Part shown: one piece after another, positions 1-64,000 of the stretch
How positions within the stretch are numbered: position 1 is the first letter of the stretch
Layout: every line of letters starts with the position of its first letter
Source of the DNA: Epilithonimonas caeni DSM 17710
Lineage (GTDB): Bacteria > Bacteroidota > Bacteroidia > Flavobacteriales > Weeksellaceae
Direction of reading: 5' to 3'
NCBI RefSeq assembly: GCF_000426465.1
Contig: NZ_KE384528.1
Coordinates: 301,698 to 365,697 of the forward strand
Length of the DNA: 64,000 bases
Program-made: the position numbers and the translations under genes
Notes under the pieces: generated by a model
What the model was told of the DNA's origin: nothing
Seen by the model: the letters and a program-made list of their open reading frames with translations, nothing else
Database searches by the model: none

Positions 1-1691
1 CCCAGCAATCCCAAGATCAATGGAAGCATAAAGAACTTCACCGTACTTGTATTCTGGAATTTTGCAGGCATCTCGCTTTGATCTCCCCACATATTATTAT
101 CAATGAAAGGAATACCGGTAATGAAATTTCCATTCGTATTTTCCATATGCCCTTCCACATCATTCTGACGACCAGAGAAATTCCAAAGTAAATATCTTCC
201 GAAATAGTAGTAATTCTGAAACGTGATGAAATAATCGAGATTCTGAGCTAACGTCGGTTTCTGCACATTGATCAATCCGAACTGTTTCGCTTTCAGGTAA
301 TCATCCATTTTGATAGTACCGTTCTCATACTTCTGGCGAAGCTCATCAAAGAATTGTTTTGCTTCCGGACTTTCGGATATCTGTTCATTGCCATAATTGA
401 AAGTGAAATCCGGCGCCCCATACATCGAAATGTAATTTGGCATCACGGACTTATCCTCACTGAACATTCTTGGAAAAAACCCAACGTGCTCTTTGCTATA
501 AACATAATTGAACTTCTCTCCCACCAGCCTGTATCGGCCGGTTTGTGGGTCTCTTTCATAAGTATCGCCAGTTTTTACAGTTTTGTAACTTCCGTCCTCA
601 TTTTTCTCGATTCCATTCGGGTCCAGATAAGCCGTGTAATTTTGACCATAGAAGGTCGGCCAATCTCCGTATTGCTCACGGTTGTAATAATCCAACATTC
701 CCAGAGCGTTGTCCGGATCATTGAGATTCATTGGAGGATTTGCATTGGCCCTAATTGGAATCACCAACCAGCAGGAGAACCCGATCATCATGAAAACAAT
801 GGATAATGCAATGGTCTGATAAAGTGATTTTCCTGTTTTTCTGGTATAAGAAACCAAAAGGTAGCAAAGAACTGACAATATAACGAAAGCGAAAACCGTC
901 CCTGAATGGAAAGGAAGCCCGAGTCCATTCACAAAGAAAACTTCCGACTTACCGAACAATGTCATGATCATTGGGAAAATCCCTTTGAAGACAATTCCTA
1001 AAATAACCAACGTAATCGCATTCGCCCAAAGGAAAGATTTCCAAGTGAATGTATAATTTCTTGTATAATAAATCAAACAAACTGCAGGTAAAGCTAACAT
1101 ACACATCATATGCACACCCACGGAAAGTCCGATTACGAAAAACAAAAGGATGATCCATCTTTCATTATCTTTTTCGGAGTACTCGTTTTCCCATTTTGTA
1201 ATCAGCCAGACAATCAATGCAATGAAAAGACTCGCCATCGAGTACACTTCACCTTCAACTGCAGAAAACCAAAATGTGTCTGAAAATGTGAAACATAATG
1301 CACCAACTGCTCCGGCGAAAAGAACGCCAATTTCTTCGGTTACTGATATATTCTCAAATTCTTTATTCAGCAATCGTCTTACAAGATGTGTGATCGTCCA
1401 GAATAAAAACAGAATTGTAAAAGCGCTGAACAATGCAGACATTGCATTGATCACCAACGAATAATGTTGCCCATCACCGAATGCAAACATGGCAACCACC
1501 GCTCCCACCAATTGGAACAATGCAGCTCCCGGTGCGTGAGTCACCTCTAGTTTGACAGCGGAAGAAATGTACTCTCCACAATCCCAAAAACTGAAATTTG
1601 GTTCTATTGTTGATAAATAAGTAAAAAATGCGATCACAAAAACGACCCATCCAAGAATGGTGTTCCACTGTTTAAAAGTCCAATTCTTCAT
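1..1691 (-). CDS. DUF2723 family multi-pass membrane protein (3' end cut by window)
   Basis: The reading frame is open from an ATG at 1689-1691 to the window edge, so about 563 residues are visible and the C-terminus is missing. Residues 11-28 form a first membrane helix, followed by the DUF2723 signature FWDCGEY (Asp37, Glu40) and then several more hydrophobic segments with FSAVEGEVYSM. DUF2723 proteins are GT-C-fold membrane proteins; the animal member TMEM260 is an O-mannosyltransferase, and bacterial members are presumed lipid-linked sugar transferases. The soluble region from about residue 230 onward is presumably periplasmic. It is divergent from the cysteine synthase-like gene across a 219-bp spacer. 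The family is clear; the substrate is unknown. Confidence 0.85.
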   Translation of the reverse strand, partial: MKNWTFKQWNTILGWVVFVIAFFTYLSTIEPNFSFWDCGEYISSAVKLEVTHAPGAALFQLVGAVVAMFAFGDGQHYSLVINAMSALFSAFTILFLFWTITHLVRRLLNKEFENISVTEEIGVLFAGAVGALCFTFSDTFWFSAVEGEVYSMASLFIALIVWLITKWENEYSEKDNERWIILLFFVIGLSVGVHMMCMLALPAVCLIYYTRNYTFTWKSFLWANAITLVILGIVFKGIFPMIMTLFGKSEVFFVNGLGLPFHSGTVFAFVILSVLCYLLVSYTRKTGKSLYQTIALSIVFMMIGFSCWLVIPIRANANPPMNLNDPDNALGMLDYYNREQYGDWPTFYGQNYTAYLDPNGIEKNEDGSYKTVKTGDTYERDPQTGRYRLVGEKFNYVYSKEHVGFFPRMFSEDKSVMPNYISMYGAPDFTFNYGNEQISESPEAKQFFDELRQKYENGTIKMDDYLKAKQFGLINVQKPTLAQNLDYFITFQNYYYFGRYLLWNFSGRQNDVEGHMENTNGNFITGIPFIDNNMWGDQSEMPAKFQNTSTVKFFMLPLILGLL

Positions 1692-1870
1692 ATTAGAAAA
1701 TGAAATATCGGCGAAATTAATGTTTTTGATTCAGTTATTTTATGTTTTTAACAAAAATTAAATTTTGAATTGTTTTTTGAAAACCTCAGAAAAACAATTG
1801 GTTTTTTAATAAATATCTTGATTAAAATCAGATTCGGGGTGTAAAAAGAAAAACATTGCAATTTTTTTTT

Positions 1871-1878
1871 TATTTTTG
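1871..1878 (+). promoter_or_regulatory. Bacteroidota -7 element for the synthase at 1911
   Basis: TATTTTTG matches the TAnnTTTG consensus and lies 32 bp before the ATG. No TTTG at ideal -33 spacing is obvious. Confidence 0.45.
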
Positions 1879-1910
1879 CAGACAGTTTTTGAGAGAAAAA
1901 ATGATATAAA

Positions 1911-2948
1911 ATGACGAATGTACACGATAATATTCTTGGTTTGATTGGTAACACGCCGTTAGTCAAATTAAATCAGGTTACAAAGGACATTCCTGCGACA
2001 GTTTATGCTAAGTTGGAGTCTTACAATCCGGGACATTCTACAAAAGACAGAATCGCATTGCACATTGTGGAAAATGCTGAAAAAAAAGGATTGATAAAAC
2101 CTGACTCTGTAATTGTAGAAACAACATCAGGAAACACTGGATTTTCCATTGCGATGGTTTGTATCGTAAAAGGTTACAAATGCATCCTTGCTGTCAGCGA
2201 TAAAACAAAGGCTGAAAAAATAGCTTATCTTAAAGCTCTTGGAGCAACTGTTTATGTATGCCCGGCTTCTGTTCCCGCAGACGATCCAAGGTCTTACTAC
2301 GAAGTTGCCAAAAGAATTGCTCAAGAAACACCTGATTCTGTTTACATCAATCAGTATTTCAACGAGTTGAATATTGACGCCCATTATCAGACAACCGGAC
2401 CGGAAATCTGGAAACAGACAGAAGGAAAAATCACACACCTTTTTGCCTGCACGGGAACAGGGGGAACGCTTTCCGGCTCTGCAAAATATCTGAAAGAACA
2501 AAATCCTGGTATCAAAGTGATCGGCGTAGACGCAGACGGCTCTATTCTGAAAACTTACCACGAAACAGGAAAGATCAATAAAACAGAAATCCATCCTTAT
2601 CAGATTGAGGGTCTGGGGAAGAACCTAATTCCGGGAGCACTTTTATTTGATAAAATTGATGAGTTCGTAAGAGTTAATGATGAGATGTCGGCTTACAGAA
2701 CCCGCGAGATCGCTTTGAAAGAAGCCATCATGGGCGGTTACACAACTGGCGCAGTGACTCAGGCTTTGATCCAGTATGCGAATTCCCACGAGTTCAAAGA
2801 AGATGATCTGGTAGTGTTAATTTTTCCAGACCATGGTTCACGTTACATCACAAAAGTTTACAGCGACAAATGGATGGAAGAACAAGGTTTCATCAATAAT
2901 TGTTTCCACAATTACGATGAGGTTTTTAAAACAGAGATCATCAAATAA
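1911..2948 (+). CDS. PLP-dependent cysteine synthase family protein, probable cysteate synthase (CapA-like)
   Basis: 345 residues of fold-type II PLP enzyme. The PLP lysine lies in NPGHSTKDR (residues 39-47, where ordinary O-acetylserine sulfhydrylases have NPxxSVKDR). A substrate loop TSGNTG follows (about 71-76), then the phosphate-binding GTGGT (about 182-186). Cysteine synthases replace an activated serine side chain with sulfide. The neighbour 79 bp downstream is an alpha-oxoamine synthase of the type that condenses cysteate with fatty acyl groups, so this enzyme may use sulfite to make L-cysteate for sulfonolipids, as described for CapA of Capnocytophaga. The family is clear; the sulfite specificity is inferred from context. 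An ordinary cysteine synthase or cystathionine beta-synthase remains possible. Confidence 0.8.
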   Translation: MTNVHDNILGLIGNTPLVKLNQVTKDIPATVYAKLESYNPGHSTKDRIALHIVENAEKKGLIKPDSVIVETTSGNTGFSIAMVCIVKGYKCILAVSDKTKAEKIAYLKALGATVYVCPASVPADDPRSYYEVAKRIAQETPDSVYINQYFNELNIDAHYQTTGPEIWKQTEGKITHLFACTGTGGTLSGSAKYLKEQNPGIKVIGVDADGSILKTYHETGKINKTEIHPYQIEGLGKNLIPGALLFDKIDEFVRVNDEMSAYRTREIALKEAIMGGYTTGAVTQALIQYANSHEFKEDDLVVLIFPDHGSRYITKVYSDKWMEEQGFINNCFHNYDEVFKTEIIK

Positions 2949-2971
2949 AATCGTATCACAATATTTATAAG

Positions 2972-2998
2972 CCTTTTGTAAATACAAAAGGTTTTTTT
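2972..2998 (+). terminator. Hairpin with T-tract between the two PLP-enzyme genes
   Basis: CCTTTTGTA (2972-2980) pairs with TACAAAAGG (2983-2991), followed by seven Ts. It lies only 29 bp before the next ATG, so it may attenuate rather than separate the two genes. Confidence 0.6.
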
Positions 2999-3026
2999 AA
3001 TAAAATCAAAAAACATCAGTTATAAA

Positions 3027-4298
3027 ATGGACATTTTTGAAAGAATAAAACAAAACCCAGGTCCGCTGGGACAATTTGCAGATTATGGCGAAGGATACTA
3101 TATTTTCCCAAGATTAGAGGGACCAATTGGTCCGCGAATGAAGTTCCAGGGGAAGGAAGTGATTTTTTGGAGTGCTAATGATTATTTGGGAATGTGTAAT
3201 CATCCTGAAGTTTTAGAAGCCGATGCAAAAGCCGCTGCAGAATACGGGATGTTTTATCCAATGGGTGCAAGAGCCATGTCAGGAGAGACCGACCAACACC
3301 TTCAATTAGAAAGAGAACTGGCAGATTTCGTCCAAAAAGAATCCGCTTATCTTTTGAATTTCGGGTACCAAGGAATGGTCTCTACAATCGATGCTTTGGT
3401 TTCCAGAAATGACGTGATCGTTTACGATGTAGATTCTCATGCTTGTATCGTGGATGGTGTTAGATTACACTCCGGAAAACGTTTTACATACAGACACAAT
3501 GATATAGCCAGCCTTGAAAAAAACCTACAAAGGGCCCAAAAAGTAACGGAAGAAACTGGAGGTGGAATTTTGGTGATCACAGAAGGGGTTTTCGGGATGA
3601 GAGGACAACAAGGTAAACTGAAAGAAATCTGTGCTCTGAAAGAAAAGTATGGTTTCAGAATCTTGGTTGACGATGCACATGGGTTCGGAACACTTGGAAA
3701 AACAGGCGCAGGAGCGGGAGAAGAGCAAGGATGCCAGGATCAGATCGATGTTTACTTTTCAACATTTGCGAAGTCTATGGCTGGTTTCGGGGCTTTCCTT
3801 GCCGGAAACAAAGATATCATCCGTTATTTGAAATTCAATCTTAGATCACAGATCTTTGCAAAGTCTTTGACAATGCCAATGGTGATCGGAGGATTGAAAA
3901 GATTAGAATTACTGAGATCCAGACCGGAGATCAAAGCCAAACTTTGGGAAAATGTTGAAAAATTGCAAAGTGGCCTAAAAAAAATAGGTTATAATCTGGG
4001 CGACACCAATACTTGTGTAACACCGATTTTCATTCAGGGAAATCCTGTGGAAGCGACTCTCTTGGCCAGAGATCTGAGAGAGGAGTACGGAATCTTCACT
4101 TCAGTTGTTGCTTATCCTGTGATCCCTAAAGGAATGATTTTATTAAGATTGATCCCAACAGCCTCTCATACAGATTCTGAGATCAATGAAACACTTTCCG
4201 CATTTGAATCGATCTATCAAAAATTGGCCAACGGTTATTATAAGGAACAGGAAGCTAAATTATTAAAAGAACAAAACTTAGAATTCAAACCAATTTAA
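3027..4298 (+). CDS. Alpha-oxoamine synthase (PLP aminotransferase class I/II fold), probable cysteate fatty-acyltransferase of sulfonolipid synthesis
   Basis: 423 residues of the family containing serine palmitoyltransferase, KBL, BioF and HemA. The N-terminal part has FWSANDYLGM (about 47-56) and GARAMSGET. LVDDAHGFGTLG holds the PLP-contacting Asp and His, and the Schiff-base lysine lies in STFAKSMAGFGAF (about 247-259). These enzymes decarboxylate an amino acid while acylating it. The long N-terminus ahead of WSANDYLG and the upstream cysteate synthase-like gene fit the cysteate C-acyltransferases of flavobacteria (capnine and sulfobacin pathway; CapB, SulA). Databases often call such genes 2-amino-3-ketobutyrate ligase or serine palmitoyltransferase. 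The fold is certain; the substrate is inferred. Confidence 0.82.
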   Translation: MDIFERIKQNPGPLGQFADYGEGYYIFPRLEGPIGPRMKFQGKEVIFWSANDYLGMCNHPEVLEADAKAAAEYGMFYPMGARAMSGETDQHLQLERELADFVQKESAYLLNFGYQGMVSTIDALVSRNDVIVYDVDSHACIVDGVRLHSGKRFTYRHNDIASLEKNLQRAQKVTEETGGGILVITEGVFGMRGQQGKLKEICALKEKYGFRILVDDAHGFGTLGKTGAGAGEEQGCQDQIDVYFSTFAKSMAGFGAFLAGNKDIIRYLKFNLRSQIFAKSLTMPMVIGGLKRLELLRSRPEIKAKLWENVEKLQSGLKKIGYNLGDTNTCVTPIFIQGNPVEATLLARDLREEYGIFTSVVAYPVIPKGMILLRLIPTASHTDSEINETLSAFESIYQKLANGYYKEQEAKLLKEQNLEFKPI

Positions 4299-4321
4299 CT
4301 GGGTTTGATTCTTAAAAATAT

Positions 4322-4350
4322 AAAACGCCTAAACAATGTTTAGGCGTTTT
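4322..4350. terminator. Bidirectional terminator between convergent genes
   Basis: AAAACGCCTAAAC (4322-4334) pairs with GTTTAGGCGTTTT (4338-4350) around a 3-nt loop, with A/T tracts on both sides. It serves the oxoamine synthase and the convergent dioxygenase, whose stop codon overlaps the stem. Confidence 0.85.
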
Positions 4351-5063
4351 TAATTCAATCTTTCAGACCATTCCAATTCTTTCGGTAATTCGAGGTTAGA
4401 AAATTCTATGTGAATAACTCTTCGTTTTTTGTTGTTCACTGTTCTATTAGAACCATGTAAAATAAGAGGTTTCATAATCATAATTCCACCTTTGTTCACA
4501 GAGCATATTTCTTCCGTTTCAACATTCCAATCAATCGTTTCTGGGCGATAGATTTCTTTGCTATGAGAATTGGAAACAACTTTCAAAGCGCCGTTATTCT
4601 CATCCGTATCATCCAGATGAATTCTAATAGTAAATATATTTTTCAAATAATCAATCGGAGGCTGAACTGCGAATTGATTCTGCTTCGTTGTCCAAGGTCC
4701 AAAACCTTCCAAATCTACTTTCTTATTAACAGAAATTGTCAAATCCTGATGATAAGAAACATACCAATTTGATTTTTCGGGTTTGTCAAAATAGATACTT
4801 TTCACGGCAAAATAATCGTCACCAAAAACTTCATTAATGATTTTCTTGATATTATCATTAAAAATGAATTGCTGACTTTCCGGGACTTCTTTCAGAAATT
4901 GTCTAATTGCAAAAAGGTCTTCGGATTTCCTGAAAGTATCTTTTGAAGTATCAATAGATTCAATTACATTAATGATTTGATTGATTTCTTTTTCAGAAAA
5001 AATGTCATTAATGATTGTAAATCCTTTTTCGGAGATTTCGGTTTGATGTTGTTCTAAAACCAT
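4350..5063 (-). CDS. Phytanoyl-CoA dioxygenase (PhyH) family protein
   Basis: 237 residues of cupin-fold Fe(II)/2-oxoglutarate-dependent oxygenase. The iron triad is visible as His105-Gln-Asp107 (SYHQD) and His203 (LILHG), with the 2-oxoglutarate-binding Arg in NNKKRRVIHIEF (about 214-215). HLDDTDENNGAL is the typical PhyH core strand region. Family members hydroxylate varied small molecules or lipids; nothing here identifies the substrate. It is convergent with the sulfonolipid-type gene pair and shares its terminator. A role in hydroxylating lipid chains would be speculation. Confidence 0.85.
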   Translation of the reverse strand: MVLEQHQTEISEKGFTIINDIFSEKEINQIINVIESIDTSKDTFRKSEDLFAIRQFLKEVPESQQFIFNDNIKKIINEVFGDDYFAVKSIYFDKPEKSNWYVSYHQDLTISVNKKVDLEGFGPWTTKQNQFAVQPPIDYLKNIFTIRIHLDDTDENNGALKVVSNSHSKEIYRPETIDWNVETEEICSVNKGGIMIMKPLILHGSNRTVNNKKRRVIHIEFSNLELPKELEWSERLN

Positions 5064-5100
5064 TAGTTCATTGTTTGAATTGTTAATTTATCAAGAGAGG

Positions 5101-5174
5101 CTTCGACAGGCTCAACCTGACAACGATTAAATATTACGACTAGTTCTCGAGATGTCATCCTGAGCTTGTCGAAG
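5101..5174. repeat. REP-like inverted pair (REPIN-type palindrome)
   Basis: CTTCGACAGGCTCAACCTGACA-type copy at 5101-5122 faces a reversed copy at 5153-5174 across a 30-bp spacer. Both share the core CTTCGAnA..CTCA...TGACA with the three copies at 9398-9911. The element lies in the 171-bp gap between the PhyH gene and the serine hydrolase. Confidence 0.8.
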
Positions 5175-5234
5175 GGTCTCTTATAAAAAAACCACATAGT
5201 AATCGCTGCTCTTTGGTATTAATCGATGGATAAG

Positions 5235-6770
5235 TCAATTAATCTTCCTCAAATCCAGATCCTCAAAATCAAAACTAAAATCCGTCACATCAGAGATAGG
5301 TTTCATTTTTGCAGAAATGGCTTTTCCATTTTCATCAAAATTCAAAGTAAAAAATGCATCCGCATCATAACTTCTGTCGTCCCATTTTGCCACAAAAGAA
5401 TTCGCTGAATATGGAATCAAATCACCTTTCAGCCTTGGAGAAGATTTAGAAATAATCCTATAACCTTTGCCTTGTTTGGAAACCTCAACAATCCCGAACC
5501 ATTCATCTTTATACCAACCGATGAACTGGTCGTCCTTCAAATCAGATTTGAACTTCGAAGCTTTATCGTAAACTTCTTTCTTTTGTTTTGCGAAAGTCTC
5601 TTCATTCTTCTTGTTTCTATCGGCATAAAGCTTTAGCCAATCACGATTTTCAACTCCCAGATAAGCATCTTTCACAGAGTTTGTGATTGTAGAAAAGGCA
5701 GCGCCGGATTGCTGATTCGTCAAAACAACAATTCCCAGTTTCAAATCAGGAATCAATGTAAAATGCGTCACAGTCCCAATCAAACCGCCGGAATGCTGAA
5801 CCTGCAAATGACCTTTCACGTCGCTCAAAAACCAGCCTAATCCATATCCGTAAAAGTGAGTATCATAAGGCGAAGTCAATCCAACTTTATCCGGAATTTG
5901 AAGGCTCCATAATTCGTGAGCGTTTTTCTCAGAAACCAGACGTTTTCCGTCTTTGGTCACAAATCCATTCAGAAGGAAATTGGCCCAGGTTGTCATATCC
6001 TGGATGTTACTCATAATTCCGCCTGCTGCGTTTGCTGTTTCATTCCAATCGTGAGGAACTGCGATTGCTTTTCCATCAACCGGAGCGTGTGCATCGATGA
6101 TATTTTGTGAATTTTTAGCTCGATTATAAGAACCGAAACTCGCTGTCATCCCAACAGGTTTCATAATTCTCTGCTCGATAAAATCTGCCCATTGCAAGCC
6201 GGAAGCTCTGTGAATCACTTCTCCGGCTACAATGAACATTATATTATTGTAATCCAAAGTCGTACGGAACGGATTTTCTGGTTTAAGGAATCTCACATTA
6301 TGAACAATATCATTCACGGTTAAATTTCCACCTTCGGGAAAAAACATCAGATCACCTTGTCCCAATCCTAATCCAGCTCTGTGCGTGATTAAGTCTTTTA
6401 TCGTCACATTCTGAGAAACATAAGGGTCAGCCATCTGGAATTCAGGAATATATTTGCTGACTTTATCGTCCCAATTTATTTTGCCTTCATCTGCTAAGAT
6501 CGCCAAAGCTGTACACGTAAAACCTTTACTATTAGAAGCAATTCCCACCAAAGTATTATCATCCATCGGCTGGTTGTTTTTAAGTGAACGAACTCCGAAA
6601 CCTTTAGCATAGATCAGTTTTCCGTCTTTCACAACACCAACAGACATTCCTGGGACATCAAAGGTTTTTAAAGAATTCTGAATGAGTTCGTCCAGTTTTT
6701 TTTCTTCAATTTGAGCATTGAAAAAGACTAAAGAGAAAAGGAAAAAGGAAAAAGATAATGTTTTGTTCAT
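5235..6770 (-). CDS. Secreted serine hydrolase, beta-lactamase/class C penicillin-binding fold
   Basis: 511 residues with an N-terminal signal peptide ending near FFNAQ (residue 20). The three class C catalytic elements are present: SxxK as Ser79-Asn-Ser-Lys82, YxN as Tyr174-Asn-Asn176, and the KTG-equivalent His326-Ser-Gly328. The C-terminal 130 residues form the small lipocalin-like domain (DUF3471 type) often attached to this family. Members include D-aminopeptidases, esterases and D,D-peptidases; which one this is cannot be read from sequence. It is divergent from the MazG-like gene. It should not be taken as a resistance gene on this evidence. Confidence 0.85.
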   Translation of the reverse strand: MNKTLSFSFFLFSLVFFNAQIEEKKLDELIQNSLKTFDVPGMSVGVVKDGKLIYAKGFGVRSLKNNQPMDDNTLVGIASNSKGFTCTALAILADEGKINWDDKVSKYIPEFQMADPYVSQNVTIKDLITHRAGLGLGQGDLMFFPEGGNLTVNDIVHNVRFLKPENPFRTTLDYNNIMFIVAGEVIHRASGLQWADFIEQRIMKPVGMTASFGSYNRAKNSQNIIDAHAPVDGKAIAVPHDWNETANAAGGIMSNIQDMTTWANFLLNGFVTKDGKRLVSEKNAHELWSLQIPDKVGLTSPYDTHFYGYGLGWFLSDVKGHLQVQHSGGLIGTVTHFTLIPDLKLGIVVLTNQQSGAAFSTITNSVKDAYLGVENRDWLKLYADRNKKNEETFAKQKKEVYDKASKFKSDLKDDQFIGWYKDEWFGIVEVSKQGKGYRIISKSSPRLKGDLIPYSANSFVAKWDDRSYDADAFFTLNFDENGKAISAKMKPISDVTDFSFDFEDLDLRKIN

Positions 6771-6838
6771 TTTGAAAAAGCTTTTGACGAAGATAAGGAT
6801 TTTGATAAAAAGGAACTTATTTGCACCAATTTACTTTG

Positions 6839-6846
6839 TATTTTTG
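6839..6846 (+). promoter_or_regulatory. -7 promoter element for the MazG-like gene
   Basis: TATTTTTG matches TAnnTTTG and lies 18 bp before the ATG at 6865, supporting that start over an in-frame upstream one. Confidence 0.5.
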
Positions 6847-6864
6847 TTTGAAATAAATATAAAC

Positions 6865-7182
6865 ATGGCTATTGAAAATTTTGACGAAATCATAGAAAGG
6901 TCAATCAATATCCGAAAGCTATACCACGAGCTCGAACTTAAACAAAACGGTAAAGTCTGGACAGTAGAACAAGATGCTTTGGGATTTTTATCCGATGCAG
7001 GTTTAGTCGGCAGAAACACGATGTCTCATGAAAAAACCTGGTCAAAAGCAAATTCGGATGTAGAATTAGAACATAAATTAGCAGAATCAATCTGGTGGAT
7101 AATCAATTTGTCCGACAGAATGGATATTGACATCAAAGAAGCAATGGAAAAATTCCTTTCTAAAACTGAGAAATTATTTTAA
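6865..7182 (+). CDS. MazG-like nucleotide pyrophosphohydrolase-type protein
   Basis: 105 residues from the ATG at 6865. The frame is open upstream, but that extension would run through the promoter and the start of the divergent gene. The protein is all-alpha, with ENFDEIIERSINIRKLYHELE, then ELEHKLAESIWWIINLSDRMDIDIKEAMEKFLSKTE read as helices. ELxxKLAESxWWIxxLSxRxDIDI resembles the E..E-12-28-E..D metal motif of all-alpha NTP pyrophosphatases (MazG, dUTPase type), which clean up aberrant nucleotides. The family call is moderate because the first metal pair is not unambiguous. Tag, a base-excision enzyme, lies directly downstream. Confidence 0.65.
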   Translation: MAIENFDEIIERSINIRKLYHELELKQNGKVWTVEQDALGFLSDAGLVGRNTMSHEKTWSKANSDVELEHKLAESIWWIINLSDRMDIDIKEAMEKFLSKTEKLF

Positions 7183-7184
7183 AA

Positions 7185-7217
7185 ATCTAATATCTAAAGT
7201 CTAACATCTAACATCTA
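7185..7217 (+). repeat. Short degenerate direct repeat of ATCTAA units
   Basis: Five tandem ATCTAA-like units (ATCTAATATCTAAAGTCTAA and on) fill the gap between the MazG-like gene and Tag. No function is evident. Confidence 0.6.
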
Positions 7218-7224
7218 TTAAAAA

Positions 7225-7776
7225 ATGTCATACTGCGCAGCCATAGAAACAATGCAGCCCGAAGAAAGAAAAGCATTGCATAAAAACTACCATGATAATC
7301 ATTACGGTTTTCCAATCCATAACGATGATGAGCTTTTCGGAAGATTGATCATGGAAATCAACCAGGCAGGACTGAGTTGGGAAACGATTCTGAAAAAGGA
7401 AGAATCTTTCCGAAAAGCTTACAGTAATTTCAGTATCGAAAAAATTGCTGTCTACACTGAAAAAGACAGAGAGCGTCTATTATCAGATGCCGGAATTATT
7501 CGAAATAAACTGAAAGTAAACGCTGCGATTGAAAACGCAAAAACCATTTTGGAACTGAGAAAGGAATTTGGTTCTTTTGAAAAATGGCTGGAACATCATC
7601 ATCCGAAAACAAAGGAAGAATGGGTAAAACTGTTCAAAAAAACATTCAGATTCACAGGTGGAGAAATTGTCGGCGAGTTTCTGATGAGCATTGGTTTTCT
7701 GAAAGGTGCGCATTCTGACAGTTGTAAAATCAATGAAAAGATTTTTGCCACAAATCCGAAGTGGAAGGAGATTTAA
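7225..7776 (+). CDS. tag: DNA-3-methyladenine glycosylase I
   Basis: 183 residues, the usual length. It excises 3-methyladenine from alkylated DNA in base-excision repair. Family features: Cys4 near the N-terminus, NYHDNHYGFP (E. coli YHDxEWG) with His23, EINQAGLSW carrying the conserved active-site Glu44, and the C-terminal GAHSDSC with His163 and Cys167. Cys4, His23, His163 and Cys167 fit the zinc-snap ligands of Tag. It follows the MazG-like gene by 42 bp and may be co-transcribed with it. Confidence 0.93.
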   Translation: MSYCAAIETMQPEERKALHKNYHDNHYGFPIHNDDELFGRLIMEINQAGLSWETILKKEESFRKAYSNFSIEKIAVYTEKDRERLLSDAGIIRNKLKVNAAIENAKTILELRKEFGSFEKWLEHHHPKTKEEWVKLFKKTFRFTGGEIVGEFLMSIGFLKGAHSDSCKINEKIFATNPKWKEI

Positions 7777-7928
7777 ACAATAATACTTAAGTTGATATTA
7801 GACACTCCTGACAAAGTTCATTTTAGTTCAATTAAGTTTTGAAAATCAAAGATTTTGCTCTAACGTGAACTTAACCTTCAATATTTACTAATTCTTAAGT
7901 TGGCTTAAGTGTTTAAAATCTTGTGTCT

Positions 7929-7958
7929 TTTGTGGTTTAAAAAATAGCCTTAAATTTG
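7929..7958 (+). promoter_or_regulatory. Promoter for pyrEF
   Basis: TTTG (7929-7932), an 18-bp spacer, and TAAATTTG (7951-7958) match the Bacteroidota vegetative promoter. The ATG follows 20 bp later. Confidence 0.75.
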
Positions 7959-7978
7959 TAGAAATCTAAAGAAAGTAA

Positions 7979-9337
7979 ATGGAAAGTAAAAAAGAATTCT
8001 TCCTCGAGTGCTACAAACTCGGGATAATCAAGTTCGGGCGTTTCACACTGAAAAGTGGGATTGAGAGTCCGTTTTATGTTGATTTGCGGCCACTCGCTTC
8101 TGACCCAAAAATCCTGAAAAAACTAGCCAATTATCTTTTGGAAATGCTTCCTTTGGATAATTTTGATATCATCTGCGGTGTTCCTTATGCGGCACTGCCT
8201 ATGGCAACTGCAATGTCTCTTCAAAGTTATATCCCGTTGATTATCAAAAGAAAAGAAGCTAAATCTTACGGAACAAAAAAACTGATTGAAGGCATCTATG
8301 AAAAAGGACAGAACTGTCTTTTGGTAGAAGATGTCATCACATCCGGAAAATCTTTGGTTGAGACGATTGATGAAGTTGAAAATGAAGGAATCAAGGTTTC
8401 TGATATCGTTGTAGTTTTGGACAGAGAGCAAGGCGGGAAAGAAAAACTAGAGGAAAAAGGTTATAAAGTCCATTCACTTTTCAATATTTCTGAAGTGGTG
8501 GAAATCCTGAGAGAAGTTAATTATATCGATGACGAAGAAGTGGCAAGAATCCGAGATTTTGTGAATGGAAATCAAGTTGTTTTCGAAGAGAAGAAACGTT
8601 TGTCTTACGAACAAAAACTGGAAGTTGCTGAACATTCTTTCGCTAAGAAAATCCTTGAAATTGCCATTGAAAAAAAGTCAAACCTGATTGCTTCGGCTGA
8701 TTTCATCACGACAAAAGAATTATTGGATTTCGCTGATTTTGTTGGACCTCATATTGTAGCGCTGAAAACTCACATTGACATTCTGAATGATTTCGATGCT
8801 GATGAAACCATACTTCCGCTAAAAGATTTGGCGACAAAACATAATTTCCTTTTAATGGAAGACCGGAAATTTGCTGACATCGGAAACACACAGGAGTTGC
8901 AGTTTTCTTATGGCACCTATAAGATTTCAAACTGGACAGACCTTGTGACTTCTCACGTGATTGGCGGAAGCAAAAGTTTGGATTGCTTTATAAATGTTGG
9001 TGTGGTTGCGATTTTAGGAATGTCTTCTCAGGGAACTTTGACCGATTCTCATTATCGTGAAGAAGCAATGAAAGTGATAGAAAATCACCCAAATATTATT
9101 GGTTGCGTGGCTCAAAATCAAATTTCTGATAGTCTTCTCCTTTTTACGCCTGGTGTGAATCTTGGCACAACTGGCGATGACAAAGGACAACAATACAATT
9201 CACCGGAACATGTTATAAAAAATTATAATACCGATTTTATCATCGTTGGAAGAGGAATTTATAAAGCTGATGAACCGGAACAAGAGGCTTTGCGTTACAA
9301 AAATGAGGGCTGGAAAGCTTATCAGGATTCATTGTAA
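7979..9337 (+). CDS. pyrEF: Bifunctional orotate phosphoribosyltransferase / OMP decarboxylase
   Basis: 452 residues fusing the last two steps of UMP synthesis. Residues 1 to about 200 are PyrE, with the PRPP-binding motif CLLVEDVITSGKS (113-125). Residues from about 210 are OMP decarboxylase, with Lys263 (ALKTH) and the catalytic array Asp295-Arg-Lys297-Phe-Ala-Asp300 (DRKFADIGNT). The domain order, PyrE first, is that of eukaryotic UMP synthase, and DRKFADIGNT is the form seen in that branch. No other pyrimidine gene is adjacent. It has its own promoter and a terminator downstream. Confidence 0.93.
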   Translation: MESKKEFFLECYKLGIIKFGRFTLKSGIESPFYVDLRPLASDPKILKKLANYLLEMLPLDNFDIICGVPYAALPMATAMSLQSYIPLIIKRKEAKSYGTKKLIEGIYEKGQNCLLVEDVITSGKSLVETIDEVENEGIKVSDIVVVLDREQGGKEKLEEKGYKVHSLFNISEVVEILREVNYIDDEEVARIRDFVNGNQVVFEEKKRLSYEQKLEVAEHSFAKKILEIAIEKKSNLIASADFITTKELLDFADFVGPHIVALKTHIDILNDFDADETILPLKDLATKHNFLLMEDRKFADIGNTQELQFSYGTYKISNWTDLVTSHVIGGSKSLDCFINVGVVAILGMSSQGTLTDSHYREEAMKVIENHPNIIGCVAQNQISDSLLLFTPGVNLGTTGDDKGQQYNSPEHVIKNYNTDFIIVGRGIYKADEPEQEALRYKNEGWKAYQDSL

Positions 9338-9360
9338 ATTTAATAATAGAAAATATAAAA

Positions 9361-9391
9361 ACTCTCGTCAAAATTTTGGTGAGAGTTTTTT
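9361..9391 (+). terminator. Terminator of pyrEF
   Basis: ACTCTCGTCAAAA (9361-9373) folds onto TTTTGGTGAGAGT (9374-9386) with one mismatch and one wobble pair, followed by a T-tract. Confidence 0.75.
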
Positions 9392-9397
9392 ATTTTC

Positions 9398-9438
9398 TTG
9401 TCAGTCTGAGGCTCTCGAAGACATATAAATACTTCAAA
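9398..9438 (-). repeat. 41-bp inverted repeat, left copy (REP family)
   Basis: Perfect reverse complement of 9809-9849. It lies immediately after the pyrEF terminator and contains the core in minus orientation. Confidence 0.95.
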
Positions 9439-9466
9439 AATCGTCAGATTTTTTTCCTTGTAAAAA

Positions 9467-9763
9467 TTACTGATTCGGAAACTTTCTCTTTGAAAGATTG
9501 GGTAATTTCTCCCATTCATCATTAATGACTGCTTCTTTTTTGGCTCTACTCCAACCTTTCAGTTGCTTTTCAAAAGCAATGGCTTGATTAACATCATTGA
9601 ACTCTGTGTAGTAAACAATTTCAACTGGTCGTCTTGTATAGGTATAAGAATTAGGGTTTTGACCATTTTGATGATATAGAAAGCGTGTTTCCAAATCATT
9701 TGTTACACCTGTATAATAGGTATTGTCGGTACATAGTAGGATGTAAACGTAATATCTTTTCAT
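9467..9763 (-). CDS. Single-domain GIY-YIG endonuclease family protein (UPF0213/YhbQ type)
   Basis: 98 residues, almost entirely one GIY-YIG domain. VYI (6-8) and YTG (17-19) form the signature strands, followed by Arg27, His31 and the metal-binding Glu65 in AIAFEKQLKGW, so all expected catalytic positions are present. The basic C-terminal tail (GWSRAKKEA, LSKRKFPNQ) could bind DNA. Stand-alone members of this size are of unknown role; larger relatives are homing nucleases, UvrC and SLX1. The gene is transcribed opposite to both neighbours and sits between perfect 41-bp inverted repeats, which suggests it acts on those repeats. Confidence 0.9.
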   Translation of the reverse strand: MKRYYVYILLCTDNTYYTGVTNDLETRFLYHQNGQNPNSYTYTRRPVEIVYYTEFNDVNQAIAFEKQLKGWSRAKKEAVINDEWEKLPNLSKRKFPNQ

Positions 9764-9808
9764 AATTGTGTTTTAGCCAAAGTTAATTAAAATTGGAAAA
9801 AGCAGAGC

Positions 9809-9849
9809 TTTGAAGTATTTATATGTCTTCGAGAGCCTCAGACTGACAA
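9809..9849 (+). repeat. 41-bp inverted repeat, right copy (REP family)
   Basis: Perfect inverted partner of 9398-9438. It sits 45 bp upstream of the GIY-YIG start codon, so it may also overlap that gene's promoter. Confidence 0.95.
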
Positions 9850-9887
9850 TGCTAATACCAAATTTTTTTTGACACTTCATTTTAAAA

Positions 9888-9911
9888 GTCTTCGAGAGCC
9901 TCAGACCGACA
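9888..9911 (+). repeat. Third REP-like copy
   Basis: The 24 bp match positions 9825-9848 with a single mismatch, in the same orientation and 63 bp further on. It lies in the spacer before the outer-membrane protein gene. Confidence 0.9.
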
Positions 9912-9983
9912 GAGAAAATTTTAACAACCAAATATTAATAATCATCAGAAAAAATTAGTAGTTTTAAATACTGATTAATTTTG

Positions 9984-12800
9984 ATGAAGCGATTTTTTTT
10001 GTGTTTGGTTCTATTGTTGGCAAATTTCTGGGCAAAGTCTCAGCAAGACAGCATTTTGCTTCATGTAAAGCTTAATGAAGACAAAAAATCAATCTCAGTA
10101 GAACAGACGTTGATCTATCATAATCCTCATCAGAAATCAATCAACCAAATAAAGCTTCTGAATTGGGTTTCTGCTTATCAGAAACGCAAAACGCCACTTC
10201 TCAAAAGAAAGGTTGAAGACCGCAAAAAAGACCTTTATTTTGCTAAAGACAACCAATTGGGAAAATTGGAAAATCTCCAATATTCTTACGGAAACACGTC
10301 TTCGGAAATCCTTAATAAAACTCAGGAAAACATTTTCATTCCACTTGCCGAACCTTTGGAATCAGGGAAAAGCATCAAACTTAATTTAAAATATCAGATT
10401 CAGCTTCCTGATGCACGTTTTACAGGTTACGGAGTTGATGTTAATAAGATTGTTTTAAAATACTTTTTTCTAGTTCCCGAAACTTACGAAACCGAAAATC
10501 AAAGCAATTCTTTTTATCGAGATACAGAAGAAACAGCCAACGCAGGTTCTTTCTGGAAAGTCGATTTTCAAGTCCCACAGAATTGGAAAATCTACTCCAA
10601 TCTTAATCAAAATAATGATTCTGGGTTCGAAGGAAGCTCTGTCAACGACCCGGAATTCCAAATTTCAAAAGAAATCTATCCTGAATTTTCAATGGATGTT
10701 GACGGACAAAAAATCATTGTTCAATTAGCCTATCAGGTTTCTGAATATCAAAGACAGACCTTGCCCTTTCTTTTGCCAACGCATCTCAAATTCATAAAAG
10801 CAAGAGTCGGAAATCTTCCCGATAAATTATTCATCACTCAAAAATTCCTGAATAAAGAAGAGTTTATCGGGATTGATGACATCAAATTCTGGAAATTCAA
10901 ATATCAATTGTTCACGGATTATGAAAAGGCTGATTTGGATTATTTCAGTGCAGTTTCGAAGAAAATAATAGACGAATATTTTATTACCAACAAAACGCAG
11001 GATCATTGGCTGAAAAATGGTTTGAAGTCTTATCTCGAAATCCAGTATCTTAAAAACTTTTACCCAAATCATAAACTTCTGGGAAATCTTCCGGATAATG
11101 CAAAAATATTTGGCATCAAACCTTTGAAGTTATTCCATGCTTCAAAGCTGAAACTTTCCGAGCGTTATGGATTAGCTTATCATTATATCTCGACTCAGAA
11201 TCTTGACCAGAAAATCGACACGCCTTTTGATCAGTTGAGCAATTTCAACACGACCGCAATCAGTCAATTTGAAATGGGAAGCCTTCTGAATTATATTTCG
11301 GAATATCAAGGTTCCCAATCATTTGATTCTTTTCTAAAACGCTATTTGTCTTCAATATACAGAACCAAAACAACAGGTAAAGAGTTTCTTAATCATCTTG
11401 AAAAATTCACCAATGGAAAATCGACTTTTCTGAATCAAATGATGAGTGAAAAGCACAGAATTAATTTTAATCTAAAGAATTTTAAAGAACAAAATCAGGA
11501 TTTTGTTGTTCATATTAAGGACAAAAATGCGTCTAATATTCCTCTGAAAATTGAATCCGAAAGTAAAAATGATGAAAAGAAAATATACTGGAAAGAGGGA
11601 AATTTTCAAATAAAAGATACACTTAGAATTCCAAAAGAAAATGTAAATAAAATTGTTTTGAATGATAATTATGCTTTCCCAGAAGCTAATTTCCGAGATA
11701 ATTACATCTATACGAAAGGATTTTTCTCTAACACAAAAAAGATAAGATTCAAACTCGTAAAGGATGTTCAAAACCCGGAATATAATGAGATCTTCCTGAC
11801 TCCAAGATTGACTTTCAATGCTTATGACAAAATTTTGCTTGGTCTTAACTTTAAGAACCAAGGGATTTTTGACCAGAAATTTGATTATTCATTCACACCA
11901 TATTATAGTACAGGAACAGGAAAACTGACCGGTTCTGGTGCGATTGGCTATTCTATTCTACCACCAGATAGTTTTTTCAGAAGCTGGAATTTTACACTTT
12001 CGGGGTCCTACTTTCATTATAATACCAATCTGGCCTATAAGAGATTTGGAGCCGGGACTTCCATCAATTTCAATAAAAATCCAAGAAGTGCGATTGGAAG
12101 AAGCTTGTACTTCTCTTACAATTATTATGACAGAGAATTGACCCCATTGATGATTGAGAATAATCTCTATTCCAAATATAATCTTTGGAATCTCGGCTAT
12201 TCTTATTCAGACAATCGGCTGATACATGAAAAATATATCTCAGGAAATCTGCAGTGGATGGAGGATTTTCAGAAGATTTCCGCAGAAGCTTTTTATCGCT
12301 GGGAATTTTCGAAGGACAGGAAAATCAGTTTCCGATGGTTTGCCGGATATTTTATAAAGAATGAAACCAAAAATACTTTATTCAATTATGGGTTATCACA
12401 GGTTTCCAACTATTCTTTTTCATATGGGCTATTGGGGCAAAGCGCCACTTCAGGGATTCTTTCTCAGCAGTTTATTTTGGCAGAAGGCGGTTTCAAATCG
12501 ATGTTCAATACATCGGTTAATCAATTTATCACCAGCTTGAATGTAGATTCTCATCTTTGGAAATGGTTCAATCTCTATGCAGATGCCGGTGTTTATAAAA
12601 ATAAGAACATGGCAACTCAGTTCATTTGGGATTCTGGAGTGAAAGTGAAAGTTGTTCCTGACTTTTTGGAAGTTTATTTCCCAGTAGCATCTAGTCTGGG
12701 TTTTGAACCTGGATTCAAAAACTACGGTTACAGAATCCGATATACATTGGTTCTGAATCTTGGCGCATTGATCAATAATCTGAGACGCGGGGTTTATTGA
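9984..12800 (+). CDS. Outer-membrane protein: M1-aminopeptidase-like ectodomain plus C-terminal beta-barrel
   Basis: 938 residues from the ATG at 9984; a TTG one codon earlier is less likely. A signal peptide (MKRFFLCLVLLLANFWAKSQ) is followed by an N-terminal region resembling the M1 (gluzincin) beta-saddle domain and a helical region where DHWLKNGLKSYLE (about 338-350) matches the WLNEGFASYLE element of M1 peptidases. The preceding HExxH zinc motif is absent: the equivalent stretch reads KKIIDEYF, so the domain is probably inactive as a peptidase. The last 350 residues alternate polar and aromatic in strands (for example TFTLSGSYFHY-like, YSYSDNRL, ending TLVLNLG) as in a barrel. Function unknown. 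Confidence 0.7.
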   Translation: MKRFFLCLVLLLANFWAKSQQDSILLHVKLNEDKKSISVEQTLIYHNPHQKSINQIKLLNWVSAYQKRKTPLLKRKVEDRKKDLYFAKDNQLGKLENLQYSYGNTSSEILNKTQENIFIPLAEPLESGKSIKLNLKYQIQLPDARFTGYGVDVNKIVLKYFFLVPETYETENQSNSFYRDTEETANAGSFWKVDFQVPQNWKIYSNLNQNNDSGFEGSSVNDPEFQISKEIYPEFSMDVDGQKIIVQLAYQVSEYQRQTLPFLLPTHLKFIKARVGNLPDKLFITQKFLNKEEFIGIDDIKFWKFKYQLFTDYEKADLDYFSAVSKKIIDEYFITNKTQDHWLKNGLKSYLEIQYLKNFYPNHKLLGNLPDNAKIFGIKPLKLFHASKLKLSERYGLAYHYISTQNLDQKIDTPFDQLSNFNTTAISQFEMGSLLNYISEYQGSQSFDSFLKRYLSSIYRTKTTGKEFLNHLEKFTNGKSTFLNQMMSEKHRINFNLKNFKEQNQDFVVHIKDKNASNIPLKIESESKNDEKKIYWKEGNFQIKDTLRIPKENVNKIVLNDNYAFPEANFRDNYIYTKGFFSNTKKIRFKLVKDVQNPEYNEIFLTPRLTFNAYDKILLGLNFKNQGIFDQKFDYSFTPYYSTGTGKLTGSGAIGYSILPPDSFFRSWNFTLSGSYFHYNTNLAYKRFGAGTSINFNKNPRSAIGRSLYFSYNYYDRELTPLMIENNLYSKYNLWNLGYSYSDNRLIHEKYISGNLQWMEDFQKISAEAFYRWEFSKDRKISFRWFAGYFIKNETKNTLFNYGLSQVSNYSFSYGLLGQSATSGILSQQFILAEGGFKSMFNTSVNQFITSLNVDSHLWKWFNLYADAGVYKNKNMATQFIWDSGVKVKVVPDFLEVYFPVASSLGFEPGFKNYGYRIRYTLVLNLGALINNLRRGVY

Positions 12801-12806
12801 AAACAA

Positions 12807-12835
12807 AGAAGGCTTCCTGAATTAGGAAACCTTCT
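12807..12835. terminator. Hairpin between convergent genes
   Basis: AGAAGG-TTCCT pairs with AGGAA-CCTTCT around GAATT with one internal mismatch. There is no strong T-tract, so termination is likely but not certain. Confidence 0.5.
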
Positions 12836-12855
12836 ATCTTTGAAAGTGATTCAAA

Positions 12856-13623
12856 TTATTTTTTGATAATTTTTTGAGATACTTTTTCTCCGTTTACTGT
12901 ACCTGTTACGATGTAAGTACCTTTTACAAGAGAAGAAACATTAAGCGTAGAACCTTCTGTTACTTTAGCAGCTTTTACAACTTGACCAGCAATATTGATG
13001 ATCTGAATATCTGCAGTCTTAGCGAAAGCAATAGATTCTCCCACTACCGTGTTTTTAACTAAGCTATATTTTGATTTTGACAAATCTTCAACAGCCATAG
13101 TTCCTTTTTCATATGCTAGGATGTCATCAAAAGAAGCAGTAGCACCATTATATGCTCTGAAAGCAACATCTAAAGTAGTTGCATCTGCAGCGGCAGGCAT
13201 TTCTACAGTGTACTGTGTCCAAGCAGAAGCAGATGGCAAATATCCATTGTTTGTTCTGAATGCATCCGTTGTTGCATCAGCGGTAGTATAAACCGCTGTT
13301 CCTGCGGCATTCTTATAAACACTCCAAAGTCTTGAATCCGTATCATCTCCTGAAGACTTGTACCAGAAAGATATTACATAAGTTTTCCCGCCTGTTACAG
13401 GTACATTCTGATAAAATCCAGTTGTCGCAGTTACGCCACTATACATAGCACTGTTATTCCCAGTATGAGCGCCAGTCGTAGCAATTGTTGGAGCTGTATA
13501 AGCAGAACCTGTTCCAGCAGCCCAAGGAGCCAATCCATTTTCGAATCCTGAATTAACTGTTAAATTTTGAGCCGATACTAAAGATACCGCTGCAATACTT
13601 AAAATTGTAAAGATTTTTTTCAT
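12856..13623 (-). CDS. Secreted T9SS cargo with carbohydrate-binding-like jelly roll
   Basis: 255 residues. Signal peptide to about residue 19 (LVSAQ), then a jelly-roll domain of the CBM4/9 or CBM6 style (SGFENGLAPW, TYVISFWYKSSG, FDDILAYEKG), which usually binds polysaccharide. The last 75 residues are a type A T9SS sorting domain: IINIAGQVV, GTYIVTGTVNG and the terminal KVSQKIIKK. The product should cross the outer membrane through the type IX system and be attached to or released from the surface. The sorting domain is very like those of the two genes downstream on the same strand. No catalytic domain is seen. Confidence 0.85.
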   Translation of the reverse strand: MKKIFTILSIAAVSLVSAQNLTVNSGFENGLAPWAAGTGSAYTAPTIATTGAHTGNNSAMYSGVTATTGFYQNVPVTGGKTYVISFWYKSSGDDTDSRLWSVYKNAAGTAVYTTADATTDAFRTNNGYLPSASAWTQYTVEMPAAADATTLDVAFRAYNGATASFDDILAYEKGTMAVEDLSKSKYSLVKNTVVGESIAFAKTADIQIINIAGQVVKAAKVTEGSTLNVSSLVKGTYIVTGTVNGEKVSQKIIKK

Positions 13624-13696
13624 TTTATTAAAGTTTAAAAATTGTTTTATTATAAATAATTAAAGGGATGCTAAGTTAATAAAAAAATGTAATCCG

Positions 13697-13704
13697 CAAA
13701 ATTA
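13697..13704 (-). promoter_or_regulatory. -7 promoter element for the jelly-roll protein gene
   Basis: TAATTTTG on the minus strand matches TAnnTTTG, 73 bp before the start codon at 13623. No good -33 element is seen. The rest of the 302-bp gap to 13925 holds only the terminator described separately. Confidence 0.4.
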
Positions 13705-13872
13705 TGTTCATTTTTTAACATTTCCGCATTATCAGGTCTAGATTTAATCAAGGTTAGAAATTATAACCTTTGAAAATCAACATTTTTTTATTTTCAAAAA
13801 TCTTACCATTTTGCTTGCACAAAAATAAACATATTAATAAGACCTTATGTTAAGCCTGTTTTAAATCATAAA

Positions 13873-13899
13873 AAAGCCAATGTGAGAAACATCAGCCTT
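13873..13899 (-). terminator. Terminator of the T9SS paralogue gene at 13926
   Basis: On the minus strand AAGGCTGATGT (13889-13899) pairs with ACATTGGCTTT (13873-13883), including G-U pairs, and runs into Ts. Confidence 0.6.
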
Positions 13900-13925
13900 T
13901 TATAAATCAAAATCGGGAAAAGGAG

Positions 13926-14711
13926 TTACTTCTTAATGATTTTCTGAGACACAGCTTGTCCGTTTACAAGACCTGTTACCACATAAGTCCCTTTTGGCAA
14001 AGCAGAAACATCCAATCTGGAGTTATCAGAAACTTCTGTCGTTTTTACAATTTGCCCGGCTGTATTGTAAACTGATACTTTTGCAGAAGTCCCAAAGATC
14101 AATTCATTTGATATGATGGTATTCTTCACCAAGTTAGCTTTTCCTTTTGTAGCATCTACCACGGCCATTGTAGCGTCTTCGTACACAATTACGATAGAAG
14201 TAATATATGCAGCATTAGCGCCTCTTTTGATAGCGAAGAATTTGTAATCAGTTCCTGACAGATCGGTAGTTGTCCATCCCGTAGTAGAAGCAGACCCAAC
14301 TTGTGTTCCACCAGTTACATCATAATTTGCAGCAGCCGTATTAACTAATCTTGAAGCTCCACCATATAATGAAGATTCTCTGGCTGTACCTACAGAATTG
14401 ATAGTAATACTTACTATTTTCCCCGGCAAAGCCGTGGTATTATAAATAACACCATTGTTTGCTTGTGCCTGAATATTTGTACCCGCAGCATTTCCTGAAC
14501 TAGGTGTATTATTTGCATTTCCAGTGATAGCTTTACCTCCAAAGCTAATACTATTAGTCGTCCATGTTCTCTCTGCACCGTTGTTATAATTACTAGTACC
14601 TAAGACACCCGTCCCTCCAATATTAGCTACATTAATTGTAACCGTTTTTGTTTGCGCAGTAATTGTTAATGCTAAAACAGTTACCGCAAATAAAGAATAG
14701 ATCTTTTTCAT
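13926..14711 (-). CDS. Secreted T9SS type A sorting-domain protein (paralogue 1)
   Basis: 261 residues from the ATG at 14711, whose MKKIYSLFAVTVLALTITAQ is a clean signal peptide; the frame is open 42 bp further but adds an unlikely leader. The mature N-terminal 165 residues are Gly/Asn/Thr-rich and unlike any domain I recognise; PGKIVSITINSVGTARESS and YKFFAIKRGA are the most regular parts. The C-terminal 75 residues are a T9SS type A sorting domain (VSVYNTAGQIV, KGTYVVTGLVNG, VSQKIIKK). It is a tandem paralogue of 14910-15701, with stretches identical at DNA level. Role unknown; surface or secreted. Confidence 0.85.
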   Translation of the reverse strand: MKKIYSLFAVTVLALTITAQTKTVTINVANIGGTGVLGTSNYNNGAERTWTTNSISFGGKAITGNANNTPSSGNAAGTNIQAQANNGVIYNTTALPGKIVSITINSVGTARESSLYGGASRLVNTAAANYDVTGGTQVGSASTTGWTTTDLSGTDYKFFAIKRGANAAYITSIVIVYEDATMAVVDATKGKANLVKNTIISNELIFGTSAKVSVYNTAGQIVKTTEVSDNSRLDVSALPKGTYVVTGLVNGQAVSQKIIKK

Positions 14712-14859
14712 AATAAAGTTTATTAAAGATTTTGTTTGCGACAAAGCTATCATAACCCGTTATATTTCAGATTTATAAATTATTAATTGTAAATTAAAAA
14801 AAAGCAACAGATAATTGATTTTCAATTCATCTGGCTTAATTTTCACTTAACAAAAAAAA

Positions 14860-14883
14860 AACGCTACCAATTTTGGTAGCGTT
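14860..14883 (-). terminator. Terminator of paralogue 2
   Basis: Perfect stem AACGCTACCAA (14860-14870) / TTGGTAGCGTT (14873-14883), followed on the minus strand by a run of Ts (plus-strand As 14852-14860). Confidence 0.85.
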
Positions 14884-14909
14884 ATATTATCATTTATAAA
14901 TAATGATAA

Positions 14910-15701
14910 TTATTTCTTTATAATTTTCTGAGAAACAGTTTGTCCATTTACAAGCCCTGTTACCACATAAGTTCCTTTTGCTAAAGCAGAAACGTCTAAT
15001 CTAGTATTTTCAGAAACCTCAGCAGTTTTTACAATTTGGCCTGCTGTGTTATAAACTGATACTTTTGCAGAAGTCCCAAAGATCAATTCATTTGATACGA
15101 TGGTATTCTTCACCAAGTTAGCTTTTCCTTTTGTAGCATCTACCACGGCCATTGTAGGATTTTCATATACAATTACAATAGAGGTAATGTATCCGGCACT
15201 AGCTCCTCTTTTGATAGCGAAGAATTTGTAATCAGTTCCTGACAGATCGGTAGTTGTCCATCCCGTAGTAGAAGCAGTGCCTACCTGTGTGCCCCCAGTT
15301 ACATCATAATTAGCTGCTGTAGCATTTACCAAACGTTCTGCACCACCATAAAGAGAAGATTCTCTGGCTGTACCTACAGAGTTGATTGTTACACTAAGTA
15401 TTTTCCCTGGCAAAGCCGTCGTGTTATAGATAACCCCATTATTTCCTTGTGTTTGAATATTGGTGGCAGCAGCAGTCCCGGCAGTTGGATTGTTAATAGC
15501 ATTGGCAGTGATCGCTTTTCCACCAAAATTAATAGCATTAGTGGTCCAAGTTCTCTCAGCTCCACCATTATAATTACTTGTTCCTAATACTGCAGTACCC
15601 CCGATGCTTGCTACATCAATAGTTACTGTAGCTGTTTGCGCAACAAGATTACTGCTTACAGTTAAAGCAACTGCTGCTAATAAAGAATAAAATTTTGTCA
15701 T
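14910..15701 (-). CDS. Secreted T9SS type A sorting-domain protein (paralogue 2)
   Basis: 263 residues from the ATG at 15701 (MTKFYSLLAAVALTVSSN, signal peptide ending near LVAQ). It aligns end to end with the protein at 13926-14711: shared GGTAVLGTSNYN, PGKILSVTINSVGTARESS, TTDLSGTDYKFFAIKRGA and a near-identical T9SS sorting domain. It has its own strong terminator, and the two genes are separated by 198 bp, so each is probably its own unit. The tandem arrangement indicates recent duplication. Function unknown beyond T9SS export. Confidence 0.85.
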   Translation of the reverse strand: MTKFYSLLAAVALTVSSNLVAQTATVTIDVASIGGTAVLGTSNYNGGAERTWTTNAINFGGKAITANAINNPTAGTAAATNIQTQGNNGVIYNTTALPGKILSVTINSVGTARESSLYGGAERLVNATAANYDVTGGTQVGTASTTGWTTTDLSGTDYKFFAIKRGASAGYITSIVIVYENPTMAVVDATKGKANLVKNTIVSNELIFGTSAKVSVYNTAGQIVKTAEVSENTRLDVSALAKGTYVVTGLVNGQTVSQKIIKK

Positions 15702-15860
15702 AATATAAAGTTTAAAAATGTTTCTTTCATTTCCATTATGGGATGGCAAATATAAAATTTTAATGCCAACTATAATTTTACAGTTCCCTTTTCCGTTTTA
15801 AATAATTGTTAATTCGGTTCAAAGCCTATTATTACTACATTTACACTTTACAAGAAAAGG

Positions 15861-18800
15861 GTGCCTAAGATATACAAATTTTTCCTAATGATCTGTACTT
15901 TTTCTGCAATGGCTTCGGTCAATGCACAGATATTCAGTTGGAAGAACCCAAATATCCCGCAGGATTCCCTTAAAAAAGATAGTGTGATGATCTCCAAGAT
16001 CAATCGGGATTTTTTTACCAAAGACACGCTTGACTTCATCAAAAAACAGAATCGCGTGATCTATGACGAAGAAGTTCTGGTAAAAAATGACAGAAAGAGA
16101 ATCCTTGGCGAACTCAATTCCAAAGGTTCTATTATCAGAGGTATTACTTTTGGTAATAATCAAGGTTCTTCGGTTCAAAGTTCGATGGATATGCAGATCT
16201 CCGGAAAATTAAGTCCTGACGTCTCTATTTTAGCTTCGATTTCTGACCATAATCTTCCTGTTCAGGCGGATGGTTATACACAGACGTTGCAGGAATTTGA
16301 TAAGATTTACCTTCAACTTAATATCAAAAACCACAGCATCATAAGAGCAGGGCATCTAGACCTCAATGATGAGACCACTTATTTCGGACGCTACCAAAGA
16401 CGGAGTATGGGATTGCAATTCCTAACTAGTTGGGAGAAGAACGGTAACAAAACTTCCGTCGATGTTTCCGGTGGTGTTGCCCGAAGTGAATTTTTCCGGA
16501 TGCGTTTTCAAGGAGTTGAAGGCAATCAAGGGCCATATCGGCTAACAGGAAAAAATGGGGAGCTATTCATCACTATTATTTCCGGTTCGGAACAGGTTTA
16601 TATTGATGGAATACTGATGAAGCGTGGAGAAAATCAGGATTATACAATCAATTATAACACGGGAGAAATCACATTTACAAGTTTCCGACCGATCTATAAA
16701 CAGAATTTCATCAACGTTTCTTATAATTACACCAACCGGAATTATACAAGATTTCTGATCACCGGAAATATTAAACATCAAAGAGAGAAACTGAAAGCCG
16801 GATTCAGCTGGTTTATGGAAAATGATAACAAAAATGCACCGTTATCTCTCAACCTGAGTGATGAGGACAAACAAACTCTGGTCAATGCAGGGAACAATTC
16901 CGACGCCATGTTTTCACCATCAGGTGTGGAAACGGAATATGATGTCAACAAGATCCTTTATAAAAAAGTATTCTCTGGCGAGTCTTTCTATTATGAGTTT
17001 TCGACCGACCAAACCCAGGTACTTTATCAAGTTGCTTTTACTTATTTCGGAAGTGGAAAAGGTGATTACCAATTACAGCAATCGACAAACAATGGTCGTG
17101 TTTTCCAATATGTAGGAGCCGGTCTGGGAGATTACATGGCAGTCAGAAAATTGCCTGCTCCGGAAAAATCCCAGGTTTACTCAGCAAATATTGAATATGC
17201 ACTCAATGACGGCGTTATTGGAACCGATGTTTCAATGAGTAATTACGATCTCAATCTCTTTTCATCAAAAGACAACAAACAGAATATCGGTTATGCCGCA
17301 AGAATCTACGCCAATAAAACCTTCCGGAAAAACACATGGACAGGAACACCAATGGTGGAGTATCAGGTCATCCAAAAGAATTTCCATATCCTTGACAGAA
17401 TCAATAATGTTGATTTCTGGAGAGACTTTAACCTGACCAATGAATTTAGTCAGATCACTCAGAACAGATTTATTTTTTCATTCCTGAATGACTTTAACAA
17501 AACTTCAAAGATCAATTATAAACTGAATTATCTAGAAGAAACGGATACTTACAAAGGAATCAAAAATGATATCGATGCCATCTGGAAAATCGGAAAATTC
17601 AACAATCTTGCGGCCGTTTCTTATCTGGACACCAAATCAACTGACCTTAATACCACTTTCATCAGAGGCGCAGTTTCGACAGAATTAGCCGGCAAAAAAG
17701 GAAGCTGGATGCTGGGCGGCTCCATGGAGCACAACGAGAAAAAATATAACGCTACCCAAACTCTTGATTTGACAAGTTTTAGCTGGAAAGAGATTTTCAT
17801 TCAGAAAAAGATTGCGGACTCTGCCAGAACAAAATTATTAGCTAAGGTATATTTCCGAGGAAACGATTCGGTTCTTGATAATCGTCTTCAAAAAATGAAC
17901 AACATCCTCGGGATTCAGGCGGAAAGTCAAATTATTAAAACCGAGAAGACCCAATTATCGACTTTGATCCATTACAGAAAGTTTTTTTATGAGAATCAGG
18001 CTTTAACAAATAATCAAAATCAGGATTTCGTGGTTGGAAATATTTTATATAATCAGCAATTGTTCAAAAACGGGATGCGCCTTCAGCTTTTTTATGAATT
18101 GGGGAATGGTCAGGAAGCACAACGTGAGTTCCAGTACATCAAAGTAACTGATGGACAGGGCGTTTACAAATGGACGGATTATAACAACGATGGCGTTCAG
18201 CAATTAGATGAATTTGAAGTAGCAGAATATGCAGATCTGGCGCAATACATCAGAGTTTACACCAATAGTGTGAATTATCTGGCCTCTAACAAAAACAAGC
18301 TTCAAGTTGCCTTATTTGTGAATCCTTCCGTGATCATTAGTTCAGAAAATGCTTTCCTGAAACGTTGGAATTTCAATCTATCATTACTTTCGCAGAATTC
18401 TTATATGAAAGGCAGTAAAGTCCTGGTCTGGAATCCTTTTGAAAAACAAAGCGACCAATTACTGAGAACTCAAAACATTCTTGCTTCGGCTTTATTTAAT
18501 TCTAATGACAGATCCGGGTGGAACGGAAGTTACCGATATACAGACAATGACAATCTTGTGAATGCCAATTTCAGCAACGAGGAACATTCCCAGAGATCTC
18601 ATTTTATGAACGTCGGTTATTCTTTCTCAAAAACCTTCCGCACCGATTGGGAAAACACGTTGCAGAATGTAACCAATAGCTCGCAGGTTTATAACACTCG
18701 AAATTATCTTCTTCAAAATTGGGAAACCAAACCGAAAGCAACTTATAAATTGACAGAAACTCTGCAAACAGAACTTTTCGGGGCGCTTCGTCAGAAAAAA

Positions 18801-19103
18801 AGAACCGATGGCGACGAGCTTTTGAAAACTTATGAAGTTTCCGGGACACTCCAATGGGAAAAGTCAAAAACATCCATCAGAGCCAATTTTTCTTTCATTA
18901 ACAATGATTTTACCGGAAACAGTTACAGCATTGTCGGAAATCAGATGTTAGAAGGCCTGAAAGCAGGGAAAAACCAAGTCTGGACCTTATACATCCAGCA
19001 AGCGATCAATTCATTCATTCAGCTTAATGTTAATTACGAAGGCAGAAACTCCGGTGACAGGACAATCCATATCGGAAGTATGCAGATCCGCGCAAGCTTT
19101 TAG
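15861..19103 (+). CDS. Large outer-membrane beta-barrel protein, SprA-like style, function unknown
   Basis: 1080 residues from a GTG at 15861, giving MPKIYKFFLMICTFSAMASVNAQ as signal peptide; an in-frame ATG at 15888 gives a shorter one and is an alternative start. After about residue 90 the chain is almost continuous amphipathic beta strand to the end (terminal MQIRASF, aromatic near the C-terminus), as in outer-membrane barrels. VYIDGILMKRG followed by DYTINYNTGEITFTS is a motif met in SprA-type and other large Bacteroidota outer-membrane proteins. DYNNDGVQQLDEFEVAEY looks like an EF-hand-like calcium loop in an extracellular region. No enzyme domain seen. Confidence 0.65.
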   Translation: MPKIYKFFLMICTFSAMASVNAQIFSWKNPNIPQDSLKKDSVMISKINRDFFTKDTLDFIKKQNRVIYDEEVLVKNDRKRILGELNSKGSIIRGITFGNNQGSSVQSSMDMQISGKLSPDVSILASISDHNLPVQADGYTQTLQEFDKIYLQLNIKNHSIIRAGHLDLNDETTYFGRYQRRSMGLQFLTSWEKNGNKTSVDVSGGVARSEFFRMRFQGVEGNQGPYRLTGKNGELFITIISGSEQVYIDGILMKRGENQDYTINYNTGEITFTSFRPIYKQNFINVSYNYTNRNYTRFLITGNIKHQREKLKAGFSWFMENDNKNAPLSLNLSDEDKQTLVNAGNNSDAMFSPSGVETEYDVNKILYKKVFSGESFYYEFSTDQTQVLYQVAFTYFGSGKGDYQLQQSTNNGRVFQYVGAGLGDYMAVRKLPAPEKSQVYSANIEYALNDGVIGTDVSMSNYDLNLFSSKDNKQNIGYAARIYANKTFRKNTWTGTPMVEYQVIQKNFHILDRINNVDFWRDFNLTNEFSQITQNRFIFSFLNDFNKTSKINYKLNYLEETDTYKGIKNDIDAIWKIGKFNNLAAVSYLDTKSTDLNTTFIRGAVSTELAGKKGSWMLGGSMEHNEKKYNATQTLDLTSFSWKEIFIQKKIADSARTKLLAKVYFRGNDSVLDNRLQKMNNILGIQAESQIIKTEKTQLSTLIHYRKFFYENQALTNNQNQDFVVGNILYNQQLFKNGMRLQLFYELGNGQEAQREFQYIKVTDGQGVYKWTDYNNDGVQQLDEFEVAEYADLAQYIRVYTNSVNYLASNKNKLQVALFVNPSVIISSENAFLKRWNFNLSLLSQNSYMKGSKVLVWNPFEKQSDQLLRTQNILASALFNSNDRSGWNGSYRYTDNDNLVNANFSNEEHSQRSHFMNVGYSFSKTFRTDWENTLQNVTNSSQVYNTRNYLLQNWETKPKATYKLTETLQTELFGALRQKKRTDGDELLKTYEVSGTLQWEKSKTSIRANFSFINNDFTGNSYSIVGNQMLEGLKAGKNQVWTLYIQQAINSFIQLNVNYEGRNSGDRTIHIGSMQIRASF

Positions 19104-19110
19104 AAAAATG

Positions 19111-19160
19111 ATGAATTATGAGTTATGAGTTATGAATGAATGTTGGAACTCATAATTCAT
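19111..19160. repeat. Intergenic inverted repeat of GAATTATGAGTTATGA type
   Basis: ATGAATTATGAGTT (19111-19124) is the exact reverse complement of 19147-19160. Extra ATGAGTT units around it allow a longer imperfect stem. It fills the gap between convergent genes and may act as terminator for both. Confidence 0.75.
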
Positions 19161-19169
19161 AACTTATAA

Positions 19170-20000
19170 CTAGACTTCGTTTCTGCTCCACTCGCTCCAG
19201 CTTCCTACATACAGGTTCGGAATATCAAACCCAGCATGATCCAAAGCTAAAAGAGAATGACAAGCCGTTACGCCACTTCCGCAATGGAACGTGATCTTGC
19301 TTTTATCATATTTCTCAAATAATTCCGAATATACGTTCCGAAGGGTTTCAGGGGATTTGAATAAACCATTTTCGTCCAGATTATCAGAAAAAGGATAATT
19401 CTTAGCATTCGGAATGTGTCCGGCAATCAAATCGATCGGCTCGGTAATTCCCTGATAACGTTGAGCCTCGCGTACATCTACAATTACAGAATCTGGATCC
19501 AGAGTTGCTTTTTTAACTTCATCAATCTGGACCTGTGGTAATTGCCAATCCGTAAAATCGGAGATGTATTCAGTTTCTGGATAAGAATTTTCACCAAAAG
19601 CTAAAGGATAATTTTGATTCTCAGCGAATTGGAGACCGCCATTCAAAACCTGAACATTTTTATGGCCAACAGCCCTCAACATCCACCAGAACCTTGCTGC
19701 GGCATTTGTTCCATTTTTGTCATCATAGATCACTACGTGAGCTTCTTTATCAATCCCTAATTTCCCTAATGTTTTGATAAAATTTTCGAACTTCGGAAGC
19801 GGATGACGACCTCCAAACTTTGGATCATCGATCTCAGCCAAATCGGAATTCAGATCTACATAAACGGCATTATCGAGGTGTTTCTTTTCAAATTCAAACT
19901 TTGCATCAGGCCCGGTTCTTACATCAAAAATTTTAAGATCTTGTTTTTCTGACAGTCCCAAAAGTTCGCTAACCTCAATAATTGGTAATTGGTTTTTCAT
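19170..20000 (-). CDS. sseA: 3-mercaptopyruvate/thiosulfate sulfurtransferase (two rhodanese domains)
   Basis: 276 residues, the typical two-domain length. The N-terminal rhodanese domain is inactive (no Cys at the loop). The C-terminal domain carries the active-site loop HCGSGVTA with Cys240; CGSGVTA is the mercaptopyruvate sulfurtransferase form, whereas thiosulfate-specific enzymes have a basic loop. It transfers sulfane sulfur from mercaptopyruvate or thiosulfate to thiol acceptors or cyanide. It is divergent from the threonine dehydrogenase-like gene across 94 bp. Confidence 0.88.
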   Translation of the reverse strand: MKNQLPIIEVSELLGLSEKQDLKIFDVRTGPDAKFEFEKKHLDNAVYVDLNSDLAEIDDPKFGGRHPLPKFENFIKTLGKLGIDKEAHVVIYDDKNGTNAAARFWWMLRAVGHKNVQVLNGGLQFAENQNYPLAFGENSYPETEYISDFTDWQLPQVQIDEVKKATLDPDSVIVDVREAQRYQGITEPIDLIAGHIPNAKNYPFSDNLDENGLFKSPETLRNVYSELFEKYDKSKITFHCGSGVTACHSLLALDHAGFDIPNLYVGSWSEWSRNEV

Positions 20001-20059
20001 TTTATCATATTATTAAAAAATTATTGGAATTCTTTTTGATTCTCAATCCCAAATTTAAT

Positions 20060-20067
20060 TAGATTTG
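20060..20067 (+). promoter_or_regulatory. -7 element for the SDR gene at 20095
   Basis: TAGATTTG matches TAnnTTTG, with TTTG at 20035-20038 (spacer 21). It overlaps the first codons of the longer open frame and so argues for the ATG at 20095. Confidence 0.55.
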
Positions 20068-20094
20068 CCAATCAAGAAAAGTAAAAATGAAACT

Positions 20095-21051
20095 ATGACA
20101 GAAAAAATCCTAATCACAGGCGCACTTGGACAAATCGGAACAGAACTAACTGCCAAACTATCAGAAATTTATGGTAAGGACAATGTTATTGCTTCCGGAT
20201 TGGACAAATGGAAAGAGGGCATCACAGAAGCTGGTTACTATGAAAGACTTGATGTAACTAATTTCCAAGCCGTTACAGAAGTTATCAAAGAACATAACAT
20301 TACTACAGTATATCATTTGGCCTCTCTTCTTTCGGGAACTTCGGAAAAGCAGCCACTTTTTGCGTGGAAACTCAATCTGGACCCGTTGATCCACCTTTGT
20401 GAATTAGCAAAAGAAGGTGTCATTAAAAAAATATTCTGGCCAAGCTCGATCGCCGTTTTTGGAAAAGGAATTCCTAAAGAAAATGTTGGGCAGGAAGTTG
20501 TTCTTAACCCAACAACTGTTTATGGAATCTCCAAAATGGCAGGTGAAAAATGGTGCGAATATTACTTCGAAAAGTATAGCGTTGACATCAGAAGTATCCG
20601 TTATCCCGGTTTGATTTCCTGGAAAGCCCCGGCCGGAGGTGGTACTACAGATTATGCTGTCGAGATTTTTTATGAGGCTGTTGAAAATGGAAAATATACA
20701 AGTTTCATAAGCGAAAATACGGCAATGCCAATGTTGTATATGGATGATGCCATTGATGCTACGATCAAGCTGATGACAGCTCCAAAAGAAGAGGTAAAAA
20801 TCCGCTATTCCTACAACCTCGGAGGGATGAGTTTTACCCCAAAAGAATTGGCCTCTGAGATCAAAAAAACAATACCTAATTTTGAGATAAAATACGAGCC
20901 GGATTTTCGTCAGGCAATTGCAGATTCTTGGCCGGCAAGCATAGATGATTCTGCAGCCAAACAAGATTGGGGATTGGATTATAAGTTCGATATTTCATCA
21001 ATGTCGATAGATATGATAAATAATCTTAAGAAAAAGCTCAACAAACAATAA
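20095..21051 (+). CDS. tdh: L-threonine 3-dehydrogenase, SDR (GalE-like) type
   Basis: 318 residues. The NAD-binding glycine motif is GALGQIG near the N-terminus, and the catalytic pair is YGISKMAGE (Tyr-x3-Lys). WPSSIAVFG, IRYPGLISWKAPAGGGTTDYA and MPMLYMDDAIDA are typical of the SDR-type threonine dehydrogenase known from Flavobacterium frigidimaris, which oxidises threonine to 2-amino-3-oxobutyrate. No 2-amino-3-ketobutyrate CoA ligase lies nearby; the related enzyme at 3027-4298 looks more like a lipid-synthesis member. A longer TTG start at 20065 is unlikely because the promoter overlaps it. Confidence 0.78.
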   Translation: MTEKILITGALGQIGTELTAKLSEIYGKDNVIASGLDKWKEGITEAGYYERLDVTNFQAVTEVIKEHNITTVYHLASLLSGTSEKQPLFAWKLNLDPLIHLCELAKEGVIKKIFWPSSIAVFGKGIPKENVGQEVVLNPTTVYGISKMAGEKWCEYYFEKYSVDIRSIRYPGLISWKAPAGGGTTDYAVEIFYEAVENGKYTSFISENTAMPMLYMDDAIDATIKLMTAPKEEVKIRYSYNLGGMSFTPKELASEIKKTIPNFEIKYEPDFRQAIADSWPASIDDSAAKQDWGLDYKFDISSMSIDMINNLKKKLNKQ

Positions 21052-21133
21052 AATTAAAATAATCGGTTCTAATTAAATCAATTTTAACACTTGATTTTAA
21101 ACGATTAAAAAATCAATCTTAATTATAGTTTAG

Positions 21134-21886
21134 GTGGTTTTATTAACTTTCAACATATCGATATCAGAAAACAAGATTTTGGAAACTAAAAATATTTCAG
21201 AATCTGAATTGATATCTTCTATCGAAGAAAAAATTAATTCTACCTTACTTTTATTGGAGCTCCATGAATTTCATGCAACATTTTTCATTGATATTTCCCT
21301 CGCTGAAAAATTAAAAAAATCGATAAAAAAGATATCATTTGCAGGTCATGAAATTGCACTTTACAATACGAGCTCTGACGTGAAAACGGTAGAGAAAGTG
21401 AAGCAAAACATTGAAGATCTTTTACAAAAACCAATACGAGGAATGAGGCAGAAATATCATCAGATACCTTACTCGGACATCAAGAAACTAGACTTCAATT
21501 ATATCTCCAATATCGAGGAATCGAGAATCAATTTTCTATGGCGAAAATTGACCGCAAAAACAGAAATTCATATCGAAGATGATCTGACGATCGTTCCGGA
21601 AAGTCAGTCGCCCTACTCTCAACTTCCCTTCAATGATTATGTCCTTCAGGTGATACCAATGAAGTATTATGAAAGCATGCTTCTGGAAAGTTTGAAAAAC
21701 AATGAATATGTAGTGATCTATTCAAACATCTGGCAATTTTTCGAATCAAAAGAACTCCCGATCAAGTTGCCTTTTTATAAAAAAATCAATATCGGTCGAA
21801 AATTCGAAGACCGTCTTGAACAGCTATTTCAGTTCATTGATGAGAACGAAATAGCTGTTTCGAGAATGAAGGATTATTTGTTTTAA
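21134..21886 (+). CDS. Degenerate polysaccharide deacetylase (NodB-fold) homologue
   Basis: 250 residues starting at GTG 21134. The start is chosen because VLLTFN matches the N-terminus of flavobacterial polysaccharide deacetylases (xxLLTFD). HATFFID (47-53), GHEIALYN (71-78) and RGMRQ (102-106) line up with the family's ATFY, GHEIASHG and GFR elements. The metal and catalytic residues are lost: TFD is TFN, and the SHGxxH His pair is YNTSS, so it is probably not a deacetylase. The 82-bp gap after the dehydrogenase gives no strong promoter. Role unknown; a binding or regulatory function is possible. Confidence 0.6.
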   Translation: MVLLTFNISISENKILETKNISESELISSIEEKINSTLLLLELHEFHATFFIDISLAEKLKKSIKKISFAGHEIALYNTSSDVKTVEKVKQNIEDLLQKPIRGMRQKYHQIPYSDIKKLDFNYISNIEESRINFLWRKLTAKTEIHIEDDLTIVPESQSPYSQLPFNDYVLQVIPMKYYESMLLESLKNNEYVVIYSNIWQFFESKELPIKLPFYKKINIGRKFEDRLEQLFQFIDENEIAVSRMKDYLF

Positions 21887-21920
21887 TTTTCCCTCCCATC
21901 ATTACCGTATAAACAAAAAA

Positions 21921-21940
21921 AATCACCTAATTAGGTGATT
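21921..21940 (-). terminator. Terminator of tRNA-Phe copy at 21946
   Basis: The 20-bp perfect palindrome AATCACCTAATTAGGTGATT is followed on the minus strand by a T-rich run (plus As 21911-21922). Confidence 0.85.
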
Positions 21941-21945
21941 TTAAG

Positions 21946-22018
<73 letters not shown>

Positions 22019-22043
22019 AGTACTCCTGTTGTTTTGAGTGGTG

Positions 22044-22075
22044 CAAAAATACACGCTTTACTCTTATAATCCAAA
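22044..22075 (-). promoter_or_regulatory. Promoter of tRNA-Phe copy 1
   Basis: On the minus strand TTTG (22072-22075), a 20-bp spacer and TATTTTTG (22044-22051), 25 bp before the tRNA 5' end. The same layout recurs at copy 2. Confidence 0.75.
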
Positions 22076-22110
22076 TTAGATCAATACTAATTTTAATATT
22101 TTTATAAAAA

Positions 22111-22131
22111 AACCACCTTATCTAGGTGGTT
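22111..22131 (-). terminator. Terminator of tRNA-Phe copy at 22137
   Basis: AACCACCT (22111-22118) pairs with AGGTGGTT (22124-22131) around TATCT, and is followed on the minus strand by Ts. Confidence 0.85.
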
Positions 22132-22136
22132 TTAAG

Positions 22137-22209
<73 letters not shown>

Positions 22210-22234
22210 AGCACTCTTGTTGTTTTGAGTGGTG

Positions 22235-22266
22235 CAAAAATATACTCTTTATCCTTACCACGCAAA
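22235..22266 (-). promoter_or_regulatory. Promoter of tRNA-Phe copy 2
   Basis: On the minus strand TTTG (22263-22266), a 20-bp spacer and TATTTTTG (22235-22242), exactly as in copy 1. Confidence 0.75.
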
Positions 22267-22301
22267 TTATATTGGAAATACTTCTGCTCTTTGTATAAAA
22301 A

Positions 22302-24146
22302 TCATTGATTATCAGAAGATTTTTTTTCAGTTTGAGCTTTAAAAAAATCACTTAACTCTTCTAAAACAGGCTTAATTGTATCTTCCGGGAGATCACTGAT
22401 CCTGATATACATCAATCCATCAATCGCATCGTTGAAGTTAGGATCCACATTGAAAGCTATCATTTTTGCATTCTGCTTGATATATTTCTTGATCAGAACC
22501 GGCAACCTAAGCTCCGGCTCCAGGTCGTCTATGATTTTGTCCAGTTTGTTAAGGTCTGCATCCATATCTTCGAAAAACAAAGCTTTGTCACGCTCTTTCA
22601 TGACAACTTTAAATTCATTTTTCGGATGGATATATTGCGCAACAGCAGAATCATAATAATGGGAACGCATGAACTCTATCATCAAAGATTTTGAAAATTC
22701 TGAGAATTTATTACTGATGCTCACACCCCCCATCAAGAATTTGTGTTCCGGATTTCTTAGGCAAACATGGACAATTCCTCGCCAAAGTAAGAACAACGGA
22801 AACGGTTTTTGCTGATATTCGATTGAGATATAGGCTCTTCCCATTTCTATCACTTTTCTGAAAAACGGTTGTAGCTCCGGATCATATTCGAAAAGTGAAC
22901 TGGTGTAAAATCCATCGATCCCAAATTTCTTCATTACTTCGGAACCCAAGGCCATCCTGTATGCGCCTACCAATTTTTTCCCGGCATTGTCCCAAAGAAA
23001 AAGGTGATGATAATGATTATCATACTCATCCAGATCAAAAGGCAGATTCGTCCCCTCTCCTATCGCTCGAAAAGTCAATTCTCTTTGCCTTCCGATTTCC
23101 CTCATTATAGACGGAATCTCTGCAGAAGTCGTAAAAAACACATCGTAATCTCCGTGCGAAAAAAGTTTTTTATTTTCCGTCTCTTTGAGTATCTGGATCT
23201 CTTTAACGATATCTTCAACAGGCGTTTCATCAATAATATTCTGTACAATATTATTTTGCTTTTGAAGCGGAAGTTTAAGCGACATATTGGGAAGCTTCAA
23301 CTTCTCCGTAATACTTTTCCTTTTCTCATAGTAAGACTTCAGCATATAGACCTTATTGTAGAGATATTCTCCTAATTCTTCCAGAGTTTCTTCCTCTTCC
23401 ATCTGTTTTACAGAAATGGGCTTTCCAATTCGGATCCTGATCGGCTTGTCTCTTTTCCGCATCATTTCCGTTGGCAACATGAGTGTTTGCAGATCGGGAT
23501 GAAGCTTGGAAATATTATAAAAGACCTTGCTGTTCGTTGCATGGAAATACATTGGGACAACGGGAACTTTTGCCTTCTTGATAATTTTAAGAGCAGTTTT
23601 CCCCCAAGGTCTGTCAAGAACTTCACCATATTCATTGTTTTTATTGGATACCTCGCCAGCAGGAAAGATCCCAATACATCCTCCTTCAGAAAGATGTTTG
23701 AAAGTTTCTCTCATACCCGAAGAGCTATTGTATGCATCTTTTCTGCCTTCGAAAGGATTGACAGAAATCACAAAAGGTTCCATCGGCTTTATCTTCGAAA
23801 GAAGAAAATTCCCCATCACTTTGAAATCTGGACGGATCCGTAACAGGATCTTGCACATCAAAATCCCATCCAATGCTCCAAGCGGGTGATTGGACACAAT
23901 GATAAACGGACCTGTTTTTGGTACTTTTGCAAGATCTTCCTCGAAAACGATGTAACTAAGTTCCTGTTCTCTTATAAATTCATCAAAAAATTCTACACCT
24001 TTTGTATGAATCAGTTTATTATATAGATCATTGACCTCATTTATTTTTGTGAGACCCATGATGGCCGAAGCAACCGGTCTCTTGAGAAAACCAATCTTAT
24101 CAAGTCCGGCGGCTTTTATCAAGTCTTCTTTGGATATTAAGCTCAT
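22302..24146 (-). CDS. olsF: PlsC-type acyltransferase fused to GNAT N-acyltransferase, OlsF-like ornithine lipid synthase
   Basis: 614 residues with two acyltransferase parts. Residues about 50-290 are a PlsC/glycerolipid acyltransferase domain with SNHPLGALDG (His87 to Asp93, one residue longer than the usual HX4D) and FPAGEVS. Residues about 335-540 are a GNAT/OlsB-like domain (REIGRQRELTFRAIGEGT, VIEMGRAYISIEYQ, LLWRGI). This architecture matches OlsF, the bifunctional O- and N-acyltransferase shown to make ornithine lipids in Serratia and Flavobacterium johnsoniae. It is 7 bp downstream of aspartate kinase on the same strand, so probably co-transcribed. Ornithine as substrate is inferred from architecture. 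Confidence 0.75.
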   Translation of the reverse strand: MSLISKEDLIKAAGLDKIGFLKRPVASAIMGLTKINEVNDLYNKLIHTKGVEFFDEFIREQELSYIVFEEDLAKVPKTGPFIIVSNHPLGALDGILMCKILLRIRPDFKVMGNFLLSKIKPMEPFVISVNPFEGRKDAYNSSSGMRETFKHLSEGGCIGIFPAGEVSNKNNEYGEVLDRPWGKTALKIIKKAKVPVVPMYFHATNSKVFYNISKLHPDLQTLMLPTEMMRKRDKPIRIRIGKPISVKQMEEEETLEELGEYLYNKVYMLKSYYEKRKSITEKLKLPNMSLKLPLQKQNNIVQNIIDETPVEDIVKEIQILKETENKKLFSHGDYDVFFTTSAEIPSIMREIGRQRELTFRAIGEGTNLPFDLDEYDNHYHHLFLWDNAGKKLVGAYRMALGSEVMKKFGIDGFYTSSLFEYDPELQPFFRKVIEMGRAYISIEYQQKPFPLFLLWRGIVHVCLRNPEHKFLMGGVSISNKFSEFSKSLMIEFMRSHYYDSAVAQYIHPKNEFKVVMKERDKALFFEDMDADLNKLDKIIDDLEPELRLPVLIKKYIKQNAKMIAFNVDPNFNDAIDGLMYIRISDLPEDTIKPVLEELSDFFKAQTEKKSSDNQ

Positions 24147-24153
24147 AGTGTTT

Positions 24154-25392
24154 TTACATGGTTACCATCTGGAAGGTTTTCTTGGATATCTGTTCCAGTA
24201 ATACTTTTTTGTCTTTGTAAAACTGATCTAGCTTATCCAACTCCGCATTTCTGACGGTGAATAAAGATACATTTTTTGTCATTTGTGTGATGAAATTCTG
24301 CTGTAACTCCTCATTAAAATCATTTGCCGTACCGAATTTATCTTCTAAGCACAAAGCTAATGAAATCGCAGAATTCTGCATCAAGGAAACTTTGATCTTA
24401 TATTTCGCCAAAAGTGTAAAGATCAGGCTGATGTGATCCTCTGCTATGAACGAGAAATCTCGAGTTTCAACATTCAGCAATGTTTGATTTTCTTTTAGGA
24501 TATAGCTTTCCACCAATTCATTTTCTGTGGAATTGCCCACTTTGGTTCCGGGCTCTTTTGGCTCAACAAACGATTTTACAAAGAATGGAATATTCTTCTG
24601 TTTAAGTGGCTGCAGTGTTTTCGGGTGGATAACAGATGCCCCGTAATAAGCCATCTCAATCGCTTCTTCATACGAAATGAAAGATAGCAATTCTACATTA
24701 TCGAATTTTCTCGGATCGCCTGTCATTACTCCGGGAACATCTTTCCAGATGGTCATTTCATCGGCGTTCAGGCAATAAGCAAAAATTGCAGCGGTGTAAT
24801 CAGAACCTTCACGTCCTAATGTCACAGTGAAATTATTACTTTCTGAACCGATAAAACCTTGCGTTACATAACAATTGATCTTATCCAATTTGGAAATATT
24901 CTGTTCAGTCTCCTGCCAGTTCACAATTCCTTCTCTATAATTGCTATCGGTCTTGATATAATCTCTGGCATCCAACCAATGATTAAAAAACTGAATATCA
25001 TTAAGATACTCGCTCAAAATCTTGGAAGAGATCATCTCGCCGCAACTTACAACCTGGTCATAAACAAAATTATAATTAGGTGATTTGTTCCTTCTCAAAA
25101 AAGAATCGATATCATCAAAAAATAATGATATCTCTCCAAATACAGCATGACCTTCTGAAAATAATCCCTTGGCAATCTCGATGTGATTTTTCTTTATCAG
25201 TTCGATTTCGCTCTGATAGTCCTGTTTTTTGAAATAATATTCTACCACTTTTTCCAAAGCATTTGTAGTTTTTCCCATTGCAGAAACTACCAATAGACAT
25301 TTTTCAAACCCTTGAGTTTCCAGAACCAAGGCCACATTTTTCACACCTTCAGCATCTTTTACAGATGCACCACCAAATTTGTAAATTTTCAT
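24154..25392 (-). CDS. lysC: Monofunctional aspartate kinase
   Basis: 412 residues. It phosphorylates aspartate, the first step to lysine, threonine and methionine. The amino-acid-kinase domain begins with KFGGASV (5-11); VTLGREGSDYTAAIFA and WKDVPGVMTGDPR are the substrate and ATP loops. The remaining 110 residues form the regulatory ACT region (ILKENQTLLNVETRDFSFIAEDHISLIF), suggesting feedback control. It lacks the homoserine dehydrogenase fused in ThrA. It is followed by the OlsF-like gene after 7 bp, an unusual pairing. Confidence 0.9.
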   Translation of the reverse strand: MKIYKFGGASVKDAEGVKNVALVLETQGFEKCLLVVSAMGKTTNALEKVVEYYFKKQDYQSEIELIKKNHIEIAKGLFSEGHAVFGEISLFFDDIDSFLRRNKSPNYNFVYDQVVSCGEMISSKILSEYLNDIQFFNHWLDARDYIKTDSNYREGIVNWQETEQNISKLDKINCYVTQGFIGSESNNFTVTLGREGSDYTAAIFAYCLNADEMTIWKDVPGVMTGDPRKFDNVELLSFISYEEAIEMAYYGASVIHPKTLQPLKQKNIPFFVKSFVEPKEPGTKVGNSTENELVESYILKENQTLLNVETRDFSFIAEDHISLIFTLLAKYKIKVSLMQNSAISLALCLEDKFGTANDFNEELQQNFITQMTKNVSLFTVRNAELDKLDQFYKDKKVLLEQISKKTFQMVTM

Positions 25393-25602
25393 TAGATTTT
25401 TTACAGTTAAACTTTTTTATTAGAAATTAAGGACTCGTTAATTGATTATTAACTTTCAAAAATATTAATTATGAACGGAATATAAAAATCAGCAAAATTT
25501 TTTCTAATGTTTCCAAATGAGATAATGAAACCATATTAATAAATTTATGATAAGTATCATCAAAAATTGATAAATTTTGTTTCATTTGATTGAAAAAAAA
25601 TT

Positions 25603-25610
25603 TAGTTTTG
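25603..25610 (+). promoter_or_regulatory. -7 element for fbp
   Basis: TAGTTTTG matches TAnnTTTG, 22 bp before the ATG. TTTG elements at 25576 and 25585 are off the ideal spacing. Confidence 0.5.
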
Positions 25611-25632
25611 TAGAAAATCAAATCAACCAAAT

Positions 25633-26652
25633 ATGTCACATCAGGCTTTGCAGACCTTAGGGGAATTCATTATTGAAAAACAGGATGATTTCAAGTATTC
25701 TACCGGAGAACTTTCCCGTCTTATCAGCTCTATAAGGATTGCCACAAAAATTGTAAATCGAGAAGTCAACAAAGCCGGAATCGCCGACATTATTGGAAAA
25801 GTGGGTACGGAAAATATCCAAGGTGAGGAACAGCAAAAACTGGATGTTTTAGCCAATGATATCTTCATCGCAGCTTTATCACAAAGAGAAGTCGTTTGTG
25901 GAATTGCGTCCGAAGAAAGTGATGATTTCATAGAGGTCAAATGCACAGAAAATGCGCACCTCAGCAAATATGTGGTTTTGATCGATCCCCTGGATGGTTC
26001 TTCCAATATAGACGTAAATGTTTCTGTGGGAACCATTTTCTCTATCTATAGAAGAGTTTCTGACCCGGGAAGTCCTGTTGAACTTAGAGATTTTTTACAA
26101 AAAGGCGTAAATCAGGTAGCTGCCGGCTATGTGGTTTACGGTTCTTCCACAATGATCGTTTATACGACCGGAAATGGTGTGAACGGATTCACGTTAGACC
26201 CATCTATTGGAACTTATTACCTTTCTCATAAGGACATCAAATTCCCAACTTCGGGAAAAATCTATTCTATTAACGAGGGAAATTATGCGAAGTTCCCACA
26301 GGGTGTGAAAGATTACATCAAATATTGTCAGGAAGAAGAAGGTGACAGACCTTACACTTCACGATATATTGGTTCTTTGGTCTCTGATTTTCATAGAAAT
26401 ATGCTGAAAGGCGGAATATATATTTACCCATCAACTTCACAATCTCCGAAAGGGAAATTAAGGTTGTTATATGAAGCTAATCCAATGGCATTTTTGACAG
26501 AGCAAGCAGGCGGAAAATGCAGCGACGGATTCAAAAGGATCATGGAAATTGAGCCAACAGAACTGCATCAGCGTGTTCCGTTTTTCTGCGGAAGTGCCGC
26601 AATGGTGACCAAGGCAGAAGAATTCATGGCAAAAGCTGTGGATAAAAACTAA
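25633..26652 (+). CDS. fbp: Class I fructose-1,6-bisphosphatase
   Basis: 339 residues, normal for class I. It hydrolyses fructose-1,6-bisphosphate to fructose-6-phosphate in gluconeogenesis. Metal-binding motif [20 protein letters not shown] (about residues 116-135) and GIASEESDD supply the acidic ligands. [13 protein letters not shown] and [20 protein letters not shown] are the substrate-binding segments. It is divergent from aspartate kinase over a 240-bp gap and ends at a strong terminator. Confidence 0.95.
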
Positions 26653-26677
26653 GATCAAAAATTATTTAGATAATACT

Positions 26678-26704
26678 AAAGACCGATTTCTTCGGTCTTT
26701 TCTT
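26678..26704 (+). terminator. Terminator of fbp
   Basis: AAAGACCGA (26678-26686) pairs with TCGGTCTTT (26692-26700) around TTTCT, followed by Ts. Confidence 0.85.
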
Positions 26705-26711
26705 ATTTTTG
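26704..26711 (+). promoter_or_regulatory. -7 element abutting the menC start
   Basis: TATTTTTG ends 4 bp before the ATG at 26716. If used, transcription would begin at or next to the A of ATG, giving a leaderless mRNA. Confidence 0.45.
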
Positions 26712-26715
26712 TAGA

Positions 26716-27726
26716 ATGAAGACTGCAAAATTCCATCAATACATTTTGAATTTCAAACGACCAAGCGGAACATCGCGCGGCGTTCTCAACACCAAAGAAA
26801 CATATTTCATTGAAATCTCTGAAGATGACAAAAAAGGAATCGGCGAATGTTCACTTTTCCGAGGTTTGAGCTTCGATGACGATGATGACTATGAAGATGC
26901 TTTGGAATGGGCGTGCCGTAATATCAATCTGAAATTAGAAGAATTGCAGGAAGAACTCATCAATCACCCATCCATCATTTTTGGCATTGAACAGGCATTG
27001 CTTAATCTTGAACATCAGGGAGACCTTTATTTTCCAAGTGATTTTACAGATGGAAAAGACTCAATCAAAATCAATGGATTGATATGGATGGGAGATGCAG
27101 ACTATATGCAATCTCAAATCGAGGATAAACTAAACAACAATTTCACCTGCATCAAACTAAAAATCGGAACTGATTGGGATTCTGAAAAAGAAATTTTAAG
27201 ATCTTTGAGAAAGAAATACCCAAAAGATAAAATAGAACTTCGAGTGGATGCAAACGGCGCTTTTTCTCCGGAGCAAGCTAAAATCGTTTTGCAAGAATTG
27301 GCAAACTTGGAAATCCATTCCATAGAGCAACCAATACAAGCAGGAAATTGGCAAGCAATGGCAGAACTTTGCAAAAACACACCAACTCCGATTGCCCTGG
27401 ACGAAGAATTAATCGGTGTTTTGAATATCGAATCCAAAAAAGAACTTCTCAAAGAGATCAATCCCCAATATATCATTTTAAAACCAAGTTTGATCGGCGG
27501 TTTTTCCGGTTCGGATGAATGGATAAATTTGGCAGAAAAAAACAATATCGGTTGGTGGATAACTTCCGCTCTTGAAAGCAATATCGGTCTGAATTCGATT
27601 GCTCAATATACTTACCTCAAGCAAAATCCTATGCCGCAAGGATTGGGAACCGGCGGATTATTCACCAATAATTTCGAGACGCCTTTGATTCTGAAAGGTG
27701 AAAATCTCTGGTTTGATAATAATTAA
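26716..27726 (+). CDS. menC: o-Succinylbenzoate synthase
   Basis: 336 residues of enolase-superfamily enzyme. It dehydrates SHCHC to o-succinylbenzoate in menaquinone synthesis. Catalytic and metal residues are visible in the barrel: Lys147-x-Lys149 (IKLKIG), Asp178 (RVDANGAF), Glu204 (IEQPI), Asp229 (ALDEEL) and Lys256 (ILKPSLIGG). LGTGGLFTNNF near the C-terminus is typical of Bacteroidota MenC. No other men genes are adjacent. A dipeptide epimerase of the same superfamily is the main alternative, but the C-terminal motif favours MenC. Confidence 0.85.
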   Translation: MKTAKFHQYILNFKRPSGTSRGVLNTKETYFIEISEDDKKGIGECSLFRGLSFDDDDDYEDALEWACRNINLKLEELQEELINHPSIIFGIEQALLNLEHQGDLYFPSDFTDGKDSIKINGLIWMGDADYMQSQIEDKLNNNFTCIKLKIGTDWDSEKEILRSLRKKYPKDKIELRVDANGAFSPEQAKIVLQELANLEIHSIEQPIQAGNWQAMAELCKNTPTPIALDEELIGVLNIESKKELLKEINPQYIILKPSLIGGFSGSDEWINLAEKNNIGWWITSALESNIGLNSIAQYTYLKQNPMPQGLGTGGLFTNNFETPLILKGENLWFDNN

Positions 27727-27740
27727 GGATTAAAGATGTC

Positions 27741-27801
27741 GCTCCTACGGAGCTCCGCTTACAAAACGTATTAATTCTACAAACATTTCCCTCCTACGGA
27801 G
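27741..27801. repeat. Two CTCCTACGGAG palindromes
   Basis: GCTCCTACGGAGC (27741-27753) and CTCCTACGGAG (27791-27801) each form a 5-bp or longer stem around TAC. They are dispersed-repeat-like and lie in the 155-bp gap after menC. Confidence 0.6.
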
Positions 27802-27881
27802 TTTTTAGTGCACTTCATTGATCCAGCAGATTTAGAATGCTGTAACTATATCATATTTGGCACTACTTATTATTAAAAAAA

Positions 27882-28595
27882 ATGAGAACACTTCTTATCC
27901 TTTTAATAATCGGTAGTGCCCAATTTTTTTCGGCACAAGACATTTTGTCGCCAAATAACGTTAAACTCGATTCAAAGTACATCCAAGATGAATCATCGGA
28001 AGTAAGTTGGTCAATGGAAAATGCGGGCTCAAAAATTGAAATTGGCAAAGTAACCACCGAGTTCAAGAAATTGAACAAGAAAGACCTCCTTATAAGAACA
28101 ACTGTCAAAATGAAACAAGCTCCCGAGGCTTGGGTTGATTCCACAATTGTCAAAATTTCAAATTTCCTGCCTGTTTACCATTCATCATTCAATTCTATGA
28201 GAGATATGTCGTTGAGATTTACCAAAAACAAAGTGGCAGGATATTATCTTGATAAGAAAACTCAGAAAAAAGATATGATTGATGAAGCTACAACTTCGTC
28301 TTATTTTGACAGCAACAGTTATCCCGCTTTGATTCGATTTCTACCTTTGACAGAAAATTATTCAACTGAAATATCAATTTTCGACTATAATCCAACAGCG
28401 AAAAAAGGTGTCATCAAAGCTTATATAGAAAAAGTTGAAAAATCTGAATATAATGGTCAAAAAGTCTGGGTTGTGAAATCGACTGATGATATTCAGGATA
28501 GAAAAGCCGAAAGCACTTATTACATTGATATCGATTCCCGAAAAATTCTTAAGCAGGAAATCAATGCAAGCGGAAGGAAAATGATAATGGAATAA
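27882..28595 (+). CDS. Secreted protein of unknown function (DUF3108-like)
   Basis: 237 residues with a signal peptide (MRTLLILLIIGSAQFFSAQ). The rest is beta-rich, with regular strands such as LLIRTTVKMK, VWVVKSTDDI and STYYIDIDSRKILKQEI; the last, a TYYID..SRKILKQE hairpin, resembles periplasmic DUF3108 proteins. No catalytic motif or lipobox is visible. The gap before groES is 175 bp, so it is probably a separate unit. The family assignment is tentative; export is well supported. Confidence 0.65.
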   Translation: MRTLLILLIIGSAQFFSAQDILSPNNVKLDSKYIQDESSEVSWSMENAGSKIEIGKVTTEFKKLNKKDLLIRTTVKMKQAPEAWVDSTIVKISNFLPVYHSSFNSMRDMSLRFTKNKVAGYYLDKKTQKKDMIDEATTSSYFDSNSYPALIRFLPLTENYSTEISIFDYNPTAKKGVIKAYIEKVEKSEYNGQKVWVVKSTDDIQDRKAESTYYIDIDSRKILKQEINASGRKMIME

Positions 28596-28635
28596 ATAAC
28601 TTACCAATATAAAGTTAACCCAATTTGTAATTTTT

Positions 28636-28679
28636 TTCTGCCAAAATTTCACATCCATAAATAAATTCTGCCAAAATTT
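28636..28679 (+). repeat. Paired 14-bp direct repeats upstream of groES
   Basis: TTCTGCCAAAATTT occurs at 28636-28649 and again at 28666-28679, spaced 30 bp (about three helical turns). Position before the chaperonin operon suggests a possible regulatory site. CIRCE is not seen. Confidence 0.5.
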
Positions 28680-28770
28680 AACTTCCACCTTCCATCTTCC
28701 GCTTTCCATCGGCATTGGCACATTGTTGGAGATGTAGGAAGCAGAATAACATTAAAATTATATACTTATT

Positions 28771-29049
28771 ATGTCAGTAAATTTTAAACCATTATCAGAC
28801 AGAGTTTTGGTAGAACCAACTCCAGCTGAAACTAAAACAGCATCAGGACTTATCATCCCGGACACCGCAAAGGAAAAACCACAAGAAGGAACTGTCGTAG
28901 CAGTTGGTCCTGGAAAAAAAGATGAACCTACAACTGTAAAAGTGGGTGACAAAGTTCTTTATGGAAAATATTCCGGAACCGAATTAAAATTTGAAGGCAA
29001 AGATTATTTAATTGTAAAAGAGGGAGACCTTTTAGGTATTATCGGGTAA
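28771..29049 (+). CDS. groES: Co-chaperonin GroES
   Basis: 92 residues, the usual length. It caps the GroEL ring during ATP-driven folding in the cytosol. The N-terminal [12 protein letters not shown], the mobile loop region [12 protein letters not shown] and the C-terminal [23 protein letters not shown] are all canonical. groEL follows after 109 bp. The upstream 175 bp lack a CIRCE inverted repeat. Confidence 0.97.
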
Positions 29050-29104
29050 TATAATTTGTAAAAAAGTAAAATGTAAAAAGTATTAACGGCTTTTTATTAA
29101 ATAG

Positions 29105-30781
<1,677 letters not shown>

Positions 30782-30811
30782 CGGTCAGCGACCGAGGCAA
30801 ATTATAAATAC

Positions 30812-30844
30812 AAACCGTTCAGATTTTTTCTGAACGGTTTTTTT
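30812..30844 (+). terminator. Terminator of groESL
   Basis: AAACCGTTCAGA (30812-30823) pairs perfectly with TCTGAACGGTTT (30829-30840), loop TTTTT, then Ts. Confidence 0.9.
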
Positions 30845-30933
30845 ATGAAATTTTCTTAAATAATTAATTGAATACATTCTAAAATACTGTTTAATTTTTT
30901 ATTTTTATCTTAAAATTAATTACCATTCAATTT

Positions 30934-32988
30934 ATGTTTGTACAAGTTTCATCAGATTTCAAGCAAAAAAGCACTTCTGCGATTATTGCCATTATATTAT
31001 TCATCATTGTTTATATTCTACTATTCCTTTCCGCAATCGCTTTGACCATTGGTTGTATCGCAGCTGGACTTTGGATCATTAGCGTAAAACCTATGTTTTT
31101 CACGGTGATGATAGGTATTGGACTCGCCAGTTTAGGAATCCTTATTTCATATTTCTTGATAAAATTTCTATTCAAAAAACACATTACGGATAGAAGTGAC
31201 CTTACTGAAATCACTAGAAATGATGAACCTCAACTATTTGAGATGATAGACGGGATCGTGAAAGAAGCAGGAACAGATTTTCCCAAAAAAGTCTATTTGG
31301 CCTATGATGTCAATGCCAGCGTTTTCTATGATTCCAGCTTTTGGAGTATGTTTTTGCCTATCAAGAAAAATCTGATTATCGGGATCGGACTTGTCAATGC
31401 TTGTACCAAACAAGAACTGAAAGCTATTCTGGCTCACGAATTCGGTCATTTTTCGCAACGTTCTATGAAAGTTGGAAGTTATGTCTATAACGTCAATCAA
31501 ATCATTTTCAACCTGGTGAATGAAGATGAAGCCTATAGAAATACTGTCCAGGGCTGGGCAAACGCAAGTGGTTATTTTGCTTTTTTCGCTGAGTTGGCCG
31601 TAAAAATAACACAAGGTATCCAATGGATCCTCAGAAAGATGTATTCTTTTGTCAACATCCGTCATATGGCACTTTCCAGAGAGATGGAGTTCCATGCAGA
31701 TGAAGTCGCTGCCAACATTGCAGGTTCGATCGCCTTGGAAGAATCGCTTCTTAGACTGGACCTTGCAGGTAATTCCTACAGTTCTGTGATCGATTTTTAT
31801 AATAGTAAAATCCAGGAAAGTAAAACCAGCAAAAATATCTACAAAGAGCAAAACTTTGTGATGAATTATTTCGCAAAAGAAAGCGAATTAGAACTGAAAT
31901 ATAATCTTCCGGTTGTGAAAATCTCAGAAGCCGGCCTCTTCAATAAATCGAAGTTGGTCATAGAAAACCAATGGGCTTCCCATCCTTCTACCGAAGACAG
32001 GGTTGCTAAACTGCGACAGCTAAACATCATCAAAGATCCTGATAACAGCTCGGCGAGAACTTTGTTTAAAAATATTGATGCCACAGAAGAAGAACTGACT
32101 ACAAAAATATTTTCCAATGTACAATATGAAAATCCAAAATCCGAATTAGACCTCGATACGTTTCAAGATGAATTTGAGAAAAATTACAACAAAGACACTT
32201 TTGATAAAATCTTCAACAATTATTATGACAACAAAAATCCGAATCAGTTTGATTTGAGCTCCGCCGTTCCATCACCGGAAACTTCCAATTTTGATGAATT
32301 ATTTTCTAAGGACAAAGTAGAATCGGTCTATACTTTAATTGCTTTGGAAAATGACAGAAATACGATCTCTTCTATTGCGGATAAAACTTTCGATGTCAAA
32401 ACTTTTGATTATGATGGCAGAAAATTCAAGGCAAAAGAAGCTAAAAATCTAATTCCGAAACTAGATGAACAAATAAAAAGTCTACAGGACGAAATCACTC
32501 AAAACGATATCAATATTTATCATTATTTCCTGAATTTGGCAAAAAGTAAAAGTGTGGAATTCGAATTAAGGCAATCGTTTTCTGATTTTTATGAACATGA
32601 TAAGAACTATGAAGAAAAATTCGGCTTATTTGCTGAATTAAGCAAAGCTTTGGGGTTTGTAAGTGTAACAACACCATTTGAACGAATTACTAAAAACTTC
32701 GCAAAGCTAAAACCACTGGAAACAAAACTAAAACAAGAATTACAAGAGATCATAGACAATCCTTTGCTGAAAGAAGAAATCAATGAGCAGAACAGGAAAG
32801 ATCTGGAACATTACATCAATAACGATTTGCTATACTTCAATCAAAATGAATATCTGAATACCAATCTTCAGCAATTATTTTTTGCGGTCAATAGTTATCA
32901 TTTTTACATTGGAAGAAAATTCTTCTTATTGAAAAAAGAATTGTTAAGCAAAATGTCCTCTCTGGAGAAAACATTGATCACAGAGTAA
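30934..32988 (+). CDS. M48 family membrane metalloprotease
   Basis: 684 residues. Two hydrophobic stretches near the N-terminus (about 15-50 and 54-80) anchor it in the inner membrane. The zinc motif is His168-Glu-Phe-Gly-His172 (ILAHEFGHFS), with Glu252 in SREMEFHADEVAA as third ligand. This is the HtpX/Ste24 (M48) arrangement, usually linked to membrane-protein quality control. The long C-terminal region (from about 330) is charged and helical, longer than in HtpX, and has no assigned domain. It follows groESL with its own 150-bp leader, so a shared stress regulation is possible but not shown. Confidence 0.85.
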   Translation: MFVQVSSDFKQKSTSAIIAIILFIIVYILLFLSAIALTIGCIAAGLWIISVKPMFFTVMIGIGLASLGILISYFLIKFLFKKHITDRSDLTEITRNDEPQLFEMIDGIVKEAGTDFPKKVYLAYDVNASVFYDSSFWSMFLPIKKNLIIGIGLVNACTKQELKAILAHEFGHFSQRSMKVGSYVYNVNQIIFNLVNEDEAYRNTVQGWANASGYFAFFAELAVKITQGIQWILRKMYSFVNIRHMALSREMEFHADEVAANIAGSIALEESLLRLDLAGNSYSSVIDFYNSKIQESKTSKNIYKEQNFVMNYFAKESELELKYNLPVVKISEAGLFNKSKLVIENQWASHPSTEDRVAKLRQLNIIKDPDNSSARTLFKNIDATEEELTTKIFSNVQYENPKSELDLDTFQDEFEKNYNKDTFDKIFNNYYDNKNPNQFDLSSAVPSPETSNFDELFSKDKVESVYTLIALENDRNTISSIADKTFDVKTFDYDGRKFKAKEAKNLIPKLDEQIKSLQDEITQNDINIYHYFLNLAKSKSVEFELRQSFSDFYEHDKNYEEKFGLFAELSKALGFVSVTTPFERITKNFAKLKPLETKLKQELQEIIDNPLLKEEINEQNRKDLEHYINNDLLYFNQNEYLNTNLQQLFFAVNSYHFYIGRKFFLLKKELLSKMSSLEKTLITE

Positions 32989-33011
32989 TAACACTGATAG
33001 AATAAACAAAA

Positions 33012-33039
33012 AAAGCCAATCAAAAATCTGATTGGCTTT
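33012..33039. terminator. Bidirectional terminator between M48 protease and rlpA
   Basis: AAAGCCAATC (33012-33021) pairs with GATTGGCTTT (33030-33039), with an A-run on the left that serves minus-strand transcripts. Confidence 0.8.
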
Positions 33040-33059
33040 AACTTTAAAATAAGTTGAAC

Positions 33060-33428
33060 TTAGTCGATAATTTCGTATTCAATTGCGATTGTACCTTTTC
33101 TTGTATCTGCGATTGAACTGAATGCAGCTTTAGATAGATCAAAGGCTCTTGAAGAATGATAAGGACCTCTGTCGTTTACCTTCACTACAACACTTTTCCC
33201 TGAAATCAAATTAGTAATCTTTACTTCTGTTCCAAAAGGAAGGGTTTTGTTGGCAGCGGTTAACTCTTTGTTACTGAAAATTTCCCCGCTCGCTGTTCTT
33301 CTACCATTAAACTTATCGTGGTAGTACGATGCAAAACTTGTTTTGGCATCTGTGGCATAACTCTTGAAAGAATAAATACCAAGTGTTGAAATCATCATTA
33401 TGACTACAAGAAAGATTCTTTTTATCAT
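33060..33428 (-). CDS. rlpA: RlpA-like double-psi beta-barrel protein
   Basis: 122 residues with an N-terminal hydrophobic signal or anchor (MIKRIFLVVIMMISTLGIYS). The rest is the RlpA core: ASYYHDKFNGRRTASGE, TAANKTLPFGTEVKITNL, VVVKVNDRGP and RAFDLSKAAF, with the conserved Asp residues of this lytic-transglycosylase family. It lacks the SPOR domain of classic RlpA and is close to the minimal length. Expected to act on peptidoglycan in the periplasm. There is no lipobox, so it is probably not a lipoprotein. Confidence 0.85.
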   Translation of the reverse strand: MIKRIFLVVIMMISTLGIYSFKSYATDAKTSFASYYHDKFNGRRTASGEIFSNKELTAANKTLPFGTEVKITNLISGKSVVVKVNDRGPYHSSRAFDLSKAAFSSIADTRKGTIAIEYEIID

Positions 33429-33455
33429 TTTGAATATTTATTGGTTTTGACTTCG

Positions 33456-33463
33456 CAAAGATA
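33456..33463 (-). promoter_or_regulatory. -7 element for rlpA
   Basis: TATCTTTG on the minus strand matches TAnnTTTG, 28 bp upstream of the rlpA start. Confidence 0.5.
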
Positions 33464-33902
33464 CTGGGAATGGGTTTTTGAACCTCACTTTTATCAGATT
33501 AGAGACGCTATCGGAAGAAAACTGAAATAGTAATCTTCTACAACTACCTACTGTAAGCAGATTGCAAGATTTGTTAAAAAACGTTAATTTAATCCAAGTA
33601 TTGTTAATTAAATAAAACTAACTAAAAAAGACAAAAACAAATAACTAATTAGTAATCAATTATTTAAGTTAAGACAAATTATTTAAGAATAAAAATATTT
33701 TTAATTATAAAACAATTTAAAAAGCTTTTTAGCTAAAATAATACAAAATAAAACCACGATAATCAAGTTTTAAATCGTAAATAACTTATATTAATGTAAA
33801 ATTCACAATACTTTATATAAAACCATCATATAAAGCGTCAATAATAAATTAAATCATTAAATATCAACACTTTAAATAAAATTGAATAAAATTTTAACAG
33901 AA
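33464..33902. other. Gene-free, very AT-rich spacer
   Basis: About 440 bp dominated by A and T, without an open frame of note on either strand or a convincing RNA fold. It lies between rlpA's promoter and the rimO terminator. I see nothing functional in it. Confidence 0.6.
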
Positions 33903-33908
33903 CAAAAA

Positions 33909-33932
33909 AAGCCTTCAAGTTTTTGAAGGCTT
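33909..33932 (-). terminator. Terminator of rimO
   Basis: AAGCCTTCAA (33909-33918) pairs with TTGAAGGCTT (33923-33932). On the minus strand it is followed by seven Ts. Confidence 0.85.
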
Positions 33933-33951
33933 AATTATTTTTAAAATTGTG

Positions 33952-35253
33952 TTACACTAGCTCTCCTATCAGATCATAGTCTTCTGCAGAGGTGATCTTC
34001 ACGTCTGCAAACTCTCCGATAGAGATGTAAATATCTTTTGCAGGGACCAGGACTGTATTATCGACATCCGGAGAATCGTACTCAGTTCTTCCTACGAAAT
34101 AATCGCCTTCTTTTCTGTCAAAGATACATTTGAAGGTCTTTCCTATTTTTTCCTGATTTTTCTCCCAAGAGATCTGCTGCTGGATCTCCATGATCTCCTC
34201 TACCCTCTTCTGCTTCACATCATCCGGGATATTATCTTCCAAAACGTAGGCAGTCGTGTTCTCTTCATGTGAATAAGTAAAACAGCCCAAGCGGTCAAAT
34301 CTTTGGTCTCTAACCCATTGTTTTAGTTCTTCGAACCTCTCTTCCGTTTCACCAGGGAACCCGACAATCAGCGTTGTTCTGATAGCCATATCCGGAACTT
34401 TTTCACGGAATTTGTCAAGAAGTGCATTTGTTTTTTCGAATGTTGTTCCCCGTTTCATTGCTTTCAGCAATTCCGTATTGATATGCTGTAAAGGAATATC
34501 GATATAGTTACAGATCTTTGGTTCAGTTCTGATAATATCAAGTACATCCTCAGGAAAACCTGTCGGAAAAGCATAATGAAGCCTGATCCATTCTATCCCC
34601 TCCACTTTTATTAATTCTTGCAGCAATTCCCCAAGTGCTCTTTTCTTATAGATATCAAGTCCATAAAATGTTAGATCTTGTGCGATAAGAATCAACTCTT
34701 TTACCCCTTTTTTAGCTAATTTCTGTGTTTCTATAACTAATTTTTCTATCGGAGTAGAAATGTGATTTCCTCTCATCAATGGAATTGCACAGAAAGAGCA
34801 AGGCCTGTCACAACCTTCAGAAATTTTAAGATAAGCATAATGTTTGGGTGTTGTTGTCAATCTTTCTCCAACCAGTTCGTGCTTATAATCTGCGCCAAGG
34901 TGTTTCAATAAAACAGGAAGGTCTCTTGTTCCAAAATATTGGTCAACATCTGGAATTTCTTTCATCAGATCTGGTTTATATCTTTCAGAAAGACAGCCTG
35001 TCACAAAAACTTTCTCAACAATTCCCTGGTTCTTAAGATCTACATACTCTAGAATCGTATTGATGCTTTCCTCTTTTGCATTATCAATAAATCCACAAGT
35101 ATTGATCACCACAACATCACCTTTTTCCTCGTGCACCACTTTCTTCCCATTAGCTTCCAGCTGCCCCATCAAAACTTCTGAGTCATAGACATTTTTGGAA
35201 CATCCAAGGGTTACAATATTTATTTTTTTCTTACCAGTTGATTTAGTGCGCAT
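33952..35253 (-). CDS. rimO: Ribosomal protein S12 methylthiotransferase
   Basis: 433 residues, usual length. It methylthiolates an aspartate of ribosomal protein S12 by radical-SAM chemistry. The N-terminal UPF0004 domain has cluster ligands Cys18 (TLGCSKN), Cys53 (NTCGF) and Cys87 (VTGCLSER). The radical-SAM cluster is Cys148-x3-Cys152-x2-Cys155 (GCDRPCSFCAIP). The C-terminal 65 residues form a TRAM domain. TLGCSKNVYDSE and MRGNHISTP point to RimO rather than the tRNA enzyme MiaB. It lies downstream of the polysaccharide locus on the same strand but is separated from it by a terminator. Confidence 0.94.
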   Translation of the reverse strand: MRTKSTGKKKINIVTLGCSKNVYDSEVLMGQLEANGKKVVHEEKGDVVVINTCGFIDNAKEESINTILEYVDLKNQGIVEKVFVTGCLSERYKPDLMKEIPDVDQYFGTRDLPVLLKHLGADYKHELVGERLTTTPKHYAYLKISEGCDRPCSFCAIPLMRGNHISTPIEKLVIETQKLAKKGVKELILIAQDLTFYGLDIYKKRALGELLQELIKVEGIEWIRLHYAFPTGFPEDVLDIIRTEPKICNYIDIPLQHINTELLKAMKRGTTFEKTNALLDKFREKVPDMAIRTTLIVGFPGETEERFEELKQWVRDQRFDRLGCFTYSHEENTTAYVLEDNIPDDVKQKRVEEIMEIQQQISWEKNQEKIGKTFKCIFDRKEGDYFVGRTEYDSPDVDNTVLVPAKDIYISIGEFADVKITSAEDYDLIGELV

Positions 35254-35290
35254 TCATAAAATTTTGAGACTGCAAATTTAGCAATAAAAA

Positions 35291-35312
35291 AAAGAACCAA
35301 AATTGGTTCTTT
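35291..35312 (-). terminator. Terminator at the 3' end of the polysaccharide locus
   Basis: AAAGAACCAA (35291-35300) pairs with TTGGTTCTTT (35303-35312). On the minus strand it is followed by Ts, just after the sugar transferase stop. Confidence 0.8.
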
Positions 35313-35344
35313 CTATTTAGATTGTTTAAAAACAAATTGTTTCT

Positions 35345-36736
35345 TTAGTACGCTTGCTCGTCTCCTTTCACAATATTGTAGAACGTAAGGAAAATAATCT
35401 TCAGATCCAGGAAAAAAGACCAATTCTGGATATACCAAATATCCTTGCTTACTCTTTTCTCCATATCGGCATCCGAAAAAATCTCTCCTCTCGAGCCCAT
35501 TACTTGTGCCCAACCAGTAATTCCTGGTTTTATCATATGCCTAAGCATATATTTCCTAGTGATCTTAGAATATTGCTCTGTTTGAGAAAGCATATGAGGT
35601 CTGGGGCCAACAACAGACATTTGTCCTAAAAGAACATTGATAAACTGTGGCAATTCATCAATACTCGTTTTTCTCATAAATGCTCCGAATTTTGTAATTC
35701 TACTATCACCTTTTTTTGCACTTTGATGATCGGCTATTGAATTGACAGCCATACTTCTGAACTTTATACAACTGAATGGTTCATTTTTAATTCCAGATCT
35801 TTTTTGCAGGAAAAACACCGGCCCTTTGCTTTCTAATTTAATAATAACAGCGATCAAAGGTATAAGCCATACCAATATAAAAATAAAGACCAGGAAAGAA
35901 AAAATCACATCGAAAGTTCTTTTTAATAATTGATTCTCTTGAGTAGACAATGGCTCTGGCATCAATTTGAGGAAAGGTACACCATTTATCATACTAAATG
36001 AGTGGGGTCCTATATTGATATATTTAAAATCAGGAACCATGTAAACCCTTATCATCTTATGCTCTGATATCTGAACTATATTATCAAAGAGCTCTGGATC
36101 TATAGAATCATCACAAAGGATAATGTTATCTATTTTGCCTGTTTCCAGATCTTCGAAAAGGGTGTTGACATCTCCTAGATTTTTTCCCTTCTTGACAGTA
36201 TTTTCCAAAGTATAAAAACCTCTGACTCCCATTGTAGACCTAATATCTTCATTAGACAGGATAGTTTCAGAAAGATTGTTCTTGCCTATCAGAATTGTGT
36301 TTACAGTATTAATTCTTCTATTGATCCTAATTCTATACCGCTTTCTGATCAAAAAAATGATAATCCTGGACAATACCATAGATGAAATCACCAATACTAG
36401 GTAATTTAAAGAAAACCAAATACTTACATATTCTGAATAAATCAGGGTGATGTAAAGAAGAAAGAATATAATAAAGATGACAAGAGCTTTTGACAAAGTA
36501 CTAAAATGTTTTGCCGAGTCTCTATAATAAGAATCTTTGTAAAGCTTGACTAATTTCGAGATAATATACCACGAAAAATTAAGAATCAACAACTGTGTTT
36601 TATAATCTGTACCTATTTGGATACTTTCCGGCTGTGTTATAAAAAAATTAATACCCAGCAGAAAGAAAAGATTAATAATAATATAATCTCCTAGTACTAG
36701 AAATCGAGTTAATTTTCTCAGAAAAAAAAGAGGCAT
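35345..36736 (-). CDS. Exopolysaccharide polyprenyl glycosylphosphotransferase (WcaJ/WbaP-like)
   Basis: 463 residues. Four N-terminal membrane helices (to about 130), a CoA-binding-like middle domain, a fifth hydrophobic segment (about 277-300) and the C-terminal bacterial sugar transferase domain: KRTFDV (272-277), FRSM, DELPQ (360-364) and VGPRPH (376-381). It transfers a sugar-1-phosphate to undecaprenyl phosphate, starting the repeat unit on the inner membrane. It is the last gene of the locus. A second, shorter initiating transferase lies at 57442-58017, so the locus has two candidate primers. Confidence 0.88.
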   Translation of the reverse strand: MPLFFLRKLTRFLVLGDYIIINLFFLLGINFFITQPESIQIGTDYKTQLLILNFSWYIISKLVKLYKDSYYRDSAKHFSTLSKALVIFIIFFLLYITLIYSEYVSIWFSLNYLVLVISSMVLSRIIIFLIRKRYRIRINRRINTVNTILIGKNNLSETILSNEDIRSTMGVRGFYTLENTVKKGKNLGDVNTLFEDLETGKIDNIILCDDSIDPELFDNIVQISEHKMIRVYMVPDFKYINIGPHSFSMINGVPFLKLMPEPLSTQENQLLKRTFDVIFSFLVFIFILVWLIPLIAVIIKLESKGPVFFLQKRSGIKNEPFSCIKFRSMAVNSIADHQSAKKGDSRITKFGAFMRKTSIDELPQFINVLLGQMSVVGPRPHMLSQTEQYSKITRKYMLRHMIKPGITGWAQVMGSRGEIFSDADMEKRVSKDIWYIQNWSFFLDLKIIFLTFYNIVKGDEQAY

Positions 36737-36877
36737 AATCTAAAATACAGTCTTATATATTTTAATATTCTTTATTGGATTAAAATACTTGCCCAATTCA
36801 ACAATGTATAATTCAAATATAACAATATTTTATAAATGGGGAATATTTTACAAAGAAGATAAAAAATTAAACAAATT

Positions 36878-37423
36878 TTAAAAATTATGGTCGTCAAACG
36901 TGGAAAGAACAGCATCCTTATCAGACAATATAACATCCTCTAAAGGAAGTTGCCAATCAATTTTGAGTTTCTCATCATTCCATAAAACGCCACCTTCGGA
37001 GTTCTTGTTGTAAAAATTATCACACTTATACGCAAATACAGCAGTCTCACTTAAAACAGAAAAACCGTGTCCAAAACCTCTTGGTATATATAATTGCAAT
37101 TTATTTTCAGGCGTTAATTCCACTCCGAACCACTGCCCGAAAGTCGGGGAATCTTCTCTCAAGTCTATTGCAACATCGTAGACCCTGCCTTCCAGACAAG
37201 ACACGAGCTTGGCTTGTGCATATTCTCCTTTTTGTAAGTGTAATCCCCTGACCACGCCATAAACTGATTTTGAAACATTGTCTTGTACAAAATGACCATT
37301 TAAACCTGTTGTTTCTTTAAATATCCTTTCATTAAATTTTTCAAAAAAATAACCTCTATCATCCTCAAAAATTGTTGGTTCAATGATATAGCAATCCTTA
37401 AGAGGTGTGTTTTTTACTTTCAT
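36878..37423 (-). CDS. rfbC: dTDP-4-dehydrorhamnose 3,5-epimerase
   Basis: 181 residues from the ATG at 37423 (MKVKNTPLKD). A longer in-frame start would overlap the upstream gene. It is a cupin-fold epimerase with catalytic His62 in RGLHLQ and Tyr132 in FAYKCDNFY; GDFFEKFN-type FFEKFN and PRGFGHGF are canonical. It normally acts between RmlB and RmlD in dTDP-L-rhamnose synthesis, but no RmlA, B or D is in this cluster, so they must be elsewhere or the enzyme serves another 4-keto sugar. The gap from the upstream cytidylyltransferase-like gene is 13 bp, suggesting co-transcription. Confidence 0.88.
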   Translation of the reverse strand: MKVKNTPLKDCYIIEPTIFEDDRGYFFEKFNERIFKETTGLNGHFVQDNVSKSVYGVVRGLHLQKGEYAQAKLVSCLEGRVYDVAIDLREDSPTFGQWFGVELTPENKLQLYIPRGFGHGFSVLSETAVFAYKCDNFYNKNSEGGVLWNDEKLKIDWQLPLEDVILSDKDAVLSTFDDHNF

Positions 37424-37436
37424 ATAAGTCGTTTTT

Positions 37437-37880
37437 CTAGAGTGCAGAATCAATCTTTTTAAGTTCTTGTTCAAAAACTGCTTTTTTCAGCGCTGAACTA
37501 GAAAATCTATGATCTCTCTTGTTGTAGAATATCTCTATTCCCTTTTCTTCGCAATAGTCCTTTCCTGTAAAATTCTTGTCCTTGTAATCGCTCCCAATGA
37601 TACGTACATCTATAACAAAAGACTGTAAAATATCCATAAGATCTTCTTCTGTATTATAAGGGATGATCTCATCTACATCTTTGCACGCCTTTAACTGGAT
37701 ATAACGTTCGACAATAGATTGGGAAGGCTTATTTTTATTCGGACGATCCAAAGTAGGATCTAGTTGCAAACCAACTATCAGGTAGTCACAAACTGTTTTA
37801 GCTTCTTCAAGCATTTTTATATGACCTGCATGTAACAGGTCAAAAGAGGAAAAAGTAATCCCGACACGTTGTGTTTTCAT
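37437..37880 (-). CDS. Cytidylyltransferase/adenylyltransferase family protein (TagD/RfaE-like)
   Basis: 147 residues of the nucleotidyltransferase fold with the HxGH motif His17-Ala-Gly-His20 and the C-terminal phosphate-binding DHRFSSSALKK. Such enzymes activate glycerol-3-phosphate (TagD), heptose-1-phosphate (HldE C-domain) or other phosphates with CTP or ATP. GSDYKDKNFTGKD suggests a specific subfamily met in polysaccharide loci. The substrate cannot be decided here; a glycerol-phosphate or similar decoration of the glycan is a reasonable inference. It is directly upstream of RmlC. Confidence 0.78.
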   Translation of the reverse strand: MKTQRVGITFSSFDLLHAGHIKMLEEAKTVCDYLIVGLQLDPTLDRPNKNKPSQSIVERYIQLKACKDVDEIIPYNTEEDLMDILQSFVIDVRIIGSDYKDKNFTGKDYCEEKGIEIFYNKRDHRFSSSALKKAVFEQELKKIDSAL

Positions 37881-38042
37881 ATCATTAGTCTTAAATATAC
37901 AAAAGTATAAATTTTAACTATTATTAACTAATCTATCAAAAGAAAATATTAAAACAAATCTTTCTTAATGCTGTAATCTTTCTTGAAAAGAGTTTTTATA
38001 ATAAGAGATATATTTCAGTAGAATCCACATTATCCCTTAAAT

Positions 38043-39011
38043 TTATTTCAAATATAAATTATCATTGTCTTTATACCAGTCTTGCAAGGCTTCATCAAAG
38101 CTATATTTAAATTTATAACCGCTATCTTTTAGTTTTTCCCCACTTATATTGGTAGATATCATCAGTTTTTTAACTCTATCAGGGTGTATTCCAAAAGATT
38201 TACCTCCTAATGCACCAATAACTCCGGCTGTAAATTTCAAGATTCCACCAGGGATTTTATAAATGGTTCTTTTCATACCAGTAGCTTTCATTATAGCGTT
38301 AGATATCTCTTCTATGGTGAATGCTGGCTCATAAGTACAATTATAAATTTCGACATCGATTTTATCCATTTCTATCCTATAGAGCATGAAATTCACCAGC
38401 TCCTTCACATATATGCTTGCCTTTATTGTATCTTTTCTACCTGGGTAAAAGAATCTATGTTTTTTTATTCCCCAATATAACCTGGTAAAATTTCCATTCT
38501 CTCTTTTTCCAAAAACAACCCCAGGTCTTACAATCGTCAATTGTCTATCTGTTTCTTGTTTTGCCTGCCAAATCATATGAATTTTTTCGGCTACCAATTT
38601 AGAAATCCCGTATGGTGTGTTTGGCATTGGGAGCGTAGTTTCTGTCTTCATTTCTTCCGATGCTCCATAAGGCGCAATAGAAGAAGTGAAAAGCAGTTTT
38701 TTAATATTATGCTTCTCTGCAAATGCAGTCACATTCTCTGCACCTTTTATATTGGTCTCAAAATATTCATGATCCGGATGGCCAGGCGTTGTATGGACAG
38801 CGGCAAGGTTAAATATAATATCATCTTGTTCAACTGAAACATTTATATTAATCTTTTGTCTTACATCGCAAGCTATGAAGATAGATTTATCATTATGGTC
38901 ATTTTCTTTTATATCAAGATTATATATTTTTGATTCTGGTTGTTTGACATTTAAAAAATTAATCAGATGAGTCCCAATAAAACCCGACCCTCCAAATATA
39001 AAATAATTCAT
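38043..39011 (-). CDS. NAD-dependent epimerase/dehydratase (extended SDR)
   Basis: 322 residues. The Rossmann glycine motif is FGGSGFIGTH near the N-terminus, and the catalytic Ser and Tyr-x3-Lys lie in LLFTSSIAPYG and TPYGISKLVAEK. It is probably a UDP-sugar 4-epimerase or dehydratase acting on a nucleotide sugar for the surface glycan; WbpV/FnlA-like or GalE-like activity cannot be told apart. Gaps of 162 and 68 bp separate it from its neighbours. Confidence 0.85.
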   Translation of the reverse strand: MNYFIFGGSGFIGTHLINFLNVKQPESKIYNLDIKENDHNDKSIFIACDVRQKININVSVEQDDIIFNLAAVHTTPGHPDHEYFETNIKGAENVTAFAEKHNIKKLLFTSSIAPYGASEEMKTETTLPMPNTPYGISKLVAEKIHMIWQAKQETDRQLTIVRPGVVFGKRENGNFTRLYWGIKKHRFFYPGRKDTIKASIYVKELVNFMLYRIEMDKIDVEIYNCTYEPAFTIEEISNAIMKATGMKRTIYKIPGGILKFTAGVIGALGGKSFGIHPDRVKKLMISTNISGEKLKDSGYKFKYSFDEALQDWYKDNDNLYLK

Positions 39012-39079
39012 TATTTGTAAATATTGTATTAACTGTTAAAAACAGTTTTTTATGATAGTTTAAATCAAAATAAATAATT

Positions 39080-40177
39080 TCATAATAAATAAATCTTTAA
39101 TAGTTCTCCAAAATTCTTTTCTTTATTATATTCTCTTGAGGCTTTCTCAAAAGAATTATTTCCAAATTCAAATATCTGACATTTATCCCGAAAAATATTA
39201 ATTTTTTCTATCGCTTCTTCTACTGAATCAAATACATAACCATTATAACCATTTTCAACGCAGTCTTTATTACCAATAATATTACTTACTATTAGAGGTT
39301 TCCGCATTACCATCGCTTCTATTAAGGCAATTGGTAAACCCTCCCAGAGAGAAACTTGTAGGTAAGCATCAATTTCATTTAATTTTTTCAAAAGATCCTC
39401 TCTAGTCTTTATCCAACCAGTAACAGTAATATTATCAGAATCAATTTCATGTTCTAATTCCCCATTACCAATCCAAATAAAATCTACATCGGGAATTCTC
39501 TTTGCTATTTCATTAAAAAATTTCGGGTTCTTTTGTGGAGTTAGTCTACCGATAGTTCCAATTGTTAATCGTTCTTTATCAATATTATTAATTATTTTTT
39601 GAGGAAGCTCAAAATCTACTCCATTTCTAATTAGTATTGATTTCGAAAGCTTTTTTGCTATTTCATATTCTGTATTGCCAGAAGCTATAGTTATTCCACC
39701 TAATAAGAAAGGCATTGAGTATTCAATGATTTTGAACAAACAAGTCTTGCTTTTAGAAATATTCTTTTGAATGAATGCATAGCCATGAGGAGAATAAAAT
39801 ATCTTATTCTTATTTATTAATCCCAATGAAGCCATACGCGCTAAAACACCAGATTTCGACGAATGAAGATGTAATACATCTGGTTTGATTTCTTTAAGTT
39901 TTCTCCTAGTTAGCTTTATAATATTAAAATCATTCCACAAGTTTATTTCTCTCTGCATATCTAATTTGTGAAGAATAACAGATGAGTGAATTTCTTGATT
40001 AAATAATTGTTGATCAAATTCAACTCTATTAGGGCTATACAGGAGATGAATTTCTAAAGGTAATGGTGTCTCTGCTAAAGCCAAAAAATTACAGAGATCT
40101 TTGACATAGGTATACACTCCGCCTCCAAATGCTTCTACAAAGTGGACTATCTTATATTTTTTTGTGGTCTCAGACAT
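39080..40177 (-). CDS. Glycosyltransferase family 4 (GT-B fold)
   Basis: 365 residues. The N-terminal acceptor domain begins IVHFVEAFGGGVYTYV. The C-terminal donor domain has TIGRLTPQKNPK and the E-x7-E type nucleotide-sugar site WEGLPIALIEAM (retaining GT4). No membrane segment, so it acts at the cytoplasmic face on the lipid-linked repeat unit. The region upstream of its start (40178-41304) contains no intact large gene, so it may start its own transcript. Confidence 0.88.
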   Translation of the reverse strand: MSETTKKYKIVHFVEAFGGGVYTYVKDLCNFLALAETPLPLEIHLLYSPNRVEFDQQLFNQEIHSSVILHKLDMQREINLWNDFNIIKLTRRKLKEIKPDVLHLHSSKSGVLARMASLGLINKNKIFYSPHGYAFIQKNISKSKTCLFKIIEYSMPFLLGGITIASGNTEYEIAKKLSKSILIRNGVDFELPQKIINNIDKERLTIGTIGRLTPQKNPKFFNEIAKRIPDVDFIWIGNGELEHEIDSDNITVTGWIKTREDLLKKLNEIDAYLQVSLWEGLPIALIEAMVMRKPLIVSNIIGNKDCVENGYNGYVFDSVEEAIEKINIFRDKCQIFEFGNNSFEKASREYNKEKNFGELLKIYLL

Positions 40178-40591
40178 AACTTAAATTTCACACTTAAATA
40201 CTTAGTAAACAAAATAATTTCAAAAACATATGACCACAAAAAATAAATTTATTTCTTGATAGAACCTTACAAAAACAGCATTTGATAAAGTTTTACTACA
40301 GCCATCCATTCTTGACTTAAAATTTGTGATAAAAAAAAAATTCATCATTGGTGTTAATTTAGCTTTTAAAAAAAATTATAATCTTTTATTTAATAGTAAA
40401 ACTAAATAAAATAAAATAAAACAAATTAAATTAATATCAGGAATTTAAGTAAATACATTATGCTAAATTTGCCACACAATGACGCAAAATACTTATTATT
40501 AATCATTAAAATTTTCGATAGTGTCACTGCGTAATTGTTGGAAAGTAATTTGATAATTCACTACTGGTTAATTTAGTTATTTTATAATTTA
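40178..40591. other. Gene-free AT-rich spacer inside the polysaccharide locus
   Basis: About 410 bp with stops in all frames and long A/T runs. It presumably contains the promoter for the GT4 gene at 40177, but I see no clear TAnnTTTG with a partner. It merges on the right into the decayed coding remnant. Confidence 0.5.
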
Positions 40592-40843
40592 TTAGGACGT
40601 TTTACAATTTATGTGAAATCCTTCTGCACTAGTTGTTGAACTGTTGACACTGGCTAAAGTACTACCTCCGGTCAATTCAAAAGTAAGATTACTACATTAT
40701 TGAATGGTAACCGAATAATCCGGAGCATAGGGAAGGTGAATATTTTGCCAAGATAAAAGAGCCACTTAAACTGATTGTTTACCTATTTTTGATGAGGATG
40801 CAAAAGTAATTATAAACATACTACCTGTAAATATCAATTCTGC
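40592..40843 (-). pseudogene. Decayed coding remnant of unknown protein
   Basis: One minus-strand frame reads as protein-like sequence over 80 codons but is broken by two in-frame TAA codons: AELIFTGSMFIITF...IGKQSV, stop, VALLSWQNIHLPYAPDYSVT, stop, CSNLTFELTGGSTLASVN...FHINCKTS, then a double stop. The other frames show no such continuity. I do not recognise the family. The original may have been longer, reaching toward the two tiny ORFs upstream. Confidence 0.4.
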
Positions 40844-40870
40844 TTATTACTTAGAATACGGACTCCGTTT

Positions 40871-41017
40871 TCAACTATCTTTTCTTCTCCATTCAGCTTT
40901 TACACCAAACCATTCAGTAAATACTTCCTTATTGTAGGATAAGTCTGTTAAGACAATATTTTTGAATATTTGTTTTCTACCAGACAGAATTCTGATATTA
41001 CTACCGGAATTTTCCAT
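40871..41017 (-). CDS. Small ORF of unknown function (possible gene fragment)
   Basis: 48 codons from an ATG that overlaps the end of the 60-codon ORF at 41001-41183 in another frame. It begins MENSGSNIRILSGRKQIF and ends FGVKAEWRRKDS. It could be translated by coupling to the upstream ORF or be the frameshifted tail of a single ancestral gene. No family recognised. Confidence 0.25.
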   Translation of the reverse strand: MENSGSNIRILSGRKQIFKNIVLTDLSYNKEVFTEWFGVKAEWRRKDS

Positions 41018-41183
41018 TTGACAATTCGCCATGCTCAAAAATCATAATAGTTCCATCATCAGATGCTGTTACCACATGATTGTTCAAATCAATATCCACA
41101 ACTACTCTTTTATCTAAAGTATTTGTTAAGGCACTAGCAAGAGCCAAATAATCAACATCATAAGAACTTACATATATTGCCAT
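41001..41183 (-). CDS. Small ORF of unknown function
   Basis: 60 residues beginning MAIYVSSYDVDYLALASALT and containing VVVDIDLNNHVVTASDDGT. Its composition looks protein-like rather than random. It lies in the 1.1-kb gap between the GT4 gene and Rmd, just upstream of another small ORF and the decayed remnant. I do not recognise it. Confidence 0.35.
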   Translation of the reverse strand: MAIYVSSYDVDYLALASALTNTLDKRVVVDIDLNNHVVTASDDGTIMIFEHGELSNGKFR

Positions 41184-41304
41184 AATAAAATTTATATTTA
41201 GAATTATTATAAAGTCATGCTTTTCTTAATCTATAAAGATACATATTTGTTGAATACAACATATATACTTTTAAAATCATTTACGTTTAAAACATGAAAT
41301 TATT

Positions 41305-42204
41305 TTAATTAATAAATTGAATAAGAGTATTTCTCAAATCAAAATCCTTTACTCGAATATCGATTAATGAATTTAGTTTTGTAGGATCTCCAGATAGTTT
41401 GAAGATTTCATTTTTTCTTACGAAATCTTTATTTACCAATATTTCTATTTTATGTTTTGTTATATCCGAGCAGGCGCTAATTACTTGTTGTAGTGAATAA
41501 ATCTTGCCGGAGCATAAATTTACAATTTCGGAACGATGATGACCTATTGCTAATTTATAATAGCATTCTGTTATAAAATCAATAGAATTATACTCTCGAA
41601 ATACATTAATATTACCTAATTCGAGTGTGTTTTGTCTTTCTCTGAATGCCGTTGTTATTTTCGGAATTACAAAATTAATATTTTGTCCAGGAGCAGTATA
41701 GTTAAAAGGTCTGGTTATTATTATAGGTAAACTATCAAAATAGGTTTTAGCAATCTGTTCCATCGAAAGCTTGCTAATTCCATAATGATTGTTTGGATTT
41801 GGACACATTGACTCAGAAAGGGACTCATAATTTTCTTGATTCCCATAAACCGTTGCACTACTTGCCAAAATCACCTTCTGAATTTTTTTACCATGACCTT
41901 TGAGTGCCTCCAATAGATTTTGAGTTCCAACAACATTTACATTGTAAAAATCTTCAATATTACTGTGCCCTACGAATGATATTGCAGCCAAATGAATGAT
42001 AATATTTGGCCGCACATCTATAATAATTTGTTCTAATTTATCTTTTTCTAGCAGGTCGCAAGTATAAATTTTTTTTTCAGGATTATTTTGTCTGTTAGAA
42101 ATTCCATATACATCATAGCCTAAAGATGAAAAATATCGTGAAAGATAATTACCTGTAAAGCCATTTATACCTGTAATTAATACTTTATCAGAATGAAAAT
42201 CCAT
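41305..42204 (-). CDS. rmd: GDP-4-dehydro-6-deoxy-D-mannose reductase (GDP-D-rhamnose forming)
   Basis: 299 residues of extended [17 protein letters not shown] (NAD(P) site), SSATVYG, and [11 protein letters not shown] (catalytic Tyr-x3-Lys). [12 protein letters not shown] is typical of the GDP-4-keto-6-deoxymannose reductases. It overlaps the end of gmd by 17 bp, so the two are translationally coupled. With Gmd it should turn GDP-D-mannose into GDP-D-rhamnose. A GDP-fucose-type synthase is less likely because the sequence and length fit Rmd. Confidence 0.8.
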
Positions 42205-43222
42205 TTTTATTTCTTTTCAAATCAGCCTCAATCATAAGAGCACAAAGCTCATTTAAAGTCGTCTGTGGAATCCAATTAAGCAACTCGTTGGCTTTTTTCG
42301 CATCACCTACCAACAATTCTACCTCCGCAGGTCTAAAATAAGCAGGATTGACTACAACTAATAATTCATTGGTGGCTCTGTTATATCCCTTTTCCTCAAT
42401 TCCTTCACCTTTCCAAATGATATCAATATTAATTTGTTTAAAGGAAAGCTCTACAAAAGATCTTACAGTAAACGTTTTGTTTGTTGCTAAAACAAATGTT
42501 TCAGGTTCTTTGTACTGAAGCATTTCATACATTCCTTCAACATATTCTTTTGCATATCCCCAATCTCTTTGAGCATCTAGATTTCCTAATTCTAAAACAC
42601 TTTGTTTTTTCAAAGCAATCTTCGCAATGGTATCAGTAATTTTTCTAGTTACAAACTCCCTTCCTCTTAATGGAGATTCATGGTTAAATAAAATACCGCT
42701 AACACCAAATATATCATAACTTTCTCTGTAGTTAATCGTAGCCCAGTGAGCAAATAATTTTGCAACTCCATAAGGACTTCTTGGATAAAACGGAGTATTT
42801 TCAGTTTGAGGGATTTGTTGAACTTTTCCAAACATCTCGGATGTACTGGCCTGATAAAACTTTATTTTAGGATTAATAATCCTTATGGCTTCTAATAAGT
42901 GTAGTGCTCCAACACCGGTAGTCTGTGCCGTAGACAATGGTTGATCAAACGATACTCCTACAAAACTTTGGGCTGCCAAGTTATAAATCTCGTCCGGCTG
43001 TACTTTATCTATTAACCTTATATTACTTGTCTGATCATTTAAATCGTATTCTAATAAATGTAAATCAGGGTTATCTTGAATTCCTAGTTCTTCGATTCTC
43101 CAAAAATTCATGGAACTTGACCTTCTGTAGGTCCCGTAGACTTCATATCCTTTTTCTAATAGTAGTTGAGACAGATAAGCTCCATCTTGCCCAGTAATCC
43201 CAGTGATTATAGCTTTTTTCAT
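42188..43222 (-). CDS. gmd: GDP-mannose 4,6-dehydratase
   Basis: 344 residues. [19 protein letters not shown] is the canonical N-terminus, followed by STSEMFG (catalytic Thr/Ser and Glu), [11 protein letters not shown] (Tyr-x3-Lys), [15 protein letters not shown] and [11 protein letters not shown]. It converts GDP-D-mannose to GDP-4-keto-6-deoxymannose, which the overlapping rmd product then reduces. No mannose-1-phosphate guanylyltransferase is in the window. Confidence 0.95.
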
Positions 43223-43347
43223 AAAAAATGAGTAATTATATTACAAATGTATATTTTTTTCTAATAAATATAGAACAAATTATAAAATACAAAGTCGATT
43301 AATTAAAATTCAACTAATCTCGATATTATATAATTTATTTCGGTTAG

Positions 43348-43833
43348 TTAATTATTTTTTAAAATCTGTTGTTGTTTACAAATTAAAACAGAATTGTCGG
43401 GAACATCTTCATGCACTATACAACCAGCTCCTATAACGCAATTATCACCAATTGTAATACCTTTTAGTATTATAACATTGGATGCTATCCAACAATGCTT
43501 ACCAATGGTAATAGGGGCTTCTGTGTAACCTTGATCCTTTATTGGAATCTCATTTTTCTTATATTTATGGTTATGATCATAGATTTTTATATTTTCTCCA
43601 AAAATAGAATAATCTCCTATTGTTATTTTTGACCTGGCAGCAATTGTACAAAAATTATTGAAAAAACAATAATCTCCTATAGAAATATTAGCTTTTGGAC
43701 CATCAAGAACAATAGAAAAACCTTTTCTGAAAGAAAAGTTTTTGCCCACCCTAAGTTTATTTCCATAGACTAGCTTATAGAATAGAATGCTTATTATTGT
43801 GTTAAGGCGATAAAAAAATTTAAAAAAAACCAT
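43348..43833 (-). CDS. Hexapeptide-repeat acyltransferase (LbH fold)
   Basis: 161 residues, with imperfect hexapeptide repeats over most of the chain (ISIGDYCFF, ITIGDYSIFGENIKI, ITIGKHCWIASNVIIL, ITIGDNCVIGAGCIV). YDHNHKYKK carries the likely catalytic His. Similar proteins O-acetylate sugars using acetyl-CoA. It ends 8 bp after the upstream glycosyltransferase gene, so they are co-transcribed and probably act on the same residue. A PglD role (N-acetylation) is not supported by motifs. Confidence 0.85.
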   Translation of the reverse strand: MVFFKFFYRLNTIISILFYKLVYGNKLRVGKNFSFRKGFSIVLDGPKANISIGDYCFFNNFCTIAARSKITIGDYSIFGENIKIYDHNHKYKKNEIPIKDQGYTEAPITIGKHCWIASNVIILKGITIGDNCVIGAGCIVHEDVPDNSVLICKQQQILKNN

Positions 43834-43840
43834 GCTGCAA

Positions 43841-44911
43841 TTATACTGATTTTAAAGCAGCAATATATTCCGCTGTAATACTTTTATTAGAAAATATTTC
43901 TTCTACTTTCTTTTTACCATTCAATCCCATTCTTTTCCGAAGTGTTCTGTCTGCAAGAAGTTTATTTATCGCTTTATTAAGTTCTGAAGGATTTTCTATA
44001 GGAACAATGATTCCATCTATACCGTCCGTCATATATTCAGGAAAGCATCCTGTATTGGTTGCGACGATTGGTTTACCATAATAGAAGGCAGTCTGTATCA
44101 CGAGTGTACCAGTAGCATCTCTATAGGGCATTACCACAAGTTTTGCTCTTTGTATGTATCTCGCAAGTTCTTCATCGGGAACATAATCATTGATATGCGT
44201 CACCCCATTTGGTAATTTTTCAATCCCGAAAACATCCTTTAAATTTCCTTTTCCTATGATCACACAAGAATAGGTCTGTTTATTTGATCTGTATGAATCT
44301 ATCAATACGTCTAAAGCTTTATAATACTCTATACGACCAAAAAAAAGAACATCAATGTCTTCTTCAATACTATCCTCATGTGGAAAAATAAGATTTTCCA
44401 GCAACCCAAGATAAATAACTCTTATTTTATCAGGATTCAAATTATTGTGTTTCTTCAGAATCTCTTTTTTCATGAAATTGGAAGAAGCCAACAATGTAAC
44501 CTTACCATTATAAATATAACTATACTGTGGTTTCAGGAATATATAATCAAATTTTGAAAATCCACTATGTGGATCATGATCATGAACATAAAAAATTGCT
44601 TTTTCTGCCGGAATCAATTTGCTTATAAAAAGATTAGCTGGATGAAAGCTTAAAAAAAGTACAGAATCAAATTTATTTTTCTTTATAAACTTTAATATTT
44701 TAAAATACGATACTGGATTTATAAAATCTGTAGGATTATTTCTATCAAATGATACTGCTAAAACGTCCATATTTGGATTTGAAACTAAACCTGTCCCAGT
44801 ATTGGTCAACACTGAAAGATTCTGTCCCGCATCAATAATATGATTGGTTATCAGACGAAGATTATCTCCCAATACGCCATTTACAGAAAAAGATACTATG
44901 AGGGCTTTCAT
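43841..44911 (-). CDS. Glycosyltransferase family 4 (GT-B fold)
   Basis: 356 residues. The N-terminal domain opens ALIVSFSVNGVLGDNLR. The donor domain has VLFFGRIEYYKALDVLID and VVMPYRDATGTLVIQTAFYYGKP, where the glutamate pair of GT4 is partly replaced (ATGTL in place of EGLP). The same neighbourhood holds an acyltransferase 7 bp downstream. Cytoplasmic repeat-unit assembly is expected; sugar and linkage unknown. Confidence 0.85.
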   Translation of the reverse strand: MKALIVSFSVNGVLGDNLRLITNHIIDAGQNLSVLTNTGTGLVSNPNMDVLAVSFDRNNPTDFINPVSYFKILKFIKKNKFDSVLFLSFHPANLFISKLIPAEKAIFYVHDHDPHSGFSKFDYIFLKPQYSYIYNGKVTLLASSNFMKKEILKKHNNLNPDKIRVIYLGLLENLIFPHEDSIEEDIDVLFFGRIEYYKALDVLIDSYRSNKQTYSCVIIGKGNLKDVFGIEKLPNGVTHINDYVPDEELARYIQRAKLVVMPYRDATGTLVIQTAFYYGKPIVATNTGCFPEYMTDGIDGIIVPIENPSELNKAINKLLADRTLRKRMGLNGKKKVEEIFSNKSITAEYIAALKSV

Positions 44912-44952
44912 GAAATTGTGTTTTATATTTATTAAAAAAATAAGTACTAAAA

Positions 44953-46005
44953 TTATTTTTTATTACATCCTATTACTTGTATATCTTGAATATCGTAAGT
45001 TAAATCTGTACTCCTCGTATTACTATAAATATCAAGTCCGACAATGATATTCTTGTGGTTTTTATTAATTTTCAAATATTTATCAATCAAAGGTTTAAAA
45101 TCTATTTCAACAGTTTGAAATTCGTCTGATATTGTATTAACTTCTTTGATTCCGTTTTTGTTTCCATGTATTAACAGTCTTGTTAATTTTTTAGTATCAT
45201 CGGTTTCCCCCCACAAAACACCATCATCTGGATTTTCATTATAATCTACGTTTAAAGGATTTGAGAAAAGAACACCAAGTAAATAACCATGAACCGTGTT
45301 TCCGTTTTCATCAAATTCCGAGAATCTGAAATCACAGGTAACATAGCTTCCTAACCATTTTTGTTTAATCTGGCCACTATATTGTGACAGAGATCCAGAA
45401 TAATCAACGAGACGAAATTTAAACCTTACAACAATCTCATCTAATTTTTCAACTTGGTAATTATTTGAAAAAGAGTGTGCTCCTCCAGTCCACACCTTGT
45501 TTTCTATCCAATACTGAGGCCAATTTTCAAATACAAAGCCTACCTCACGAAGGGTTCCCAAAGTTTTAAATCTTTCATTACGGGCATTGTTTGTTATCCT
45601 AAAAATATAGGGTTCATCTAATTTTTTCTTATTATTAAGAACTTTAAAATCAAATCCAAAGCTTTTATTTTGATCTCCCAATTTATAACCTGCCGTTACT
45701 AATTTAAAAGATGCATTTCTTTTTTCTTTTGTACCAAATTTTTGATTGGTAGCACTGTCTGTGTACGTTGCATCCCAATAATTTTTCGGCATTTTTAATA
45801 AGTCCCCCTCTGTAATGTCAGAATTTTTTTTGTAAACCTTACGCTGGTCCTGATCTAGATATACCCAAGACTTTTTAGTAATACCTTGATTCCAAATCAT
45901 TGAAAAACAATTTTCCTGAATTGACCTTTGACCACTATATTTTAAAGTTATGAAACTTAATATGAAAATAAGAAATTCAGTTCTAATAAAATCTTTATTT
46001 TTCAT
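44953..46005 (-). CDS. Exported protein of unknown function in the polysaccharide locus
   Basis: 350 residues from the ATG at 46005, which leaves 4 bp to the upstream polymerase-like gene; a longer frame would overlap it. Residues 1-26 form a signal peptide (LIFILSFITLKYSGQ). The mature part is beta-rich with many Trp and Tyr and strand pairs such as FVFENWPQYWIENKVWTGGA and YVTCDFRFSEFDENGN, ending IVGLDIYSNT...VIGCNKK. It may be a jelly-roll or concanavalin-type glycan-binding or glycan-cleaving protein, but I recognise no family and no catalytic motif. Its place beside Wzy and Wzx suggests action on the exported glycan. Confidence 0.6.
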   Translation of the reverse strand: MKNKDFIRTEFLIFILSFITLKYSGQRSIQENCFSMIWNQGITKKSWVYLDQDQRKVYKKNSDITEGDLLKMPKNYWDATYTDSATNQKFGTKEKRNASFKLVTAGYKLGDQNKSFGFDFKVLNNKKKLDEPYIFRITNNARNERFKTLGTLREVGFVFENWPQYWIENKVWTGGAHSFSNNYQVEKLDEIVVRFKFRLVDYSGSLSQYSGQIKQKWLGSYVTCDFRFSEFDENGNTVHGYLLGVLFSNPLNVDYNENPDDGVLWGETDDTKKLTRLLIHGNKNGIKEVNTISDEFQTVEIDFKPLIDKYLKINKNHKNIIVGLDIYSNTRSTDLTYDIQDIQVIGCNKK

Positions 46006-46009
46006 ATAA

Positions 46010-47047
46010 TTAAATGTTTTGTTTCCACTTGGTATTTTTTGCAATGCACAAAAAGATAAATGGATATAAAGGCGATAGATGTCTTACAAAACTTCCATAA
46101 TCTGGTTCAAAAAGACTTTGTACAATCATGAAGGAAATTACAAAAGAAAAAACATTTTCATATTCTTTTAGTTTATGCTCTTTAAAATAAAACTTCAGAA
46201 AATTATAGAAGAAAATTGTAATAATAAAGGTTAGGATAACATAGAATGGTCTTCCAAGTAATAATAATGGAATCGGAATAACTAAAAACAATAAAGTGAC
46301 AATGTTATTTAGTGTAATTGCAAGAACATTATCACCTTGTATGAATGTCTTAATCACTGTCTGTCCAGAATCTAAATCTCTATCTATATTGGCAATTTCT
46401 CGAATCATTGATATAGGGACTCCAAAAACATAATTATATACAAAATTTACAGCTAAATAAAATAGCGGGATGAAAAAAATAAGCCTCTTCGGTTTATTAA
46501 TTATAAATAATTTCATAAACCAAAACAAAGCAATAGTGATGAACCAATAGTTTCTGAAAAAATAGGCATATACGATTACGAAAAAGGACCAAAAAATCAA
46601 AAACCTTTTTTCAAAGTAGACAAAAGGTACAACTATTATTAGAAAAAGAAGCAAGTCTTTGCTAAAGGTAGCTAAATATACCATAGCTATTGCACTGTAC
46701 ATTATAATTAGTATATATGCAAAAAAAGAAATACCTTTAATGGAATAGTTTTTAAATAGCTTAAAGATTACAAAAAAATAAGCTATTAGGGCTAATAGTG
46801 GTGCTACAACATACTTATCAATATGAAATATTCTATAGAATTTAGCTGTATTACTAAAGGATGGGTCTAGTCTCTCTCTTACTGGATGTTCTATGGCATA
46901 TTGTAAAGTTAAAGAATCGAAAAAATATTTTTCAGGAAAAATGGATTCTTTGAAAAAAGCGATAATAGCACAGAAAGTAATTCCAATTGCAAAAAACACA
47001 ATGGAATCATTCCTCCGAACTTTCATTTTCTTATAAATCAGATTCAT
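46010..47047 (-). CDS. Multi-pass membrane protein, O-antigen/EPS polymerase candidate (Wzy/EpsG-like)
   Basis: 345 residues with about ten hydrophobic segments from residue 16 on (for example SIVFFAIGITFCAIIAFF, LLALIAYFFVIFKLF, IVTLLFLVIPIPLLLLG). A longer periplasmic stretch between segments carries charged residues (NIDRDLDSGQ). Sequence is too divergent for a named family, but position between Wzx and the glycosyltransferases fits the polymerase of the Wzy-dependent pathway. The start may be at residue 8. Confidence 0.7.
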   Translation of the reverse strand: MNLIYKKMKVRRNDSIVFFAIGITFCAIIAFFKESIFPEKYFFDSLTLQYAIEHPVRERLDPSFSNTAKFYRIFHIDKYVVAPLLALIAYFFVIFKLFKNYSIKGISFFAYILIIMYSAIAMVYLATFSKDLLLFLIIVVPFVYFEKRFLIFWSFFVIVYAYFFRNYWFITIALFWFMKLFIINKPKRLIFFIPLFYLAVNFVYNYVFGVPISMIREIANIDRDLDSGQTVIKTFIQGDNVLAITLNNIVTLLFLVIPIPLLLLGRPFYVILTFIITIFFYNFLKFYFKEHKLKEYENVFSFVISFMIVQSLFEPDYGSFVRHLSPLYPFIFLCIAKNTKWKQNI

Positions 47048-47114
47048 TATTTACAACTTTTTCCCAACGAATATTTAAAATAAGGTACTTTTTGAGTTTC
47101 GATTATATTTTATA

Positions 47115-48575
47115 TTAAAATTTTGTTTTCAAAATTGATATAAGCTCAGTGATAGTCTCTTCACCAAAAATGTAAAGTAATATAAGATATATAACTACTG
47201 TAACTATCATAAAAATAAACCACTCGATAAAACCAATTGTGAAGATAGCGACAAGAATGGACAAAACTATAAAAATTATTAAGTTGATTAAAATAATTTT
47301 TGTTGAATTTTTGTTAAAAATGGTACTATAAGGCATCACTTTCTTCATGAGGAAACACATAAACAATATTAAAAGGGATTCTGAAATTAAAGCAACCACA
47401 GAAGCACCATAGATTTTATAATTTTTTATGGCATAAATATTAAGTCCAATACTTAGTAGTGCTGTGGCCGCTGTCGCAACAGAATATATCCTCTCTTCAC
47501 CTTGAGGATATAAGACCATAAATCCAAAAAAATAAGCGATACTAAACAGGATGCAAAGTGGTGACAAAATCTTTAGTGAAAGTATAGCAGGTGCAAACTC
47601 TCTACCCCCCATTAAAATTATAATATTCTCAGCAAAAATCAAGAAAAATATAGAAAATGGAATCGAAATTATTAGAAGAACATTAAAAATTTTCTTCAGG
47701 AATTCTATATACTGTTCCTTGTCATTTACATATAGATATGACAATCTCGGAAGCATAACAGAACCTAACGCCGTCAGAAAAAGAATAACAAATCTTAAAA
47801 GGTTATTAGATAAAGTATAATATGCTACATCCTTGTCTCCTGAAATATTTCCTATTAAAAACTTATCCAATTGCACATAAATATTCACAGAAATAGTAGC
47901 AATAAAAATAGTGAGGATAGGTTTGTAGTGTCTTTTAAGGTTCAATGATTTCCAATTTATTTTATTTTTTAGAATATGATAAATTAGGATAGAAAAATTA
48001 ATAATATTGGCCCCAAAAAACATTATTACTAGTAAAATAGAATATTTCTCATAATCCATTGTTGATGTGATTATTGTAAATATTAGTATTACAATAATCA
48101 ATCTTATCACCAAATTTCTTAACGTGATAAATTTCTGATTCTCAGTTCCTTGAAAATACCATTCTGCACCGATATTGTTTAATAAAACCATAAATGAAAG
48201 AATGCAAATTAAGTTTTTATAAGGGTTAAAATTATTAATTTGAATAATGATTCCAAAAATAATAAGGTAAGAGATCAGAGTCGTAACACCTAGAATCACC
48301 AAAAGTTCGAAAACTAAAGTATATAATTTTTTGGAATCATGCCTTACCTTTGAAGTCTCTCTAATACCATACATTGGAATCCCTAAAGAAGAAAAAAGCA
48401 CAAAATAATTAATGACTGTATAAATATATTCTACTTTACCAATATTTTCCGCACCCAAAGTCCTATTGAGATAAGGCATTGTAAAGAGGGTAATAAGGGC
48501 TGTCGATGACACCCTTAATATATTAAATATAAAATTTAGCTTTAAACTGACCAGTTTGCCTTCCTTAGCTTGCAT
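47115..48575 (-). CDS. wzx: Flippase (Wzx, MOP superfamily)
   Basis: 486 residues with 12-14 membrane helices. The N-terminal SLKLNFIFNILRVSSTALITLF followed by MPYLNRTLGAENIGKVEYI is typical of polysaccharide flippases, as are QLDKFLIGNISGDKDVAYY and LGSVMLPRLSYLY. It flips the undecaprenyl-linked repeat unit to the periplasm. It lies 24 bp after the Wzc-like gene, indicating an operon. Confidence 0.88.
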   Translation of the reverse strand: MQAKEGKLVSLKLNFIFNILRVSSTALITLFTMPYLNRTLGAENIGKVEYIYTVINYFVLFSSLGIPMYGIRETSKVRHDSKKLYTLVFELLVILGVTTLISYLIIFGIIIQINNFNPYKNLICILSFMVLLNNIGAEWYFQGTENQKFITLRNLVIRLIIVILIFTIITSTMDYEKYSILLVIMFFGANIINFSILIYHILKNKINWKSLNLKRHYKPILTIFIATISVNIYVQLDKFLIGNISGDKDVAYYTLSNNLLRFVILFLTALGSVMLPRLSYLYVNDKEQYIEFLKKIFNVLLIISIPFSIFFLIFAENIIILMGGREFAPAILSLKILSPLCILFSIAYFFGFMVLYPQGEERIYSVATAATALLSIGLNIYAIKNYKIYGASVVALISESLLILFMCFLMKKVMPYSTIFNKNSTKIILINLIIFIVLSILVAIFTIGFIEWFIFMIVTVVIYLILLYIFGEETITELISILKTKF

Positions 48576-48599
48576 ATTTCAATAATAATATAATAAAAA

Positions 48600-50957
48600 T
48601 TACTTGAAAATTTGCCACCATTTCTTCTCTTCGGCATGATAACCGTAACCATATTTATTTCCATATCCGAAATTAGTCTTATGGATATCATTAAGAACGA
48701 AGGCTACATTTTTAATTTTTTTGGCTTTTATATTTTTATTAGCAAAATCTATAAATCCTTTTTCTGTAACTTCAGACCTTGTAACATACAATGTTGCGTC
48801 TGCAACGTGAGAAATAAGAAGCGAATCCGTCACAAGCATTAATGGTGCTGTGTCTAAGATAATATACTGGTAATCATTCTTTACCAATTCAATTAATTCT
48901 TCATAACGACCATTTTGTAAAAGATCCGCAGGGTTTGGTGGAATACTTCCTGAATAAATAAAATCACAATTATTAATAAAACCGCTCGGATGTATTATCT
49001 CTTTTACATTTTCCACATCACTATGCAAAAACTCTGCAAGACCTTTGGATCCTTTCATAGCTGTGTTATATCGTTGTAATTGTGGGTTTCTTATATCAGA
49101 TCCTATTACAAGTACTTTACTTTTAGGTGATGAAAGAGCTAAAGATAGATTAACGGACACAAAGGTTTTTCCCTCCCCTTTCACAGTGGAGGTTACAAAA
49201 ACAATTTTTGCTGAATCTTTTTTAGGTAGAATAAATTTTAGATTTGTAACCAAAATCCTAAAAGATTCAGCTAATGGAGAAACATCATTGATTCTGATAA
49301 GATGATCGTCATTTTTAGAGATACGAGGTATTTCTGCCAATACGGTTACTTTAGTAAGCCTTTCCAAATCATGTTTTGTTATGATATTATTGTTAAAAAG
49401 TTCTTTTAAATATATAATCAGACCAGGAATTATCAATCCTACAAAAAGCGCAACGACTAGACCTATCAATTTCTTTGGTGCCACAGGTTTTTTGTCTACA
49501 AAAGCATGGTCAACGACCCTTGCCTTTTCTCCAGTTATTGCCATAGAAATAGCTGCCTCTTCTCTTTTTTGAAGCAACAAAAGATATAGGTTTTCTTTAA
49601 TTTGCTGCTGTCTCTCTATATTTCTGAATAGTTTTTCTTGATAAGGAATTTGCTGAATCTTGTCATTTTTTTCATTACCATATTTGGAAATATCTCTTCT
49701 TGATAATTGGAGTGTCGTTATATTTTTATAAAGACTTTCCTTGAGAGCATCTTTCAACGCATTAATATCTTTTGTAATTTCAACTACCAAAGGGTTGTTT
49801 GGGGTAGCATTCTCTAATAGCCTATTCCTATCAAGTATCAACTTATTATAAGCAGAAATATTGGATGTTGCAGAGGGGCTATCTATTCCAATATTTGTAG
49901 GTATAACTTGATAACTATTACTTGGTGAGTTGATATAATTTACAAGAACATTTGTAAGTTCAAGTTGGGTATCTAGTTCTAACTCCCTCTTTTCTGCTTC
50001 TGTTGTCAATTGCAAATTAAGTCTTGCTTCCGAGGGTAAATCTACAATTTTATGTTCTACTTTAAAATTTTGTCTTTCCGTCTCTACATCTCCCAATTCT
50101 TTGGAAATGATAACAATTCTCTCATCAATAAAATCTTTAGTCTTCTTGGATTCTGTATTTTTATCTAAAAGAGCATATTCATTATAAATATCAGTAATGC
50201 CATTCAAGATATCTTTTGCCTTGTCTCTATTTTCATGTTCAATAGATAGACCAATTATTGTCGCATCTTTATCTAAAAGATTTACAGCAATACTTTCTTG
50301 TAAATCACTGACTAAATCTTCCAAACTTAAGAAAGTAAAATAAAAATTATTTAAATATAACTCTCTGACCTTCTTTTTATTAAAATCAGGATTCTTTGTA
50401 ATAATAATATTAGCAAAGGGTAAACTAATAGTTTTATTAAAAGATCCAACAATATCATTTTTCAGTTCTTTTGAAGAAAGTGTTATCTTGTCACCTTGAA
50501 TTTTTAAATCGATAGGTTTTTGAGGAAATTCCTCAAACTCCTTTTCATTAACAACATAAATATTATACGGACTAGAGTCTTTGTAAAGCTCCAGATCATA
50601 AAATTTTTCTCTGGAAAAAATAGAGGTCTGAATCTTAAGTTTACTAGCAACATCCTCTATAATTTTTTTTGATTTAAAAATCTCGAGCTCATTTTCGATA
50701 CTATTTGTTCCCATTCCTGAAAAACCTCCAAGACCAGACAATACCCCGAAATCTCCAGACGCGGATGACATTTTTTTAGCATCTTTTATAAGTACAGATG
50801 ATTCAACTTTATAAATGGGTGTAGTGGTTTTTATATATATAATTGCTAAAACAATCATTATAAAAACACTTGCAAAAAACCAATACCATTTCTTAAAATA
50901 TGGTTTTAGAATTTCTCTTAAATTAATTTCCTCCTCTTTTGTCGTAACGTTATTCAT
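48600..50957 (-). CDS. Polysaccharide co-polymerase tyrosine autokinase (Wzc-like), copy 2
   Basis: 785 residues. An N-terminal Wzz domain with membrane helices at about 24-43 and 497-518 encloses a coiled periplasmic region. The cytoplasmic BY-kinase has Walker A (STVKGEGKT, 590-598), Walker A' (VLVIGSDIRNPQ, Asp621) and Walker B (YIILDTAP, 698-705). A C-terminal tyrosine cluster FGYGNKYGYGYH (Tyr765, 769, 771, 773) is the expected autophosphorylation site. It controls chain length and export with Wza. It lies 10 bp downstream of its paralogue 50968-53289; the two diverge over most of the periplasmic region. Confidence 0.92.
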   Translation of the reverse strand: MNNVTTKEEEINLREILKPYFKKWYWFFASVFIMIVLAIIYIKTTTPIYKVESSVLIKDAKKMSSASGDFGVLSGLGGFSGMGTNSIENELEIFKSKKIIEDVASKLKIQTSIFSREKFYDLELYKDSSPYNIYVVNEKEFEEFPQKPIDLKIQGDKITLSSKELKNDIVGSFNKTISLPFANIIITKNPDFNKKKVRELYLNNFYFTFLSLEDLVSDLQESIAVNLLDKDATIIGLSIEHENRDKAKDILNGITDIYNEYALLDKNTESKKTKDFIDERIVIISKELGDVETERQNFKVEHKIVDLPSEARLNLQLTTEAEKRELELDTQLELTNVLVNYINSPSNSYQVIPTNIGIDSPSATSNISAYNKLILDRNRLLENATPNNPLVVEITKDINALKDALKESLYKNITTLQLSRRDISKYGNEKNDKIQQIPYQEKLFRNIERQQQIKENLYLLLLQKREEAAISMAITGEKARVVDHAFVDKKPVAPKKLIGLVVALFVGLIIPGLIIYLKELFNNNIITKHDLERLTKVTVLAEIPRISKNDDHLIRINDVSPLAESFRILVTNLKFILPKKDSAKIVFVTSTVKGEGKTFVSVNLSLALSSPKSKVLVIGSDIRNPQLQRYNTAMKGSKGLAEFLHSDVENVKEIIHPSGFINNCDFIYSGSIPPNPADLLQNGRYEELIELVKNDYQYIILDTAPLMLVTDSLLISHVADATLYVTRSEVTEKGFIDFANKNIKAKKIKNVAFVLNDIHKTNFGYGNKYGYGYHAEEKKWWQIFK

Positions 50958-50967
50958 TTAAAAAGAC

Positions 50968-53289
50968 TTATTTATTATAGCCATAGCCATATTTATTACC
51001 ATAGCCAAAATTCTGATTACTCAAATCATTAAGCACGAATGCTACATTATCTATTTTCCTAGCTCCTACCGTATCATTAGCAAATTCTATCAATGATTTT
51101 TCCGTGTAATTGGATCTTGTAACATATAGATTAAGATCTGCATTTTTCGTAATTATCAATGTATCGGTAACTAATAGTAATGGTGCAGTATCTACTATGA
51201 TATACTCATATTTTTCTCTGAGTTCTTCTAATAAAAGAGAAAACCTCCCATTTTTCAATAATTCGGTAGGGTTGGGAGGTATACTTCCTGAATATATGAT
51301 ATCACATCTCTCATCTACAGGGTTTTTAAATAATACATCCTCTATAGAAATAGATTGGTCATATAAAAACTCAGTTAATCCTTTTTTTGATTTACTATTT
51401 TCGCTATACCTTTGCAACTGTGGGTTTCTTATATCTGCACCAATAATGACCACCTTATTGAATGTTGCCAGAGTGAGTGCCAGATTCATGGAAACAAAGG
51501 TTTTCCCTTCCCCTTTTACAGAAGATGTTACAAACACAACCTTAGACTTTTTATTCGTATCCAACATAAAATTCATATTTGTAATCAGAATTCGAAACGA
51601 CTCGGCTAATGGTGAAAAATCATTATGTTTTATAAGGTGATCTACATTTTTCTTAATAGAAGGGATTTCGCCAATCACCGGAATTGTTGAAAGTTCTTTA
51701 AGGTGATCTTTATCAATAATTTTAGTATTTAATAATTCCTTTAAATAAATCACTCCAAATGGCACTAATAATCCAATTACTAGACTAGCTAACAAAACAA
51801 CTATTTTTTTTGGAGATACAGGCTGATCAGAAACAAAAACAGGCTCTACCAATCTTGCTTTTGGCGCAACAACAGCCAAAGAAATCGCTACTTCTTCCCT
51901 TTTCTGTAGTAATAGCAGATAAAGATTCTCCTTGATCTGTTGTTTTCTCTCCAGATTTCTAAAAAGTTTTTCTTGTTTAGGGACCTGTATAATTCTTGAT
52001 TTTAGTTTATCCTGTTCGTTTAAATATTCTCCTAGAGCAAGTTGTAATCCTACTTTTCCTTTCTGCAAAGTTTCCTCCACTGCTTTTCTCAAAACATTGA
52101 TCTGTTTAGTAATGTCGACAACAAGAGGATTCTGAGCAGTCGCTGTTTCCAACAAACGATTTCTTTCCAGAATCATTTTATTATAGTTGGAAATCGCATT
52201 ATTAGACTCGTTATTATTCAGCCCTATATTAGAAGGAAGGGCTTGAAAATTATTTTGTTTCTGGAGATAGGATATCAAATCATCAGTTAATTCCAACTGT
52301 CCGTTAAGTTCTAATTCCTTTTTCTTAGTTTCTGCTGCCGTTTCGAGATTTATTTTGGTTTCTGTAAAAATATCTGTAATTCCATTGCTTGTTTTGAAAT
52401 CTTCTTTTTCCGTTTCAACGTTATCAAGTTCTGTAGAAATTTTGGAAATCCTCTCGTCAATAAATTCCTTGGTTTTTTGAGATTCTGTATTTTTATCAAG
52501 AATAGCATCTCTGTTATACGCAGCAATCAAAGCCTCAATAATAGTCTTGGCCTTATCTGTTTGAGCCGAGTTGATAAAAATATCGATAACTGTGGCATCT
52601 TTATTTGCCAGATCTATTTCAACAGAATTTTGAATTTGGGAAGTCGCAGATTCTGTCGTATTGAAATTGACCTGAAGCTTATTTATATTTAAATCTAATT
52701 TTTCTTTATCAAAATATTGATTAGGAGTGATAATTATATTAGCAAATGGCAGACTAATAAGTTTATTGAAAACTATTTTTTGATTGTAGCCAAATTCCTC
52801 TGATTCTAAAAGCCAATTATTCTTGTCTTTTGAAATTTCAAATGGTTTCTCAGGAAATTTCTTGTTCTTCTTCTCATTAACTATGACAATGTTAACAGGA
52901 CATGTATCTCCGAAAAGTTCTATTTTTTTAAATCCAGACTCAACAAAGACCTTTGTTTGCAAATTTTTAGAAATTACAATATCACGAATCAGTTTTTTGG
53001 ATTTAAAAATTTCCAGCTCATTCTCTATGCTATTAGTACTCATCCCTCCGAAACCGGATAGTCCCTCTAGAACCCCTAAATTCCCTTCACCAACATCTAT
53101 TGATTTCTTGGCATCTTTTATAAGAACCGCACTTTTTATACTATAGACAGGAACAGACATTTTTATATAAATCAAACCTAAAATCAAAAAGATAATTGCA
53201 CCCAAAACAAACCAATACCATTTAGAAATGTAAGGCTTAATAAGGGTCAGTAAATCAATTGTTGATTTATGATTAATTTGCTGTTCCAT
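50968..53289 (-). CDS. Polysaccharide co-polymerase tyrosine autokinase (Wzc-like), copy 1
   Basis: 773 residues with the same plan as the next gene: membrane helices at about 24-43 and 496-517, Walker A SVKGEGKT (590-597), A' VVIIGADIRNPQ (Asp619), Walker B YIIVDTAP (Asp700) and a terminal tyrosine cluster FGYGNKYGYGYNK (Tyr763, 767, 769, 771). All catalytic residues are present in both copies, so neither looks inactive. It follows the Wza gene by 17 bp. Tandem paralogues may assemble together or serve two glycans. Confidence 0.92.
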   Translation of the reverse strand: MEQQINHKSTIDLLTLIKPYISKWYWFVLGAIIFLILGLIYIKMSVPVYSIKSAVLIKDAKKSIDVGEGNLGVLEGLSGFGGMSTNSIENELEIFKSKKLIRDIVISKNLQTKVFVESGFKKIELFGDTCPVNIVIVNEKKNKKFPEKPFEISKDKNNWLLESEEFGYNQKIVFNKLISLPFANIIITPNQYFDKEKLDLNINKLQVNFNTTESATSQIQNSVEIDLANKDATVIDIFINSAQTDKAKTIIEALIAAYNRDAILDKNTESQKTKEFIDERISKISTELDNVETEKEDFKTSNGITDIFTETKINLETAAETKKKELELNGQLELTDDLISYLQKQNNFQALPSNIGLNNNESNNAISNYNKMILERNRLLETATAQNPLVVDITKQINVLRKAVEETLQKGKVGLQLALGEYLNEQDKLKSRIIQVPKQEKLFRNLERKQQIKENLYLLLLQKREEVAISLAVVAPKARLVEPVFVSDQPVSPKKIVVLLASLVIGLLVPFGVIYLKELLNTKIIDKDHLKELSTIPVIGEIPSIKKNVDHLIKHNDFSPLAESFRILITNMNFMLDTNKKSKVVFVTSSVKGEGKTFVSMNLALTLATFNKVVIIGADIRNPQLQRYSENSKSKKGLTEFLYDQSISIEDVLFKNPVDERCDIIYSGSIPPNPTELLKNGRFSLLLEELREKYEYIIVDTAPLLLVTDTLIITKNADLNLYVTRSNYTEKSLIEFANDTVGARKIDNVAFVLNDLSNQNFGYGNKYGYGYNK

Positions 53290-53306
53290 CCCGAAATAAA
53301 ATGACC

Positions 53307-54110
53307 TTATCTAAATATAAGAGCCAAAAGTCCTACGACAACCGATGCAATTGCAATAAATACACCAGCTTGAGGTCCATATGAAGATGAGTTTTTTCTA
53401 GTATCATTAGGAGAAACATATATAACATCATTTTGCTTCACATAATAATAAGGTGAATTGATAAATTCTGCATCTGTTAGATCAATATACTCCTTACTTG
53501 TAACGCCATCTATATTTCTGACAATTAAAACATTTTTTCTTTGCCCATATATGGTAAGATCACCAGCCATACCCAACACGCTCCACAGATTCATCGACTG
53601 GCCATCTGGGATAAGATAAGTTCCCGATTTAGTAACTTCACCTAGAACAGTAACTTTAAAATTAGTATTTCTTACATTTACTATGGGTTCTTTGATGTAT
53701 TGTTTTAATCTTTCTTTTAAAATCTCACGAAATTGCTCTATAGTTTTACCACTGGTGTTAAGTTCTCCTAGAATTGGATATTGTATATCTCCCTTAGAAT
53801 CTACAATATAAGAAGGTCCATTAACTGACGACTGTCCTTGAACCGGCAAATTTGTACTCGATTGTGAAAATTGCGATACATCACTTGAAGAATAATTCTG
53901 ATTAAATGGCTTTACAACATCATTATCCTTAGCAGATATCGATATCATCAATTGATCCCCTGGTTGTATGGTAAATGTTGAATTTTGAACAGATGCGTTG
54001 ATAGCTGTCTGTTCTATATTTTTCATGTAATCAATATCTTGTTTCGTTTTACAAGAAAATATCACACAAAACAACGAAGCCATAAAAATTATGGATAAAG
54101 CTCTTCTCAT
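53307..54110 (-). CDS. wza: Polysaccharide export outer-membrane lipoprotein (Wza family)
   Basis: 267 residues. A type II signal peptide with lipobox VIFSC (Cys20) predicts a lipoprotein. Poly_export domain around FTIQPGDQLMISISAK and PILGELNTSGKTIEQFREIL, then an SLBB-type domain with VTVLGEVTKSGTYLIPDG. Residues 248-266 (AGVFIAIASVVVGLLALIF) form a terminal hydrophobic helix, as in the outer-membrane pore of Wza. It precedes the two Wzc-like genes in the same direction. Confidence 0.9.
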   Translation of the reverse strand: MRRALSIIFMASLFCVIFSCKTKQDIDYMKNIEQTAINASVQNSTFTIQPGDQLMISISAKDNDVVKPFNQNYSSSDVSQFSQSSTNLPVQGQSSVNGPSYIVDSKGDIQYPILGELNTSGKTIEQFREILKERLKQYIKEPIVNVRNTNFKVTVLGEVTKSGTYLIPDGQSMNLWSVLGMAGDLTIYGQRKNVLIVRNIDGVTSKEYIDLTDAEFINSPYYYVKQNDVIYVSPNDTRKNSSSYGPQAGVFIAIASVVVGLLALIFR

Positions 54111-54151
54111 ATATAATTTCTTAAATTGAAGGTTTGCAAATATAGGGATTC

Positions 54152-55108
54152 TTATTTATCTAACGATTCGTAGATAGAATTATTGCTTTTAAATTCCTTT
54201 ACAATGGATTTTAATACTCTTACGATTTCTTGCTTCTCTTCTTTTTTTGAAAATTCGATCAAAAGTTCTGTCAGTTCATCGATCTCTTCAAAAAACATTG
54301 ACGGATCTTTAGATATCATGATCTTTTCATGAGAAGTTGGTAACGTGCGGGCATTATCACTTAAAAGTTCTTCGTATAGTTTTTCTCCAGGTCTTAATCC
54401 TGTATAAATAATCTTTATATCAATATCCGGTTCAAAACCTGATAATTTTATCATTCTTTTTGCCAATTCCAATATTTTCACCGGATCTCCCATGTCGAAA
54501 ACATAGATCTCACCACCAGACCCCATTGTTCCGGCATTCAATACCAATTCACATGCTTCAGCTATGGTCATAAAATATCTTACGATATCAGGATGCGTAA
54601 TGGTTACGGGACCTCCTTTTTCTATCTGTCTTCGGAAATGTGGTATTACAGAACCATTAGACCCTAAAACATTTCCGAAGCGGGTTGTAATGAATTTGGT
54701 AGTGTTCCCTCCCAAATTTTGTAATGATTGCACGAAAAGTTCAGCAACTCTTTTAGAGGCTCCCATCACATTTGTAGGATTAACCGCTTTATCTGTTGAA
54801 ACCATTACAAAACGGTTCACTTTATACTTATGGGAAAGTAACGCCAGATTTTTTGTGCCTAATACATTCACAAGTACTGCCTCATGTGGATTGTCCTCCA
54901 CCAAAGGAACATGCTTGTATGCCGCAGCATGATAGACCATGGAAAAATTATACTTGCTGAACAAAGGTTCCAAGCGGGTAATATTAGATATATCTGCTAA
55001 AATAAATTTGAAATTGATATGAGGGTATGTCTCTTTCATCTCCAATTCCGTATCATAAAGGGGAGTTTCGGACTGATCCAAGATTATGATCTGCATTGGT
55101 TCCAGCAA
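54152..55108 (-). CDS. C-terminal part of split CapD/PglF-like nucleotide-sugar 4,6-dehydratase
   Basis: 318 residues open from the first ATG after a frameshift; this reading frame actually continues back to about 55147. It contains most of the dehydratase domain: AAAYKHVPLVEDNP, the catalytic VSTDKAVNPTNVMGASKRVAE (Thr-Asp-Lys and Met-x3-Lys variants of this family), FGNVLGSNGSVIPHF and FDMGDPVKILELAKRMI. The NAD-binding start TGGAGSIG is in the other piece unless one G is removed from the tract at 55147-55154. On its own it would lack the glycine loop and probably be inactive. Confidence 0.75.
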   Translation of the reverse strand: MLEPMQIIILDQSETPLYDTELEMKETYPHINFKFILADISNITRLEPLFSKYNFSMVYHAAAYKHVPLVEDNPHEAVLVNVLGTKNLALLSHKYKVNRFVMVSTDKAVNPTNVMGASKRVAELFVQSLQNLGGNTTKFITTRFGNVLGSNGSVIPHFRRQIEKGGPVTITHPDIVRYFMTIAEACELVLNAGTMGSGGEIYVFDMGDPVKILELAKRMIKLSGFEPDIDIKIIYTGLRPGEKLYEELLSDNARTLPTSHEKIMISKDPSMFFEEIDELTELLIEFSKKEEKQEIVRVLKSIVKEFKSNNSIYESLDK

Positions 55109-55130
55109 AGCAACTTGTCTTACAATCTCC

Positions 55131-56084
55131 CTACCAATGGACCCTGCCCCCCCCTGTCACTAAAACAGTCTTTTGAAAATGTCTTCTTTTAACCTCTACA
55201 TTGTCCAGTTTAATTTGTTTTCTGTTCAAAAGGTCTTCTATCTGTATCGTCTTGATCTGATTGATCGTTTCTTTTCCCCGGAGTTTTTGTAAACTTGGAG
55301 CTTTGTAAATTTTAATATTATTTTCTAGAAGTATGTTCACCCAAAAATCCAGTTCCTCTTTCTGCAATGCCTCCTTGATGACCAATACACCATCCACTTC
55401 TTTTTTACCTGCATTGAGGTTATTGATGAAATTAGCTTTCGTGACAATGTTTCTATCCAGCAGCTTTATACTTACCCTTCTATCATTATAGGATATAAAA
55501 CCTTTGATATCAAAAGGTAAGTTAGGGTTAGAAAGAATTACCTGGGCGATGGCTACAGATGTATCATCATCTCCCAAAATATAGATTTTTTTTCTACTAG
55601 CACTCCTTTTATTTTCTTTGATCACATTAAAAAAACCTTTCACACAAAGTCTGAAAACAAAGAGAAAAACAGAAGAAAGGGCAAAATAAAACCCTAGAAA
55701 AGGTATAAGTATCGCTTTTTCGTTGGAACTGAAATAGTAGGTATAATTTACAATTACTATAGTTAGGACACAGCAGAGATTCGCAAAGAACAATTTGAAA
55801 AGATCAACAAAAGTGGAGTGTCTTATAACCCCCAAATATGTTTTGAATATATACATATACAAAACATTGGTTGATAAAATAAACAAAAACACATACCGCA
55901 AAGGAAAGGCTCGATAATGCTTTACCTCCAATCCCATGATCAAAAGATGGGAGATAAAGAGAGAAGCGAGGATAATTAATATATCAATAAATAAAATAAC
56001 CCATCTTGGCAAAAACTTTAGATCTATGAGATCTAATACATTGTCATTAAGCGAAAATTTTTTAAGATCTTTGACCTTTTCCAT
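55131..56084 (-). CDS. N-terminal part of split CapD/PglF-like dehydratase (membrane portion, frameshifted)
   Basis: 317 residues. Four membrane helices (about 28-50, 62-82, 92-114, 123-145) precede a Rossmann-like domain (KKIYILGDDDTSVAIAQ), as in full-length CapD/PglF/WbpM proteins of roughly 640 residues. It reaches TVLVTGGGRVHW and stops just where TGGAGSIG should begin. Removing one of the eight Gs (minus strand) restores VTGGAGSIGREIVRQVALLE and joins both halves. It is either phase variable, a natural mutation or a sequencing error. Confidence 0.75.
   Translation of the reverse strand: MEKVKDLKKFSLNDNVLDLIDLKFLPRWVILFIDILIILASLFISHLLIMGLEVKHYRAFPLRYVFLFILSTNVLYMYIFKTYLGVIRHSTFVDLFKLFFANLCCVLTIVIVNYTYYFSSNEKAILIPFLGFYFALSSVFLFVFRLCVKGFFNVIKENKRSASRKKIYILGDDDTSVAIAQVILSNPNLPFDIKGFISYNDRRVSIKLLDRNIVTKANFINNLNAGKKEVDGVLVIKEALQKEELDFWVNILLENNIKIYKAPSLQKLRGKETINQIKTIQIEDLLNRKQIKLDNVEVKRRHFQKTVLVTGGGRVHW
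55147..55154 (-). repeat. Mononucleotide tract (C8 on plus, G8 on coding strand) at a frameshift
   Basis: The eight-base tract lies exactly in the codons for the glycine loop TGGAGSIG. Seven Gs give one open frame of about 640 codons; eight give a stop five codons on. The position makes it a candidate slipped-strand switch. Confidence 0.85.
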
Positions 56085-56102
56085 TCTGTTTGGTAAGTTA
56101 TT

Positions 56103-57236
56103 TTAAAATTGAAAATTATTTATTACATCTTTTATTCTTTTTTTATCATCAGTCGTAAGGTTAGAACCAGAAGGTAAACATAATCCTCTGTCAAACAAAT
56201 CCTCAGCAATTTTTTCTCCGTAATACGGGCAATCTTTAAAAACTGGCTGAAGATGCATGGGTTTCCACAATGGGCGTGTTTCTATATTCTTTTCAGCAAA
56301 GGCATTCATTAGATCATGATTGGTCTTCGTTGTAAAATCTTTATTTAAGGTAATACTGGTAAGCCAGTGATTAGAATAGAAATCCGAATTAGCTTCCGAG
56401 AAAACGGTTACGGCTTCTATATCAGAAAATAGTTCTTTATAAAATTCATGATTAGCCCTTCTCTGATTGACCCTCTCCTGCAAAACTCCCATCTGCCCTC
56501 TACCAATACCTGCGGAAATATTGCTAAGTCTGTAGTTATATCCTATCTCGGAATGTTGATAATGCGGGGCATTGTCTCTTGCCTGTGTTGACAAGAAAAT
56601 AGTTTTGTTCTTTTGTTCTTTCGTGCTGGCCACCAACGCCCCTCCTCCAGATGTAGTGATGATCTTATTTCCATTGAAAGACAAAATAGCAAACTCTCCA
56701 AAAGTACCACACATCTTGCCCTTGTAGCTAGAGCCTAAAGATTCTGCACTATCCTCAACCAATGGGATCTCATATCTATTACAAATTACCGTGATCTCAT
56801 CCATCAATGCCGGCATTCCATAAAGATGGACAACAATTACTGCCTTCGGCGTTTTACCTTTCTTAATTCTATCCTGAATGGCTTGTTCCAAATATATTGG
56901 AGACATGTTCCAATTGGTTTCATCAGAATCGACAAAAACAGGATTCGCACCAAGATATTTGATAGGATTTGCAGATGCCGAAAATGTAAAAGACTGACAA
57001 ATGACCTCATCATCAATACCAACACCTAATTGAACCAATGCCAAATGCAAAGCTGCCGTACCAGAACTAAGAGCTCCTACATATTTATTATCTCCAATAA
57101 AATTTTCTATAGCAATCTCAAACTCATCTACATTTTTCCCCAATGGCGCTACCCAATTATGTTCAAACGCCTCTTGAATATATTTCATTTCTCCTCCTCC
57201 CATGTGGGGAGATGACAGCCAAATTTTAGACTCCAC
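56103..57236 (-). CDS. DegT/DnrJ/EryC1/StrS aminotransferase (PglE-like)
   Basis: 377 residues. It transfers an amino group to a 4-keto nucleotide sugar with PLP. ALSSGTAALHLALVQLGVG binds PLP phosphate, EDSAESLGSSY carries Asp162, and the Schiff-base Lys191 lies in LSFNGNKIITTSGGG. NYRLSNISAGIGRGQM is typical of the UDP-4-amino-sugar branch. It sits 18 bp upstream of the split 4,6-dehydratase, whose product it should use: together they correspond to PglF-PglE of the bacillosamine pathway. An acetyltransferase of the PglD type is not next to it. Confidence 0.88.
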   Translation of the reverse strand: MESKIWLSSPHMGGGEMKYIQEAFEHNWVAPLGKNVDEFEIAIENFIGDNKYVGALSSGTAALHLALVQLGVGIDDEVICQSFTFSASANPIKYLGANPVFVDSDETNWNMSPIYLEQAIQDRIKKGKTPKAVIVVHLYGMPALMDEITVICNRYEIPLVEDSAESLGSSYKGKMCGTFGEFAILSFNGNKIITTSGGGALVASTKEQKNKTIFLSTQARDNAPHYQHSEIGYNYRLSNISAGIGRGQMGVLQERVNQRRANHEFYKELFSDIEAVTVFSEANSDFYSNHWLTSITLNKDFTTKTNHDLMNAFAEKNIETRPLWKPMHLQPVFKDCPYYGEKIAEDLFDRGLCLPSGSNLTTDDKKRIKDVINNFQF

Positions 57237-57311
57237 TAGTATTATTTATTATATAATTTACAATCTTATTTATGTATCGCTCTATAAGTTTAAAATTTAA
57301 AAGATTTATTA

Positions 57312-57327
57312 AACTTTGACAAAGTTA
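57312..57327 (-). promoter_or_regulatory. -7 element within a 15-bp perfect palindrome upstream of the polysaccharide operon
   Basis: AACTTTG-A-CAAAGTT (57312-57326) is a perfect palindrome, and its minus-strand reading TAACTTTG (57320-57327) matches the -7 consensus, about 84 bp before the aminotransferase start. It could be an operator over the core promoter. No good -33 element is seen. Confidence 0.4.
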
Positions 57328-57441
57328 ACATAAAAAAACATTTAATTTTTAATATAATTTAACATTTTTAGAATATTACGTATTCTTAAAAAAAACGAGA
57401 ATTTATGCTACTTTTTTTTAAAAAAGCCTATACACTGCTAA

Positions 57442-58017
57442 CTAAAATTTAATGAACGTTTTTACTATAATCCTGATGTCCAGTCCGAACGATCTTTTAT
57501 AATAGTAATCAAGATTCATTTTGACCTTATCTGGAAAAATTATTTCGTCATTGTATTTTAATGGATCATTTTGTTTTAAAAGCAAGGACTCTTCATCAGC
57601 ATATTTTATACTTGCAAGACTAGTGATCCCAGGTTTCAAATTTAAAACCTTCCTCTCCTCACCTTCCAATACGTCATAATATCCTGCAACATCCGGTCTA
57701 GGTCCTACAAAACTCATATTGCCAAACAGCACATTTAGAAGCTGAGGCAATTCATCAATTTTATAAGCCCTAAGAAAACGTCCTATGTATGATATCTTTC
57801 CCGTTTTCGGATGAATTGTTTTCAGTTTAAAAATCGTGAATGCCTTACCATATTGACCAATCCTTTTTTGAAGAAAAAAACCGTTCGAAAATGTATCTAT
57901 TGAAGAAAGCACAAAGAAGACCATAATTATCCAGCCAAAGAAAAAAAGTGCCAGTAAGGAGAAAACAATATCAAAAATACGTTTAATTAACAAATAACCA
58001 TTAAGATCATTATTCAT
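57442..58017 (-). CDS. Small bacterial sugar transferase (PglC-like initiating phosphoglycosyl transferase)
   Basis: 191 residues: one membrane-entering hydrophobic helix (about 15-40, LSFDIVFSLLALFFF-like), then the catalytic core KRIGQYGKAFTIFKLKT, DELPQ (88-92) and VGPRPD (104-109). It corresponds to the C-terminal catalytic part of the larger enzyme at 35345-36736. Such short monotopic enzymes include PglC, which loads diNAc-bacillosamine phosphate onto undecaprenyl phosphate; the nearby PglF/PglE-like genes make that likely. It is the first gene of the locus on this strand. Confidence 0.88.
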   Translation of the reverse strand: MNNDLNGYLLIKRIFDIVFSLLALFFFGWIIMVFFVLSSIDTFSNGFFLQKRIGQYGKAFTIFKLKTIHPKTGKISYIGRFLRAYKIDELPQLLNVLFGNMSFVGPRPDVAGYYDVLEGEERKVLNLKPGITSLASIKYADEESLLLKQNDPLKYNDEIIFPDKVKMNLDYYYKRSFGLDIRIIVKTFIKF

Positions 58018-58088
58018 AAAAAATTCAGGTATTTTTAAAGGCAGGTATTAGATATCAATTACTTATAGATGTCTATAAAACAAAATAA

Positions 58089-58112
58089 ATCCGAAATTTA
58101 TGAATTTCGGAT
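58089..58112 (-). terminator. Terminator of the PID-CTERM-like gene
   Basis: ATCCGAAATT (58089-58098) pairs with AATTTCGGAT (58103-58112). On the minus strand a T-rich stretch follows. Confidence 0.7.
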
Positions 58113-58121
58113 CTACATTAT

Positions 58122-58430
58122 TTAAATATTGACTTTTTTGTTTTTCCTCTGATAATAAAACACCAATCCCAAACTACTTATTAACAGCAAGGGTAAATAC
58201 CCATCAATAGGAACGGGCTCACCAGGGTTACCCGGCCCTAACGATTGTGTAGTATCGTTCGGGGATTGTTCAACGTTAGAATCAAAGGTATTTGCTGATT
58301 GCTTTTGAGTCTCTATATCTTGGGTATTTTGCTCTGTCTTCGATTGCTCGCTATCAAATACATTGTCTTTAAATTGGGCTAAAGACATAACACTCACGGA
58401 CAGATATATTAAAGCTAAATATTTTTTCAT
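58122..58430 (-). CDS. Small exported protein with PID-CTERM-like C-terminal anchor
   Basis: 102 residues. Signal peptide to about residue 19 (VMSLAQ), then a low-complexity Gln/Asn/Ser/Thr-rich segment, then a short proline-glycine stretch with VPID (73-76), a hydrophobic helix (about 78-93) and a basic tail RKNKK. Motif-helix-basic tail is the plan of exosortase-type sorting signals; the PxVPID form is what databases call PID-CTERM in Bacteroidota. The helix would hold the protein until processed. No exosortase gene lies in the window. Its place between the polysaccharide locus and the giant T9SS protein suggests a surface role. Confidence 0.7.
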   Translation of the reverse strand: MKKYLALIYLSVSVMSLAQFKDNVFDSEQSKTEQNTQDIETQKQSANTFDSNVEQSPNDTTQSLGPGNPGEPVPIDGYLPLLLISSLGLVFYYQRKNKKVNI

Positions 58431-58538
58431 TTGCTATTTAAAAATAGATACATTTTTCAGGTTGTAAATATATAAAAAAATCTTAAAAATTTATAAACAT
58501 CTCTATATTAATTAATATTAATATCTATTATATTCAAA

Positions 58539-61500
58539 TTATTTAATGATTTTATGTGTTTTTGCTTCTCCGGCGTTTTCCACTTTCAGCACATAAACCC
58601 CATTGGAAACATCATTCATATCGATCTTAATCATTGTTTCTGGAGTATTGAAAGCTCTTATTATTCTTCCGGATGTATCATACATTTCCACTTTACCCAA
58701 TTTTTTTGTTGATTTGACAACATAAAAATCACCATCTCTATATACTGTGAAATTTGATCTCATAGAAATATTTGTACCAAGAACATCTTGACTCTTATAC
58801 ACCAACTCAAATCTAGTATCATCTACACCTTTATTTGCACTGAATGTGTAATCCTTCTCCGTCAAGTCTGTATAAGTATTTGCAAGTTTATCATGCAAAT
58901 ACACCTTCTGTGCCGAACTGAAAATACCTTCCTTATTTCCAAGTCCTATTTTATAGGTTCCATTTATTGAATATTTAGTTCCCAGAGGAATAACGTCCTC
59001 AACACCCAACACATTCCTACCTTGGATCTGAAGTTTATGCGCATCCAGTTTTGTATAGAACGAATCATCCCCTACTGTCAACAGATCTGCATCATAATCT
59101 GCATCATACTGGTTGGTGGCCGCAGCAATATGCGCGACAAGAATCGTATTAACAACGCTTTCCGGAGAGATAAGCTTCACCCAATAACGGTCAATTCCAT
59201 TTTCTGCAGTTTTGTTATTGTTATAAAAATGCCCTGTACTGTTGTTGGTTCTAATACTATTATCAAACTTCAACGTTCCGGTAATAGGAGTGCTCCCTGT
59301 AGGTGCCGTTCCTTTCATCTCAACAATAAAACCTTGAGCTACTTTTATAAATTCATTTGGCGTCGGAGTACCCGTCGTTGTATCTATTCCCGTAGCAGGT
59401 GTTCCTCCGGAAAGTGTAATAGTCGCATAGTTATTACCAGAATAGTTAGATCCCGCTTGAGTGGCTACAGGAGTTATATTGGTCCAGAACCAAGCTTTGG
59501 CATTGATTAGGTCACTGTTTTTTGTGCCATTGCCTTGATCCAGATTATAGAACTTGATAAAGTCTATATTCGACGGATATGGATTTCCAATCAGATTGTA
59601 CCCATGTGTATAAGTATTGGCGCCACTTGTGGTATTTTTAGACTTCTGAATACCAATAGTGATATCACCATTATTAGGGGAACCAACAAATTTCAAAGTA
59701 TTGTCTGTCGTAAGAGTAGAAATATCATATGAATCTTTGCCCCTTATTGCATATCCTTTGGCGTTCACAAAGTTAGCATCTGCCGTAGCAACAAAAGTAT
59801 CATTAGGTTCCTTATACTGATATATTCTGTTGTTTGGTGTACCTTCCGAGAAGCCTCCACTTGTATATAATGGACCAGATGCTCCTCCAGATGTATTAAG
59901 CAATACTTGGTTTTGTACCGGCGAACTCCAATAAGTATAATCTTTCTGACGCATCTTCACATCTCTTTTCGCATATATATTCCCCGTATTTACAGCATTA
60001 GGATTATCTTGCAACAATACCGCATCACTTTCCAGCACAAGATTATCATTGTTGGCGTTGTTTGTGATATTGATAACATCGGTAACTTTCAAAGAACTGT
60101 TAGCTGAGATTGTAGTTTTACCTGTTGCTGCTATTATCAAATGGCTGGTTTCAGCATTAGTATCAATAACAACCGTTTTACCTGCAGGGATATTAGCACA
60201 CTTGCTATTATCCGGAATTTGGTTAGGATACCAGTTGTTGGCGTTGTTCCAGCTATTATCAACATTACCTGTAAATTCCCTCTTATTTTTTGTAACATTT
60301 ACAACCGCTGTTTTATCACAGGTTCCCAATGTCGCTTTCGCCGTGTAAGCTTGGGTTCCATTTGGTGCGGCGTATAATGTTGCAGTAAAATCACCTGCGC
60401 TATAAGGTGTTGTTAAAGCGGCATCTGTGTATAATCCCGTAGCTGGAGTCCAAGAGACTTTTTGGCTTTCAAATTCAAAAACAAGATCATTTCTAGAAGA
60501 ATAAGTATATGAAGCAGCCCCTGTATAACCATCAACCGTTGTAGCTGTTTGATTATCTACCCTATAGAATATAGAACTAACAAATGATGTATTACTATAT
60601 TTTGCCGTATTATAAGTGCTACTACCTCCATTGTTATTAGAATAATTCATTTCTATAATCAGATTACTCGTCCCATCCCATTCAAACGGAGTGTCCAGAA
60701 CAAAACTGTTCAACCCTACAGAAGGGGTATAAGAAGCATTATTCCTCACTGTGGTCAAACCCGACTCCCAAGAAGATGTGGTAGCAAATGCTGTAGTAGC
60801 AGATTTTTTCATTTTAATTCTTAAATCCAACAATGGATATGAGGCATTTGCTGTTGCCAAGTTCAATTGGATGGATTTAATTTTTGAGCCGGCAGAAAGC
60901 CCTAAGGCACTTAATTCACTCGCCCTATATATCCATTGCTGTTTAGTGCCTCCATAATAATTTTGCATCGGATTCGGGCCTAATGCAGAACCGGTAGTGC
61001 TGGCTGCAGACGTGCTGGCCCCAGTACCTGAGGTCACATTAGTTGTAATAACGCCGCCTGTAGCTTCTAATTTAACATAATCTGTTGTACAAGCATCACC
61101 GCCAGCCGGAGATGTTGTAGTTGTAACAGACACGGCTGTAGGTGCAGGATTGATTGTAGCAGTTACTAAAGTTCTAGTTTCTGATTCACAGCCATTATAC
61201 GCAACCACATAATAATTAGTTGTTGCAGAAATGGAAGGTGTAACCCAAACATTATTACCAGATGTTCCCACAAGTGTCCCTCCTGTAAGTGCAGAATACC
61301 ATCTGTACTCAGTTATCGCAGCACCCGTAGTACTACCGTTCGCAGTCAACGACACAGTACCTGCGCCACAATTGCTACCAGACACAACAGATGCAACTTT
61401 AGGAGGAATATTTCCATTAAACTCATCTGCCCCAATATCAGGGGTAGTTGCCGACCTTGTGTCGTTATCAATATCATTCGTGATACTTGCTATTGGTGTT

Positions 61501-64000
61501 CCTGCGCTTTCCAAAGCAGTACAAGCGGAACCTACAATATGCAAATCTGTAGCAGATACAAATGGAGGCAATGAATTGATAGAATGAGAATCCTGCCCTG
61601 TAGCTGTTTGCCAAGCTGCCAAAGCAGTTTGATTTGTAGAGGTTGCAGCCAATATATTATTTGCATTCCCACTGCTATATATATTATTATAATCTGACGA
61701 GAATGTACCATCCTCCGTCCAAACCATAGAATATTGAGTTCCGCTACCTGAGGAAATACGGGTATTTGAAAAAATATTATTCTTAACTACAGATGAGTTC
61801 GTATAGTTTTTCAAGTATGCATAAGACCCTGTTGAAGAACTAGCCGTTCCATTTATACTAATTGAATTATAATAAATATAAGATGTCCCTGCCGTACTTT
61901 CATCAGCAATACCGGCTATCCTTATTCCAGGAGCCCCAGCTCCATTTCCCGCCAAGCTAATCATATTATTATACACATAGCATGTACTGCCAGACGCAAT
62001 ATCATATATATCTATACCATGCAGGTAACCCGTGCTTGATGCAGAAGTATTTGTATTAGTCGTTTTTAAATCATAAATTCTATTATTACTAATAATAGGA
62101 CCATATATCGTATTTGCTCCTAAAAAGACACCGTATAATCCAGTATTAGTAGTTTGTGTCGCTGTACCATAAATATTATTACCATCATAGACAAATCCCG
62201 AAGAATAACCATTATCATAAACACCCGCGAAACTAAAATTATATATATTATTTTTCAGAATAGAATTCTCTGTATTCTGCAATGAAGTGCTGGAACCATA
62301 ATTATAAACGCCAATATAAGGCAATGTTGCCGACTGAGGCGCTATATTATTGTTCTGTACAATGTTACTATTATTACCAGACACACCACTTCCGCTATAA
62401 AAGGTAATAACACCAAGATATGTTGCAGAAGAAGATGGAATTGCATTTATGACATTATTCTTTACTGTATTACTGGATGCTCCATTAATAAATAATACCG
62501 CAGTCCCCGTAGCAGAGGTGTTTCTAATTGTCATATCTTTTGTGACGCCGCCAACAGTATTACTTCCATCTATTATAACATATTGTGCTCCGCTTAGTCT
62601 TATAATTGCATTATTGGCCAATGCCGATGTAATTAAAGGACTTACTCCACTAGCCGGTTTTATAGTAAGTGTATTGGTCGCACTAGTCCCGGCAATATTT
62701 GGTATCACTATTGGAAACGTTTCCGAAGCAGATGCATAACTGCTATTCAAGGATAAAGTCGTCGCTTGAGTAATTCCACAAGCCGAAAGATCCATGATAG
62801 CTGCGGTCAATGTCGGATAAAGGCTACCAGGAGTCGTTGTACTTCCCCCTATTGAAATCACTGAACTGAAAGATGGACACGCATTGGTAGTTGCGTTCGT
62901 CTGTGTCGCTGATGCAGAATACAGAGGTCCAGAGGAACAGCTTGTATTATTATATGAGAAAACAAAATAATAATATGCTGTTCCTGATGATAATCCCGAT
63001 GACGTCCAGCTACCCGCCGATGTTCCCACATATTCTATATACCCATTGGGTGCAACAGATGAATTAGCTCCTACTGTATAAGTAGCTCCTCCTGACAAAG
63101 ATGGCAAAGATGAGGATGTAGAACGTACAACTACATAACCTGTAGGTGCTGGAGAATTGCTTGTAGCCGTAAAGCTACCAGTAACAGAAGTAATACCTGT
63201 TGCGGTAGAAGTAGCGGACGCAGCCAGTGAAGTAGGGGCTGCACAAGCAGGAATAAAACTACCTGTAAGATAGGTACTGTCACAACTGCCATTATTTGCT
63301 TTTATTCTATAATAATAAGTTGTTGCAGCGTTTGAAAATGTAATATTTTGTGCCGTAGAAGTCCCTGCATTAAACGGAGAACCCGGAATAGCCGTGGTGT
63401 AACCTGAATCCGTATAAACCTCCACAGTGTAGTTAATTGTTCCCGCAGAGCCACCAGCCACTGATGCCACCCAATTAATAGTTGCGGAATTACTGGTAAT
63501 ACTAGTAACAGGTGTGGTCGCTGCTGTTGGTGCGGCTGCACAAGTTATCTTATTTCCCGTCAAGGGAGATGTGGTCAAATAATATGGCGCCCCTGTACAA
63601 GAATTATTATAAGAAAACACATAATAATAATATATTGTATTACTAGTTAAACTGGAATCCGTAAAAGATATGGAGGTCGAGTTCTGCACCACATAAGTTC
63701 CCGTCCCCAATACAGTAGAACCCACAGCATATGTTGTCCCATTGACCGGTGTTGGCGCAGTTGCGCTTGTGCTTCTTACCACCATGTACCCACTTGGCGT
63801 ATTAGGACTTGCCACACCTGAAAAAGAGCCCGCAATTGAATTAGCGGAAGTTATTCCGAAAGTTAAAACTGTTGGTTGAGCGGATGGCGTCGTACAGGTC
63901 GGTGCGGCAGAAATACTAATCATATAATCCTCGCCTTCACCTCTTGTTGTTGTTCCGCTAAGAGAGCAAGAATCGGGGTTTGTATTATTAAAATCTGTCA
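58539..64000 (-). CDS. Giant T9SS surface protein with GEVED, fibronectin III and beta-helix parts (5' end cut by window)
   Basis: At least 1820 residues; the frame is open to the window edge (upstream of the first ATG it reads GTTTRGEGEDYM, the end of a GEVED domain), so the start lies outside. In order from the visible N-terminus: several fibronectin III-like repeats, a right-handed parallel beta-helix region (VIIDGSNTVGG, TVKNNVIN, YGPIISNNRIYDL), an Ig-like cell-wall-style domain (GTVSLTANGSTTGA), further beta domains, and a type A T9SS sorting domain at the C-terminus (GKVEMYDTSGRII, SNGVYVLKVEN, HKIIK). It is probably a surface adhesin or carbohydrate-related protein; no catalytic motif is visible. 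Confidence 0.85.
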   Translation of the reverse strand, partial: TDFNNTNPDSCSLSGTTTRGEGEDYMISISAAPTCTTPSAQPTVLTFGITSANSIAGSFSGVASPNTPSGYMVVRSTSATAPTPVNGTTYAVGSTVLGTGTYVVQNSTSISFTDSSLTSNTIYYYYVFSYNNSCTGAPYYLTTSPLTGNKITCAAAPTAATTPVTSITSNSATINWVASVAGGSAGTINYTVEVYTDSGYTTAIPGSPFNAGTSTAQNITFSNAATTYYYRIKANNGSCDSTYLTGSFIPACAAPTSLAASATSTATGITSVTGSFTATSNSPAPTGYVVVRSTSSSLPSLSGGATYTVGANSSVAPNGYIEYVGTSAGSWTSSGLSSGTAYYYFVFSYNNTSCSSGPLYSASATQTNATTNACPSFSSVISIGGSTTTPGSLYPTLTAAIMDLSACGITQATTLSLNSSYASASETFPIVIPNIAGTSATNTLTIKPASGVSPLITSALANNAIIRLSGAQYVIIDGSNTVGGVTKDMTIRNTSATGTAVLFINGASSNTVKNNVINAIPSSSATYLGVITFYSGSGVSGNNSNIVQNNNIAPQSATLPYIGVYNYGSSTSLQNTENSILKNNIYNFSFAGVYDNGYSSGFVYDGNNIYGTATQTTNTGLYGVFLGANTIYGPIISNNRIYDLKTTNTNTSASSTGYLHGIDIYDIASGSTCYVYNNMISLAGNGAGAPGIRIAGIADESTAGTSYIYYNSISINGTASSSTGSYAYLKNYTNSSVVKNNIFSNTRISSGSGTQYSMVWTEDGTFSSDYNNIYSSGNANNILAATSTNQTALAAWQTATGQDSHSINSLPPFVSATDLHIVGSACTALESAGTPIASITNDIDNDTRSATTPDIGADEFNGNIPPKVASVVSGSNCGAGTVSLTANGSTTGAAITEYRWYSALTGGTLVGTSGNNVWVTPSISATTNYYVVAYNGCESETRTLVTATINPAPTAVSVTTTTSPAGGDACTTDYVKLEATGGVITTNVTSGTGASTSAASTTGSALGPNPMQNYYGGTKQQWIYRASELSALGLSAGSKIKSIQLNLATANASYPLLDLRIKMKKSATTAFATTSSWESGLTTVRNNASYTPSVGLNSFVLDTPFEWDGTSNLIIEMNYSNNNGGSSTYNTAKYSNTSFVSSIFYRVDNQTATTVDGYTGAASYTYSSRNDLVFEFESQKVSWTPATGLYTDAALTTPYSAGDFTATLYAAPNGTQAYTAKATLGTCDKTAVVNVTKNKREFTGNVDNSWNNANNWYPNQIPDNSKCANIPAGKTVVIDTNAETSHLIIAATGKTTISANSSLKVTDVINITNNANNDNLVLESDAVLLQDNPNAVNTGNIYAKRDVKMRQKDYTYWSSPVQNQVLLNTSGGASGPLYTSGGFSEGTPNNRIYQYKEPNDTFVATADANFVNAKGYAIRGKDSYDISTLTTDNTLKFVGSPNNGDITIGIQKSKNTTSGANTYTHGYNLIGNPYPSNIDFIKFYNLDQGNGTKNSDLINAKAWFWTNITPVATQAGSNYSGNNYATITLSGGTPATGIDTTTGTPTPNEFIKVAQGFIVEMKGTAPTGSTPITGTLKFDNSIRTNNSTGHFYNNNKTAENGIDRYWVKLISPESVVNTILVAHIAAATNQYDADYDADLLTVGDDSFYTKLDAHKLQIQGRNVLGVEDVIPLGTKYSINGTYKIGLGNKEGIFSSAQKVYLHDKLANTYTDLTEKDYTFSANKGVDDTRFELVYKSQDVLGTNISMRSNFTVYRDGDFYVVKSTKKLGKVEMYDTSGRIIRAFNTPETMIKIDMNDVSNGVYVLKVENAGEAKTHKIIK

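Follow-up and report, generated by a model that had tools for sequence, protein, structure and literature searches.

In REPIN/RAYT systems, GTAG-tagged REPs are accompanied by a Y1 HUH tyrosine transposase, which is thought to bring about the spread or the loss of REPs. A study published in Nature Communications in 2025 reportedly describes Ssn, a family of GIY-YIG nucleases that cut single-stranded DNA at specific sites and have a repeated target (NTS) in Neisseria. The cognate sequence is said to be present in hundreds of genomic copies and many homologues to have specificities of their own; the emphasis of the study reportedly lay on ssDNA cutting and transformation.

The window analyzed here is a stretch of 64,000 nt from Epilithonimonas caeni DSM 17710. 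The surrounding genome comprises 4.11 Mb in 16 contigs, and its nearest named protein relatives belong to Epilithonimonas and Chryseobacterium. As originally noted, the window has a REPIN/RAYT-like layout with a GIY-YIG enzyme: the enzyme gene is flanked by inverted REPs of a dispersed type and of matching subtype. Tagged imperfect hairpins, inverted dimers and a large number of dispersed copies are further features in common. In contrast to REPIN/RAYT, the enzyme is GIY-YIG and not HUH, the tag is TGTC/CGTC instead of GTAG, and the dimers of this genome carry their tags inside. Like the Ssn nucleases as reported, the window nuclease is a small stand-alone GIY-YIG protein with intact conserved residues; in comparison with Ssn, its flanking repeat is dispersed and subtype-matched and is a putative target. 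The anatomy of REP and tag, the REPIN-like dimers, the presence or absence between species, the tree congruence and the link to CGTC repeats described below may go beyond the Ssn study. Nevertheless, the Ssn family is probably prior art for a nuclease with a cognate repeat. Hence, the suggestion that the REP-spreading element is undescribed is doubtful. No paper linking GIY-YIG nucleases to REPs was found in the portion of the open-licence PMC literature covered by our search.

The CGTC REP superfamily of Di Nocera et al. (2013) includes Neisseria dRS3 and Rickettsia RPE-4 and RPE-6. According to the sections of that paper used here, its members have a CGTC tag, often TGTC, a stem of 8–9 bp, a loop of 4–5 nt and a CCA tail; they are without a dedicated transposase, and the authors left the mobiliser open (PMC3733652). 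The window REPs share the unpaired CGTC/TGTC tag at one end. However, the stem of their class-A TCGA type is shorter and bulged, and those sections do not list this type; dimers there mainly have tags outside, whereas all 18 dimers of this genome have them inside (PMC3733652).

The nuclease gene and its REPs

The features of the locus are collected in Table 1.

Table 1. Positions of the nuclease gene and the REPs in the window.
Feature	Position	Strand	Basis or remark
Stand-alone GIY-YIG nuclease gene, UPF0213-like, 98 aa	9467-9763	minus	ORF list, PF01541, AlphaFold2, PDB profile relatives
Left 41-bp inverted-repeat arm	9398-9438	+	REP proper 9399-9423; TGTC tag outward, tail facing gene
Right 41-bp inverted-repeat arm	9809-9849	-	REP proper 9824-9848; TGTC tag outward
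Third REP copy, arm subtype	9881-9911	-	REP proper 9887-9911; TGTC tag; oriented as right arm
Left REP of tag-inside dimer, GCCTGTCG loop subtype	5098-5122	-	sequence comparison
Right REP of tag-inside dimer, GCTTGTCG loop subtype	5153-5177	+	sequence comparison

The neighbors of the gene are a pyrimidine-synthesis gene (7979-9337), whose name is deduced from its translation, on one side and a gene for 939 aa (9981-12800) on the other. Its product matches Pfam PF01541 with 63.8 bits (cut-off 22.6); no domain other than GIY-YIG, and in particular no Y1 HUH domain, was found in the 98 residues. The family-invariant or near-invariant residues Y7, Y17, G19, R27, H31 and E65 are intact. An AlphaFold2 model has a mean pLDDT of 92. 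The nearest solved sequences by profile are the small UPF0213/COG2827 proteins (YazA, YhbQ) with pdb entries 1zg2 and 1ywl, which are labeled hypothetical and given without a repeat partner.

The perfect inverted repeat around the gene is real: the two arms of 41 nt are 100% complementary and have 370 nt between them. Its core, which had been noticed again at position 9888, recurs there as a third copy of 31 nt matching the arms at 90%. An inverted pair had further been placed at 5101-5174. The pair is present, but its limits differ, its units belong to other REP subtypes and the tags point inside; the spacer (5123-5152) is 30 nt long. With an inverted-repeat score of 41, the flanks of the window gene exceed the maximum of 27 in 5533 control windows of the same geometry.

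The REP unit in each arm is TGTC-ANNC-TGAG....TCGAA-GNNT, a tagged hairpin with compensatory stem changes. The stem consists of 5 bp, a 2-nt bulge and another 2–3 bp, and the REPs beside the gene carry a GGCTCTCG loop with the tags outside. Scanning the genome with up to 3 mismatches gave 98 matches for GTCTGAGSYTCTCGAAGAC and 89 for CATCCTGAGCTTGTCGAAG (overlapping sets), compared to 3 and 0 for the reversed control patterns. Exact REP cores number 143, namely 72 of type a, 13 of type d and 58 of types b/c. In an alignment of 59 copies (42 distinct), in which TGTC is invariant because the copies were selected by this tag, the proposed stem pairs in 93.2% of the cells. The stem covariation score of these copies is 0.454; shuffles reach 0.126 and slid partners no more than 0.086, whereas two of five covariation measures did not rise above shuffles (pairs changed on both sides, 271/500; pair types, 100/500).

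At 54 REP loci of this genome, 18 pairs of opposite orientation are less than 150 nt apart and 41 copies are single; by a crude test, 14 of 77 copies lie inside an ORF. Tags are inside in all 18 dispersed dimers, the reverse of the arrangement at the gene flanks, and no simple excision model accounts for both arrangements. The dimer spacer measures 26–31 nt in 12 of the 18, and several dimers share a TTAGTATTAG-like motif. On the contig stretch G006:C65:12500-39124, thirteen type-a cores were seen, all in the same orientation.

Matched repeats at other GIY-YIG loci

A PF01541 search of the genome returned two stand-alone GIY-YIG genes and a frame of 603 codons taken as UvrC. The second stand-alone gene lies between murG and murC (names from translation) and is bracketed by inverted TGTCAGGCTGAGCCTGTCGAAGCC. 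Thus, both stand-alone genes are flanked by inverted REPs, and these are of different subtypes. Orthologues of the window type in five other genomes, 89–97% identical, have the window REP type on both sides, murG-murC-type genes of relatives carry their own type, and a third group carries CTGAGCGGAGTCGAAG. In subclades a (6 loci), b (5 loci) and d (7 loci), both flanks carry a REP loop type specific to the subclade; L078, L079 and L125 have the loop type of their subclade with one or two changed bases.

Two larger sets were compared. Set A holds 71 of 116 matches in relatives, the remaining matches being mostly weaker, and set B the best 80 of at least 489 GTDB matches. Exclusion of one locus with a flank of only 28 nt (L126) left 70 relatives' loci for the flank test, and L079 was excluded from the shuffle test. 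The threshold was the 99% level of the 5533 control windows, which span more than intergenic DNA. It was exceeded at 46 of the 70 relatives' loci and at 43 of the best 80 of at least 489 GTDB loci; with the GTDB part so defined, 89 of 150 loci lie above this level compared to 52 of the 5533 controls, and 61 of 150 have no flank repeat above it. The expectation, set beforehand, that other copies of the nuclease gene are associated with flanking repeats is supported.

The flanks also fit each other. Across 149 loci, with the same best 80 of at least 489 as GTDB part, left and right flanks match far better within a locus than between loci: the sum of left-right matches is 2562, compared to a maximum of 1752.5 in 2000 shuffles of the right flanks. 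In this same collection, again with the best 80 of at least 489 GTDB matches, class-A REPs occur on both sides at 59 of 149 loci compared to 4 of 1491 control windows. On 110 of 155 sides, the tag of the nearest tagged REP faces outward from the gene. A chance origin of the flank repeats is ruled out by the control windows and shuffles.

At the 3' ends of the GIY-YIG genes L076, L078, L079 and L089, the reading frame continues into the downstream REP and gives a protein tail (GFDSAQPD, GYDSAEPD, FDSAQPP). Such tails of database proteins may therefore be translated REPs. Beside neighboring frames of these loci, the REP reads as other peptides (LSLSKP, AEPVEA). Separately, clusters of GIY-YIG copies, some with internal stops, were observed at G051:C13:15037-16291, G030:C1:870963-872302 and G094:C31:267300-274103.

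The relation of REP class to nuclease phylogeny was examined on a tree of 91 nucleases (163 labeled loci, minus 71 without a class on both sides and one that was too short; L079 and L097 were excluded). The class changes 9 times, where 5 is the least possible and the shuffled mean is 31.7; none of 200 shuffles was as low. The classes are not blind, because their patterns were drawn up after viewing the flank repeats; some labels are loose (L093, L254), and those of up to ten alphaproteobacterial loci as well as the absence in L251 and L255 were set by hand. Many forks of the tree are open owing to the shortness of the proteins. Judged by these labels, REP class follows the nuclease tree.

For a wider comparison, a related GIY-YIG protein was run by tblastn against a plasmid collection, in which 33 records matched and 17 were examined (15, then 2 more). 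At 13 of the 15 loci (12 alphaproteobacterial) the flank inverted repeat exceeds the control maximum of its own locus, and 9 of 15 exceed the pooled 99% control of the set, which is raised to 26.5 by an inverted repeat elsewhere in L255; among the 15, L251 and L255 have no flank repeat. CGTC-tagged REPs were present at 10 of the 15 loci. The loci of S. meliloti pSymB and of A. lipoferum, where the gene sits between sufB and sufC, show a CGTC tag, a stem of 8–9 bp, a short loop and a CCA tail, and the N. aromaticivorans gene is flanked by a CGTC variant; all three species are named in the sections of the CGTC REP study used here (PMC3733652). The N. gonorrhoeae homologue lies inside a dRS3-like (CGTC) array with CGTC repeats on both sides, and so does the Aeromonas caviae gene lie between CGTC repeats. 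According to the cited sections, CGTC repeats also occur in C. crescentus, R. palustris and Neisseriae (PMC3733652), and C. crescentus, R. palustris and N. meningitidis are listed, in the portion of PMC1839093 consulted, among species with stand-alone copies of this endonuclease. On a Planktothrix agardhii plasmid (L253), the GIY-YIG gene has an MmeI-type restriction gene on one side and DISARM drmA on the other.

Site history and turnover of the REPs

Within the genus, 23 genomes were compared, among them that of the window, and six carry the window-type gene at the same site; in one (G022) the gene segment is inverted at the shared site. The search for empty sites revealed a clean intergenic gap of 62–63 nt in six others (G010, G017, G007, G005, G012, G004), and several same-genus genomes hold a single REP or apparent REP scars in this place. 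G009 and G014 gave no neighbor within reach. Recent transposition of the gene, initially considered as an origin of the perfect arms, is consequently rejected. Since the gene is at the same site in six genomes, with gaps or scars elsewhere, it seems to be long established at this site and to have been lost more than once, and the REPs appear to be more labile.

Twelve REP dimers were compared with relatives. At the site of one (C1:161168), four relatives show a clean absence. For two dimers, some relatives have a single REP and others none, and two are each common to one relative; two have no two-sided relative, and five sites are diverged, deleted or otherwise filled. At L269, L272 and L274 (sites d10, d11 and d18), the place of the dimer is sometimes taken by another inverted repeat family (CCACATAGACACA ... 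TGTGGT).

The proposed tie between REPs and presence of the gene is found only in part. Type-a REPs are more common in carriers, with 26–72 copies compared to 0–44 in non-carriers (p=0.006, one-sided, ignoring kinship), and type-b counts also differ (p=0.017). However, several non-carriers hold about 40 type-a REPs, and for type d the presence of the gene makes no significant difference to the counts (p=0.17). Beyond the genus, one or more REPs of the three patterns were found in 17 of 27 genomes with the gene compared to 12 of 48 without; at least 5 REPs are present in 5 of the 48 genomes without a detected GIY-YIG gene, and none in 10 of the 27 with it.

A putative nuclease-REP partnership

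Compared across clades and phyla, nuclease gene and flanking tagged REP present themselves as matched pairs that diverge together. Owing to the matched flanks, the tree congruence and the CGTC relatives, nuclease and REPs look like cognate partners, a relation well supported by comparison. We propose, with a probability of roughly 70%, that the nuclease is a site-specific endonuclease targeting the flanking and dispersed REP hairpin, and that nicking of ssDNA followed by repair turns the REPs over. The gene remains at stable chromosomal sites, while its REPs occur as numerous dispersed single units and dimers, which vary from one species to the next. The enzyme would bind the unpaired TGTC/CGTC tag together with the hairpin and then nick, most likely in single-stranded DNA, such as that of replication gaps or of DNA entering by transformation. 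Once the cut is repaired or the strands are rejoined, REPs could be spread, lost or homogenized, with hydrolysis and host ligation presumably taking the place of the covalent tyrosine intermediate of a Y1 transposase. The flanking inverted copies may preserve the linkage between the gene and its targets and let the segment flip. From the reported Ssn work, single-strand cutting at the repeat is the likeliest activity, and the nuclease might thereby disperse REPs, control incoming DNA, or both.

The cutting of ssDNA at the repeat may instead serve to modulate transformation or to block incoming DNA, as Ssn reportedly does, with the repeats kept as targets or marks. The position of the N. gonorrhoeae homologue in a dRS3-like array fits this role, which also accounts for REPs that persist while the gene stays in place. 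Alone, it explains neither the presence and absence of dimers between relatives nor the dimer spacer of 26–31 nt in 12 of 18 cases. We regard it as a serious, though still tentative, explanation; it is compatible with REP turnover by the nuclease rather than opposed to it.

Two other explanations treat the GIY-YIG gene and its repeats as independent. If a RAYT-type Y1 (HUH) transposase of the same genome moved the REPs, the gene would be a bystander. The genome does have four PF01797 genes; a tag-inside dimer lies about 1.2 kb from one (L067) and at about 0.6 kb from another (L065) there is a degenerate match resembling a REP (C2:105518, with 3 mismatches). Yet TGTC REPs bracket none of the four, and L065, L066 and L067 have their own long flanking inverted repeats, which bear no relation to TGTC REPs (flank scores of 41.5, 26 and 25.5, with 13.5 for the fourth gene, as raw scores without a control set of their own). 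Furthermore, no Y1 gene flanked by CGTC REPs is reported in the sections of the 2013 study used here (PMC3733652). Because three of the four genes have different flanking repeats, the Y1 transposases of this genome were rejected as mobiliser, and such a role is very improbable. The repeats of L065, L066 and L067, for example around GAACCCGAAGGGTTC, are separate RAYT/TIRYT-like systems. A function of the small GIY-YIG protein in DNA repair, as a backup similar to UvrC or Cho, with REPs gathering in permissive intergenic DNA, is hardly more probable. In the portion of PMC1839093 consulted, such a role is proposed for three Caulobacter copies, one of them with an SOS box. Neither the matched inverted subtypes on the two sides nor the tree congruence would be expected from it, and control windows of the same loci, although they span more than intergenic DNA, rarely show flank repeats.

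Turnover of the REPs by their cognate nuclease can be extended, more speculatively, to the whole CGTC/TGTC superfamily, here taken to comprise the class-A TCGA repeats (Bacteroidota, Cyanobacteria, gammaproteobacteria), Neisseria dRS3 and the alphaproteobacterial CGTC repeats. Stand-alone GIY-YIG nucleases might be its missing mobilisers, acting independently of HUH enzymes by nicking of ssDNA hairpins and host rejoining; on balance we rather doubt a claim of this breadth. A nuclease flanked by subtype-matched repeats across several phyla is a candidate mobiliser for the CGTC REPs, which are transposase-less according to the cited sections of PMC3733652. If true, this would be a second, HUH-independent route by which bacterial genomes gain hundreds of palindromic repeats. 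It would also suggest a function for many proteins annotated as 'GIY-YIG nuclease family protein' and would offer a biological rationale for intergenic repeats occasionally taken for the tails of proteins.
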